From Solirubrobacterales bacterium (GTDB lineage Bacteria > Actinomycetota > Thermoleophilia > Solirubrobacterales > Solirubrobacteraceae), in assembly GCA_019240115.1 (NCBI GenBank), contig JAFAYV010000040.1, positions 1 through 41,240 on the forward strand: a DNA stretch of 41,240 bases, in the 5' to 3' direction. A program made the translations under genes and the position numbers. Below the pieces are notes generated by a model. The model was not told the origin of the DNA, did not search any database, and saw only the letters and a program-made list of their open reading frames with translations. Of the stretch, positions 1 to 41,240 are shown piece by piece (position 1 is the stretch's first letter; each line of letters opens with the position of its first letter).

Positions 1-108
1 GCGCCGGACGCCGCGGCCGACACCGCGCCCCAGCGCGCGCCGGACGCCGCGGCCGACACCGCGCCCCAGCGCGCGCCGGACGCCGCGGCCGACACCGCGC
101 CTCAGCGC
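1..108. repeat. Three 36-bp tandem direct repeats
   Basis: Positions 1-36, 37-72 and 73-108 are nearly identical, differing only by one C-to-T change near the end of the third copy. A decayed fourth copy starts at 109. The unit length is a multiple of three and keeps the reading frame, so copy number can change without breaking the protein. The array runs off the left edge. Confidence 0.9.
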
Positions 109-171
109 GCGCCGCCCGCCGACCCCGCGCTCGACGAGGCGGTCACCCGACGGCTGCCCCGCCCCGACTGA
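1..171 (+). CDS. 3' end of an unidentified gene with an Ala/Pro/Asp repeat tail (5' end outside window)
   Basis: The frame beginning at base 1 is open to a TGA at 169-171 and has no start inside the window, so it is read as the C-terminal end of a gene that begins upstream. It encodes three perfect copies of the 12-residue unit APDAAADTAPQR, a fourth broken copy, and a short acidic/basic end finishing in RRLPRPD. Such Ala/Pro/Asp-rich tails are usually flexible linkers or surface extensions. No catalytic domain is visible, so no function is assigned. The gene lies 102 bases upstream of the MoxR-type gene on the same strand and could belong to the same operon. The same bases could be noncoding repeat, but the codon periodicity and clean stop favour coding. 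Confidence 0.55.
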   Translation, partial: APDAAADTAPQRAPDAAADTAPQRAPDAAADTAPQRAPPADPALDEAVTRRLPRPD

Positions 172-273
172 AAAGCGCGCTCCCGCGCAGCCGGGCCGAT
201 CCACCGCTCCGCTCGCCCGACGACGCCCTGGATTGGCTCGCGGCCGGAGACGGACCCTATATTGAGCTGTGCG

Positions 274-1188
274 ATGACCGCCGACGCCAGCCAGCGACCG
301 AGCTCCGCGGCCGAGCTGGCCGACGGCCTGCGCGGCGTCGGCTATCTGCCCGGCGAGGCGACCGCGCTCGTCACCTTCCTGGCCATCAAGCTCGGCAAGC
401 CCGTGCTCGTCGAGGGCCCGGCGGGCGTGGGCAAGACCGAGCTGGCAAATGCCCTGGCCCGCTACCTGGACCGGACCCTCGTGCGCCTGCAGTGTTACGA
501 GGGGCTCGACGAGGCCAAGGCGCTGTACGAGTGGAACTACCGCAAGCAGCTGCTGCGCATCCAAGCCGAGGACGACGGGACCGCCTGGGGCGACGTTCAA
601 GACGACATCTTCGGCGAGGACTTCCTCCTCCCCCGCCCGCTCATGACCGCGATCGCCTCCGCGGAGCCCGTCGTGCTGCTGATCGACGAGATCGACAAGA
701 CCGACCAGGAGTTCGAGGCGATGCTGCTCGAGCTGCTCTCCGACTTTCAGATCTCGATCCCCGAGCTCGGCCGCATCGCGGCGCGCACCCGGCCGGTCGT
801 CCTGCTGACCTCGAACAACACCCGCGAGCTGACCGAGGCGCTCAAGCGCCGCTGCCTGTACCTGTGGCTCGACTACCCCGAGCTCGAGCACGAGCTGGCG
901 ATTGTGCGCCTGCACTCGCCGGGGCTCGACGAGACCGTGGCGCGCAAGCTCGTCGAGATCGTCAACCAGGTGCGCGGGCTCGACCTCAAGAAGCCGCCGA
1001 GCATCGCGGAGTCGATCGACTGGGCGCGGGCGCTGCTGCTGCTCGGCGCCCAGGACCTCGATCCCGACACGTTCCGCGAGACGATGAGCGTGATCGTCAA
1101 GCACCGCACCGACCTCGACACGGTCGCGGCGCGGGTCGGCGTCACGCTGCACGCCGCGGCCCCCGCCGGTGCCGGCCCCGGGAGCTAG
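274..1188 (+). CDS. MoxR-family AAA+ ATPase (CoxD-like)
   Basis: AAA+ ATPase of the MoxR group. It is expected to act as a chaperone-like remodeller that inserts metal or activates a target together with a VWA-domain partner. Counting from this ATG, the Walker A motif GPAGVGKT is at about residues 48-55, Walker B IDEIDK at 137-142, sensor 1 TSNN near 179, and an arginine pair KRR near 191. The protein is 304 aa, usual for single-domain MoxR. An in-frame TTG at 262 has a weak GGAG 12 bases upstream, so a four-residue longer form is possible. The 3' end overlaps the VWA gene by 20 bases, which implies translational coupling. In CO dehydrogenase loci this pair is CoxD/CoxE, but no molybdenum hydroxylase subunit lies nearby, so the client is unknown. 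Confidence 0.88.
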   Translation: MTADASQRPSSAAELADGLRGVGYLPGEATALVTFLAIKLGKPVLVEGPAGVGKTELANALARYLDRTLVRLQCYEGLDEAKALYEWNYRKQLLRIQAEDDGTAWGDVQDDIFGEDFLLPRPLMTAIASAEPVVLLIDEIDKTDQEFEAMLLELLSDFQISIPELGRIAARTRPVVLLTSNNTRELTEALKRRCLYLWLDYPELEHELAIVRLHSPGLDETVARKLVEIVNQVRGLDLKKPPSIAESIDWARALLLLGAQDLDPDTFRETMSVIVKHRTDLDTVAARVGVTLHAAAPAGAGPGS

Positions 1189-2620
1189 CGGGGGCCCGTC
1201 GCCCCGCCGGGCCGACGGCAGGGTCTACGCCCGGATCCCCGACCGCGCGCTGACCGGCCTCGATGGGCAGCTGCTCGAGTTCGCCGGCGACCTGCGCGAG
1301 GAGGGAATGGCGGTCGGGACCTCGGAGCTGCTCGACGCGTTCGCCGCGCTGCGCCACGTCGGCTGGAGTCGTCAGGCGGACTTCCGCGAGGCGCTCGCGG
1401 CGACCGTGGCCAAGTCGCCCGAGGACCGCCGCGTCTTCGACCTCGTCTTCGAGCGCTTCTTCTTCCGTGCCGCTGAGGCCGAGGCCTCGCGTCAGGGGGT
1501 CGGCGAGGGGTCGGCGCGCGGGCAGGCGGCCGACGAGCTCGAGCTCGACCTCGAGGAGCTGCGTCGCCAGATCGCCGCCGCGCTCGCCGAGGGCTCGGAG
1601 GCGCAGCTCGGCGATCTCGCCCGGCTGGCGATCGCCGCCTTCTCCCAGGGCGAGGGCTCCGGCGTGCTCGGGGTCGACGTGCAGCGGATCCGGCGCGCGC
1701 TCGGGCTGCGCACCGAGCCGCAGGCCGATCTCCCGCACGACGATCCCCGCCGTCATGGCGTGCCGCGCGAGCAGCTGCGGCGCTTCGAGCAGCAGCTGCG
1801 CCACGAGCTCGAGCGCGACCTGATCGAGCGCACCGCCAGCCTGCCGCCCAAGCGCCCGCTGTCCGAGCTGGACAGGGCTCTGCCCACCGGGCCGATCCAG
1901 GACCTGGCGGCCGTGCACCGCGTGGTCGCCCAGCTCAAGCGCCGCCTGGCCACCCAGGGCCGCGAGCGCAAGGGGCGGACCCCGCACGCACACGTCGACG
2001 TCCGGCGCACGATGCGGGCCTCGCTGCAGACCGGCGGGGTGCCGGTCGAGCTGCGCTACCGCCCGCGGCGGCCGCGGCGCCCGGAGATCTTCGTCCTCTG
2101 CGACGTCTCGACGAGCGTCACGAGCGCGAGCACCTTCTTTCTCAGCGTGCTGCACGCGCTCCACGACGCCTTTCGCAAGCTGCGCTCGTTCGTGTTCATC
2201 GAGCGGATCTCCGAGGTCACCGAGGTCTTTGAGCGCGAGCGCGACTTCCGCACCGCGTCGGAGGCGGTCTCCCGTGACGCCGGGGTCGCCGACATCTCGG
2301 GCTACACCGACTACGGGCGGGTGTGGACCGAGTTCCTGGCCGAGATCGAGGACGAGCTGCACCCTCGGGCGACGGTGATCGTGCTCGGCGACGCGCGCAC
2401 CAACGGCCGCCCGCCCCGCGACGATGTGTTCGCGGCGATCACCGCGCGCGCCGGACGGACGTTCTGGCTCAACCCCGAGCCCCGGCTGTACTGGAACTAC
2501 GGCGACTCGGTGATCGCCGCCTACGCCGAGCATTGCACGGCGTTCGAGTGCTGGAACACCGATGGACTCAGTGCGTTCGTCGATGCCCTGATGAAGCAAG
2601 GCCCCGGAGGACCCCGCTGA
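1169..2620 (+). CDS. CoxE-like VWA domain protein
   Basis: 483-aa protein with a C-terminal von Willebrand A domain. The metal-ion-dependent adhesion site is visible as D-V-S-T-S at about residues 312-316, and the region after it (residues 316-480) has the alternating hydrophobic strands of a Rossmann-like VWA fold. The N-terminal half is helical and charged. It matches the CoxE family that works with MoxR/CoxD ATPases. The GTG start at 1169 lies inside the ATPase gene (20-base overlap). Expected role: cytoplasmic adaptor presenting a client to the AAA+ ring. The client here is not identifiable from neighbours, because the next operon concerns thiamine precursor uptake and has its own riboswitch. 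Confidence 0.85.
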   Translation: MPAPGASGGPSPRRADGRVYARIPDRALTGLDGQLLEFAGDLREEGMAVGTSELLDAFAALRHVGWSRQADFREALAATVAKSPEDRRVFDLVFERFFFRAAEAEASRQGVGEGSARGQAADELELDLEELRRQIAAALAEGSEAQLGDLARLAIAAFSQGEGSGVLGVDVQRIRRALGLRTEPQADLPHDDPRRHGVPREQLRRFEQQLRHELERDLIERTASLPPKRPLSELDRALPTGPIQDLAAVHRVVAQLKRRLATQGRERKGRTPHAHVDVRRTMRASLQTGGVPVELRYRPRRPRRPEIFVLCDVSTSVTSASTFFLSVLHALHDAFRKLRSFVFIERISEVTEVFERERDFRTASEAVSRDAGVADISGYTDYGRVWTEFLAEIEDELHPRATVIVLGDARTNGRPPRDDVFAAITARAGRTFWLNPEPRLYWNYGDSVIAAYAEHCTAFECWNTDGLSAFVDALMKQGPGGPR

Positions 2621-2634
2621 TCGCCTCCACCCGG

Positions 2635-2640
2635 TAGGCT
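2635..2640 (+). promoter_or_regulatory. Possible -10 box (TAGGCT) upstream of the TPP riboswitch
   Basis: TAGGCT fits the actinobacterial TAnnnT -10 pattern and would place transcription start near 2647, just before the aptamer. No convincing -35 is visible, so this is weak. Confidence 0.25.
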
Positions 2641-2652
2641 GTACCGCGACGA

Positions 2653-2757
2653 GCAACCAGGGGAGCTGGCGGGCACGCCGGCTGAGATCGCGCCCCTCGC
2701 CCCGGCGACCCGACGCGGACCCTTCGAACCTGTGGGGTAATGCCCGCGGAGGGAGAT
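2653..2757 (+). promoter_or_regulatory. TPP (thiamine pyrophosphate) riboswitch, THI element
   Basis: The conserved THI-box elements occur in order: a GGGGAGC block at 2660-2666, CTGAGA at 2682-2687, ACCC at 2708-2711, the CCTTCGAACCTG block at 2721-2732, GGGTAATGCC at 2735-2744 and GCGGAGGGA at 2746-2754. Together they match the TPP aptamer closely, although the outer P1 pairing is not obvious by eye. The GGAGG ribosome-binding site of the next gene (2748-2752) is part of the aptamer's 3' side. Ligand binding would therefore be expected to hide it and block translation initiation, the usual mode in GC-rich actinobacteria. The class is certain from motifs; the mechanism is inference. Confidence 0.93.
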
Positions 2758-2760
2758 GCA

Positions 2761-3537
2761 GTGGCGATCGAGGCGCGACCCTCGCAGTCCGGAGAGCTTC
2801 ACGAACCGGACGCCGGCGACCTCGCGATCCGCGTCGAGTGCGTGAGCCGGACGTTCCGTCAGCGACGCGGCGACATCCCGGCGCTCGCGGAGGTCTCGCT
2901 GAGCGCGGCGCCCGGCGAGATCGTCGCCGTCGTCGGCCCGAGCGGCTGCGGCAAGACGACGCTGCTCGAGCTCATCTGCGGCCTCCAGCGTCCGGACTCC
3001 GGCCGTGTGCGGAGCGCTCCCGCGGCGCTCATGCCCCAGCGCGACCTGCTGCTGCCGTGGGCCTCGGCGCTCGACAACGCGGCGCTCGCGCTGCGGGCGC
3101 GGGGCGTGGCGCGCGACCGGGCGCGTGAGCAGGCGCGACCGTGGCTGCAGCGGTTCGGGCTCGCCGCGTTCGAGCGGGCGCGCCCGGCGGAGCTCTCGGG
3201 AGGGATGCGCCAGCGGATCTCGTTCCTGCGCTCGCTGCTCGCGGGCAAGCCGGTGCTCGCGCTCGACGAACCCTTCGCGTCGCTCGATGCGATCACGCGC
3301 GCCGAGATGCAGGGCTGGCTGGCGCGCGTGCTCGATGCCGAGCCGCGGACCGTCGTGCTCGTCACCCACGACGTCGAGGAGGCGGTGCTGCTCGCCGATC
3401 GTGTCGTCGTGCTGACCGCGCGCCCCGGCCGGGTCGCAGCCGAGCTGCCGGTCGCCGCGTCGCGGCCGCGGCGGCGGAGCGAGCCCGAGATCGTCGCGCT
3501 GCGCGAGCGCGTGCTCGAGACGCTGGGGGCGGCGTGA
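2761..3537 (+). CDS. thiZ: ABC transporter ATPase for thiamine precursor (ThiZ-like)
   Basis: ATP-binding subunit of an NMT1/THI5-type importer, expected to energise uptake of hydroxymethylpyrimidine (HMP) or a related thiamine precursor. The 258-aa product has Walker A GPSGCGKT (about 59-66), the signature LSGGM (145-149), Walker B ALDEPF (167-172) and the H-loop THD (202-204). It resembles the TauB/SsuB/ThiZ group. The GTG at 2761 is chosen because GGAGG sits eight bases upstream. The in-frame ATG at 2740 is the conserved TAATGCC segment of the TPP aptamer and is unlikely to be used. The stop overlaps the permease start by one base. Substrate assignment rests on the riboswitch and the third subunit. 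Confidence 0.88.
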   Translation: MAIEARPSQSGELHEPDAGDLAIRVECVSRTFRQRRGDIPALAEVSLSAAPGEIVAVVGPSGCGKTTLLELICGLQRPDSGRVRSAPAALMPQRDLLLPWASALDNAALALRARGVARDRAREQARPWLQRFGLAAFERARPAELSGGMRQRISFLRSLLAGKPVLALDEPFASLDAITRAEMQGWLARVLDAEPRTVVLVTHDVEEAVLLADRVVVLTARPGRVAAELPVAASRPRRRSEPEIVALRERVLETLGAA

Positions 3538-4313
3538 TGCGCCTGGCGGCGACGGCGCGCGCCGGCTGGCGGCCGGTGGCGGTGGTGGTGGCGCTGCTCG
3601 GCGCCTGGGAGCTCTACGTCGACCTCGGCGGCGCCTCGACGCTCATCCTCCCCGCCCCCCGCACGGTCGCCCAGTCGCTGTACGACGACCGCTCGCTGCT
3701 GTGGTCGAACTTCCTGGTCACCGCGCAGGAGGTCGTGCTCGGCATCCTCGTCGCGGCGGCGGCGGCGGTCGCGCTCGCCTGCGCGATGCACTTCTTCGCG
3801 GTCGTGCGCCAGTCGCTGTACCCGCTGCTGATCGCCTCGCAGACCCTCCCCATCCCGATGCTGGCGCCCGTGCTCGTCCTGTGGCTCGGCTTCGGGATCC
3901 TGCCCAAGCTCGTCGTCATCGCGGTCGTCTCGTTCTTCTCGATCGTCGTCACGACGCTCGCCGGGTTCGCCTCGGTGGACCCCGACCTGCTCAAGCTGAT
4001 GCGCACCTTCGACGCGCCCCGCCGTCGGGTGTTCTGGTCGATCGAGCTGCCGACGGCGCTGCCGGGGGTCTTCACCGGCGCCAAGATCACGGTCATCGTC
4101 GCGGTCATCGGCGCCGTCTTCGCCGAGCAGGCCGGCGCCAACTCCGGCCTGGGCTTCCTCTTCTCCGAATCGATCGCCCAGCTGCAGACCGCGCGCGCCT
4201 ACGCGACGGTCGTGCTGCTGTCGGCGTTCGCGATCCTGCTGTTCGCGGCGCTGACCGCCGCCGAGCGACTGGCCACGCCCTGGGCCCACCAACCGAAGGA
4301 GACTGGCTCATGA
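3537..4313 (+). CDS. thiX: ABC transporter permease for thiamine precursor (ThiX-like)
   Basis: 258-aa integral membrane protein of the BPD_transp_1/SsuC-like type with about six hydrophobic segments, the first near residues 13-30. A cytoplasmic EAA-like loop is visible around the segment RRRVFWSIELPTALPG, where the ATPase docks. The ATG overlaps the TGA of the ATPase gene (TGATG), and the end overlaps the substrate-binding gene in an ATGA, so the three subunits are translationally coupled. A GTG one codon upstream is an equally possible start. Length and topology are usual for ThiX/SsuC permeases. It forms the membrane channel of the riboswitch-controlled importer. Confidence 0.86.
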   Translation: MRLAATARAGWRPVAVVVALLGAWELYVDLGGASTLILPAPRTVAQSLYDDRSLLWSNFLVTAQEVVLGILVAAAAAVALACAMHFFAVVRQSLYPLLIASQTLPIPMLAPVLVLWLGFGILPKLVVIAVVSFFSIVVTTLAGFASVDPDLLKLMRTFDAPRRRVFWSIELPTALPGVFTGAKITVIVAVIGAVFAEQAGANSGLGFLFSESIAQLQTARAYATVVLLSAFAILLFAALTAAERLATPWAHQPKETGS

Positions 4314-5323
4314 GACGACGAATCGTCCCGCTCGCCGGCGCCGTGATCGCGGCCCTGGCGCTTGCCGCCTGCGGCGCCAAGCACGACCAGCTGCAGCCGT
4401 CGGCCGCGCGGTCCCAGAACCTGAGCCTGATGCTCGACTGGCTGCCCAACGCCGACCACGTCGGGATCTACGAGGCCCAGGCCGATGGCGCCTTCCGCGC
4501 CGCCGGGCTGAAGGTCGCGATCCGCACGCCGTCGGATCCCGCCTCTCCGCTCGGCCTGCTGCAGGCCGGCAAGGTCGACCTGGCGATCTCGTATGAGCCC
4601 GAGGTTCTGCTCGCCCGCGACCAGGGCGCCCCGCTGATCGCGATCGCGGCGCTCGTCCAGCGGCCGCTGACCTCGATCGTCTCGCTCGGGTCGGTCCACA
4701 TCACCTCGCCCGCGCAGCTGAAGGGCAAGCGCGTCGGCGACGCCGGGATCCCCTATCAGCACGCCTACCTGGAGACGATCCTGGACGGCGCGCATGTTCC
4801 GGCGAGCTCGGTCAAGGAGATCAACGTCGGCGACAACCTCGTCGGCGCGATGCTCTCGCACCGCGTCGACGCGACCCTCGGCGCCTACTGGAACTACGAG
4901 GCGATCGAGCTGCGTCAGATGGGACGGCTGGCCAACGTCATCCACGTCGAGAACGCCGGCGTGCCCGACTACGACGAGCTCGTGCTCGTCACCACCGAGA
5001 CCTTCTTCGCCCAGCACAACGCCGAGCTGCGGCGATTCGTGCAGGCGCTCGGACGCGGCTACGGGGCGGTGCGCGCCGATCCGCAGGCCGGCGTCCGTGC
5101 CCTGACCGATGCCAACCCGTCGCTGTCAGGAAAGCTGCAGCTGGCCAGCGTCCAGGCGACGCTGAGCTCCTACTTCCCTGCCGGCGACCACCCCTGGGGA
5201 TGGATGACGCCGGGGCAGTGGACGCGCTACGGCAGCTGGATGCTGGCCCACCACCTGATCCGCAACCCGGGCGCGGTCGTCGACGCCTCCGACAACGCGC
5301 TGCTGGCCGGCCAGGGCCCGTGA
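4310..5323 (+). CDS. thiY: NMT1/THI5-like substrate-binding lipoprotein (ThiY-like)
   Basis: 337-aa extracytoplasmic solute-binding protein. It opens with a lipoprotein signal: basic MRRR, a hydrophobic stretch, and the lipobox LAAC with the modified cysteine at residue 21. The mature part begins with LMLDWLPNADHVGIYEA, typical of the NMT1/THI5 family that binds HMP or similar pyrimidines, followed by the GLLQAGKVDLAISYEP core. AAGGAGA lies eight bases before the ATG, and the ATG overlaps the permease stop. This subunit and the upstream TPP riboswitch together support a thiamine-precursor importer. Which pyrimidine is bound (HMP, formylaminopyrimidine or another) cannot be told by eye. Confidence 0.88.
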   Translation: MRRRIVPLAGAVIAALALAACGAKHDQLQPSAARSQNLSLMLDWLPNADHVGIYEAQADGAFRAAGLKVAIRTPSDPASPLGLLQAGKVDLAISYEPEVLLARDQGAPLIAIAALVQRPLTSIVSLGSVHITSPAQLKGKRVGDAGIPYQHAYLETILDGAHVPASSVKEINVGDNLVGAMLSHRVDATLGAYWNYEAIELRQMGRLANVIHVENAGVPDYDELVLVTTETFFAQHNAELRRFVQALGRGYGAVRADPQAGVRALTDANPSLSGKLQLASVQATLSSYFPAGDHPWGWMTPGQWTRYGSWMLAHHLIRNPGAVVDASDNALLAGQGP

Positions 5324-5324
5324 C

Positions 5325-6134
5325 GTGGTCCTGCGGCGCGACGCCCGCGGCGTGCTGGCGGTCGGCCAGCCCGCTCACGCCTGGCTGTGCGGGCAGTTGG
5401 CCCGCGCCTGGGGCAACGAGCGCTTCGGCGAGGTGGTGCCGCTCGAGGCGGTGGCGCTCGGCGCCGAGCAGCACGACGTCGGCATGGCGGAGTGGGATCT
5501 GCGGCCCACGCGCGACCCCCGCACCGGGCTGCCCTATTCCTTCGCGCAGCTGCCGCTGACCGACGGCGTCGCGCTGTGGCGCGCCGGCCCGCGGCGCCTG
5601 ATCACCCAGAGCCGGTATGCGGCGCTCCTCGCGGCCCGGCACGGCCGCCGCCTGTACGAGCGCCGCGACCTCGCCGCGCTCGAGGCCGGCGAGGCCGCGC
5701 TCGTGGAGACGTTCCTCGCCGAGTCGCATGCGCTCGAGGCGGTCCTCGCCGACGGGCTCGGCGCCGATCCCGCGCTGCTCGCGCGCAACAGCCAGCTCGT
5801 CTGGACGTGGGACACGCTGTCGCTCGCGGTGCTGCTCGACTGGTCGCCGCTGACGCTGCGCGAGGTCCCGGCCGCCGCCGACTCGCTTGCCGTCGAGTCG
5901 CTCGACGTCGAGGTCCGCGCCGACGGCGAGGCGGTCCGGCTGGATCCGTGGCCGTTCGCCTCCGACCGCGTGCGCGTGCACTGTGAGGGTCGTCGGCTGA
6001 CCGGCGGCTGCGCGAGCGACCCCGAACTCGCCGAGGCGCTCGCGGTGGCGCCGTGGGAGACGTTCGCGGTGACGCTGACGCCGGGCCGCGCGAGCGTGTC
6101 GAGCAGCTCGCCCGAGCCGGCGGCCCACGACTAG
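5325..6134 (+). CDS. DUF3891 family protein in the thiamine operon
   Basis: 269-aa soluble protein that I recognise as DUF3891. Characteristic segments are QPAHAWLCGQLARAWG (about 15-30), ALGAEQHDVGMAEWD (44-58) and the central TWDTLSLAVL. The spaced His-18 and the His-Asp pair at 50-51 recall the metal ligands of HD-domain hydrolases, but this resemblance is by eye only. The GTG start lies one base after the stop of the ThiY-like gene, so the gene should be co-transcribed and co-translated with the riboswitch-controlled importer. That position suggests processing of the imported precursor, for example phosphate or amide hydrolysis, as an unproven idea. The 3' end meets the convergent glycosylase gene with only two bases between stops. 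Confidence 0.8.
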   Translation: MVLRRDARGVLAVGQPAHAWLCGQLARAWGNERFGEVVPLEAVALGAEQHDVGMAEWDLRPTRDPRTGLPYSFAQLPLTDGVALWRAGPRRLITQSRYAALLAARHGRRLYERRDLAALEAGEAALVETFLAESHALEAVLADGLGADPALLARNSQLVWTWDTLSLAVLLDWSPLTLREVPAAADSLAVESLDVEVRADGEAVRLDPWPFASDRVRVHCEGRRLTGGCASDPELAEALAVAPWETFAVTLTPGRASVSSSSPEPAAHD

Positions 6135-6136
6135 GC

Positions 6137-7069
6137 TCAGGCGGCGAGCCGCAGGCCGGCGCCGGCGCCCGCGCCGCGCAGCGCGTGCAGCCCCGCCAGC
6201 CCGCACCATGGCGCGTAGGGCGCGAAGAAGCGCTCGACCTCCTCGACGGTCGCGCGCGCGTCGGGATCGCCGCCGCCGGTCAGGCGGCCGACGAGCTTCA
6301 GGTAGCCGACGTCGGCCGCGGGGAGCTGATCGAGGCGGCCCTGCCCGGTCAGAGCGAGCATCTGCAGCGTCCAGGCGCCGATCCCGTGAATCCGGCGCAG
6401 CCGCCGCCAGCCCGACTCGTGGTCGACCCCGTGCAGGTCGACGCGCCCGGAGGCGACCTCGCGGCCGACGCGGACGAGCGCCATCGCGCGGGTCTCGGTC
6501 AACCCCAGCGACGCCAGCACGGCGGGCGCCTGCGTGGCGAGGACCGCCGCCGGCGGGCTGTCGCGCAGGCCGGTGCGCGGGCAGCGGCGGCCGAGGCGGG
6601 CGATCAGCCGCCGCTCGATGGCGGCCGCGCGCTCGTACTCGATCAGCTGCTCGCACACCGACCAGACGAGCGCCTCGAACGGGTCGGGGCGGCCCGACGC
6701 GCGCAGTCCCGGGTTTGCCCGGACCGCGGCGCCGATGAGCCGGTCGTGCGCGAAGCGCTCGTAGAACGGCCCGAGATCCTGATCGACGCCGAGCGAGCGG
6801 CCCACCTGCTCGATCCCCCAGTCGGCGAGCTCGCGCGAGGCGGCGCGCGCCCCGATGACGACGCGGTCGGCGGCGGGCTGGGCGACCCGGATCGTCACCG
6901 GCTCGGCGCCCTGGTGCAGGAGACGGTGCAGCACGCCGCGCCGCACCTGGGTCAGGCCGTCGAGCGAACGCCGGCGCGAGAGGCTGAACACCCACGCCGG
7001 GCGGATCTCGCGGCGAACCTCGACACCCCACCCGCGGGCGACGGCGGGCACCGCCCGCGAAGCGCTCAC
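6137..7069 (-). CDS. AlkA-like DNA-3-methyladenine glycosylase (HhH-GPD family)
   Basis: 310-aa base-excision repair glycosylase. The helix-hairpin-helix IHGIGAWT is at about 227-234, followed by the Gly/Pro/Asp loop LPAADVG with the likely catalytic aspartate at 253. The N-terminal half (residues 15-110) is a mixed domain like that of AlkA. It should excise alkylated purines (3-methyladenine and similar) in the cytoplasm. The GTG start overlaps the TGA of the upstream small membrane-protein gene (GTGA), so the two form an operon on the minus strand. No Ada or methyltransferase partner is adjacent. Substrate range within the AlkA/MpgII group cannot be resolved by sight. Confidence 0.85.
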   Translation of the reverse strand: MSASRAVPAVARGWGVEVRREIRPAWVFSLSRRRSLDGLTQVRRGVLHRLLHQGAEPVTIRVAQPAADRVVIGARAASRELADWGIEQVGRSLGVDQDLGPFYERFAHDRLIGAAVRANPGLRASGRPDPFEALVWSVCEQLIEYERAAAIERRLIARLGRRCPRTGLRDSPPAAVLATQAPAVLASLGLTETRAMALVRVGREVASGRVDLHGVDHESGWRRLRRIHGIGAWTLQMLALTGQGRLDQLPAADVGYLKLVGRLTGGGDPDARATVEEVERFFAPYAPWCGLAGLHALRGAGAGAGLRLAA

Positions 7070-7425
7070 TCGCCGGGCTTGGCCAACAGGTGGACGTCGA
7101 CGAGGAAGCTGCGCGAGCCGACGATCGGCAGCGCCTCCATGCCGCGGCGCCCCCGGGTCGCGCGCGATAGCTTGCGCGCGCTGCGGCGGCGCACGAGCGC
7201 CAGCGTCGCGGCGCCGGCGAGGAAGCCGGTGGCCGCGGCGGCGGCGGCCTGGACGGCGGGCAGCGAGCTCGGGGACGGCGCGGCGACCGCGCGGACCTCG
7301 GCGAGAACCGGGACGTCGGCCGCCGACTCGGGAGTCGGCTCCTCGATCACCTCGGCGTCCTGGATCTCCTGCGGGTCAGACCTCGCGCTCATCTGCTTCC
7401 CCATGGTGACATCCCCAGCGGTCAT
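7066..7425 (-). CDS. Small Ala-rich single-pass membrane protein, unknown
   Basis: I do not recognise this gene. The product is about 119 aa. It has an acidic, Pro/Glu-rich N-terminal part, one hydrophobic Ala/Gly/Leu segment (about residues 58-80) followed by the basic run RRRSARK, and a C-terminal tail ending in SRSFLVDVHLLAKPGE. This suggests one membrane span with a cytoplasmic basic side. The ATG at 7425 is chosen. A TTG two codons upstream and internal ATGs at 7404 and 7392 are alternatives, with no clear ribosome-binding site to decide. Its stop overlaps the start of the AlkA-like glycosylase, and it diverges from the alpha-oxoamine synthase gene. Confidence 0.6.
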   Translation of the reverse strand: MTAGDVTMGKQMSARSDPQEIQDAEVIEEPTPESAADVPVLAEVRAVAAPSPSSLPAVQAAAAAATGFLAGAATLALVRRRSARKLSRATRGRRGMEALPIVGSRSFLVDVHLLAKPGE

Positions 7426-7481
7426 GTCCAAGGCCGCGGCGGCAAAATCTCGGCCGCGGGCGCGAGCACTAGAGTGTCCGC

Positions 7482-8741
7482 ATGGTCACGGTCACCGACG
7501 TCTTCGCCAAGGCGCGCGAGCACGAGCGCCTCGGGCAGCTCCGGGCCGCGCGCGAGATCGACGCGGTCCCGTTCTTCCGCGTGCTCGAGGGTCCGACTCT
7601 GCCCGTCGTCCAGATGGAGGGCAAGCGCCGGATCATGCTCGGCTCCAACAACTATCTCGGTCTCACCGGCGACGAGCGCGTCCGCCGGGCCGCGCTCGAC
7701 GCGGTCGCCAAATACGGCACCGGCCTGACCGGCTCGCGCTTTCTCAACGGTACGATCGATCTGCATCTCGAGCTCGAGCGCGAGCTCGCCGAGTGGATGT
7801 GCACCGAGGCGGCGATCGTCTTCACGACCGGCGCGCAGGCCAACCTCGGCGCGCTCGGGACGCTGCTCGGCCCGGCCGACACGGTCATCGCCGACAAGGG
7901 CGACCACGCCTCGATCCTCGACGGGTGCCTGCTCTCCAGGGCCAAGATCCGCGCCTTCCGCCACAACCGCCTCGACCGCCTCGAGCACGCGCTGCAGCGC
8001 GCCGGCGAGGACGGGGGCGGCATCCTCGTCGTCGTCGACGGCGTCTTCTCGATGGAGGGCGACGTCGCCCCGCTGCCCGAGATCGCCGACCTGTGCGGCC
8101 GCTACGGCGCCCGCCTGATGGTCGACGAGGCCCACGCCCTCGGCGTGCTGGGCGCACGAGGCGCCGGGTGCAGCGAGCTGCTCGGCGTCGAGGACCGCGT
8201 CGATCTGCGGATGGCGACGTTCTCGAAGTCGCTGGCGTCGTGCGGCGGCGTCATCGCCGGCCCGGCCGACGTCGTCGAGTTCCTGCGGATCGAGTCGCGA
8301 CCGTTCATGTTCACCGCCGCCGGAGTGCCCGCGGCCGTCGGGGCCGCGCTGGCCGCGGTGCGGATCTGCCGCTCGCCGGAGGGGCGCGAGCTGTTCGCCC
8401 GAGCGCTGGACAATGCGCGCTATCTCCACGCGGGTCTGCGCGAGCTCGGCTTCCAGGTCGTCGCGCCGACGCGCCTGGCAGACGGCGCGGAGATCGTGAC
8501 CACCGTCGTGCCCGTCGTCGTCGGCGACGACTGGAAGGCGGCGTTCCTCTGGAAGGCGCTCTACGAGGCGGGCGTGTTCGTCAACGTCGCGCTGCATCCG
8601 GCGGTCCCGCCGGCCGGCGCGCTGCTGCGCTGCAGCGTGATGGCGACCCACGACCGGACGACGCTCGACGAGGCCCTGCAGACGTTTGCCTCGGTCAAGC
8701 GGGCCTTCGAGTCCGAGCACGGACCCCTCCCGACGGCGTGA
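7482..8741 (+). CDS. Alpha-oxoamine synthase (BioF/KBL/SPT-type PLP enzyme)
   Basis: 419-aa fold-type I PLP enzyme of the alpha-oxoamine synthase family, which condenses an amino acid with an acyl-CoA and releases CO2. Visible motifs are SNNYLGL (55-61), GTGLTGSR (79-86), the DKGDHASI segment with the ring-stacking His-142, DEAH at 215-218 and the PLP-lysine in TFSKS (Lys-249). The family includes BioF (8-amino-7-oxononanoate synthase), glycine C-acetyltransferase, serine palmitoyltransferase and CqsA, and sequence inspection does not separate them. There are no biotin genes or threonine dehydrogenase nearby, so a lipid (3-ketosphinganine-like) or signalling product remains possible. It diverges from the AlkA operon and stands alone. 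Confidence 0.82.
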   Translation: MVTVTDVFAKAREHERLGQLRAAREIDAVPFFRVLEGPTLPVVQMEGKRRIMLGSNNYLGLTGDERVRRAALDAVAKYGTGLTGSRFLNGTIDLHLELERELAEWMCTEAAIVFTTGAQANLGALGTLLGPADTVIADKGDHASILDGCLLSRAKIRAFRHNRLDRLEHALQRAGEDGGGILVVVDGVFSMEGDVAPLPEIADLCGRYGARLMVDEAHALGVLGARGAGCSELLGVEDRVDLRMATFSKSLASCGGVIAGPADVVEFLRIESRPFMFTAAGVPAAVGAALAAVRICRSPEGRELFARALDNARYLHAGLRELGFQVVAPTRLADGAEIVTTVVPVVVGDDWKAAFLWKALYEAGVFVNVALHPAVPPAGALLRCSVMATHDRTTLDEALQTFASVKRAFESEHGPLPTA

Positions 8742-9047
8742 TTGTCCGGAACGCCACGAGCAACTACGAACAGAAAAAGGGCGCTCTAAGCGCATGGCGC
8801 CGCCATGTGACATTGCTGTGACCTGGCCGTTGTTCTAGGTTCTGAGCGGTCGCAGGAAGGAGGTTGGTCAGCGGCGTCAGAGCCACTGACTCGGACTCCG
8901 GGGGACTCCGCGATCGCCGTCAACACCAGAGCCGGAGCCGGCTTTCTCATGTCCAAGCCGGAGGGCCGCGTGACGCTGCTCGCAGGCAGCCCCGGCCCCG
9001 CAGTGCCCCCTGTCCGTGTTCGATTACAACCTAAAGTGAGCCACGAC
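8742..9047 (+). promoter_or_regulatory. Upstream region and putative promoter of the mIHF gene
   Basis: About 306 bases without a convincing gene. TTGCTG at 8813-8818 and TAGGTT at 8836-8841 are separated by 17 bases and form a reasonable promoter, predicting a transcript start near 8848 and an unusually long leader of about 200 bases. An AAGGAGG run at 8857-8863 has no properly spaced start codon after it. An in-frame ATG at 8949 exists, but the encoded extension is Pro/Gly-rich and unlike the family. Confidence 0.4.
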
Positions 9048-9392
9048 ATGACGCAGACCGCCGCCAAGATCTCTGAGCCGCAGCCACTGCGCGCGCTTGA
9101 GCGAGCCAACGAGATCCGGCTCGCGCGCGCTCAGATCAAGCGACGGATCGCGCTCGGCGAGGTCTCGGCCGCGGAGGTCATCCTCGAATGCCCCGCGGCC
9201 GCCAAGAGCTGGTCGGTGGGCGAGCTGCTGATGAGCCAGCGGCGTTGGGGCACCAAGCGCTGCCGCAAGTTCCTGTCTCGCAGCAGCATCGTCGAGACCA
9301 AGCAGGTCGGCACGCTCACCGATCGCCAGCGCCAGCTGCTCGCCGGCTCGCTGCAGTCCTCGGAGGTCGGCGAGATCGAGCTCGTCGCCTAG
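9048..9392 (+). CDS. mihF: Actinobacterial-type integration host factor (mIHF)
   Basis: 114-aa basic, helical nucleoid-associated protein. It matches the actinobacterial IHF (not the HU-like alpha/beta IHF): a helix RALERANEIRLARAQIKRRI, the EVSAAEVIL segment, the WSVGELLMSQRRWGTKRCRK helix-turn-helix-like DNA-binding part, and a C-terminal TLTDRQRQLLAG helix. It bends and compacts DNA and is usually essential and abundant. The ATG at 9048 is chosen because family members begin shortly before the first helix and AAAGTGAG lies about seven bases upstream. Start sites at 8949 and 9036 are alternatives. It often lies beside guanylate kinase in other actinobacteria; here it is alone, with a long upstream leader. 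Confidence 0.85.
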   Translation: MTQTAAKISEPQPLRALERANEIRLARAQIKRRIALGEVSAAEVILECPAAAKSWSVGELLMSQRRWGTKRCRKFLSRSSIVETKQVGTLTDRQRQLLAGSLQSSEVGEIELVA

Positions 9393-9400
9393 CCCGCCGC

Positions 9401-9442
9401 CCCGGCGCGGCCGGGACGTGGCCGACGCTTTCGACGCGTCCC
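9401..9442. terminator. Terminator-like inverted repeats between convergent genes
   Basis: CCCGGC (9401-9406) and GCCGGG (9410-9415) form a six-base stem with a three-base loop. GGGACG (9413-9418) and CGTCCC (9437-9442) form an alternative larger hairpin. There is no U-tract. The location between the convergent mIHF and aldo/keto reductase genes suits a bidirectional terminator. Confidence 0.4.
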
Positions 9443-9449
9443 GCCCCGC

Positions 9450-10493
9450 TCAGGCCTCGCTCGAGGCCGCCCAGATGTTGACCTGACCCTCGACCGCGTG
9501 GCGGTCGATCTCGGCGAGCTCTCCCTCGTCGAGATCGAGGTCGTCGAGGGCGGCCACGTTGGACTCGAGCTGGCCGACGCTCGAGGCCCCGAGGAGCACC
9601 GAGGTGACCCGCGGGTCGCGCAGCGCCCAGGCGATCGCCAGCTGGGCGAGCGACTGCCCGCGTCGGGCGGCGATCTCGTTCAGCGCTCGTGCACGCGCGA
9701 CGTTCTCCTCGGTCAGCAGGTCCTCGGAGAAGGCGCTGCCGCGCCGCACGCGCGAGTCGTCGGGGATGCCGTCGAGGTACTTGTCGGTCAACAGCCCCTG
9801 GGCCAGCGGCGAGAACGCGATCGCGCCGACGCCCTCACGCTCGAGCACGTCGAGCAGCTCGGTCTCGATCCAGCGGTTCAGCATCGAGTAGGACGGCTGA
9901 TGGATGAGCAGCGGGGTGCCGAGCTGACGCAGGATCGCGACCGCCTCCTCGGTGTGGCGCGGGCCGTAGGAGGAGATCCCGGCGTAGCGCGCCTTGCCCG
10001 CGTGCACGGCCGCGTGCAGCGCGCCCATCGTCTCCTCGAGCGGCGTCTCGGGATCGAACCGGTGCGAGTAGAAGATGTCGACGTGCTCGAGGCGCATCCG
10101 GCGCAGGCTCTGGTCGAGGCTGGCGAGCAGGTACTGACGCGAGCCGTGGTCTCCGTAGGGGCCGGGCCACATGTCGTAGCCGGCCTTGGTCGAGATGATC
10201 AGCTCGTCGCGCCAGCGGGCGAGGTCCTCGGCGAGCACGCGGCCGAAGTTGATCTCGGCGCTGCCGTACGGCGGCCCGTAGTTGTTGGCCAGATCGAAGT
10301 GGGTGATCCCGCGGTCGAAGGCTCGCCGCAGGATGTCCCGCGACGTCTGAAGCGGCCGATCGTCACCGAAGTTCTGCCACAGCCCGAGCGAGATCGGCGG
10401 CAGCTGCAGCCCGCTGCGCCCGCAGCGGCGATAGCGCAGGCGCTCGTAGCGATCGTCCGCCGGACGGTAGTCTGGGAGCGGTCCCGCGGGCAC
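9450..10493 (-). CDS. Aldo/keto reductase, YghZ/Gpr-like (L-glyceraldehyde 3-phosphate reductase type)
   Basis: 347-aa NADPH-dependent aldo/keto reductase with the AKR tetrad visible: Asp-67 and Tyr-72 in DLANNYG, Lys-103 in STKAGY and His-144 in FYSHRFD. The N-terminal stretch RYRRCGRSGLQLPPISLGLW, the ANNYGPPYGSAE segment and the MWPGPYGDHGSRQYL insertion are characteristic of the AKR14/YghZ group, which reduces L-glyceraldehyde 3-phosphate and detoxifies methylglyoxal. The GTG start lacks a clear ribosome-binding site. It diverges from the glutamine synthetase gene, with about 190 bases between. True substrate is not certain, because the family is promiscuous. Confidence 0.83.
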   Translation of the reverse strand: MPAGPLPDYRPADDRYERLRYRRCGRSGLQLPPISLGLWQNFGDDRPLQTSRDILRRAFDRGITHFDLANNYGPPYGSAEINFGRVLAEDLARWRDELIISTKAGYDMWPGPYGDHGSRQYLLASLDQSLRRMRLEHVDIFYSHRFDPETPLEETMGALHAAVHAGKARYAGISSYGPRHTEEAVAILRQLGTPLLIHQPSYSMLNRWIETELLDVLEREGVGAIAFSPLAQGLLTDKYLDGIPDDSRVRRGSAFSEDLLTEENVARARALNEIAARRGQSLAQLAIAWALRDPRVTSVLLGASSVGQLESNVAALDDLDLDEGELAEIDRHAVEGQVNIWAASSEA

Positions 10494-10565
10494 GCGCGAA
10501 TTGTCCCAGCCGGGCGGCTGCGCCGTGTGGCCGACGCGGTGGGGATGGGTTTGGCCATCGGGATA

Positions 10566-10626
10566 GTGACCGGTCAGCGACCGTGGCCTAGATTGAGCCG
10601 GTCACGTCCTGCACGAGGCCGGTCAC
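10566..10626 (+). promoter_or_regulatory. Putative glnN promoter with three CCGGTCAC-type repeats
   Basis: GTGACC (10566-10571) and TAGATT (10589-10594) are spaced by 17 bases and resemble -35/-10 boxes. Three copies of an 8-bp word decorate the region: GTGACCGG at 10566-10573 (inverted, over the -35), CCGGTCAC at 10598-10605 (at the predicted start) and CCGGTCAC at 10619-10626, the last two exactly 21 bp apart. This looks like an operator for a repressor or a nitrogen regulator. A GTGAC-n6-GCGAC spacing (10566-10581) also faintly recalls a GlnR box. Confidence 0.45.
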
Positions 10627-10686
10627 CTGCGCACGTGATCGCATCCGGTCCATGCGTCCGTCAACAGGAAGGAACAGCAGAGAGCA

Positions 10687-12837
10687 ATGCCGATCCGCCA
10701 GCAGAATGTCCATGCCGCGAAGTGGAGCGCGAACGGCGACGGGATGGGAGCCCCCGACCTCACCGTCTCCGACAACCAGATCTTCGGCGAGAACGTCTTC
10801 AGCTCCGCGGTCCAGCGCCAGCGCCTGCCCCGGGACGTCTACCGCAAGCTGTCGTTGACGCTCGCCCGCGGCGAGGCGCTGGACACCTCGCTCGCCGACT
10901 CGGTGGCGCTGGCGATGAAGGAGTGGGCGCTGGAGAAGGGCGCCACCCACTTCACCCACGTCTTCCAGCCGCTGACCGGCCTGACCGCCGAGAAGCACGA
11001 CAGCTTCTACGCCCCGACCGGCGAGGGCACCGCGCTGGCCGAGTTCGGCGGCAAGGAGCTCATCCAGGGTGAGCCCGACGCCTCCTCGTTCCCCACCGGC
11101 GGCGTCCGCGCCACGTTCGAGGCCCGCGGCTATACCGCCTGGGATCCGACGAGCCCGGCGTTCATGATGGAGAACCCCAACGGGGCGCTGCTGTGCATCC
11201 CGACCGCGTTTGCGTCCTGGACCGGCGAGGCCCTGGACAACAAGATCCCGCTGCTGCGCTCCATGGATGCGCTGTCCAAGTCGGCGATCCGCGCCCTGAA
11301 GCTGTTCGGCAATCCGACCGCGGCCCGCGTATTCACGACCGTCGGGCCCGAGCAGGAGTACTTCCTGATCGACGAGCAGTACTACTTCGAGCGCCTCGAC
11401 CTCGTCACCACCGGCCGGACGCTGTTCGGGGCCAAGCCGCCCAAGGGCCACGAACTCGACGACCACTACTTCGGGTCGATCCCCGAGCGGGTGCTCGCGT
11501 GCATGCTGGAGACCGAGCGCGAGCTCGCCCGACTCGGCGTCCCGATCAAGACCCGCCACAACGAGGTCGCTCCCGCCCAGTACGAGGTCGCGCCGATCTT
11601 CGAGAACTCGAACACCGGCGCCGACCACCAGCAGCTGACGATGCAGATGATGCAGAACGTCGCCAGGCGCTACGGGCTCGTCTGCCTGCTGCACGAGAAG
11701 CCGTTCGCGGGCGTCAACGGCTCGGGCAAGCACTGCAACTGGTCGATGGGCACCGACGAGGGCGAGAACCTCCTCGACCCCGGCGACACGCCGCACGAGA
11801 ACCTCCAGTTCCTGTTCTTCTGCGCCGCGGTGATCGCCGCGGTCAACAAGCATCAGGGGCTGCTGCGCGCCTCGATCGCCTACCTGGGCCAGGACGTCCG
11901 GCTCGGCGCGAACGAGGCGCCACCGGCGATCATCTCGATCTTCCTCGGCGCCGAGCTGGAGAAGGTGTTTAACGCGATCGAGCAGGGCGAGGTCGGTGAG
12001 TCCACGCCCGAGTCCTTCCTCGGCCTCGGCACGCCGGTGCTGCCGCCGCTGCCGATGCACGGCGGCGACCGCAACCGCACGAGCCCGTTCGCGTTCACCG
12101 GCAACAAGTTCGAGTTCCGCGCGCTCGGCTCCAGCCAATCGCTGTCGCTGCCCAACACGGTGCTGAACACGATCGTCGCCGAGTCGATCGACTACCTCGC
12201 CGAGGAGCTCGAGGACGCCCTCGAGGCCGGCACCGCGCTCGAGGACGCGCTGCGGCCGATCCTCCAGCGCAGCTACGCGGCCAACAAGCAGATCGTCTTC
12301 GCCGGCGACAACTACTCCCCCGACTGGCACGCCGAGGCCGAGTCCCGCGGGCTGCTCAACCTGCTGACGACGCCCGACGCCCTGCCCTACCTGCTCACCG
12401 ACGACACCAAGACGGTGTTCTCCAACTACGGCGTGCTCTCACAGCGCGAGCTGGAGTCGCGCTACGAGGTCCTCCTCGAGCAGTACGTCACGAGGCTGAA
12501 CATCGAGGCCGAGACCGCGTCAGCGATGGCCAAGACGATGCTGCTGCCCGCCGCGGTGCGTCACCTGACGATGCTGAAGGCCGCCGAGCTGGGCGACCTG
12601 GCCGCCGACGTCGAGCCGATGATCGGCCAGCTGGCGACGGCGATCAAGGGCCTCGTGTCGGCCAACCTCGAGGAGAACCAGCCGCACGACGACATGATGA
12701 AGCACGCCAGGTACCTGCGCGAGACGGTCGTGCCGGCGATGGACGCGGTCCGCGTGGCCGCCGACGCGCTCGAGAACGTCGTCGCCGACGACCTGTGGCC
12801 GCTTCCCAAGTACTCGGAGATCCTGTTCATCAAGTAA
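10687..12837 (+). CDS. glnN: Glutamine synthetase type III
   Basis: 716-aa GSIII, which makes glutamine from glutamate, ammonia and ATP as a large dodecamer. The length (over 700 aa against about 470 for GSI) and family-specific segments identify it: an N-terminal domain with [32 protein letters not shown] (the GS active-site Glu region), [19 protein letters not shown], the [19 protein letters not shown] loop, and a long C-terminal extension after the [19 protein letters not shown] segment. AGGAAGGA lies at 10666-10673, 13 bases before the ATG, and the start matches the family. The upstream repeats suggest nitrogen-responsive control. It is monocistronic, with a strong hairpin after its stop. 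Confidence 0.95.
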
Positions 12838-12850
12838 CAGCCGGCCGACG

Positions 12851-12882
12851 ATGGCGGCCGCGCAACGTGGCGTGGCCGCCAT
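12851..12882. terminator. Nine-bp stem hairpin after glnN
   Basis: ATGGCGGCC (12851-12859) and GGCCGCCAT (12874-12882) are perfect inverted repeats around a 14-base loop. The hairpin lies 13 bases after the glnN stop and before the end of the convergent methyltransferase gene, so it probably ends both transcripts. No U-tract is present. Confidence 0.6.
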
Positions 12883-12941
12883 AGCGGCCCGCTCTGGGGC
12901 CATCGATGCTGGGACGCGGCGCGAGCGTCCCGCAGCAGAGA

Positions 12942-13967
12942 TCAGGCGAGCTTCTGGAACGCGAGGTTCAAGGTGGGAGCGAGCGGCCGGCGCGCCACGC
13001 GACTCAGCGCCCTGCTGATCTCATGGGTCACCCGCCGTGAGCGCGATGACCGCAGGTCATCCGCCGACGCGCACGCGAACCAGAGGTCCGCGTGGTCACG
13101 CAGATCCATCTGCGTCGGCTGCAACAGCCGAGCCTCGCCGCCGTCGCGCAGCAGGTCGAAGAGGACCGACCGTGCCGTGCCCCCGCGGATTCCGGCCCGG
13201 AGGAGCTGTGGCCACTGCGCGTCCGCGCTGACCCTCCGCGAATACCGGGTCGCCGCGACCTGCGCCCAGCGTTCCGGAACGTAGTTAATGAGTGGAAGGC
13301 CGGTCGTGTGCGTCTCGATCGGCGAATACCGGTACGGAAGCTGATTGACGAACATGACCCCTCCGCGCTCCAGTCTCGCCCAGAGCTGACGGAGCACGGA
13401 GCGACGTTCGTCGGGGAGCAGATGCTCGTACACCGCTCCCAGGTTGACGAACCGAAAACTCCCCAGGGCGGGTGAGACCTCGTGTGCGCTCGGCGACTGC
13501 TGGAAGCGGAGCTTCGCCATCCCGTAGAAGTCCGCACGCATCCGCGCGACGCCGATAAGCGCTGCTTCGAGCTCGACGCCAACGATCTCGGTGTCCGGCA
13601 GCATCGTCGCCAGCCGGACGGTCGAGGCGCCGCTGCCCGAGCCGAAGTCCAGGAGCCGCTCTCCGCGGAACGCCTCCTCGGGCACGTAGCCCAGCAGGCT
13701 GAAGCGCAGAAACCGCTCCACGTAGTCGGGATCCTCGTCACGGGCGATCTCGTCACACAGGTAGCTCACGCCCTTCAGGCGCAGGATCTCCGCGATCAGC
13801 GCCACCGGATACGCGGTCGTGGCCCGCGACCGCGAAACGAAGACCTCGGGTGCGGGATGAACCGTGACGTCGCGCCGGCCATCGGGGCGCTCCTCGATCG
13901 CCACCTCGCCGTCACGGTGTTCCAGCCACGCGATCGGCCCGATGTCGGTCATGGCACCCACACTCAT
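12942..13967 (-). CDS. Class I SAM-dependent methyltransferase
   Basis: About 341 aa from the chosen ATG at 13967; a second in-frame ATG at 13952 is equally possible, and neither has a good ribosome-binding site. SAM-binding motif I is LLDFGSGSGAS at about 105-115, followed by the acidic ribose-binding residue in IVGVELE (Glu-132) and a motif near FRFVNLGAVYEHL. The N-terminal part is unfamiliar, and the C-terminal third is basic, with RSSRSRRVTHEISRALSRV. It follows a DegT-type sugar aminotransferase on the same strand, suggesting modification of a nucleotide sugar or glycan, but the substrate is not identifiable. Occasional AT-rich codons and less regular codon use than neighbours hint at horizontal acquisition. 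Confidence 0.72.
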   Translation of the reverse strand: MSVGAMTDIGPIAWLEHRDGEVAIEERPDGRRDVTVHPAPEVFVSRSRATTAYPVALIAEILRLKGVSYLCDEIARDEDPDYVERFLRFSLLGYVPEEAFRGERLLDFGSGSGASTVRLATMLPDTEIVGVELEAALIGVARMRADFYGMAKLRFQQSPSAHEVSPALGSFRFVNLGAVYEHLLPDERRSVLRQLWARLERGGVMFVNQLPYRYSPIETHTTGLPLINYVPERWAQVAATRYSRRVSADAQWPQLLRAGIRGGTARSVLFDLLRDGGEARLLQPTQMDLRDHADLWFACASADDLRSSRSRRVTHEISRALSRVARRPLAPTLNLAFQKLA

Positions 13968-14013
13968 CGGCGTGACGGCGGAGACAGAACCGACCGGCCG
14001 CCCAAGAAACCTA

Positions 14014-14075
14014 AGTGTAATACGGCCCCGCCGGACCGAGCCGCTGCGCACATTGCGGCCGAGCGGCCGCTCGGC
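14014..14075 (-). promoter_or_regulatory. Perfect 18-bp palindrome and AT-rich patch upstream of the methyltransferase gene
   Basis: Bases 14058-14075 read GCCGAGCGGCCGCTCGGC, a perfect palindrome. On the minus strand it is followed by a local AT-rich patch with TACACT (14019-14014), a possible -10 box without a clear -35. The palindrome could be an operator for the methyltransferase gene or a terminator for the upstream aminotransferase gene. Confidence 0.35.
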
Positions 14076-14127
14076 ATGGGGCGATGGCGCCTGACGCTCG
14101 TCCGATCCGCACGTGACCCGACTGGTG

Positions 14128-15309
14128 CTACACCGTCAACGAGGACGACCGGGCGCGCACCGCGGCACGACAGGCGGCGGCAACGCGCTGCGCCTCAGCG
14201 AGCTCGAGCTCGGGGAAGATCGGTAGCGAGAGCTCCTCACGGGCCCACCGCGTCGCCTGCTCGAGGTCCGCCGAGTCGCGGCGCCGGCCGGCGAACGGCG
14301 GCTGCTCGTGCACGGCCGGGGAGTAGTGCACCTGGCAGGCGACCCCCTCGGCAGCCAGATCATCCATCAGCCGCCGTCGATCCGCCACCCGGATCGGGAA
14401 CAGGTGGTAGATGCACGGGCTCTCCGAGCGTTCGTGGAGCAGCCCGACCTCGCCCTCCAGCGCCCCTCGATAGACGCTCGCGGCCTGCCTCCGGCGCGCG
14501 TTGAAGCCGTCGAGATGGGGCAGCTTGACCCGCAGCAGCGCTGCCTGCAGAGCGTCGAGCCGCTCGTTGAAGCCGGCGAGCACGTGCTCGCCCTTGCCGC
14601 GTTGACCGAGGTGACGCAACTGCCGGGCGCGAGCCGCCAGCTCGGGGTCCCGGGTGCAGATCGCGCCGCCGTCGCCGAGGGCGCCGAGATTCTTGCTCGG
14701 GTAGAAGCTGAAGGCCGCCACCGCGCCGAGGGAACCGGCTCGGGACCCGCGCCAGGTGGCTCCGTGAGCCTGGGCGGCGTCCTCGAGGATCAGCAGATCA
14801 TGGCGGTCGGCGAGGCTGCCGATCGCGTCCATGTCGCACACCTGCCCGTACAGGTGAACCGGGATGACCGCGGCCGTACGATCGGTCACGACCGATGCCG
14901 CCGATGCCGGGTCGATCAGCCCGGTGGCGGCCTCGACGTCGCAGAACACGGGCGTGGCGCCGGCGTGCAGGATCCCGAGGGCGCTCGCGATGAACGTGTG
15001 CGCGGGCACGATCACCTCGTCGCCCCGCCCGATCCCGGCGGCCAGCAGCGCCAGCGTCAGCGCCGCCGTGCCCGAGGCGACCCCGATGCAGTCGGGCGCG
15101 CCGCAGTAGGTCGCGAACTCCTGCTCGAAGCGCTCGACCTCCTCGCCGAGGATGAACGAGCTCGCCCCGACGACGCGATCGAACGCGCCGCGGAGCTCGG
15201 CCATGAGCGGAGCGTGGTGCCGATCCAGGGCGACGAACGGGATCGGACTCGCGTCCGTGGTGCCGGCGCGGCTGCCGGGCCGCTGCTCGCGAGCGGAGCC
15301 GCCGGTCAT
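14128..15309 (-). CDS. DegT/DnrJ/EryC1/StrS-type PLP aminotransferase
   Basis: 393-aa PLP enzyme of the family that transaminates keto-sugars on nucleotide diphosphates. Visible elements: ASGTAAL (phosphate binding, about 78-84), VPAHTFIAS (101-109), LEDAAQAHG with the PLP-contacting Asp (175-183) and SFYPSKNLGALGDGG with the Schiff-base Lys-206. The late segment EGVACQVHYSPAVHEQPPF is also typical. The ATG at 15309 fits. It lies upstream of the methyltransferase on the same strand with a gap of about 160 bases, and the pair could tailor a sugar for cell-surface glycan or antibiotic-like products. No other nucleotide-sugar genes are adjacent, although UDP-glucose pyrophosphorylase lies about 3 kb away. 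Confidence 0.87.
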   Translation of the reverse strand: MTGGSAREQRPGSRAGTTDASPIPFVALDRHHAPLMAELRGAFDRVVGASSFILGEEVERFEQEFATYCGAPDCIGVASGTAALTLALLAAGIGRGDEVIVPAHTFIASALGILHAGATPVFCDVEAATGLIDPASAASVVTDRTAAVIPVHLYGQVCDMDAIGSLADRHDLLILEDAAQAHGATWRGSRAGSLGAVAAFSFYPSKNLGALGDGGAICTRDPELAARARQLRHLGQRGKGEHVLAGFNERLDALQAALLRVKLPHLDGFNARRRQAASVYRGALEGEVGLLHERSESPCIYHLFPIRVADRRRLMDDLAAEGVACQVHYSPAVHEQPPFAGRRRDSADLEQATRWAREELSLPIFPELELAEAQRVAAACRAAVRARSSSLTV

Positions 15310-15392
15310 GCGGCGACCGGGAGCAGCGCCGGTTGACAGCGTCGACGGATCGCGGGGGTAGGTCTCATCCTCGTTGTCGAGCCTTGATACCG

Positions 15393-15730
15393 AAACGCGA
15401 GCGACTTCGCACCCTGGCCGCCGAGGCGTTGGCGAACGCGGTCGAGCTCTGCGCGCGGCTGGCCAGCGCTCCCGAGCGCTCGACTACGCGCGCCGGCACG
15501 CGGCCATGGAGCCGTGCGACACCGACGTCCAGCGACGCGTGATCAGCCTCTGCATCGCCTCCGGCCGGCGGAGCGAGGCCGCCCGCCGGTTCGCGGCTTT
15601 CCGAGCGGTTCTCCTGCGCGATTTCGGCATCGAACCCGAGTTTGATCTCGTCGAGCTCTCGACCGCCGCCGCGGATTCGTCGCACCGCGAGCCGCCGCAG
15701 CGCAACTTGCGGGAGTTCGCCGGGTCCTAG
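15393..15730 (+). pseudogene. Frameshifted remnant of a BTAD-domain (SARP-like) transcriptional regulator
   Basis: Two adjacent frames together spell a bacterial transcriptional activation domain. The frame from 15393 gives KRERLRTLAAEALANAVEL. Near 15450-15475 the match moves to another frame, giving GQRSRALDYARRHAAMEP, then VQRRVISLCIASGRRSEA and RDFGIEPEFDLVELS, ending at TAG 15728-15730. BTAD normally follows an OmpR-like DNA-binding domain in SARP activators; that domain is missing upstream. The piece is thus truncated at its 5' end and broken by one indel. A sequencing error could explain the frameshift but not the missing N-terminus. An intact 118-aa reading frame (15374-15730) exists by chance and probably has no function. 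Confidence 0.6.
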
Positions 15731-15736
15731 GCTACG

Positions 15737-17107
15737 GTGCCCCGCCGTATGCCGGTCAGAACGCGCGGCGCGCGTCCCGCTCTCATCGGCGTGGTCCTCG
15801 CCGCTCTCGTGCTCGTGCTCGTCGGGCCGTGCGTCGCCACCGCGGGATCGAGACCGCGCGTCGCCACCGCCGCGGGACCCAGACGCCCGCCCGGCGCGTC
15901 GGGCGGCGTCGGGGTGCGCCCCTCGCCTGGCGGCGGCGACTCGGCCCCACGCTCGGTCCACCCCGCCCTCGCCAGCGGCGACCCGTTGTCGGGGCGCGCG
16001 ATGTGGATCTGGGAGCTGGCGTTCGCCGGCCACGGCGATCCGCGGACCATCGCCCGTACCGCGCGGCTCTACGGGATCGCCACCGTGATCGTCAAGTCCA
16101 GTGACGGCACGCGCGGCTGGTCGCAGTTCTCGCGCCCGCTCGTGGAGGCATTGCACGCCGTCGGCCTGCGCGTCTGCGCCTGGCAGTACGTGTACGGCAA
16201 CCATCCCCTGCGCGAGGCCGACCTCGGAGCCGGCGCAGTCCGGCTGGGCGCCGACTGCCTGGTCATCGACGCCGAGAGCGAGTATCAGGGCAAGTACGTC
16301 TCCGCCCAGCGCTACCTCGAGCGGCTGCGGTCGCAGATCGGCGCCGGATATCCCCTCGCGCTCGCGGGGCTCCCCTACGTCGACTACCACCCGGCCTTCC
16401 CCTACTCGGTCTTCCTCGGGCCTGACGGAGCGCAGGACAACATGCCGCAGATGTACTGGAAGGACATCGGCGTGACCGTCGACCGGGTGTTCGCGCACAC
16501 CTACGCCTACAACCTCATCTACGGGCGCCCGATCTATCCGCTCGGCCAGGTCTACAGCCATCCCCCGGCGCGCCAGATCGTCCGCTTCCGCGAGCTCGCC
16601 CGCGCCTACGGCGCCTCCGGGGTCAGCTGGTGGGACTGGCAGGAGGCCTCGCACCGTGCGTGGCTCGCGGTCTCGCGCCCCGCGGGCGTCCTCTCCGGCT
16701 ACGTGCCCTACGAGGCGCTGGCGACGATCCGGCGCCGCGCGGTCGGCGACCTCGTCGTCTGGGCCCAGGAGCACCTCGTCTCGGCCGGCTACGACATCGC
16801 GGTCGACGGCCGCTTCTGGCGCCTGACGTGGCAGGCGGTGCTCGCCTTCCAGGCCGCCCACGGGCTGACCGCCGACGGGGTGATCGGCCCCGAGACCTGG
16901 GCGGCGCTGCTGCGCTACGCCCCCGTGCGGGTCATCTGGGGCGACGGCAACCCGCGGCCGGCGGTGGCGGCGGGCGCCCGAGCGGGCGCCCGAGCCGCTC
17001 GCGTGCTGGCGCTGCCCCCGCCGGCGTCCGCAGGCGCTCCGGCACAGCGCGACGAGCTCGCCGGGTCGCCCGGCGCCGGAGCGCCCAGCGCCGGGCACCC
17101 CCGCTGA
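15737..17107 (+). CDS. Secreted TIM-barrel hydrolase-like protein with C-terminal peptidoglycan-binding domain
   Basis: 456 aa (452 from the ATG at 15749). An N-terminal basic stretch and hydrophobic segment (about 16-36) form a Sec-type signal peptide, followed by a Pro/Gly/Arg linker. Residues about 85-325 look like a GH25-like or DUF1906-like barrel: AMWIWELAFAGHGDP, VIVKSSDG, LVIDAESEY with acidic catalytic-like residues, and GVSWWDWQEAS. Residues about 335-390 are a PG-binding_1 domain (WAQEHLVSAGYDIAVDG ... FQAAHGLTADGVIGPETWAAL). The tail is Ala/Gly/Pro-rich. It is probably an exported cell-wall hydrolase or wall-binding glycosidase. Enzymatic activity is inferred from fold resemblance only. 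It stands alone, convergent to the isochorismatase-like gene. Confidence 0.72.
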   Translation: MPRRMPVRTRGARPALIGVVLAALVLVLVGPCVATAGSRPRVATAAGPRRPPGASGGVGVRPSPGGGDSAPRSVHPALASGDPLSGRAMWIWELAFAGHGDPRTIARTARLYGIATVIVKSSDGTRGWSQFSRPLVEALHAVGLRVCAWQYVYGNHPLREADLGAGAVRLGADCLVIDAESEYQGKYVSAQRYLERLRSQIGAGYPLALAGLPYVDYHPAFPYSVFLGPDGAQDNMPQMYWKDIGVTVDRVFAHTYAYNLIYGRPIYPLGQVYSHPPARQIVRFRELARAYGASGVSWWDWQEASHRAWLAVSRPAGVLSGYVPYEALATIRRRAVGDLVVWAQEHLVSAGYDIAVDGRFWRLTWQAVLAFQAAHGLTADGVIGPETWAALLRYAPVRVIWGDGNPRPAVAAGARAGARAARVLALPPPASAGAPAQRDELAGSPGAGAPSAGHPR

Positions 17108-17174
17108 TCGCCGGTCCCGCTGCCCGCCGGTCCCGCTGCCCGCCGGTCCCGCTGATCGCCAGTGCCGCTGCCCG
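17101..17174. repeat. 16-bp tandem repeat array (4.6 copies) in a convergent intergenic region
   Basis: Units at 17101-17116, 17117-17132, 17133-17148, 17149-17164 and a partial unit at 17165-17174 follow the pattern CCGCTGMYCGCCRGTS. Copies 2 and 3 are identical. The stop codon of the secreted protein (17105-17107) lies in the first unit, and the array fills the gap up to the convergent hydrolase gene. Confidence 0.85.
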
Positions 17175-17176
17175 GG

Positions 17177-17767
17177 TCAGTCCGGAATGTCGGACACCCC
17201 GGGCACGACGATCCCGAACAGGTCGCCGATCGCCGCCAGGCTCGCCGCCTGCACCGCGTCGGAGGAGACCGACCCGGTCGCCCCCGGCAGCGCCCGGGTC
17301 GCGGTCGTCGAGGCGACGACGGTCGGCGCGTAGCCGAGGTTGAACGCGCCGCGCGCCGTCGAGTTGACGCACATGTGGGTCATGAAGCCGGCCAGCACGA
17401 GGTTGCTCGCCGACGCCGCCTTCAGGCGCTCGTCGAGCTCGGTCTGCACGAAGCCGTTCGGGAACTGCTTGTGGATGACCACCTCGTCGCCCTGGGGTGC
17501 CACCCGGTCGACGATCGCCCCGATCTCGGCGCGGACGTCGTAGGGCGAGCCCTCGCCGGCGTCGTGCTGGAAGTGGATGATCGGGATCCCCGCCGCGCGA
17601 GCGCGCTCGAGCAGCTTCGCCGCCTCGTCGAGTGCCGCCTGCACCCCGTCGAGCTCCATCACGCCCTCGGTGTAGGTGTTCTGGCAGTCGATCATGATCA
17701 GCGTCGAGTCGCTGAGGCTGGCGGGCGTGGCGGGCAGGCCGCTGAGGGATCGCAGGGTGTCGGACAT
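17177..17767 (-). CDS. Isochorismatase-family cysteine hydrolase
   Basis: 196-aa alpha/beta hydrolase of the isochorismatase/nicotinamidase superfamily. The catalytic triad is visible: Asp-27 in MIDCQN, Lys-100 in HKQFPN and Cys-133 in THMCVNSTARG, with the cis-peptide-type GFMTHMC segment. Family members hydrolyse isochorismate, nicotinamide, N-carbamoyl amides or ureidoacrylate. Specificity is not apparent, and no siderophore or pyrimidine catabolism genes are nearby. ATG at 17767, with a GGAG-like stretch upstream on the minus strand. It lies 30 bases downstream of the response regulator gene and may be the last gene of the UGPase/regulator unit. Confidence 0.84.
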   Translation of the reverse strand: MSDTLRSLSGLPATPASLSDSTLIMIDCQNTYTEGVMELDGVQAALDEAAKLLERARAAGIPIIHFQHDAGEGSPYDVRAEIGAIVDRVAPQGDEVVIHKQFPNGFVQTELDERLKAASASNLVLAGFMTHMCVNSTARGAFNLGYAPTVVASTTATRALPGATGSVSSDAVQAASLAAIGDLFGIVVPGVSDIPD

Positions 17768-17797
17768 CGTGGCTCCTCGGGGTCGCGGATAACGAGC

Positions 17798-18421
17798 TCA
17801 GACGAGCTCGTGCTCGCGAGCGTAGGCGACGAGGTCGGCCCGCGTGCTGCGCTGGGTCTTCTGCTGGATGTGCGCCCGGTGGGACTCGACGGTGCGGACG
17901 CTGAGGAAGAGCCGCCCCGCGATCTCGGAATTGGTGTGGCCGAGCGCGATCAGGCGCAGGACCTCGATCTCGCGCGCGGACAGATCGTCGGGCGGACCGA
18001 GATCCTCGGGCTCCTGCGCGGCGAGGCGCGCGCCGAGCTCGGGGCTGAGATAGGTCCGGTCCTGCGCGGCGAGCCGGACGGCCTGCAGCAGCTCGTCCTC
18101 GGCGGCCTCCTTGAGCACGAAGCCGGTCGCGCCCGCGCGCAGCGCCTCGCGCGCGGCCCGCAGGTCGGTCCGCATCGTCAGAACGACGATCCGCGTGTCG
18201 GGCACCGCCTGGCGCAGGCGGGGTATCGCCGGCAGGCTCGAGCCGTCGCGGAGGTTGATGTCGAGGACGAGCACCGAGGGGCGGTAGGCGGCGACGCGCC
18301 GCTCGGTGCTGTGCAGATCGTCGGCCTCGGAGACGACCTGCAGCCCGTCCTGCGCCTCGAGCAACAGGCGCAGCCCGGCGCGGACCACCCGGTGGTCGTC
18401 GGCGAGCACGATCGTGATCAA
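17798..18421 (-). CDS. NarL/FixJ-type response regulator (LuxR HTH)
   Basis: 207-aa two-domain regulator. Receiver residues: acidic pair Asp-8/Asp-9 in LADDH, phospho-acceptor Asp-54 in LVLDINLRDG, Thr-82 and Lys-104 in FVLKEA. The C-terminal LuxR/GerE helix-turn-helix (about 145-200) contains LSAREIEVLRLIALGHTNSEIA and SVRTVESHR. The start is a TTG at 18421-18419, because the first beta strand (ITIVLADDH) begins at the next codon. This TTG overlaps the TGA stop of the UDP-glucose pyrophosphorylase gene, so translation is coupled. No histidine kinase is encoded nearby, making it an orphan whose kinase and targets are unknown. Confidence 0.87.
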   Translation of the reverse strand: MITIVLADDHRVVRAGLRLLLEAQDGLQVVSEADDLHSTERRVAAYRPSVLVLDINLRDGSSLPAIPRLRQAVPDTRIVVLTMRTDLRAAREALRAGATGFVLKEAAEDELLQAVRLAAQDRTYLSPELGARLAAQEPEDLGPPDDLSAREIEVLRLIALGHTNSEIAGRLFLSVRTVESHRAHIQQKTQRSTRADLVAYAREHELV

Positions 18422-19806
18422 GCGTCCCCCTCGAGCACCGTCCCCGCCGGCACCGTCGTCGGCTCGGGCTCGTCGACCGACACCGCGCCGCGGACGACCA
18501 CCCCGTCGGCGAACGTCACGTCGCCGTGGACGACGAACCGCTCGGCCTCGCGCAGCGACGGCGGACCGTCCGGGAAGCGGCGCTCGAACTCGTCGATCAT
18601 CCGGTAGTAGCGCTTGTCCAGCTCGACGTAGGGCAGGTGGTCGGCCCGGTCGTCGGCCGGCACGACCGCCATGTCCTCGCCGACCTCGTAGACGTCGGAG
18701 CGCAGCACGAGCAGGTCGTCGGTCGTCTTGACCGGCGCGAAGCGCGTCCGCGGGACGAGCAGGAGGCCGGCGCCCGGAAAGCTCTCGATCGCCGCGCCCA
18801 TCGCGCTCTCGAGCTGGATGACCGGCGTGGACTCGGCGTCGCGGGGGTCGACGGTCTTGCGGTTGACGATCAGCGGCAGCTCGAGCACGCCGCCGGCCCG
18901 CTGCAGCGCCTCGTGCAGAACGTCGAGGTCGACCCACAGGTTGTTGGTGTTGTAGTAGCGCCAGCGCCGGTAGTCGCGGAACGAGTCCTCGTCCTCGGGC
19001 GGGGTATGCGCGGTCTCGCGCAGGACGAGCTGGCCGTCGGAGCGCCGTCGGGCGACGTGGCCACCCTTGCGATCGGCCTCGGTGCCCAGGACGACCTCCA
19101 TCAGGAACGGGATCCCCTGGGCGCGCATGTGCCCCGCCACGCGCGGCTCGAGCGCAGCGCCGAGGTTGTCGGCGTTGGAGATCATCGCGTAGCGGATGCC
19201 CCGCGACCGCAGCTCGTCGAGCATCCCCGAGCGGCGCAGCGAGCCGTATACGTCGCCGTGGCCGGGCGGTACCCACTCGTTCGCCGGCGCCGGCGGCCAG
19301 CTGACCGGCTCGAGCGTCTCGGCGTCGAGCTTGGGGACGACGCTCTGCAGGAAGTCGGGCGCGACCCCGTCCTCGCGGAGCTCGGCGTGGGCGGCGAGCG
19401 CCCGCAGGGTCGGCTCCTGCGTCGCCCGGCTGTCCATGAGGATGAGCGGCAGCTCGACGGCGTAGCGGCGACGCAGCGCGAGCGTCTGGCCGACGATGAT
19501 GTCCAGGAACGACCGCCCGTCGCGCGCCTCGATCAGCGACTTGGGCTCCTGCAGCCCCATCGTCGTGGCCAGCCCGCCGTTGAGCTTGATGAGGGCGACC
19601 TCGCCGAGGATGTCGCCGGGATCGACGTCGGGCAGCTCGTCGAGCTCGGAGACGTCGCCGGCGGGCTCGAGCTCCGAGCTGGGCAACATCGCCTCCTGGC
19701 CGCTGCGCAACCGGTCATAGGCGCTTTCAAATGCGCGGATCGCCTCCGGATGCGCGTCGGCCTCGCGCATCTTCTCGGCGGCGGCCCGCCGACCTTCGTT
19801 GCTCAT
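18418..19806 (-). CDS. UTP--glucose-1-phosphate uridylyltransferase, eukaryotic (UDPGP) type
   Basis: 462-aa member of the UDPGP family (plant/animal-type UGPase, unlike the roughly 300-aa bacterial GalU). It makes UDP-glucose from UTP and glucose 1-phosphate. The nucleotide-binding loop LNGGLATTMG is at about 75-84, followed by Lys-89 in EPKS. Other family segments are PLILMDS, the uridine-binding region PPGHGDVYGSL, YAMISNADNLGA and WRYYNTNNLWVDL. A C-terminal beta-helix-like end (FVVHGDVTFADGVVVRGAVSV) is also seen. ATG at 19806. Its stop overlaps the start of the response regulator gene. UDP-glucose would feed the Leloir pathway for the galactokinase encoded about 10 kb away and the sugar-modifying enzymes nearby. 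Confidence 0.88.
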   Translation of the reverse strand: MSNEGRRAAAEKMREADAHPEAIRAFESAYDRLRSGQEAMLPSSELEPAGDVSELDELPDVDPGDILGEVALIKLNGGLATTMGLQEPKSLIEARDGRSFLDIIVGQTLALRRRYAVELPLILMDSRATQEPTLRALAAHAELREDGVAPDFLQSVVPKLDAETLEPVSWPPAPANEWVPPGHGDVYGSLRRSGMLDELRSRGIRYAMISNADNLGAALEPRVAGHMRAQGIPFLMEVVLGTEADRKGGHVARRRSDGQLVLRETAHTPPEDEDSFRDYRRWRYYNTNNLWVDLDVLHEALQRAGGVLELPLIVNRKTVDPRDAESTPVIQLESAMGAAIESFPGAGLLLVPRTRFAPVKTTDDLLVLRSDVYEVGEDMAVVPADDRADHLPYVELDKRYYRMIDEFERRFPDGPPSLREAERFVVHGDVTFADGVVVRGAVSVDEPEPTTVPAGTVLEGDA

Positions 19807-19881
19807 ACCGGCATTGTGGCGCGCGGCGCGCCGCAGCGGCGCCGACGAGATGGTCGCCCACCTGCGAAGATGGCGCGCGCG

Positions 19882-20871
19882 ATGGAGCGGCGACGCATCC
19901 CCCGGCTCGACCGCGAGGTGTCGGCGATCGGCCTTGGGACGTGGCAGCTGGGGGCCGACTGGGGCGACGTCGACGACGCCGCGGCGCGCGAGGTGCTCGC
20001 GGCCGCCTGGGACGGCGGGGTGACGTTCTTCGACACCGCCGACGTCTACGGCGACGGGCGCAGCGAGCAGTTCTGCGCCGAGCTGCACGAGCGCCACCCC
20101 GACGCGATCGTCGCCACCAAGATGGGCCGCCGCGTCGAGCAGACCGCGGCCAACTACTCGCCCGAGAGCTTCCGCGCATGGAACGACCGCTCGCGGCGCA
20201 ACCTGGGCCTCGAGACGATCGATCTCGTCCAGCTGCACTGCCCGCCCGACGGCGTCTACGCGTCAGACGTCGCGTTCGAGGCGCTTGACGCGATGGTCGC
20301 CGCGGGCCGCATGCGCGCCTACGGCGTGTCGGTCGAGACCTGTGACCAGGCGCTGGCGGCGATCGCCCGCCCGCATGTCGCCACCGTGCAGATCATCCTC
20401 AACTGCTTTCGGCTCAAGCCGCTCGAGCAGGTGCTCCCGGCCGCTCGCGACGCCGGGGTCGGGATCATCGTCCGCGTCCCGCTCGCCTCGGGCCTGCTCT
20501 CGGGGCGCTACGACGAGACGACGACCTTCGCCGCCTCCGACCACCGCAGCTTCAACCGCGCCGGCGAGGCGTTCGACGTCGGCGAGACGTTCGCCGGCGT
20601 GCCCTTCGAGGTCGGGGTCCTCGCCGCCCGCGAGCTCTCGGGGCTGATCGCCCACGACCCGAACCATCCGACGACGCTCGCCCACTTCGCGCTGCGCTGG
20701 GTGCTCGACCAGCCCGGGGTCAGCACGGTCATCCCGGGCGCGCGCAGCCCCGAGCAGGTGCGCGCCAACATCGCCGCCGACGCGCTGCCGCCGCTCTCCG
20801 AGGCCCAGCGCCGCGGCGTCGTCGACGTCTACGAGCGCCTGATCGCCGAGCACGTCCACGACCGCTGGTAG
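19882..20871 (+). CDS. Aldo/keto reductase family oxidoreductase
   Basis: 329-aa NADP-dependent reductase. The AKR tetrad is present: Asp-51 and Tyr-56 (FFDTADVYG), Lys-80 (ATKMG) and His-119 (VQLHCPP). The C-terminal cofactor region includes the STVIPGARSPEQVRANI segment. The ATG at 19882 gives the usual short N-terminus before SAIGLGTWQLG; an in-frame ATG at 19870 would add four residues. Neither has a strong ribosome-binding site. It diverges from the UGPase gene (gap about 75 bases) and converges on araD with 12 bases between stops. Substrate is unknown; the broad family reduces sugar aldehydes and ketones. Confidence 0.85.
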   Translation: MERRRIPRLDREVSAIGLGTWQLGADWGDVDDAAAREVLAAAWDGGVTFFDTADVYGDGRSEQFCAELHERHPDAIVATKMGRRVEQTAANYSPESFRAWNDRSRRNLGLETIDLVQLHCPPDGVYASDVAFEALDAMVAAGRMRAYGVSVETCDQALAAIARPHVATVQIILNCFRLKPLEQVLPAARDAGVGIIVRVPLASGLLSGRYDETTTFAASDHRSFNRAGEAFDVGETFAGVPFEVGVLAARELSGLIAHDPNHPTTLAHFALRWVLDQPGVSTVIPGARSPEQVRANIAADALPPLSEAQRRGVVDVYERLIAEHVHDRW

Positions 20872-20883
20872 CCGCCGCCCGAG

Positions 20884-21576
20884 CTACCCCTGGCCGTAGT
20901 AAGCGTCCGGCCCCCACTTGCGCTCGAAGTGCTTGTCGCGCACGGCGGGATCGAGCGGCGCGATCCCCGGCGCCAGCAGCGTCGCGTACAGCGCGAGCTC
21001 GGCGACCTCCTCCAGGGTGACCGCGGCCTGTACCGCCCGGTCGGCGTCGGCGGCCCAGCAGAACGGGGCGTGGCCGCGCGCGAGCACCGCGGGCACGCGA
21101 TCGGGGTGGCCGCCGGCCGCCTCGATCAGCACCCGGCCGGTGTTCGCCTCATAGCCGGCGTCGATCTCCTCCGGGGTCAGCGCCCGGGTCACCGGCACCG
21201 GCTCGGCGCAGAAGTCGGCGTGGGTGGTACCGAGCAGCGGGATCGGGCGGCCGGCCTGAGCCCAGGCGGTGGCGTACGTCGAGTGGGTGTGGACGATGCC
21301 GCCGATCGTCTCGCCGAACTCGCGATAGAGCGCGGCGTGGGTCGGCGTGTCGGTCGAGGGCCGCCGCTCGCCGGCGACGACCTGCTCGCGCTCAAGGTCG
21401 ACGAGGATCATGTCGTCGGCGGTCATCGTCGCGTAGGCCACGCCGCTGGCCTTGATCGCCATGATCCCGGCGTCGCGGTCCAGTCCGCTGACGTTGCCCG
21501 AGGTCAGCTTGACCAGGCCGTGGGCGGGCAGCGCCCGGTTGGCGGCCAGCACCGCGTCGCGCAGCTCCTCGAGCAT
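20884..21576 (-). CDS. araD: L-ribulose-5-phosphate 4-epimerase
   Basis: 230-aa class II aldolase/epimerase converting L-ribulose 5-phosphate to D-xylulose 5-phosphate, the last step of L-arabinose catabolism. Substrate phosphate loop LTSGNVSG (about 24-31), proton-transfer Asp-76 in STDTPTH, and zinc ligands His-96 and His-98 (VHTHST) and His-169 (ARGHAPF) match AraD. The length equals E. coli AraD (231 aa). It starts three bases after the araA stop and is the last gene of the minus-strand arabinose operon. The fuculose aldolase family is the main alternative, but the neighbours araA and araB and the conserved Asp-76 favour AraD. Confidence 0.94.
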   Translation of the reverse strand: MLEELRDAVLAANRALPAHGLVKLTSGNVSGLDRDAGIMAIKASGVAYATMTADDMILVDLEREQVVAGERRPSTDTPTHAALYREFGETIGGIVHTHSTYATAWAQAGRPIPLLGTTHADFCAEPVPVTRALTPEEIDAGYEANTGRVLIEAAGGHPDRVPAVLARGHAPFCWAADADRAVQAAVTLEEVAELALYATLLAPGIAPLDPAVRDKHFERKWGPDAYYGQG

Positions 21577-21579
21577 CCG

Positions 21580-22980
21580 CTACGAGATCTCCTCGTACTC
21601 GAGCTCGAGCAGCTCGGCGAAGCGGCGCCACCGCTCGGCGTGGTCGCCGAGGTTGGTGACGAAGTGGTGGGGGCCGCCGAGCCTGAGCCAGCGCGTGATG
21701 AACGGCTCCATGCCGGCCGCGGGGCGGACGTGGAACGCGTGCATCTCGACGTGCGGCAGGTCCGGAGTGTCGAGGATCTCGCCCCGGCCGACGAGCAGCC
21801 GGTAGTACTCGCCCTCGATCGGGACGAGCGCGGCCATCGTCGCCGGCCCGGGCTCGGCGGCGAACACCGGCGTCGGCGGATTCTCGAGGCCCCCGATGGG
21901 CAAGGGGCGGTCGATCAGCCGCACTCGGCGGTCGGCGCGCGCGACCTTCCAGTTGCCCTCCCCCATGTGGCTGATGAGCACCGAGCCGCGCTCCCAGTCC
22001 ATCGCGTACATCTCCGAGAAGTGCGCGTCGCCGATCATCGACTGGCCGGCGCACATCAGCGCCGCGGTGTTCGTGTCGCCCTCGGCGGCGAAGCCGTAGC
22101 CGTCGGCCATCAGGTCGCAGGCGGCGAGGATCGGCAGCTGCGCGAAGCGCCCGTCACCACCGAACGCGTCGAAGTGAAACGACCAGCCCGCGTAGCCGCC
22201 CTCCTGCAGCAGCTGGCGGATGGCGATCTCGAGGCGCGCGGCGTAGGCGTGGCGCTGCGCGGGCAACGCCGGGTCGACGTCGAAGCGCTGCGCGTGCTCG
22301 GCGACGAGCGCCTGCGCGGCGGCGTCGCTGACCCCCGCTACGCGCGCGTGCAGTCGTCCGAGGTCCTCGGCGACGATCGTCGGGCCGATCCGCCGCAGCA
22401 TCGCCGGCGGGTCGTAGAGGATGTCGCCCATGCCGTTCATCGGATAGCCGAGCAGGGCGACCCGCGCCCGGCGCAGCGCGGTGATCGCGCGCGCGGCGCA
22501 CGCCCAGTCGCCGACCGCGGCGGCGAAGCCCTCCGAGCGCCAGTCGGCGGTGACGATCGAGCACGGCACCCCCGCGCGCAGCAGCGCGTTGGCCTGGTCC
22601 TGGGCACCGTGGATCCCCTGGTTGTAGGTGAGGTCGTCCATGGTCCACTCGGCGGTGATCGTGCGCTCGGGCTGGATGTTGGCGAGCAGCAGCGGCACCG
22701 GCGCCCCGGTCAGCGCGCGCACCGAGCGCAGCGCCGGCCCGTAGGTCAGCATCACGATCATGATCCCGTCGACGTCCTGCGCGACGAGCTCGGCGACCCG
22801 CTGCTCGATGTCGGCCCGGTTGCGCGCGGGGCCGGTGAAGCTGACCTCGGCGACCTCGCCCAGGCGCTGGGCGACCTCGGCGGCGTAGCGCGCCTGGCGC
22901 TCGGTGATGCCGGGGATCATCGCGTCGTAGAGCTCCTGCATGATCCCGAGCAGGCCGATCCGCGGCAACCCGTCGGTCAC
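21580..22980 (-). CDS. araA: L-arabinose isomerase
   Basis: 466-aa isomerase converting L-arabinose to L-ribulose. Family segments include GIHGAQDQANALL, the WSFHFDAFG region, ADGYGFAAEGDTNTAALM and GDAHFSEMYAMDW with metal-ligand Glu/His residues, plus HFVTNLGDHAERW near the C-terminus. It is the divergent shorter AraA type common in actinobacteria and is slightly shorter than E. coli AraA (500 aa). The GTG start at 22980 overlaps the araB stop (GTGA), and its stop is three bases before araD. Genomic context (araB, araD, sugar ABC importer) makes the assignment firm. Confidence 0.92.
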   Translation of the reverse strand: MTDGLPRIGLLGIMQELYDAMIPGITERQARYAAEVAQRLGEVAEVSFTGPARNRADIEQRVAELVAQDVDGIMIVMLTYGPALRSVRALTGAPVPLLLANIQPERTITAEWTMDDLTYNQGIHGAQDQANALLRAGVPCSIVTADWRSEGFAAAVGDWACAARAITALRRARVALLGYPMNGMGDILYDPPAMLRRIGPTIVAEDLGRLHARVAGVSDAAAQALVAEHAQRFDVDPALPAQRHAYAARLEIAIRQLLQEGGYAGWSFHFDAFGGDGRFAQLPILAACDLMADGYGFAAEGDTNTAALMCAGQSMIGDAHFSEMYAMDWERGSVLISHMGEGNWKVARADRRVRLIDRPLPIGGLENPPTPVFAAEPGPATMAALVPIEGEYYRLLVGRGEILDTPDLPHVEMHAFHVRPAAGMEPFITRWLRLGGPHHFVTNLGDHAERWRRFAELLELEYEEIS

Positions 22981-24608
22981 GCGTCGTCCTTGCCGCCGCG
23001 GATGCGCTTGAGATCGTGCATGAGGCCGACCTCGGTGCGTCCGAGCAGGTCATAGAGGCTGGAGTAGATCGCGTACACCCGGTCATACGCCTTGCCGGCC
23101 TCGGCGTCGGGCTCGTACACGCGGGCGTCGTCGGGGCGGGTGGCTCCGATGGCGGCGCCGATGTCGTCGTAGACGCCCGCAGCCACCGCGCCGAACAGCG
23201 CGGCGCCACGGCCGGCGACCTCGCCGGCGTCAGGTACGTGGACGGGGCGGCCGCTCACATCGGCGAGCAGCTGCATGGTGAGCGGGCTCTTGTCGGCGAT
23301 CCCACCACAGGCCACGATGCGCTTCACCTCCACCCCATGCTCGGCGAAGTTGTCGACAATCCGGCGGTTGCCGAAGGCGATTGATTCCAGCATCGCCCGG
23401 TAGATCTCGGAACGCCGGGTGCGCAGGGAGAGCCCAAGGATCGCACCCGAGAGGTCGGCGTCGCCGAGGATCGACCGGTTGCCGTTGAACCAGTCGAGGA
23501 CGACGAGCCCGGTCTCCCCGGGGGCGTACTTCTCGGCCTCAGCCTCAAGCTCGTCGTAGTCGGCGTCATCGCCGAGCAGCCGCACGAACCACGCCAGCAT
23601 GTCGCCGACCGCAGTCTGGCCGGCCTCGTAGCCGAAGCGCCCCGGGACGATGCCGTCGCGCGTGACGCCGGTGATGCCCGGCAGCCGAACCTCCTCCTCG
23701 TCGACGACCATCTGACAGATGGAGGTGCCGACAGCCATCACGATGACGCCCGGCTCGGCGACTCCGGCGCCGGGGACCGAAACGAAGGAGTCCACGTTGC
23801 CGACCGCGACGGACACCTCGGTGCCGAGACCGAAGCGCTCGGCGGCGTCCGCGGTCACCGTCCCCGCGTTCGTGCCGAGGGGGTGAAACTCGGTCCCGAG
23901 CTTGGCGCTCGGGTCATCGAATCCCGGATAGGCGGCCTTGAAGTACTCCGTCGACGGCAGCCCCTCCTCGTCTGACCAGAAGGCCTTGTAGCCGGCTGCG
24001 CAGCTGCAGCGCCGCAGCTCGCCGGTCAGTTGCCAGATGATCCAATCGGTGGCCTCCACGAACGCGCTGGCGGCGTCGTAGATCTCGCGGTCCTCGTTCC
24101 AGACGTCGATGACCTTGGGGAAGTACCACTCCGAGGAGATCCGGCCGCCGTAGCGAGCCAGGAACGCCTCCTCGCGTTCCCCCGCGACCTCGGTGAGGCG
24201 GTCGGCGACCGCCTGCGCGGCGTGGTGCTTCCACAGCTTCGGCCAGGCGTGCGGGCGCCCGCGGTAGCGCTCGTCGCGGCACAGCGGCTCGCCCTCGGCG
24301 TCGACGGGCAGCACGGTGCACGACGTGAAGTCGACCCCCAGGCCGCGCACCGCGGCGGCGTCGACCCCGGCGCGCCGCAGCACGTCGGGTAGGCCCTCCT
24401 CGAGAACGTGCATCCAGTCATCGGGATCCTGCAGCGCCCAGTCGGCATCGAGCTCCTCGCCGGTGTCCGGAAGCGTCGCGTCGATGACCGCGCTCGGGTA
24501 GGGCACGACGCTGACCGCCCGCTCCTCGCCGGTGCGCGCGTCGAGCAGCAGGGCGCGCCCCGACTCGGTGCCGAAGTCGACGCCGATGCAGTAGGCCGGC
24601 TCACTCAT
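22977..24608 (-). CDS. araB: Ribulokinase
   Basis: 543-aa FGGY-family kinase that phosphorylates L-ribulose. N-terminal phosphate motif GVDFGTESGRALL (about 9-21), LGVDFTSCTVLPVD, the catalytic region AVGNVDSFVSVPGAG, and C-terminal FGGY signature-like ACGGIADKSPLTMQLLADV with GRGAALFGA. The length matches ribulokinase (about 560 aa) rather than xylulokinase or glycerokinase (about 500 aa). The ATG overlaps the ABC ATPase stop (ATGA), and the end overlaps the araA GTG. Codon use at 23300-24100 is slightly less GC-extreme than the neighbours, without further sign of transfer. Confidence 0.93.
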   Translation of the reverse strand: MSEPAYCIGVDFGTESGRALLLDARTGEERAVSVVPYPSAVIDATLPDTGEELDADWALQDPDDWMHVLEEGLPDVLRRAGVDAAAVRGLGVDFTSCTVLPVDAEGEPLCRDERYRGRPHAWPKLWKHHAAQAVADRLTEVAGEREEAFLARYGGRISSEWYFPKVIDVWNEDREIYDAASAFVEATDWIIWQLTGELRRCSCAAGYKAFWSDEEGLPSTEYFKAAYPGFDDPSAKLGTEFHPLGTNAGTVTADAAERFGLGTEVSVAVGNVDSFVSVPGAGVAEPGVIVMAVGTSICQMVVDEEEVRLPGITGVTRDGIVPGRFGYEAGQTAVGDMLAWFVRLLGDDADYDELEAEAEKYAPGETGLVVLDWFNGNRSILGDADLSGAILGLSLRTRRSEIYRAMLESIAFGNRRIVDNFAEHGVEVKRIVACGGIADKSPLTMQLLADVSGRPVHVPDAGEVAGRGAALFGAVAAGVYDDIGAAIGATRPDDARVYEPDAEAGKAYDRVYAIYSSLYDLLGRTEVGLMHDLKRIRGGKDDA

Positions 24609-25522
24609 CGCCGGACGTCAGGCGAGGGAGCCGAGCCCGCTCCGGCGCTCGTCACGTCCGAGCCGTTGCCCGCCGCGTGCCGCCGCTCCTCCTCCTGGGC
24701 CTCGAGCCGCGCGCGCCGGTACTCCTCGACGACGATCTCGGTCAGCTCCTCCACCGAGGTCTCGGCGGTCGGCTTGTCGAGGCCGATGACCCCCTCCTGG
24801 ATGAGGTTGACGCGATCGCAGGCCGCGAGCACGTGCACGTAGTTGTGCAGGATCATGATGATCGAGACGTTGCCCTCGGCCTTGAGGCGGCCGATCACGT
24901 CGAGGATCATCGCCCCCTCCTTGGCGCCCATCGCGGCGAGCGGCTCGTCGAGGAGGATGATGTCGGCGTCGCCCGAGATCGTGCGGGCCACGGCGATCGC
25001 CTGGCGCTGCCCGCCCGACAACCGCGCGACCGGGACGTCGATGCTCGGGATGTTGATCCCGATCTCGTCGAGCGCCTTGCGTGACTCGCGCTTCATCAGC
25101 GCGTTGGACAGGAACGGAATCGGTCTGTGATGGCGCTCGCGCTGAAGGAACAGGTTCTGGTAGACGGTCAGCTCGTTGATCAGCGCCAGGTCCTGGAATA
25201 CGCAGTCGACGCCGAGCCGGCGCGCCTCGTCGACGCTCGAGGGGCTGTAGCTCTGGCCCTTGCACCACAGGGTGCCGGTGTCGGGCTTCTGGAAGCCGGC
25301 GAGGATCTTGATCAGGGTCGACTTGCCCGCCCCGTTGTCGCCGAGCAGGCCGAGCACCTCGCCCTTGCGCAGGTGCATGCTGATGTCGCGCAGCGCGATC
25401 GTCGGACCGAACCGCTTGCCGACGTGCTCGACCCGCACGACGTCGTCGTCGGCGGTCGCCGGGGCGACGATCGTCTGCGCCGAGGCGTGGGGCTGGGGCT
25501 GGGGCGTCGTGTCGTCAGCCAC
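24605..25522 (-). CDS. Sugar ABC transporter ATPase, single ABC domain
   Basis: 305-aa ATP-binding subunit of a CUT2-type pentose/hexose importer. Walker A GDNGAGKST (61-69), Q-loop CVFQDLAL, signature LSGGQ (168-172), Walker B ILLDEP (189-194) and an H-loop histidine near 216. Most CUT2 ATPases (AraG, XylG, RbsA) have two fused ABC domains of about 500 aa. This one has a single domain and presumably works as a homodimer, like FrcA of rhizobia. The C-terminus is a charged helix followed by a disordered Ser/Gly/Pro tail. Its start overlaps the permease stop by eight bases. Context points to L-arabinose as substrate. Confidence 0.88.
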   Translation of the reverse strand: MADDTTPQPQPHASAQTIVAPATADDDVVRVEHVGKRFGPTIALRDISMHLRKGEVLGLLGDNGAGKSTLIKILAGFQKPDTGTLWCKGQSYSPSSVDEARRLGVDCVFQDLALINELTVYQNLFLQRERHHRPIPFLSNALMKRESRKALDEIGINIPSIDVPVARLSGGQRQAIAVARTISGDADIILLDEPLAAMGAKEGAMILDVIGRLKAEGNVSIIMILHNYVHVLAACDRVNLIQEGVIGLDKPTAETSVEELTEIVVEEYRRARLEAQEEERRHAAGNGSDVTSAGAGSAPSPDVRR

Positions 25523-26564
25523 GGCCGGACCCCGTCCGCACGCGGGACACGTAGGTGTTGATCGCCATCGCGATGAGGATCGCGATGCCGAGGTACAGAT
25601 CGAGATAGTTGGCGTTGACGCTGTTGATGATCAGGCCGTCGTGCAGGATGCCGAGGAACAGCGCGCCGATCAGCGCCCCCACCACGGTGCCCGAGCCGCC
25701 CTGCAGCAGCGTCCCTCCGATCACCGCCGCCGAGATCACCTGGAAGAGGATGTCGTTGGATCCCGAGGGGTCGGGTGTCGCGGTCGTCGTGCGCACCGCT
25801 TCGAGCACGCCGACGAACGCCGCCAGGCCGGCGCACATGACGAAGTTGCGGATCAGCACCAGGCGGGTGCGGATACCGGCCTCCGACGCGCCCAGCCGGT
25901 TGCCGCCGACCGACACCGTGTAGATGCCCCAGCGGGTGAACGACAGCAGCAGCTGGAGGATTATCACGATCCCGATCGCCCAGATCAGCTCCGAATAGGT
26001 GCCGCCGCCGAAGATCCGCTCGAACGTGCTGTTGCCCAGCACGGTGACCCCGGGGGTGTTGATCGGCGTGGAGTGCGAGATGACGAGCGTCAACCCGTCG
26101 ATCGCGAACAGCACGCCGAGCGTGGTGACGAACGAGGAGATCCCGACCACCGCCACGGCGAAGCCGTTGAAGGCGCCGATCAGGCAGCAGACGAGGATCG
26201 CCAGGATCATCCCCGGGATCGTCCCCAGCCCGTGGAACTTCTCCCAGATGAACGGGCAGAACAGGTACATGGCGCCGATCGAGAGGTCGATCTCGCCGGT
26301 GATCATCACGAACACCTGCCCCGCCGCCATGATCGCGTAGGGCGCGAAGTACGGCAGCAGCGTCTTGAAGTTCGTGCCCGTGAAGAAGCGGCTGTTGCTC
26401 GTCGCGAAGTAGATGATCGCGATCACCGTGACGACGACGATCGAGCCCTCGCGCAGCGTCAAAAAGCGCCGCACCCCGCTGAGTCCGGCCTCTCGGCGGG
26501 CGCGGCTGTCCGCCGCGCCCCGGGCGGGAGCTCCCCTCGGAGACGTGTCGGAGGTGACCGCCAT
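25515..26564 (-). CDS. Sugar ABC transporter permease (AraH/RbsC-like)
   Basis: 349-aa membrane protein of the BPD_transp_2 (CUT2) family with roughly eight to ten hydrophobic segments. It includes the conserved GQVFVMITGEIDLSIGAM stretch and the AAVIGGTLLQGGSGTVVGAL loop, both hallmarks of RbsC/XylH/AraH permeases. The N-terminal 35 residues are a polar cytoplasmic tail. It starts 14 bases after the sugar-binding protein stop and ends eight bases inside the ATPase gene, so the three transport subunits form one unit feeding araBAD. L-arabinose is the inferred substrate. Confidence 0.9.
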   Translation of the reverse strand: MAVTSDTSPRGAPARGAADSRARREAGLSGVRRFLTLREGSIVVVTVIAIIYFATSNSRFFTGTNFKTLLPYFAPYAIMAAGQVFVMITGEIDLSIGAMYLFCPFIWEKFHGLGTIPGMILAILVCCLIGAFNGFAVAVVGISSFVTTLGVLFAIDGLTLVISHSTPINTPGVTVLGNSTFERIFGGGTYSELIWAIGIVIILQLLLSFTRWGIYTVSVGGNRLGASEAGIRTRLVLIRNFVMCAGLAAFVGVLEAVRTTTATPDPSGSNDILFQVISAAVIGGTLLQGGSGTVVGALIGALFLGILHDGLIINSVNANYLDLYLGIAILIAMAINTYVSRVRTGSGRG

Positions 26565-26578
26565 GCCTCGAGCGCCCG

Positions 26579-27718
26579 CTAGGCCTTCTGGACGCCGATC
26601 GAGCTGCCGGTGCCCTCGTAGCGGCTCTTCGTGCTGGCGTACGGCTTGATCGTCGTCTTGTCGAGGAACTTCAGGCCGGTGTCGACGTCGGCGATGCCCG
26701 TGAGCTTCTGCGACGCGTTGTACAGGTAGAGCTCGAGGATCGGGAAGAAGCCCTGCAGGTAGGGCTGCTGGTCGACCGCGAAGGAGATGACCCCCGCCTG
26801 AAGCAGCGTCTCGGTCGCCGGCTGCAGGTCATAGCCGCCCCCCTTGACGCCCTTGGCGGTCAGGCTCTGCTTGTGCATGGTCTCGGCGACGCCCTGGGTC
26901 GAGCCGCCGTCGACGGCGAACAGGCCCTTGGCGTTCGGATGGCCGGTCACATAAGCCTGGATCGCGCTCAGCTCGGCCGGGACCGCTGCACCCGTGGCCA
27001 CCGTGTGGGGCTTGATCGACGGATGCGCCTTCAGCGTGTCCATGATGCCGTCGATCCGCGGCTGCAGGTTCAGCGAGCCGGGGGTGGCGATGAACAGCGC
27101 GACGTCGCCCGACGGGACGAGCGCGGCGATGTGCTCGCCGACCTTCTGGCCCGACAGGAGCAGGTCCTGGCCGATGTAGGCCAGTCGCGCGTTGGTCGGG
27201 ACGTCGGCGTTGTAGGACACGACCGGGATTCCGGCGCTGATCGCCGAGGCAACCGGCGCGTTGAACGCGTGGAGGTCGATCAGGGAGATGGCGAGCCCGT
27301 CGACCCCCGCGGCCTTCGCGCTGTTGAACGCGTTGACCATCTCGGAGATGTTGCTGGACTGCGAGCCCGTCCACTGGTAGGTGCAGCCGAGCAGCTTGCA
27401 GGCGTCAGCGGCGCCGTTCTGGGTCGGGGTGAAGAAGGTGTTCGTGGTCACGTGGTTGACCATCGTGAACTTCAGCTTCTTGGAGAAGCCGAAGATGCTC
27501 GAGGCGGCGCTGCCGCCGCCGGAGGACGCCGAGGCGCTGCTCGACTTCGAGCTCGAGCCGCAGGCCTCCAGCATCATCGTTGCGATGCCGGCCGCGCCGC
27601 CGCTCAACGCGGTGCGGCGGGTGAACTGGCGCAGGCGCTTGTGCGGAGTGTCCTCCTGCTTGCGCTCATCCCACTCGAGCCGCTCGACGGCGTCGTAAAT
27701 CGGATCCTCTAGTGCCAT
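26579..27718 (-). CDS. Sugar-binding lipoprotein of the arabinose importer, Tat-type signal
   Basis: 379-aa periplasmic-binding-protein-like (Peripla_BP_4) subunit. The N-terminal 27 residues are polar, then FTRRTALSGG gives a twin-arginine motif (Arg-34, Arg-35) followed by a moderately hydrophobic stretch and the lipobox LEAC with Cys-53, then a Ser/Gly linker. The mature domain starts at KLKFTMVNHV and contains VDGLAISLIDLHAFN and GIPVVSYNADVP, typical of ribose/arabinose-type binding proteins. ATG at 27718 is supported by an AGGAGAGGAG run just upstream on the minus strand. Export folded through Tat is predicted. It is the first gene after its own operator-controlled promoter. Confidence 0.88.
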   Translation of the reverse strand: MALEDPIYDAVERLEWDERKQEDTPHKRLRQFTRRTALSGGAAGIATMMLEACGSSSKSSSASASSGGGSAASSIFGFSKKLKFTMVNHVTTNTFFTPTQNGAADACKLLGCTYQWTGSQSSNISEMVNAFNSAKAAGVDGLAISLIDLHAFNAPVASAISAGIPVVSYNADVPTNARLAYIGQDLLLSGQKVGEHIAALVPSGDVALFIATPGSLNLQPRIDGIMDTLKAHPSIKPHTVATGAAVPAELSAIQAYVTGHPNAKGLFAVDGGSTQGVAETMHKQSLTAKGVKGGGYDLQPATETLLQAGVISFAVDQQPYLQGFFPILELYLYNASQKLTGIADVDTGLKFLDKTTIKPYASTKSRYEGTGSSIGVQKA

Positions 27719-27821
27719 CTCTCTCCTCTCCTCGGACTCGCGAACCGCGCACACCGTCTCAGACGCAGGGCCGCTTGTCCACTGAAGCCGTCTCTCCTCG
27801 GTTGCCGAATGCGAGGGCGGC

Positions 27822-27851
27822 ATGTTAGCGATCACATCAAACGCCTGTCAA
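27822..27851 (-). promoter_or_regulatory. Promoter and LacI-type operator of the arabinose transport/catabolic operon
   Basis: On the minus strand, TTGACA (27851-27846), an 18-base spacer and TAACAT (27827-27822) form a strong promoter. The 16-bp near-palindrome ATGTTAGCGATCACAT (plus-strand reading, 27822-27837; six of eight pairs match) covers the -10 box and part of the spacer. A LacI-family repressor bound there would block RNA polymerase. Predicted transcript start is near 27815, leaving a leader of about 97 bases before the binding-protein gene. Confidence 0.7.
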
Positions 27852-27869
27852 AACGCTCGACACCGGTCC

Positions 27870-28916
27870 TCAGTGCGCCGCGCGCGCCGAGCTCGAGCGC
27901 ACGATCAGCTCGGGCGGGATGAGCGCGCCGGCCGGCGCTTGGGTCCCCTGCGCGAAGCTCTCGATCGCCTCGACGAGGACGCGGAGGCTGCGGCTGCCGA
28001 CCTGCCCGAAGTCCTGACTCACGGTCGTCAGCGGCGGGGTGAAGAACGGCGCCTCGGGAATGTCGTCGAAGCCGACGACGCTGATGTCCTCGGGCACGCG
28101 CCGCCCCGCCTCGTGCAACGCCCGCAGCAGCCCGAGCGCCATCTGGTCGTTGCCGACGAACACCGCGGTCACCGAGCCGTCGCGAGCCAGCCGCGCCCCG
28201 AGCCGATGCCCGGTGCCCGCGCTCCAGTCCCCGATCAGCGGCTCGGACGGCCTGACCGCCGCCGCGCGCAGCGTGTCGGCCCATCCCTGCACGCGCAGCT
28301 CGGCCTCGAGCGAGTCGGCCGGCCCGGCGATGTGGTGCACGGTGGCGTGGCCGAGGTCGAGCAGGTGACGCGTGGCCAGGATCGCGCCCCGGCGCTGGTC
28401 GACCGCGACGACCGGGACCCCGTGCTCGGGACCGGCCTCGACCGCGACCATCGGCACGTCGGCCTGGACCTCGAGCACCGCCTGGGCGGCGGCGCGGTCA
28501 AAGACGATGACGAGCACCCCGTCGACGCCGGTGACCCGCAGGCGCTGCACCGCCTCGACGACCGAGTCGGAGTCGAGCGCGCGAAGGCTGGCGATGACGA
28601 TGAAGTAGCCCGCCTCGTGCGCCGCGCGCTCGATGCCGAACAGCGTCGACGCCGGCCCGTACAGCGTCGTGTCGAAGCTCACCACTCCGATCGTTCGGGT
28701 GCGACCGGTGACGAGCGCGCGGGCGATCGGATTGGGCCGGTAGTCGAGCTCGCGCATCGCGGCCAGCACGCGCTCCCGCGTCGTCGGGCTGACGTGCCGG
28801 CTGCCGTTGATCACGCGCGAGACGGTCTGGTGCGAGACCCCCGCGAGCCGACCGACGTCGGACATCACCGGCTGGCGGCGGGGCCGCACCGTCGGCTCGA
28901 GCTCGTCGGCGTCCAT
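27870..28916 (-). CDS. LacI-family transcriptional regulator of the arabinose locus
   Basis: 348-aa repressor. The helix-turn-helix sits at about residues 18-38 (SDVGRLAGVSHQTVSRVING), the hinge helix follows (YRPNPIARAL), and the rest is a periplasmic-binding-like sensor domain (TIGVVSFDTTLYGP ... AVFVGNDQMALGLL ... VVGFDDIPEAPFF). ATG at 28916 is supported by AGGAGAGGAG upstream and by the position of the HTH. Matching GTTAGC-type operators lie in front of this gene and of the sugar-binding gene, so it probably represses itself and the import/catabolic operon until L-arabinose or a related sugar is bound. Confidence 0.9.
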   Translation of the reverse strand: MDADELEPTVRPRRQPVMSDVGRLAGVSHQTVSRVINGSRHVSPTTRERVLAAMRELDYRPNPIARALVTGRTRTIGVVSFDTTLYGPASTLFGIERAAHEAGYFIVIASLRALDSDSVVEAVQRLRVTGVDGVLVIVFDRAAAQAVLEVQADVPMVAVEAGPEHGVPVVAVDQRRGAILATRHLLDLGHATVHHIAGPADSLEAELRVQGWADTLRAAAVRPSEPLIGDWSAGTGHRLGARLARDGSVTAVFVGNDQMALGLLRALHEAGRRVPEDISVVGFDDIPEAPFFTPPLTTVSQDFGQVGSRSLRVLVEAIESFAQGTQAPAGALIPPELIVRSSSARAAH

Positions 28917-28990
28917 CCCTCTCCTCTCCTGAGGCACCGGCACCGCCGGCAGCGGGGGCATCGCCGGCCGACCGGCCGGCGGCGGCGGGC

Positions 28991-29006
28991 ATGTTAGCGC
29001 TAACCA
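28991..29006 (-). promoter_or_regulatory. Operator (GTTAGCGCTAAC) upstream of the LacI-family gene
   Basis: GTTAGCGCTAAC at 28993-29004 is a perfect 12-bp palindrome with the CG-centred form typical of LacI-family sites. On the minus strand it overlaps TAACAT (28996-28991), a -10-like box identical to the one at the binding-protein promoter, but no good -35 is present. It lies four bases from the galK stop codon and 76 bases before the regulator start, consistent with autoregulation. Confidence 0.7.
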
Positions 29007-29007
29007 G

Positions 29008-30066
29008 CTAGGCCGGCGACAGCAGGTGCGCCCCCGGCCCGGGCGCCACTGCGACCGCGTCGGGGGGCGGAGCCCGATCGGGCTCGAACAGGCCGAGGAC
29101 GTGCCCGCCGAAGCCACCGCCGATGATCCGCGCCCCGATCGCCCCGGCGTCGCGCAACCGGCGCACGGTCGCCTCGACGGCCGGGGTCGAGACCTCGAAC
29201 AGATCGCGCAGGCTCGCGTGCGAGGCGTCGAGCAGCCCGCCGACCCGCGCTAGGTCCCCGGCCGCGAGCGCCGCGGCGGCCTCGCGCACGCGCTCGTTCT
29301 CGGAGGCGACGTGCTCGGCGCGCTCGCGCAACGGGTGGGGCAGCGTTGACACCATGTCCGGCGTCGCGTCGCGCAGGCTCTCGATCCCGAGGCGCTCGCA
29401 TGCGTCCCGGCACTCGCGGCGCCGCTCGTTGTAACCGGGCTCGGCCTCGCCGGGGAGACGGCCGGCATTGGCGTGACGTTGCCCGGAGTCCAGGATGACG
29501 AGCGTGTGGCCGGCAAGCTCGAGCGCGACCGGGGTGACCTTCAGCGTGCGAAAGTCGATCTCGAGCGCTCGGTCGGCCTCGCCGCACAGCGACGCGATCT
29601 GGTCGAGCAGGCCGGTCTGCGCGCCCACCCACTCGTTCTCCACGCGCGAGCACAGGCGCGCGAGCTCGATCCGATCCGGCTCCGCGGCGTCGCTGACCTT
29701 GAGCAGAGCCAGGCACAGCGCGACCTCGAGCGCGGCCGAGGAGGACAGGCCCGAGCCCGCCGGCACGGTGCCGTGGATGTGCAGGCGCACGCCCACCAGC
29801 TCCGCGCCCGCCGCCGCCAGCTCGGCCACCGCTCCGCGCGCGAAGGCCCGCCAGCCCCCCGCCGGCGCCGGCGCCGCGAGCTCGAAGCGGTCGTGGCCCC
29901 GAAGATCGGCCGCGTGGACGCTGACGCGAGGCTCGTCGCAGCGGCTCGCCCGAACGGTGATGCCCTGACGGATCGCGAACGGCAGCGCCAGCCCCTCGTT
30001 GTAATCGGTGTGCTCGCCGATCAGGTTCACCCGCCCGGGCGCGAACGCGGTGGCGCTGTCAGGCAC
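29008..30066 (-). CDS. galK: Galactokinase
   Basis: 352-aa GHMP kinase phosphorylating galactose at C1. Galactokinase signature GRVNLIGEHTDYNEG at about 11-25 (carrying the family's Arg, Glu and Asp sugar contacts), ATP loop PAGSGLSSSAAL (about 102-113), and the third GHMP motif IGGGFGGHVLGL near the C-terminus. The GTG at 30066 is preceded by a perfect GAGGAGGG six bases upstream. No galT, galE or galM is in the window, so the Leloir route must be completed elsewhere. The gene lies directly upstream of the arabinose regulator and operon, suggesting joint use of galactose and arabinose, as from plant arabinogalactan. Confidence 0.93.
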   Translation of the reverse strand: MPDSATAFAPGRVNLIGEHTDYNEGLALPFAIRQGITVRASRCDEPRVSVHAADLRGHDRFELAAPAPAGGWRAFARGAVAELAAAGAELVGVRLHIHGTVPAGSGLSSSAALEVALCLALLKVSDAAEPDRIELARLCSRVENEWVGAQTGLLDQIASLCGEADRALEIDFRTLKVTPVALELAGHTLVILDSGQRHANAGRLPGEAEPGYNERRRECRDACERLGIESLRDATPDMVSTLPHPLRERAEHVASENERVREAAAALAAGDLARVGGLLDASHASLRDLFEVSTPAVEATVRRLRDAGAIGARIIGGGFGGHVLGLFEPDRAPPPDAVAVAPGPGAHLLSPA

Positions 30067-30083
30067 GCGGTACCCTCCTCGTC

Positions 30084-30269
30084 GTGATCGTCTCCGACAT
30101 TCTCCAGCCCACGCACCTGCTGTTGATCCTCGTCGTCGCGCTCGTCGTCCTCGGGCCCCAGCGACTCCCCGAGGCCGCCCGGTCGATCGGCCGCGGCATG
30201 CACGATCTCAAGCGGGCCATGAGCGACGATCCACAGGTCGAGCGGCGGGGGATGCACGACATGAGGTAG
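30084..30269 (+). CDS. TatA/TatB-like twin-arginine translocase component
   Basis: 61-aa protein with one short hydrophobic helix (about residues 10-24, LLLILVVALVVLGP) followed by the conserved hinge and amphipathic helix GPQRLPEAARSIGRGMHDLKRA. This is the TatA/TatB/TatE layout. TatB is usually longer, so a TatA role is more likely. The GTG start is only 17 bases from the divergent galK start, and no ribosome-binding site is visible. TACCCT at 30071-30076 could be a -10 box giving a leaderless transcript. A Tat-type substrate, the sugar-binding lipoprotein, is encoded about 2.3 kb away. tatC is not in the window. Confidence 0.82.
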   Translation: MIVSDILQPTHLLLILVVALVVLGPQRLPEAARSIGRGMHDLKRAMSDDPQVERRGMHDMR

Positions 30270-30299
30270 TCGCGGTCGACGCCGTCTGACCCGAATCGA

Positions 30300-30360
30300 C
30301 AGCCGCGGGCGCCCAGGCGCGGGCGCTCGACGCCGCGGACGCCCAGCCGCGGGCGCTCGA
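30300..30360. repeat. Imperfect ~30-bp direct repeats between convergent genes
   Basis: CAGCCGCGGGCGC occurs at 30300 and 30344, and GCGGGCGCTCGA at 30319 and 30349, in an interleaved 30-bp pattern. The array lies between the tatA-like gene and the RsbW-like gene, where a terminator is expected, but no single clear stem dominates. Confidence 0.5.
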
Positions 30361-30373
30361 GTAGGTGGCCGCG

Positions 30374-30832
30374 TCAGCGCGCCGGGGCCGCGCCGCTGCC
30401 GGCCAGCGCCGGGCGGCGCGCGCCGCTGCCGGGCTCGCCGCCATCAAGCTCGAGCCCGATCCGGACCTCGATGCCGCCGCAGGAGCGAGGCAGGACCGAG
30501 AGATGGTCCGCGAGCCGGGCGATGAGCCCGAGGCCGAGCCCGAGGCCGCGGCGATCGGCCGCCGGATGCAGCCCGCCGCCCTCGTCGGAAATGCGGATCC
30601 ACAGCTCGTGGCCGGTCCGCGCCGCGGTCACTTCGATCACTCCCGGCCCGCCGCGATAGGCATGCAGGACCGCGTTGGTCACCGCCTCGGACACGACAAG
30701 GCGGATCGCCTCGAGCTGGTCGGCGCTGGCCCCCATCGCGCCGGCGAAGTCGGCGACCGCGGCCCGGGCCGCGCCGATGGACTCGGCGCGGGCCTCATAG
30801 GTGATGCTCAGATTCTCGCTCTTGCCCGGCAT
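30374..30832 (-). CDS. RsbW/SpoIIAB-like anti-sigma factor ATPase (HATPase_c_2)
   Basis: 152-aa GHKL ATPase-domain protein. The N box is VVSEAVTNAVLHAYR (about 46-60), the G1 box ISDEGGGL (80-87), and the G2 region RGLGLGLGLIARLAD with an extended glycine run. This is the size and layout of RsbW-type serine kinases that bind sigma factors or phosphorylate anti-anti-sigma factors. The last 25 residues are Gly/Ala/Arg-rich and probably disordered. ATG at 30832. No sigma factor or STAS-domain partner is adjacent, so its target is unknown. Confidence 0.82.
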   Translation of the reverse strand: MPGKSENLSITYEARAESIGAARAAVADFAGAMGASADQLEAIRLVVSEAVTNAVLHAYRGGPGVIEVTAARTGHELWIRISDEGGGLHPAADRRGLGLGLGLIARLADHLSVLPRSCGGIEVRIGLELDGGEPGSGARRPALAGSGAAPAR

Positions 30833-30847
30833 GCCCCCGTGATACCC

Positions 30848-30903
30848 CCTTGCCCTCGCGGCTACTCGCCCCGGCCCTTGCCCCTCGAGGCTACCCGCCC
30901 CGG
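30848..30903. repeat. Two ~28-bp direct repeats upstream of the PHA operon
   Basis: 30848-30874 and 30876-30903 share the pattern CCTTGCCC, TCG, GGCTAC, then CGCCCCGG, with a few mismatches. They lie between the RsbW-like start and the promoter of the PHA operon and could be regulatory or a simple duplication. Confidence 0.6.
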
Positions 30904-30919
30904 CCGGCGCCCGCGCCTC

Positions 30920-30949
30920 TTGCGGTTCTCGGCGGCGACCCGATAGCCT
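30920..30949 (+). promoter_or_regulatory. Putative promoter of the PHA operon
   Basis: TTGCGG (30920-30925) and TAGCCT (30944-30949) are 18 bases apart, predicting a start near 30956 and a leader of about 50 bases before the first PHA gene. The match is moderate. Confidence 0.4.
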
Positions 30950-31004
30950 CGCGGATGCAATCGCGGCGTGCCGTGGACGCGCGCTTTAAACGACAGGAGC
31001 CAGC

Positions 31005-31400
31005 ATGCCGGATCGCAGCCAACAGACCGACCGCTCGCCTTCGGAGCAGGTACGAGCGCTCTACGAGGAGGCCGAATCGGCCGCCGCCAAGGCGTTCGAG
31101 GAGGCGGTCGGCAAGCCCAGCTTCGGCGCCCTGCTCGCCCGCAGCGCCGAGAACGCCGCCGCGCTGGCGCGGATCGGCTCCGACGTCGCCGATCTCGTCA
31201 TTCGCAACATGCGCATCGCCGGACGCTCCGACATCACCCATCTCGCCCGCCAGCTGCATCGCACCGAGGACAAGCTCGAGCGCATCCTGCAGGAGGTCGA
31301 GCTGCTCCGCGACGAGGTCGCCGCCGGCCGGAGCGGCGGGCGGTCGGCCAACGGGGGCGAGCCCAGCACCGGCCGACGCAGCTCCTCGGAGACGTCATGA
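31005..31400 (+). CDS. Small PhaE/PhaR-like subunit of the PHA synthase
   Basis: 131-aa helical protein directly upstream of, and overlapping, the PHA synthase gene. The C-terminal half NMRIAGRSDITHLARQLH followed by a coiled coil (RTEDKLERILQEVELLRDEV) resembles the end of PhaE/PhaR, which binds and activates class III/IV synthases; those families share a threonine/serine-rich hinge before the coiled coil. It is much shorter than PhaE (about 360 aa) and somewhat shorter than PhaR (about 200 aa). AGGAG lies five bases before the ATG. The stop overlaps the phaC start (ATGA). Identification rests on position and the C-terminal pattern, so a generic phasin-like protein is the alternative. Confidence 0.65.
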   Translation: MPDRSQQTDRSPSEQVRALYEEAESAAAKAFEEAVGKPSFGALLARSAENAAALARIGSDVADLVIRNMRIAGRSDITHLARQLHRTEDKLERILQEVELLRDEVAAGRSGGRSANGGEPSTGRRSSSETS

Positions 31401-32455
31401 GCTCGATCGAGCGGCTGGTCCGAACGCCGGCGGCGGCGTTCGAGTTCGCCAACATCCTGTTGACCACCGACGATGCCACCCTCGGTGCCTCCGAGCGCGA
31501 GGCGGTGTGGACGCATCGCGGCATCACCCTGTGGCGGTATCGCTCATCGCAGCGCACCTACCCGGTGCCGGTGCTGCTCGTCTTCGCGCTCATCAACCGG
31601 CCGGCGATCTTCGACCTGCGTCCCGGAAACTCGTTCGTCGAGCATCTGCTGCAGGAGGGCTTCGACGTCTTCCTCCTCGACTGGGGCCATCCCGAGGAGG
31701 AGGACGCCGACATGGGCCTGGACGAGTACGTCTGCGACGAGCTGCACTGGGGCATCCGCGAGACGCTGCGGGCGAGCGGGGCCGAGGACCTGACGCTGCT
31801 CGGCTGGTGCATCGGGGCGACGCTGTCCGCCATGTACTGCGGCCTGCCCCGTGACGGCGATCGCGACCGGGTCCGCAACCTGGCGCTGCTGACGATGCCG
31901 GTCGACCCGCGCGATTCGACCTACGCCCGCTGGGTCGGCGATCCCGCGTTCGACGTCGACGGCGTCGCCGAGCACTACGGCGTCCTGCCCGGCCGCTCCG
32001 TCGACTTCGCCAACAAGATGCTCAAGCCGGTGACGAACTTCTGGACCACCTATCGCCGCCTGTGGCAGGGCGTGCTCGACGGCAAGTCGCGGCGCGAGGC
32101 CTATCAGCCGATGGCCAAGTGGGTCGCCGACAACCCGAACTTTCCGGGCCGCGCCTTCGCTCAGTGGATCAAGATGATGTACCGCGACGGCGACCTCGTC
32201 TCCGGCCGAGTCCGCCTGCGCGGCCGGCGCGTCGACCTCGCGCGCATCGACCAGAACCTGCTGATCGTCACCGCGGCCGCCGATCACATCGCGCCTCGCC
32301 CGACCACGATGCCGATCTTCGACCTCGTCTCCAGCGAGGACGTCACCCACATCGATCGGCCCGGCGGGCACATCGGGCTGATCGCGGGGTCGGCCGCGCG
32401 CAACGAGATATGGCCCGAGATCTCGGACTGGCTGCGCGAACGCTCGGAGCGATGA
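31397..32455 (+). CDS. phaC: Poly(3-hydroxyalkanoate) synthase, class III-like PhaC
   Basis: 352-aa alpha/beta-hydrolase-fold synthase that polymerises 3-hydroxyacyl-CoA on the granule surface. The lipase-like box is GWCIGA with catalytic Cys-138, and the partner residues are Asp-296 (AADHIAP) and His-325 (PGGHIGL). The short length, without the N-terminal extension of class I/II enzymes (about 590 aa), matches the class III/IV catalytic subunit (about 355 aa). The ATG overlaps the stop of the small PhaE/PhaR-like gene, consistent with a two-subunit enzyme. Followed by phaB after 45 bases. Confidence 0.9.
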   Translation: MSSIERLVRTPAAAFEFANILLTTDDATLGASEREAVWTHRGITLWRYRSSQRTYPVPVLLVFALINRPAIFDLRPGNSFVEHLLQEGFDVFLLDWGHPEEEDADMGLDEYVCDELHWGIRETLRASGAEDLTLLGWCIGATLSAMYCGLPRDGDRDRVRNLALLTMPVDPRDSTYARWVGDPAFDVDGVAEHYGVLPGRSVDFANKMLKPVTNFWTTYRRLWQGVLDGKSRREAYQPMAKWVADNPNFPGRAFAQWIKMMYRDGDLVSGRVRLRGRRVDLARIDQNLLIVTAAADHIAPRPTTMPIFDLVSSEDVTHIDRPGGHIGLIAGSAARNEIWPEISDWLRERSER

Positions 32456-32500
32456 CCCCGCCGACAACGAGAGCCCGCCGACAACCAGAGGAGAGCAGGC

Positions 32501-33328
32501 ATGACGACGGAAACCCATGAGACGATCAGCTACGAGGGCGGGCGCCGCCCCCAGATGGACGGACGCGTGGTGTTCGTCACCGGCGGCACGCGCGGCATCG
32601 GCGCCGCGATCTCGCACAGCTTCGCGCAGCACGGGGCGGTGATCGCCGCCGGCTACAGCCGCAACGAGGAGCAAGCCCGCAAGTTCCTCTCCGAGCTGGA
32701 GGGTCGCGACGTCAAGGCGACCCTGCACCAGGGCAATATCGCCTCGGGCGACGACTGTCGCCGGACGATCTCCGAGGTCATCGAGCAGCATGGCCGGCTC
32801 GACGTGCTCGTCAACAACGCCGGCATCACGATCGACAAGACCGTCCTGAAGATGGACGACGACGACTGGCGCAAGGTCATCGACGTCAACCTCTCCGGCG
32901 CCTTCTTCATGTCCCAGGCCGCGCTGCCGCACATGATCGAGCGCGGCTCGGGCCGGATCATCAACATCTCGTCGATCATCGGCGAGATCGGCAACATCGG
33001 CCAGGCCAACTACGCGGCGTCGAAGTCCGGGCTGTTCGGCCTGACCAAGACGCTTGCCCGCGAGGCGGCCTACCAGCTGACCAAGGAGGGGAAGCTGACC
33101 GATTACGGGGTCGGCGTGACCGTCAACACGGTCGCACCGGGCTTCGTCGCCACCGAGATGCTCGAGCACATCCCCGACAAGGTGCTCGACAAGATCAAGG
33201 GCGAGATCCCACTCGGCCGCTTGGCGCGGCCCGACGAGGTCGCCCGGGTCGTGCACTTCCTCGCCGCCGAGCAGTCGAGCTACATCACGGGCGCGGTCTG
33301 GGGGGTCAACGGCGGCCAGGACATGTAG
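32501..33328 (+). CDS. phaB: Acetoacetyl-CoA reductase-type SDR (PhaB-like)
   Basis: 275-aa short-chain dehydrogenase, expected to reduce acetoacetyl-CoA to (R)-3-hydroxybutyryl-CoA with NADPH for PhaC. Cofactor loop TGGTRGIG at 27-34, NNAG at about 105-108, catalytic serine in NISSI (157-158), and Tyr-171/Lys-175 in YAASK. A 20-residue N-terminal extension and an insertion (LTKEGKLTDYGVGV) lengthen it relative to typical 246-aa PhaB, so FabG-like activity is possible. A GAGGAGAG ribosome-binding site precedes the ATG. Its position between phaC and the PHA regulator supports PhaB. Confidence 0.87.
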   Translation: MTTETHETISYEGGRRPQMDGRVVFVTGGTRGIGAAISHSFAQHGAVIAAGYSRNEEQARKFLSELEGRDVKATLHQGNIASGDDCRRTISEVIEQHGRLDVLVNNAGITIDKTVLKMDDDDWRKVIDVNLSGAFFMSQAALPHMIERGSGRIINISSIIGEIGNIGQANYAASKSGLFGLTKTLAREAAYQLTKEGKLTDYGVGVTVNTVAPGFVATEMLEHIPDKVLDKIKGEIPLGRLARPDEVARVVHFLAAEQSSYITGAVWGVNGGQDM

Positions 33329-33340
33329 GCTCGCGCCGCG

Positions 33341-33841
33341 GTGCCCGATCGTCCCCCCACCACCCTCGGCGAGATCATCCGTCAGCAACGCGAGCTGGCC
33401 GAGCTGTCGATGCGTCAGTTCGCGCAGCTGGCCGGGATCTCGAACCCGTACCTGTCACAGATCGAGCGGGGCCTTCGGGCCCCCTCCGAGACGGTGCTGG
33501 GAGCGATCGCTCGGACGCTGAAGGTCTCGACCGACACCCTGTACGAGCAGGCGGGGCTGGCGCGGCCGGGCTCGGGCGCCGACGACAGCGCGGTGCTCGA
33601 GGCGATCGCCGCCGATCCGCTGCTGACCGCGCGCCAGCGCGCCGCGCTGCGGGAGGTCTACGCCGCGTTCGCCGCCGTCTCGCCGCGGGGCTCCGGACGC
33701 CGGCGCGGAGGCGACGACGATGAGGCGGCCGACGAGGCCGTCGCGGCCGCGGAGGCGGTTGCGGCCGCGGAGGCGGTCGCGGCCGCGGAGGTCAGAGGGC
33801 TCGAGATCGGTGGCGGCGAGCGGCCGGGGGCGGGCGCGTGA
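33341..33841 (+). CDS. XRE-family HTH regulator in the PHA operon
   Basis: 166-aa DNA-binding protein. The Cro/CI-type helix-turn-helix occupies about residues 8-65 (GEIIRQQRELAELSMRQFAQLAG ISNPYLSQIERG, then SETVLGAIARTLKVS). The middle part is helical (RQRAALREVYAAFAAV). The tail is low complexity: acidic DDDEAADEA followed by repeats of EAVAAA. It starts with GTG 12 bases after phaB, and its stop overlaps the 3-hydroxybutyrate dehydrogenase start (GTGA), so it is part of the operon. It probably controls PHA genes, perhaps sensing granules as PhaR-type regulators do, but it is unrelated in fold to known PhaR. Confidence 0.82.
   Translation: MPDRPPTTLGEIIRQQRELAELSMRQFAQLAGISNPYLSQIERGLRAPSETVLGAIARTLKVSTDTLYEQAGLARPGSGADDSAVLEAIAADPLLTARQRAALREVYAAFAAVSPRGSGRRRGGDDDEAADEAVAAAEAVAAAEAVAAAEVRGLEIGGGERPGAGA
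33740..33793. repeat. Three 18-bp tandem repeats in the XRE gene tail
   Basis: Units at 33740-33757, 33758-33775 and 33776-33793 are almost identical (GTCGCGGCCGCGGAGGCG pattern) and encode VAAAEA in frame. The length is a multiple of three, so slippage changes only the tail length. Confidence 0.85.
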
Positions 33842-34578
33842 GCGAGCGGGCGGCCCTGGTCACCGGCGCCGCCGGCGGCATCGGCCGCGCGGTGAGCCAA
33901 CGGCTGATCGCCGACGGCTACGACGTTCTCGCGGTCGATCTGAAGCCCGACCCCGATGGGCCCGGCGTGCCGTTCCAGGCCGATCTCACCGAGGCGGAGG
34001 CCAATGCGGCCGCGGTGCGGGCGGCGCTTGACCACTTCGGCCGGCTCGACCTCGTCGTGCCCAACGCCGGCATCCAGCACGTCGCGCCGATCGGCGAGTT
34101 CCCGGTCGAGCGCTGGGATACGATCGTCGCGCTGCTGCTGACGAGCCCCTTCCTGCTCGCCCGAGCGGCCTGGCCGGCGCTGCTGGAATCCGGCGCCGGG
34201 CGGATCGTCGTCATCGCCTCGGCGCATGCGCTCGCCGCCTCGCCGTACAAGTCCGCCTACGTGTCGGCCAAGCACGGCGTGCTCGGGCTCGTCAAGACGC
34301 TCGCGCTCGAGGGCGCCGAGCACGGCATCACGGTCACCGCGGTCTGCCCCGCCTACGTGCGGACCCCGCTCGTGGAGAAGCAGATCGCCGATCAGGCGCG
34401 CGTTCACGGGCTGCCCGAGGAGGAGGTCCTCGAGCAGGTCATCCTCGCCCCCCAAGCGGTCAAGCAGCTGATCGAGCCCTCCGAGGTCGCCGACGTCGTC
34501 GCCTTCCTCGCCGGCCCGGCGGGGCGCACGTTCACCGGGGTGCCGGTGACGATGGACCAGGGCTGGACCGCGCGCTAG
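33838..34578 (+). CDS. bdhA: 3-hydroxybutyrate dehydrogenase
   Basis: 246-aa short-chain dehydrogenase interconverting (R)-3-hydroxybutyrate and acetoacetate, linking PHA breakdown to central metabolism. Cofactor loop TGAAGGIG (9-16), PNAGIQHVAPI, active-site Ser-128, Tyr-141 and Lys-145 (YVSAKHG). The late segment VRTPLVEKQIADQA with the following GLPEEEVLEQVIL is characteristic of BdhA rather than general SDRs. GTG start overlaps the XRE stop. It is the last gene of the plus-strand PHA operon and converges on the second PhaC-like gene across a hairpin. Confidence 0.87.
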   Translation: MSERAALVTGAAGGIGRAVSQRLIADGYDVLAVDLKPDPDGPGVPFQADLTEAEANAAAVRAALDHFGRLDLVVPNAGIQHVAPIGEFPVERWDTIVALLLTSPFLLARAAWPALLESGAGRIVVIASAHALAASPYKSAYVSAKHGVLGLVKTLALEGAEHGITVTAVCPAYVRTPLVEKQIADQARVHGLPEEEVLEQVILAPQAVKQLIEPSEVADVVAFLAGPAGRTFTGVPVTMDQGWTAR

Positions 34579-34594
34579 ACGCGCGCTCGGCTCG

Positions 34595-34636
34595 CCCGTC
34601 CCCGCAGGCACGCTCGCGTGCGAGCGTACTGACGGG
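34595..34636. terminator. Nested inverted repeat between convergent PHA genes
   Basis: ACGCTCGC/GCGAGCGT (34610-34617 and 34620-34627) form a tight stem, enclosed by CCCGTC (34595-34600) and GACGGG (34631-34636). It lies between the stops of bdhA and the second PhaC-like gene and probably terminates both directions. Confidence 0.6.
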
Positions 34637-34644
34637 ACCGATCC

Positions 34645-35853
34645 TCAGCCGGCCGATTTCGCGGCTGCGCGCGACCGCGGGCGGGGCCGCGGCTTGGAGT
34701 GGCGCAGCACGCCCCGCAGCAGCGGCGGCCAGTGGTTGGTCAGCGCGTCGTGGCCCATGAACAGGCCGAGGTGGCCGCCGGGGCTGATCCGCCTGACGAT
34801 CTCGCGGCTCGGCGTCGACGCGTAGTCGGCGAGCGCGAACACCTGGTCGGGCGGGGTGATGTGATCGCTGCGCCCGGCGAGGAGGTTCAGCGGCATGTCG
34901 AGCTTGGCCAGGTCGATGTGCCGACCGCGCACCTCGAGCTCGCCGCGCACGAGCTCGTTGCCCATGAACAGGTGGCGAACCACCCACAGATAGAAGCCGC
35001 CCGGGATGTCCTGGGTGTGCTTGAACCAGTCCTCGAAGATCCGATAACGGTCGACGTGCTCGGGATCGTCGATGTGGGCGAGCAAGTCGAGCTGACGATG
35101 GACCTCGGCGCCCGGGCCGATGGCGATGAATCCCGAGAGCATGTGCTTGCCCTCGAGCACGCCGCCGGCCGAGCGGACGAGCGACTCGTAGAAGGCGAGG
35201 TCGCCGCCCGGGGAGATGCAGTTCAGCATGTCGCCGATGACCGGCTGTCCGACGGTGAAGTCGATCGGAGCTCCGGCGATGCTGAGCGTGTTGATCCGCT
35301 CGGGCGCCTGCGCGGCGTAGATCGCGGCCAGCCAGCCGCCCTGACAGTCGCCGATCAGGTTGACTCGCCCGCCGCAGTGCTCGATGGCACGGTCGATCAC
35401 GTCGAGGTAATCGTCGATCGTCACGTTGGCGGTCTCGCGGGTCGCGCCCACCCAGTCGAGCGTGAACGCGCGCGTGAGGCCCGCTTCGCGGATCGCGCCC
35501 ATCTGGCTCTGCTCGGGCGAGAAGTCGACGATGCAGGAGTCGTGGCCGGCCTGGGGCGGGAGCACGAGCGTCGGCACGAGCCCGCGCGGACCGCCGGAGA
35601 GCGAGTAGTCACGCAGGCGCGCCACCGGGGTCTGGAACACCAGTTCGTGCTTGGTGGCCCAGCGCGGGGGCCGACGGTCACCCGTGACGCTCAGCCACCG
35701 CTGGACGTCGAGCGGCCGCGGAAACTGCGCCATCGCGGCGTCGAAGACCTCGGCGCCGCCTTCGATCGCGGCCGACCAGCCCTCCAGCCAGACGCCGAGC
35801 AGCCCGCCGTGCGCGGGGGCGATGGTGGGGGGGCATGTCGCTGAGCTGGTCAT
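34645..35853 (-). CDS. Second PhaC-like alpha/beta hydrolase (PHA synthase or depolymerase relative)
   Basis: 402-aa alpha/beta-hydrolase related to PhaC. The nucleophile motif is GDCQGG with Cys-170 (PhaC enzymes have G-x-C-x-G), and Asp-330 (RSDHITPP) and His-361 (PGGHLGL) complete the triad. Conserved PhaC-type blocks include TLDWVGATRE and VRHLFMGNELVRGELEVRG. The C-terminus is a basic tail (SKPRPRPRSRAAAKSAG) that might bind DNA or granules. It could be a second polymerising enzyme, a DUF3141-like protein or a thiol-type PHA depolymerase. The ATG at 35853 has AGGAGGA seven bases upstream. It lies downstream of the phasin gene on the same strand, beyond a hairpin and a mini-ORF. Confidence 0.78.
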   Translation of the reverse strand: MTSSATCPPTIAPAHGGLLGVWLEGWSAAIEGGAEVFDAAMAQFPRPLDVQRWLSVTGDRRPPRWATKHELVFQTPVARLRDYSLSGGPRGLVPTLVLPPQAGHDSCIVDFSPEQSQMGAIREAGLTRAFTLDWVGATRETANVTIDDYLDVIDRAIEHCGGRVNLIGDCQGGWLAAIYAAQAPERINTLSIAGAPIDFTVGQPVIGDMLNCISPGGDLAFYESLVRSAGGVLEGKHMLSGFIAIGPGAEVHRQLDLLAHIDDPEHVDRYRIFEDWFKHTQDIPGGFYLWVVRHLFMGNELVRGELEVRGRHIDLAKLDMPLNLLAGRSDHITPPDQVFALADYASTPSREIVRRISPGGHLGLFMGHDALTNHWPPLLRGVLRHSKPRPRPRSRAAAKSAG

Positions 35854-35888
35854 CAAATCCTCCTGCAGGTCATCAAGATCCTCCTGCA
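35848..35888 (-). promoter_or_regulatory. Duplicated ribosome-binding-site/start module
   Basis: Bases 35848-35867 and 35868-35888 are a tandem duplication (20 and 21 bp; plus-strand reading GGTCATCAA, one extra G in the second, then ATCCTCCTGCA). On the minus strand each copy carries CAGGAGGA followed by an ATG. The downstream ATG starts the second PhaC-like gene; the upstream ATG starts a six-codon ORF in another frame. Confidence 0.85.
35853..35873 (-). CDS. Six-codon upstream ORF (MTCRRI) overlapping the second PhaC-like start
   Basis: On the minus strand an ATG at 35873-35871, with its own CAGGAGGA, opens a frame that reads M-T-C-R-R-I and stops at TGA 35855-35853. The final A of that stop is the first base of the ATG of the PhaC-like gene (TGATG), so a ribosome finishing the mini-ORF could re-initiate. 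It contains two Arg codons, AGG AGG, which are rare in many GC-rich genomes and also are the ribosome-binding site of the main gene. Whether the peptide is made is not known. Confidence 0.45.
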   Translation of the reverse strand: MTCRRI

Positions 35889-35895
35889 AAGAAAC

Positions 35896-35930
35896 GGGCG
35901 GCCCCGCCGGAAATACCCACGGGACCGCCC
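35896..35930 (-). terminator. Hairpin with U-rich tail between phasin and second PhaC-like gene
   Basis: In minus-strand RNA, GGGCGGUCCCG (35930-35920) pairs with CGGGGCCGCCC (35906-35896) over 11 positions, one a G-U wobble, around a 13-base loop. GUUUCUUU follows. This is the best intrinsic-terminator-like structure in the window. It would end much phasin mRNA or stabilise its 3' end, giving far less of the downstream gene. Confidence 0.7.
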
Positions 35931-35956
35931 ACTAAGCGGAAAATGTGGCGTGCAGC

Positions 35957-36238
35957 TTACTTCAACAGCGTGCGCGCGGTGCTGGCGTAGGTGTCCGCCA
36001 CCTCGCGCGCGAAGTTGGTCTGGGTCTCGACGATGCCCTTGAGCCAATCCTGGCCGGTCGAGTCGGCGAGCTTGAGCTCGAGCTCGATCGCGCGGTCGAC
36101 GACCTTCTCGTACGAATCGAGGTAGGCGTGGCCGGCCTTGCGGTAAGCGGCGGCGAACTGCTCCTGCGCATCGGTCGTGCGCTCGAAGAGGCCGTCGAGG
36201 GTGCCGGGGGCGTTCTTGGACTGGGTGCTGGTAGCCAT
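35957..36238 (-). CDS. Phasin-family granule-associated protein
   Basis: 93-aa, Ala/Glu/Lys-rich amphipathic helical protein. The pattern FERTTDAQEQFAAAYRKAG, then YLDSYEKVVDRAIELELKLAD and GIVETQTNFAREVADTYAS, is typical of phasins, which coat PHA granules and control their number and size. The ATG at 36238 is chosen because AGGAG lies seven bases upstream. It has a good promoter and is followed by a terminator-like hairpin, which fits the high expression expected of a granule coat protein. It lies in the same direction as the second PhaC-like gene and near the main PHA operon. Confidence 0.8.
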   Translation of the reverse strand: MATSTQSKNAPGTLDGLFERTTDAQEQFAAAYRKAGHAYLDSYEKVVDRAIELELKLADSTGQDWLKGIVETQTNFAREVADTYASTARTLLK

Positions 36239-36281
36239 TGCGATGCTCCTGGATGTGTGGTTCGTTCGGCTGACTGCTTGC

Positions 36282-36310
36282 ACGTTAGCAGGCCCGCCGC
36301 AACTTAGCAA
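36282..36310 (-). promoter_or_regulatory. Putative phasin promoter
   Basis: On the minus strand TTGCTA (36310-36305) and TAACGT (36287-36282) are 17 bases apart, placing the transcript start about 35-40 bases before the phasin ATG. Both hexamers match the consensus in four positions. Confidence 0.5.
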
Positions 36311-36353
36311 GCGGTCCTTCCGTTCGACCGAGGCGCCGTTCGTTCGTCCAACC

Positions 36354-36384
36354 TTGCCACGGTCGTGTCAAGGTTTGTTAGCAT
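36354..36384 (+). promoter_or_regulatory. Putative metH promoter, giving a leaderless transcript
   Basis: TTGCCA (36354-36359) and TAGCAT (36379-36384) are 19 bases apart. Transcription would begin at about 36391-36392, the A of the metH ATG. No ribosome-binding site precedes that ATG, consistent with a leaderless message, which is common in actinobacteria. Confidence 0.4.
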
Positions 36385-36391
36385 CCCGGCG

Positions 36392-39300
36392 ATGCGAGAC
36401 TTCCTCACCGCCGCGCGCGAGCGCACGATCGTCTTCGACGGGGGCATGGGCGCCACCCTCGAGCAGTTCGACCTCAGCCTCGAGCGCGACTATCGCCTCC
36501 CGGGACGCTGCCACGAGGCGCTGGTGCTCAACCGGCCCGACGTCATCGAGGGCGTCCATGCCTCGATGCTCGACGCGGGCGCCGACGTCCTGGAGACCGA
36601 CACCTTCCAGGCCTCGCGGATCAAGCTCTCCGAGTGGGGCCTGCAGGACCACACCCACGAGATCAACCTCCGCGCCGCCCAGATCGCGCGGGCGGCCGCG
36701 GGCGAGGCGCGGTTCGTCTCGGGCGCGATCGGCCCGACGGGCTTCCTCCCCGCCTCCGACGACGCGACGCTCGGTCAGATCAGCTTCGGCGAACTGGTCA
36801 CGGTGTTCGCCGAGCAGGCGACCGGCCTGCTGCAGGGCGGCGTCGACCTCGTGACGATCGAGACCGTCCAGGACATCCTCGAATGCAAGGCGGCGATCTT
36901 CGGGGTACGCGAGGCGTTTACCGAGGTCGGGCGCAGCGTCCCGATCCAGTGCAGCGTGTCGCTGCTGCCCCAGGGCGGCAAGATGCTGCTCGGGACCGAC
37001 ATCGCCGCCGTCCTGGCCACGCTCGAGGCGCTTGGGGTCGATGCGCTCGGGCTCAACTGCTCGACCGGCCCCGAGGACATGCGCGACGCGATCCGCTTCC
37101 TCGGCGAGCTGGCCCCGGTCCCCGTCCACTGCATCCCCAACGCCGGCCTCCCGCTCCAGGGACCGAACGGCGAGACGATCTTCCCCGAGGAGCCCGGGCC
37201 CCTCGCCGAGGTGCTCGGCGAGTTCGTCGAGCGCTACGGCATCTCGATCGTCGGCGGCTGCTGCGGCACCACCCCCGCCCACATCGAGGCGATCGTCGAC
37301 CGCGTCGGCGGCCACGAGCCGCCGCCGCGCCCGCGGCGCCGTCCGGCGCACGTCAGCTCGATGATCGCCGCCACGCCGCTCGTCCAGGACCCGCGCCCGA
37401 CGCTCGTCGGCGAGCGGGTCAACTCGCAGGGCTCGCGCAAGGCCAAGGAGATGCTGCTCGCCGACGACTACGATGGCCTGCTGCTCGTCGCCGAGGACCA
37501 GGTCGCGGGCGGCGCCCACGTGCTCGACATCTGCGTGGCGCTGACCGAGCGCCCGGACGAGGCCGACCAGATGGCCGAGGTCGTCAAGCGGATCTCGCTC
37601 TCCCAGCCGGCGCCGATCCAGGTCGACTCCACCGAGCCCGAGGTGATCGACGCGGCGCTGCAGCGGATCCCCGGCCGCGCGATCGTCAACTCGATCAACC
37701 TCGAGGCCGGCCGCGACAAGCTCGACCGCGTCGTTCCGCTCGCCAGGGCTCACGGCGCGGCGGTGATCGCGCTGACGATCGATGAGGTCGGGATGGCCAA
37801 GACCGCCGAGCGCAAGCTCGAGATCGCCCGGCGGATCACCGAGTACTGCTGCGACGAGCACGGCCTGCACCGCGACGCGCTCATCTTCGACTGCCTGACG
37901 TTCACGCTGACCACCGGCGACGCCGAGTGGCGCCCGAGCGCGATCGCGACGATCGAGGGCATCCGGGCGGTCAAGCGCGAGCTGCCGGGCGTGCAGACCT
38001 CGCTCGGGGTCTCCAACGTCAGCTTCGGCGTCGGCCTGGCGGCTCGCTCGGTGCTCAACAGCGTGTTCCTGCACCACTGCGTCGAGGCGGGCCTGGACCT
38101 GGCGATGGTCAACCCGAACCACATCACGCCCTACTCGGAGATCCCGCAGAACGAGCGCGAGCTCGCCGACGACCTCGTCTTCGATCGCTCAGACGTTGCG
38201 CTCGAGCGCTTCATCGCGCACTTCGAGGCCAAGGGACCCGAGGCCGACCTCGGCAACGACAAGGCGGACCCGACCGAGGGCATGGAGCCCGAGGAGGCGC
38301 TGCACTTCCACATCCTGCGGCGCAAGAAGGACGGCGTCGAGGCGTGGATCGACTCGAGCGTGGAGAAGATCGGCGCCGTTCCGACCCTGAACACGGTGCT
38401 GCTCCCGGCGATGAAGGAGGTCGGCGACAAGTTCGGCGCCGGCGAGCTCATCCTGCCGTTCGTCCTGCAGTCGGCCGAGGTGATGAAGAAGGCGGTCGCC
38501 CGGCTCGAGCGCTACCTCGACAAGCTCGAGGGCTACACGAAGGGGACGGTCGTCATCGCCACCGTGTTCGGCGACGTGCACGACATCGGCAAGTCGCTGG
38601 TCAACACGATCCTGACCAACAACGGCTACACGGTCGTCGACCTCGGCAAGCAGGTGCCGATCTCGACGATCCTCGAGGCCGCGGTGGCGCACCACGCGAC
38701 CGCGATCGGGCTGAGCGCGCTGCTCGTCTCCACCTCGAAGCAGATGCCGGCCGCAGTCCAGGAGCTGCACGAGCGCCAGCTCGAGTTCCCGGTGCTCATC
38801 GGCGGGGCGGCGATCAACCGCAACTTCGGCCTGCGCATCCTCTACCCCAACGGCACCGAGTCCGACGAGATCTACGAGCCCGGCGTCTTCTACTGCAAGG
38901 ACGCCTTCGACGGCCTGTCCAAGATGGACCAGCTGATCGACGACGAGGCCCGCGAGGCGCTCGTGGCCAAGACCCGGGACGCCGCCCGGCGCCTGCGCGA
39001 GCAACCCGACGCCGAGCCCGATGATGCGCCCGATGTCACCGACGCCAGCGTGCGCAGCGCCGCCGCGGTCGACGTCCCGGTCCCCGAGCCGCCGTTCTGG
39101 GGCGTGCGCGAGCTCGAGGTCGAACTCGACGAGGTCTACCCCCATCTCGACACCCACGTCCTGTTCAAGCTGCACTGGGGCGGGCGCGGCGTCAAGGGCG
39201 AGGAGTGGTCCCGGCTGCTGGCCGAGGACTTCCAGCCCCGCCTTGAGCGGATGTGGCGCGAGCAGGACTATCTCCACCCGCGCGCGCTGCTCGGCTACTT

Positions 39301-39979
39301 CCCGTGCAACGCCGACGGCAACGAGCTGATCGTCTGGGACCCCGAGGACTTCGACCCCGCCCACCCTCGCGAGCTCGAGCGCCTCGTGTTCCCGCGCCAG
39401 CCACGCCACGACCGCATCTGCCTGTCCGACTTCTACCGACCGATCGGCAGCAGCCCGGACGTGGTGGCTTTGCAGGCGGTCACCGCCGGCGACGAGGTCA
39501 CCGAGCTGCTGGCCTCGCTCGAGTCCGACGGCGAGTTCGCCGAGCAGCTGTTCGTCCACGGCCTCGGCGTCCAGACCGCCGAGGGAATGGCCGAGTGGCT
39601 GCACGCGCGGGTGCGCGCCGACTTCGGGATCGCGCCCGCCCAGGGCCGACGCTACTCCTGGGGCTATCCGTCCTGCCCCGAGCAGTCCGAGCTCGAGAAG
39701 GTCTTCCGCCTGCTCGACGCGCCCGACATCGGCCTGCGCCTCTCCGGCGGCTACGCCGTCGAGCCCGAGCAGTCGACGCTTGCGATCGTCGCCCACCACC
39801 CCCAGGCGGTCTACTTCGGCATGCGCTCGGGGACCCTGCCCCGTACCGACCGCCAGGCCTCCGACGAGCTCATCGCCGGGACCGATAAGGACCCGACCCG
39901 CGGGGCCGCGCTCCCCGACGCCGACCCCGAGCCCGCGGAGGCGCCCGCCGGCGAGCCCCGCCTCGAGCCCGCCGCCTGA
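36392..39979 (+). CDS. metH: Cobalamin-dependent methionine synthase
   Basis: 1195-aa multidomain enzyme transferring the methyl group of 5-methyltetrahydrofolate to homocysteine through cobalamin. Domains in order: homocysteine-binding (about 1-310) with zinc ligands Cys-223 (LNCSTGP), Cys-290 and Cys-291 (VGGCCGTTP); pterin-binding (about 335-600); cobalamin cap and B12-binding (about 620-860) with D728-x-H730-x-x-G in GDVHDIGKS; SAM-binding activation domain (about 890-1160) with the RxxxGYxxCP-like end RRYSWGYPSCPEQSE. The length is close to E. coli MetH (1227 aa). ATG at 36392 fits family N-termini; a GTG at 36365 would add nine residues. No B12 riboswitch is seen. The C-terminal tail is Glu/Ala/Pro-rich. 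Confidence 0.96.
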   Translation: MRDFLTAARERTIVFDGGMGATLEQFDLSLERDYRLPGRCHEALVLNRPDVIEGVHASMLDAGADVLETDTFQASRIKLSEWGLQDHTHEINLRAAQIARAAAGEARFVSGAIGPTGFLPASDDATLGQISFGELVTVFAEQATGLLQGGVDLVTIETVQDILECKAAIFGVREAFTEVGRSVPIQCSVSLLPQGGKMLLGTDIAAVLATLEALGVDALGLNCSTGPEDMRDAIRFLGELAPVPVHCIPNAGLPLQGPNGETIFPEEPGPLAEVLGEFVERYGISIVGGCCGTTPAHIEAIVDRVGGHEPPPRPRRRPAHVSSMIAATPLVQDPRPTLVGERVNSQGSRKAKEMLLADDYDGLLLVAEDQVAGGAHVLDICVALTERPDEADQMAEVVKRISLSQPAPIQVDSTEPEVIDAALQRIPGRAIVNSINLEAGRDKLDRVVPLARAHGAAVIALTIDEVGMAKTAERKLEIARRITEYCCDEHGLHRDALIFDCLTFTLTTGDAEWRPSAIATIEGIRAVKRELPGVQTSLGVSNVSFGVGLAARSVLNSVFLHHCVEAGLDLAMVNPNHITPYSEIPQNERELADDLVFDRSDVALERFIAHFEAKGPEADLGNDKADPTEGMEPEEALHFHILRRKKDGVEAWIDSSVEKIGAVPTLNTVLLPAMKEVGDKFGAGELILPFVLQSAEVMKKAVARLERYLDKLEGYTKGTVVIATVFGDVHDIGKSLVNTILTNNGYTVVDLGKQVPISTILEAAVAHHATAIGLSALLVSTSKQMPAAVQELHERQLEFPVLIGGAAINRNFGLRILYPNGTESDEIYEPGVFYCKDAFDGLSKMDQLIDDEAREALVAKTRDAARRLREQPDAEPDDAPDVTDASVRSAAAVDVPVPEPPFWGVRELEVELDEVYPHLDTHVLFKLHWGGRGVKGEEWSRLLAEDFQPRLERMWREQDYLHPRALLGYFPCNADGNELIVWDPEDFDPAHPRELERLVFPRQPRHDRICLSDFYRPIGSSPDVVALQAVTAGDEVTELLASLESDGEFAEQLFVHGLGVQTAEGMAEWLHARVRADFGIAPAQGRRYSWGYPSCPEQSELEKVFRLLDAPDIGLRLSGGYAVEPEQSTLAIVAHHPQAVYFGMRSGTLPRTDRQASDELIAGTDKDPTRGAALPDADPEPAEAPAGEPRLEPAA

Positions 39980-40070
39980 GCCCCGCCCCCAGCCGCCGCC
40001 TGAGCCCCGCCTCCAGCCCACCGCCTCGAGCCCGCCGCCTGAGCCCCGCTTCAGCCCGCCGCCTGAGCCG
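39955..40070. repeat. Degenerate GAGCCC/CCGCCGCCTGAGCC repeats at the metH 3' end
   Basis: The sequence CCGCCTGAGCCCCGC and variants recur about every 20-35 bases from the last metH codons, across the 71-base gap, into the end of the convergent gene. The metH stop codon itself lies in one such copy. No clean hairpin is seen. Confidence 0.6.
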
Positions 40071-41010
40071 GGGTCAGCAGTGCGCGGAGCGTCGCCGCGA
40101 TCTCGCGCGGGCGCTCGTGCAGCTGACGCCAGGTCACGCGCAGCACCCGCCACCCGGCGCCGACGAGGCGGAGGTCTCGGGCCCGGTCGGCCTCGAACGC
40201 CGCGCGGGTGAGGTGGGTCGCCGCGCCGTCGACCTCGACCGCGACCGCCGCCTGGCGCCAGACGAAGTCCGGGCGCAGACCCGGCGCGCCGTCGCCGGGG
40301 TCGACGTAGGCGTTGACCTCGGGCGCCGGCAGGCCGGCGTCCCGGCACAGCGCGAGGAACCACTCCTCGAGCTCTGACCGGGTGACGGTCGATCCCGCGA
40401 CGTGGCGCTCGAGCGTCGCGGCGAGCCGATGTGCGGCTCGGGTGGTGCGGTTGCGCTCGATCTGGTCGAGCAGGGCGTCGAGGTCGAAGATGCGCAGCAC
40501 CTCGGCCTGATCGAGGGCGCGCTCGAGCTGGCGGCCGGGCACCCCCGCCGCGAGGTCGACCAGCGTGCGGGAGACCGTGGTGACGGGGATGCCGTCGACG
40601 CGGGTGATGTCCTGCGCCGTCAGATTCACCGAGCGATGGACCTCGATCCCGAGGTGACCATGGGTGCTGCGACCGGGCACGATCACCTCGACCGTCGCCC
40701 GGGTGCTCGATCGCAGCCCGTGCAGCTCGGCGGCGGAGCGGTGCGAAAGCGCCGCGCTCGGTCCGCAGGCCAGGACGGCCGCCAGGTCCCGGCCCCGAGC
40801 GCTGACCAGCGACGCCGGCACGAGCGCGTATACGCCCCGGTGGAGCCGATGCAGGCGGCCGACGGCGGCGCGTCGGTGCACCGCCCGCTCACTGCACCCG
40901 AGCGCGGTGAGATCCGCCAGCGTCAGGATCCCATGCTGGCACGCGGCCACCACGGCAAGCTGGGCATCCAACCGACGCTCAGCGTCGGTTTCTCGCCCCG
41001 CCTCTCCCAT
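40051..41010 (-). CDS. AbiEi-like winged-helix plus DUF559 (Vsr-like nuclease fold) protein
   Basis: 319 aa. The N-terminal part (about 20-65) has the AbiEi antitoxin-type winged helix: GILTLADLTALGCSERAVHRR followed by LHRGVYALVP. The middle (about 85-150) contains SHRSAAELHGLR and VTTVSRTLVDLA, common in this family. The C-terminal part (about 215-310) is DUF559-like, related in fold to very-short-patch-repair nucleases: PDFVW, VAVEVDG with acidic metal-ligand-type residues, then RARDLRLVGAGWRVLRVTW. Such two-part proteins are common, often solitary, in actinobacteria, and their function is not established. There is no AbiEii toxin gene beside it. ATG at 41010 with a poor ribosome-binding site. 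Confidence 0.75.
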   Translation of the reverse strand: MGEAGRETDAERRLDAQLAVVAACQHGILTLADLTALGCSERAVHRRAAVGRLHRLHRGVYALVPASLVSARGRDLAAVLACGPSAALSHRSAAELHGLRSSTRATVEVIVPGRSTHGHLGIEVHRSVNLTAQDITRVDGIPVTTVSRTLVDLAAGVPGRQLERALDQAEVLRIFDLDALLDQIERNRTTRAAHRLAATLERHVAGSTVTRSELEEWFLALCRDAGLPAPEVNAYVDPGDGAPGLRPDFVWRQAAVAVEVDGAATHLTRAAFEADRARDLRLVGAGWRVLRVTWRQLHERPREIAATLRALLTPAQAAG

Positions 41011-41030
41011 TCCGCGAGCGTGGCAGGAAA

Positions 41031-41075
41031 GGTGTCACCCGTGAGTGACGCGGCGTGTCAGTTGAGTCACTGTCA
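41031..41075. repeat. Cluster of GTCAC/GTGAC words upstream of the AbiEi/DUF559 gene
   Basis: GGTGTCACC (41031-41039), GTGAGTGAC (41041-41049), GTGTCAGTTGAGTCAC (41055-41070) and TGTCAG (41071-41076) form overlapping direct and inverted repeats just upstream of the AbiEi-like gene. They may be an autoregulatory operator or promoter region. Confidence 0.4.
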
Positions 41076-41240
41076 GGCGCGCAGCGCGGTCCGCAGCTCC
41101 GCGGGGAGCTCGGCGACCGGGTCTGGCGCCGGCTCGAGGGCCGGATCCGGGGCCGGCCCGGGCGCGAGCCCACGTCGTCCGCCGCGCCCACCGGCGCCGT
41201 CGCGCCCGCCGGCGCCGTCGCGCCCGCCGGCGCCGTCGCG
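41073..41240 (-). CDS. 3' end of an unidentified gene with RDGAGG repeats (5' end outside window)
   Basis: On the minus strand the frame from base 41240 stays open for 55 codons to TGA at 41075-41073. It encodes three copies of RDGAGG (18-bp unit), a Gly/Arg stretch and a Pro/Ala-rich end finishing in PVAELPAELRTALRA. The last part looks like a genuine structured C-terminus after a flexible linker. No domain is recognisable, so no function is given. It would be transcribed in the same direction as the AbiEi/DUF559 gene, 62 bases upstream of its start. Confidence 0.5.
   Translation of the reverse strand, partial: RDGAGGRDGAGGRDGAGGRGGRRGLAPGPAPDPALEPAPDPVAELPAELRTALRA

What the first reader, a model, noticed from the sequence alone, without database searches (positions are those of the whole stretch)
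5325..6134. DUF3891 gene locked into a TPP-riboswitch thiamine-precursor operon
A gene of unknown function follows the ThiY-like binding-protein gene by a single base, in an operon whose leader is a clear TPP riboswitch. Its spaced His and His-Asp residues (18, 50-51) recall HD-type metal hydrolases. It could be an uncharacterised enzyme of thiamine salvage that processes the imported pyrimidine.
Basis: partly seen in the sequence, partly recalled or inferred. Interest (0 to 1): 0.68.

Follow-up and report, generated by a model that had tools for sequence, protein, structure and literature searches.

The report
DUF3891: HD-fold metalloenzyme after thiamine operon
An uncharacterised gene sitting one base behind a vitamin-B1-controlled import operon very probably encodes a distant member of the HD metalloenzyme superfamily, but its tie to vitamin B1 is confined to a few genomes of one genus; across bacteria it lies far more often beside genes that break down nitrogen-ring compounds.

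Summary
A full-length DUF3891 gene (PF13030, E 2.9e-47) starts one base after a ThiY-like gene, in an operon led by a TPP riboswitch (44.1 bits, below Rfam's gathering score, E 1.9e-6).

The HD hint is right. H18, H50-D51, H106 and D163 are invariant in 72 diverse homologues. AlphaFold2 gives pLDDT 94.6, the best structural neighbours are nearly all HD-domain proteins, and an HD profile matches far above shuffled controls.

The thiamine reading is not supported for the family. The TPP-thiZXY operon is conserved across the bacterial family, normally without DUF3891. Its closest ThiY relative has alkA directly behind thiY. A TPP element within 6 kb upstream on the same strand occurs only in this genus (4 genomes), and a strong hairpin separates the two genes in one. 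DUF3891 also occurs without the thi transporter.

Elsewhere DUF3891 recurs beside an isochorismatase-fold hydrolase (16 pairs within 11 kb, about 1.0 expected), in clusters with hydantoinase, dihydropyrimidinase and nucleobase-permease genes. Best reading: an HD-fold metalloenzyme of nitrogen-ring or amide catabolism, here behind a pyrimidine importer. The window copy alone has Gly at position 81, often the extra His elsewhere. The substrate is unknown.

The parts
2649..2771 (+). TPP riboswitch aptamer (THI element). Its 3' part (GGAGGGAG, 2748-2755) overlaps the likely ribosome-binding site of the first gene
   Evidence: RF00059 44.1 bits, E 1.9e-6, all 105 model positions, gathering score 54.3; sequence
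2761..3537 (+). thiZ-like ABC ATPase (likely GTG start 2761, in frame with the mechanical ORF start at 2740)
   Evidence: PF00005 E 1.6e-25; start inferred from the sequence
3537..4313 (+). thiX-like ABC permease, start overlapping the thiZ stop
   Evidence: PF00528 E 4.7e-29
4310..5323 (+). thiY-like NMT1/THI5 substrate-binding lipoprotein
   Evidence: PF09084 E 2.1e-57; orthologues in most of 146 family genomes
5325..6134 (+). DUF3891 gene, 269 aa, HD-superfamily-like. Putative metal ligands H18, H50, D51, D163 plus H106; G81 and A104 are unique to this copy among 72
   Evidence: PF13030 E 2.9e-47; conservation; AF2 pLDDT 94.6; HD neighbours
6137..7069 (-). AlkA-like DNA glycosylase, convergent, closing the operon. 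The same neighbour follows thiY directly in relatives that lack DUF3891
   Evidence: PF06029 E 2e-6, PF00730 E 4.6e-5; L141, L148, L149

Best explanation
DUF3891 is a divergent HD-superfamily metalloenzyme. The first His, the His-Asp dyad and the distal Asp (H18, H50, D51, D163) are inferred to hold a divalent metal that activates water for attack on a small substrate. H106, and in about half of the family a His at position 81, could hold a second metal. Position -3 of the first His, Arg in HD phosphohydrolases, is an invariant Gln15, which argues for a substrate other than an ordinary nucleotide phosphate. The recurrent genome context suggests that the family works in breakdown of N-heterocyclic or amide compounds, next to isochorismatase-type amidohydrolases, hydantoinase/oxoprolinase subunits, dihydropyrimidinase and nucleobase permeases. 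In the window it probably rides on the thi importer transcript by read-through and translational coupling. It is not part of the conserved thiamine machinery, and its own metal site looks reduced. Shown by computation: family, motif, fold resemblance, context statistics and patchy thi linkage. Inferred: metal binding, hydrolysis, substrate class and co-transcription.
For: HD fold: nine columns invariant in 72 sequences from Actinomycetota, Bacillota, Halobacteria, Acidobacteriota, Cyanobacteriota and others, including H18, H50, D51, H106, D163. AF2 pLDDT 94.6, pTM 0.90. Of the first 32 VIA rows (Z 7.7 to 4.7) nearly all are HD proteins: PgpH, Bd1817, Cas3, GppA, PhnZ, HDDC2, YfbR, RelH, DatZ, TmpB. 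hhalign against PF01966 proteins pairs the HD dyads, score 37.5, against a maximum of 20.7 in 200 column shuffles. Motif rules and YqeK ligands H21 H50 D51 H83 H109 D127 are from PMC8177086. Context: 16 isochorismatase-DUF3891 pairs within 11 kb in 15 genomes against 1.0 expected; 5 within 1 kb, all same strand, against 0.14. hyuA-hyuB-isochorismatase-DUF3891 runs, NCS1 permease, dihydropyrimidinase and RutD/PcaD-like hydrolase. Thi link restricted to one genus.
Against: Foldseek alone found no significant structural match (best E 0.22), and VIA Z below 8 can reflect a common helical arrangement. No metal, activity or substrate was measured. The isochorismatase query was chosen after seeing it adjacent to DUF3891, one observed pair is the query's own locus, and some genomes are close kin. 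Hydantoinase B genes are abundant in these genomes, so their proximity alone means little. In the window's own clade the catabolic context is weak: a polysaccharide-deacetylase gene in two loci and a dihydropyrimidinase at 3-7 kb in two others. Several lineages (Rubrobacter next to an M42 peptidase gene, halophiles near a C6/C7 pair read as sucCD from sequence) show other neighbours.
Confidence: 0.6

Rival explanations
1. One reading: DUF3891 processes the imported thiamine pyrimidine (formylaminopyrimidine, HMP or its phosphate) under TPP riboswitch control.
For: One- and two-base spacing behind thiY in the window and L061, and linkage in four genomes of the genus. The window genome has no TenA match while some relatives do. 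The family-wide link to pyrimidine/hydantoin-type catabolism fits a pyrimidine-like substrate.
Against: The closest ThiY orthologue genome G636 has no DUF3891 at that site and none detected genome-wide, and G718 and G725 likewise. G749 and G568 have both TenA and DUF3891, while G636 and G718 have neither, so DUF3891 does not track TenA. A strong hairpin separates the genes in G568. G729 has DUF3891 without a ThiY orthologue. The window copy lacks the frequent His81.
Confidence: 0.12
2. An HD phosphohydrolase or phosphodiesterase acting on a nucleotide or second messenger, with no link to N-heterocycle catabolism.
For: Best structural neighbours include PgpH, YfbR, RelH and DatZ; most characterised HD proteins are phosphohydrolases or phosphodiesterases (PMC8177086).
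Against: The phosphate-binding Arg three residues before the first His is an invariant Gln in all 72; the context points to amidohydrolases and nucleobase permeases.
Confidence: 0.25
3. A PhnZ/MIOX-type mixed-valent di-iron oxygenase in the His81 branch of the family.
For: 39 of 72 sequences have His at position 81 as well as H106, giving H...HD...H...H...D, the oxygenase and YqeK pattern (PMC8177086). PhnZ and TmpB are among the structural neighbours.
Against: No YxxE loop was sought. Position 81 is Lys or Trp in other branches and Gly in the window. No partner hydroxylase was looked for.
Confidence: 0.1
4. The gene behind thiY is a passenger under relaxed constraint, on its way out.
For: Longest end branch in its clade (0.68 against 0.34-0.46 for the other four rows) and unique G81 and A104; patchy presence in the genus.
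Against: Intact full-length ORF with high GC3 (0.96); all invariant ligands kept; model confident over nearly its whole length.
Confidence: 0.15

Closest known systems
Pfam PF13030 (DUF3891)
   Same: Full-length match, all invariant residues of the family present
   Different: No function, solved structure or paper was found for the family here; the window copy is the only one of 72 with Gly at position 81
HD-domain metalloprotein superfamily (PF01966 and relatives; YqeK, YfbR, PgpH, PhnZ)
   Same: H...HD...D ligand pattern with an extra His, helical core, structural neighbours and profile match; spacing close to YqeK (21/50/51/83/109/127 against 18/50/51/81/106/163)
   Different: No member passes Pfam's HD cut-off (best E 0.1); QxxH replaces the RxxH of phosphohydrolases; an added C-terminal beta-rich part (strands 176-253)
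TenA / thiamine pyrimidine salvage (ThiXYZ, TenA, ThiD)
   Same: Genomic position behind a TPP-controlled ThiXYZ-type importer
   Different: No sequence match and no TenA among the structural neighbours listed; presence does not track TenA or the thi operon
Rut / hydantoinase-type N-heterocycle catabolic clusters
   Same: DUF3891 lies beside isochorismatase, HyuA/HyuB, dihydropyrimidinase, RutD-like hydrolase and NCS1 permease genes in several lineages
   Different: DUF3891 is not a named component of these pathways; the clusters' substrate is unknown; none of these genes adjoins DUF3891 in the window

Membership tests
Pfam DUF3891 (PF13030) | Score above the curated cut-off over the profile | tested here: met
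   161.7 bits against a cut-off of 24, profile 1-218 of 219
HD-domain superfamily | H...HD...D metal-ligand motif | tested here: met
   H18, H50, D51, D163 invariant in 72 of 72; motif definition from PMC8177086
HD-domain superfamily | Helical HD fold | tested here: inconclusive
   AF2 pLDDT 94.6; nearly all of the first 32 VIA rows are HD proteins but top Z is 7.7; Foldseek best E 0.22
HD-domain superfamily | Sequence-profile relation to known HD families | tested here: met
   hhalign 75% probability, score 37.5 against a maximum of 20.7 in 200 shuffles, HD dyads in register; no single member reaches the Pfam HD cut-off
HD phosphohydrolases | Arg three residues before the first His | tested here: not met
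   Gln15 in all 72; rule from PMC8177086
Dinuclear HD enzymes (YqeK, PhnZ type) | Six ligands H...HD...H...H...D | tested here: not met
   The window has Gly at position 81; 39 of 72 homologues have His there
HD-domain superfamily | Bound transition metal and catalysis | not testable with these tools
   Needs purified protein
Thiamine salvage (THI regulon) genes | Conserved linkage to TPP riboswitch or thi genes across genomes | tested here: not met
   TPP within 6 kb upstream on the same strand only in 4 genomes of one genus; thi operons mostly lack it
TenA (PF03070) | Sequence family match | tested here: not met
   Only DUF3891 matched the protein; the window genome has no PF03070 match

The most novel reading that the evidence does not exclude
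DUF3891 is a new branch of HD-fold enzymes that cleaves a C-N bond in N-heterocyclic or amide compounds (an HD amidohydrolase or iminohydrolase, compare the HD cyanamide hydratase Ddi2), and in this genus it has been recruited behind the TPP-controlled importer to process thiamine-derived pyrimidines.
Probability: 0.1. Interest if true: 0.75.

Novelty: new variant of a known kind. Interest (0 to 1): 0.45.

Why it matters
DUF3891 occurs in 60 of 396 sampled genomes of the phylum and in many other phyla and haloarchaea, and no paper in the library searched mentions it. Placing it in the HD superfamily and beside hydantoinase, dihydropyrimidinase and isochorismatase genes turns a blank label into testable chemistry: metal content first, then cyclic imides, ureides and pyrimidines. 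It also shows that one-base spacing behind a riboswitch operon is weak evidence of shared function.

Tried and rejected
Thiamine-salvage role as the family function: rejected on patchy linkage. TenA-like fold: no TenA among the structural neighbours listed (not proof of absence), and no sequence match. Replacement of TenA by DUF3891: rejected, as some genomes have both and some neither. Phage or plasmid cargo: no phage hit and only three plasmid records, two in Azospirillum. Foldseek searches of PDB and viral models gave nothing significant. Solved-structure sequence search gave nothing. Hydantoinase B proximity as a statistic: dropped because the gene is too abundant and the list was cut. Azospirillum context: no telling neighbours. 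In g19 and g28 genomes of another family a TPP element lies about 10-15 kb from DUF3891 on the opposite strand; convergent and too far for an operon, so not counted. Literature on PF13030: only malaria gene names.

Full report
What is in the window. ORF 5325-6134 is a full-length DUF3891 protein (PF13030, 161.7 bits, E 2.9e-47). It begins with GTG one base after the TGA of a ThiY-like NMT1/THI5 binding protein (4310-5323), itself preceded by a permease (3537-4313) and an ABC ATPase ending at 3537. The leader holds a TPP aptamer at 2649-2771: 44.1 bits, E 1.9e-6 in a local search, below Rfam's gathering score of 54.3, so a window-wide search at gathering threshold misses it. By sequence, the aptamer's 3' GGAGGGAG overlaps the likely ribosome-binding site of the first gene (GTG 2761), which suggests control at translation of that first gene; any effect on DUF3891 would then be polar. 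This is inference. No terminator-like site lies between thiY and DUF3891.

Is DUF3891 locked into thiamine operons? No. DUF3891 occurs in 60 of 396 genomes sampled across the phylum and 110 of 399 across the class. TPP elements were mapped in 140 of these genomes and in the genomes of 50 named loci, partly the same genomes. A TPP element upstream of DUF3891 on the same strand lies within 3 kb only in the window genome, G749 (L061) and G568, and 5.7 kb away in G737 (L060), all of one genus. ThiY matches occur in 139 of 146 genomes of the bacterial family, many of them distant, but strong orthologues are widespread. In the genus, the gene behind thiY is AlkA in G636 (closest ThiY, 69%), G718 and G831; a sigma factor in G828, G829 and G725; and other genes in G735, G825 and G827 (gene names here are read from the translations by homology knowledge unless a family search is cited). 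In G737 a potassium-channel-like gene intervenes. In G568 an 18-bp perfect hairpin (z -5.9) separates thiY from DUF3891. G729 has DUF3891 between unrelated genes and no ThiY orthologue. The thi-linked copies form one clade (92/88, drawn open) that also holds L062, whose contig ends 202 bp upstream. In L062 DUF3891 is followed by the alkA cluster gene as in the window, and the thiY of that genome lies on another contig with a different downstream gene. So the linkage looks like a single, partly broken event.

TenA does not rescue the thiamine reading. The window genome has no PF03070 match. G749 and G568 have both TenA and DUF3891; G636 and G718 have neither.

What DUF3891 is. A 72-sequence alignment spanning Actinomycetota, Bacillota, Halobacteria, Acidobacteriota, Cyanobacteriota, Methylomirabilota and others has nine invariant columns: Q15, H18, H50, D51, Y98, A99, L102, H106, D163. 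AlphaFold2 with this alignment gives pLDDT 94.6 and pTM 0.90. Foldseek reports nothing significant. VIA-align 2 on Foldseek's top 1000 puts PgpH, Bd1817, Cas3, GppA, PhnZ, HDDC2, YfbR, RelH, Rel and DatZ at the top; nearly all of the first 32 rows are HD proteins, though the best Z is 7.7, a level that alone could be a common arrangement. An independent test supports it: hhalign of the family against 20 PF01966 proteins from related genomes aligns the HD dyads with score 37.5, while 200 column-shuffled versions reach at most 20.7 and the reversed profile 10.6.

Active-site reading. A review of the HD superfamily (PMC8177086) gives H...HD...D for mononuclear phosphohydrolases, two extra His for dinuclear YqeK (H21, H50, D51, H83, H109, D127), H...HD...H...H...D for PhnZ/MIOX oxygenases, and an Arg three residues before the first His in phosphohydrolases. 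DUF3891 has H18, H50, D51, H106, D163 throughout. Position 81 is His in 39 sequences, Lys in 24, Trp in 7, Arg in one, and Gly only in the window. Position -3 is always Gln. I infer a metal site in all members, a possible second metal in the His81 branch, and a substrate unlike that of ordinary nucleotide phosphatases. Assignment of position 81 to the YqeK/PhnZ ligand rests on spacing, not on coordinates. The window copy has the longest branch in its clade and also A104 where 71 of 72 have Ser.

What it works with elsewhere. In several actinobacterial lineages DUF3891 lies in a conserved cluster: CoA-transferase III, HyuA (named by position and homology), HyuB (PF02538), isochorismatase (RutB and biuret-hydrolase models at low score), DUF3891, an alpha/beta hydrolase (PcaD/RutD models below cut-off), an NCS1/cytosine-purine-type permease and an ABC importer. 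A dihydropyrimidinase (TIGR02033, above cut-off for L093) is 181 bp away in L110 and 3-7 kb away in L093, L064 and L068. A test over 78 DUF3891-positive genomes with this isochorismatase found 88 homologues, 16 within 11 kb of DUF3891 in 15 genomes against 1.0 expected, and 5 within 1 kb, all same strand, against 0.14. The caveats are that the query was chosen because it was adjacent, one pair is the query's own locus, and some genomes are kin. Short contigs make the count conservative. The five closest pairs fall in three families (f6, f18, f8).

Conclusion. DUF3891 is very probably an HD-superfamily metalloenzyme (my estimate 0.88 for that alone). A role in N-heterocycle or amide breakdown is the best-supported family-level guess but remains a guess. 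The window gene is a genus-level neighbour of a thiamine-precursor importer. A function in thiamine salvage is possible but unsupported. That both contexts involve pyrimidine-like molecules is suggestive and no more.

Noticed in passing
L083 3238-10789, L112 2091-18783, L096 1000-19436, L094 2-10041: Conserved catabolic cluster CoA-transferase III, hyuA, hyuB, isochorismatase, DUF3891, alpha/beta hydrolase, NCS1 permease, ABC importer, of unknown substrate (not every gene in every locus).
   Followed up: partly
L110 328-10803: DUF3891 next to dihydropyrimidinase, luciferase-like monooxygenase, FAD oxidoreductase, isochorismatase and a DAO-GCV_T fusion (sarcosine/dimethylglycine-dehydrogenase-like).
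   Followed up: no
L206 3055-3099: 18-bp perfect inverted repeat between thiY and DUF3891 in G568, z -5.9, no T tract.
   Followed up: partly
L208 4041-16261: Halocatena salina plasmid: DUF3891 between a divergent amidohydrolase gene and genes annotated MMPL transporter and BrxA, with a Piwi-domain gene nearby.
   Followed up: no
L064, L082: Two public MAG records titled Bifidobacterium breve carry DUF3891 genes that group with Solirubrobacter-type or other actinobacterial MAG sequences; the titles look wrong.
   Followed up: no
window 262-2620: MoxR-type AAA ATPase (closest NCBIfam model MadB, below cut-off) followed by a CoxE-type VWA protein, just upstream of the riboswitch.
   Followed up: no
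G089, G132, G427, G447, G458, G510 (genus g19) and G329: In another family of the class a TPP element lies about 10-15 kb from DUF3891 on the opposite strand; shared synteny, not an operon.
   Followed up: partly
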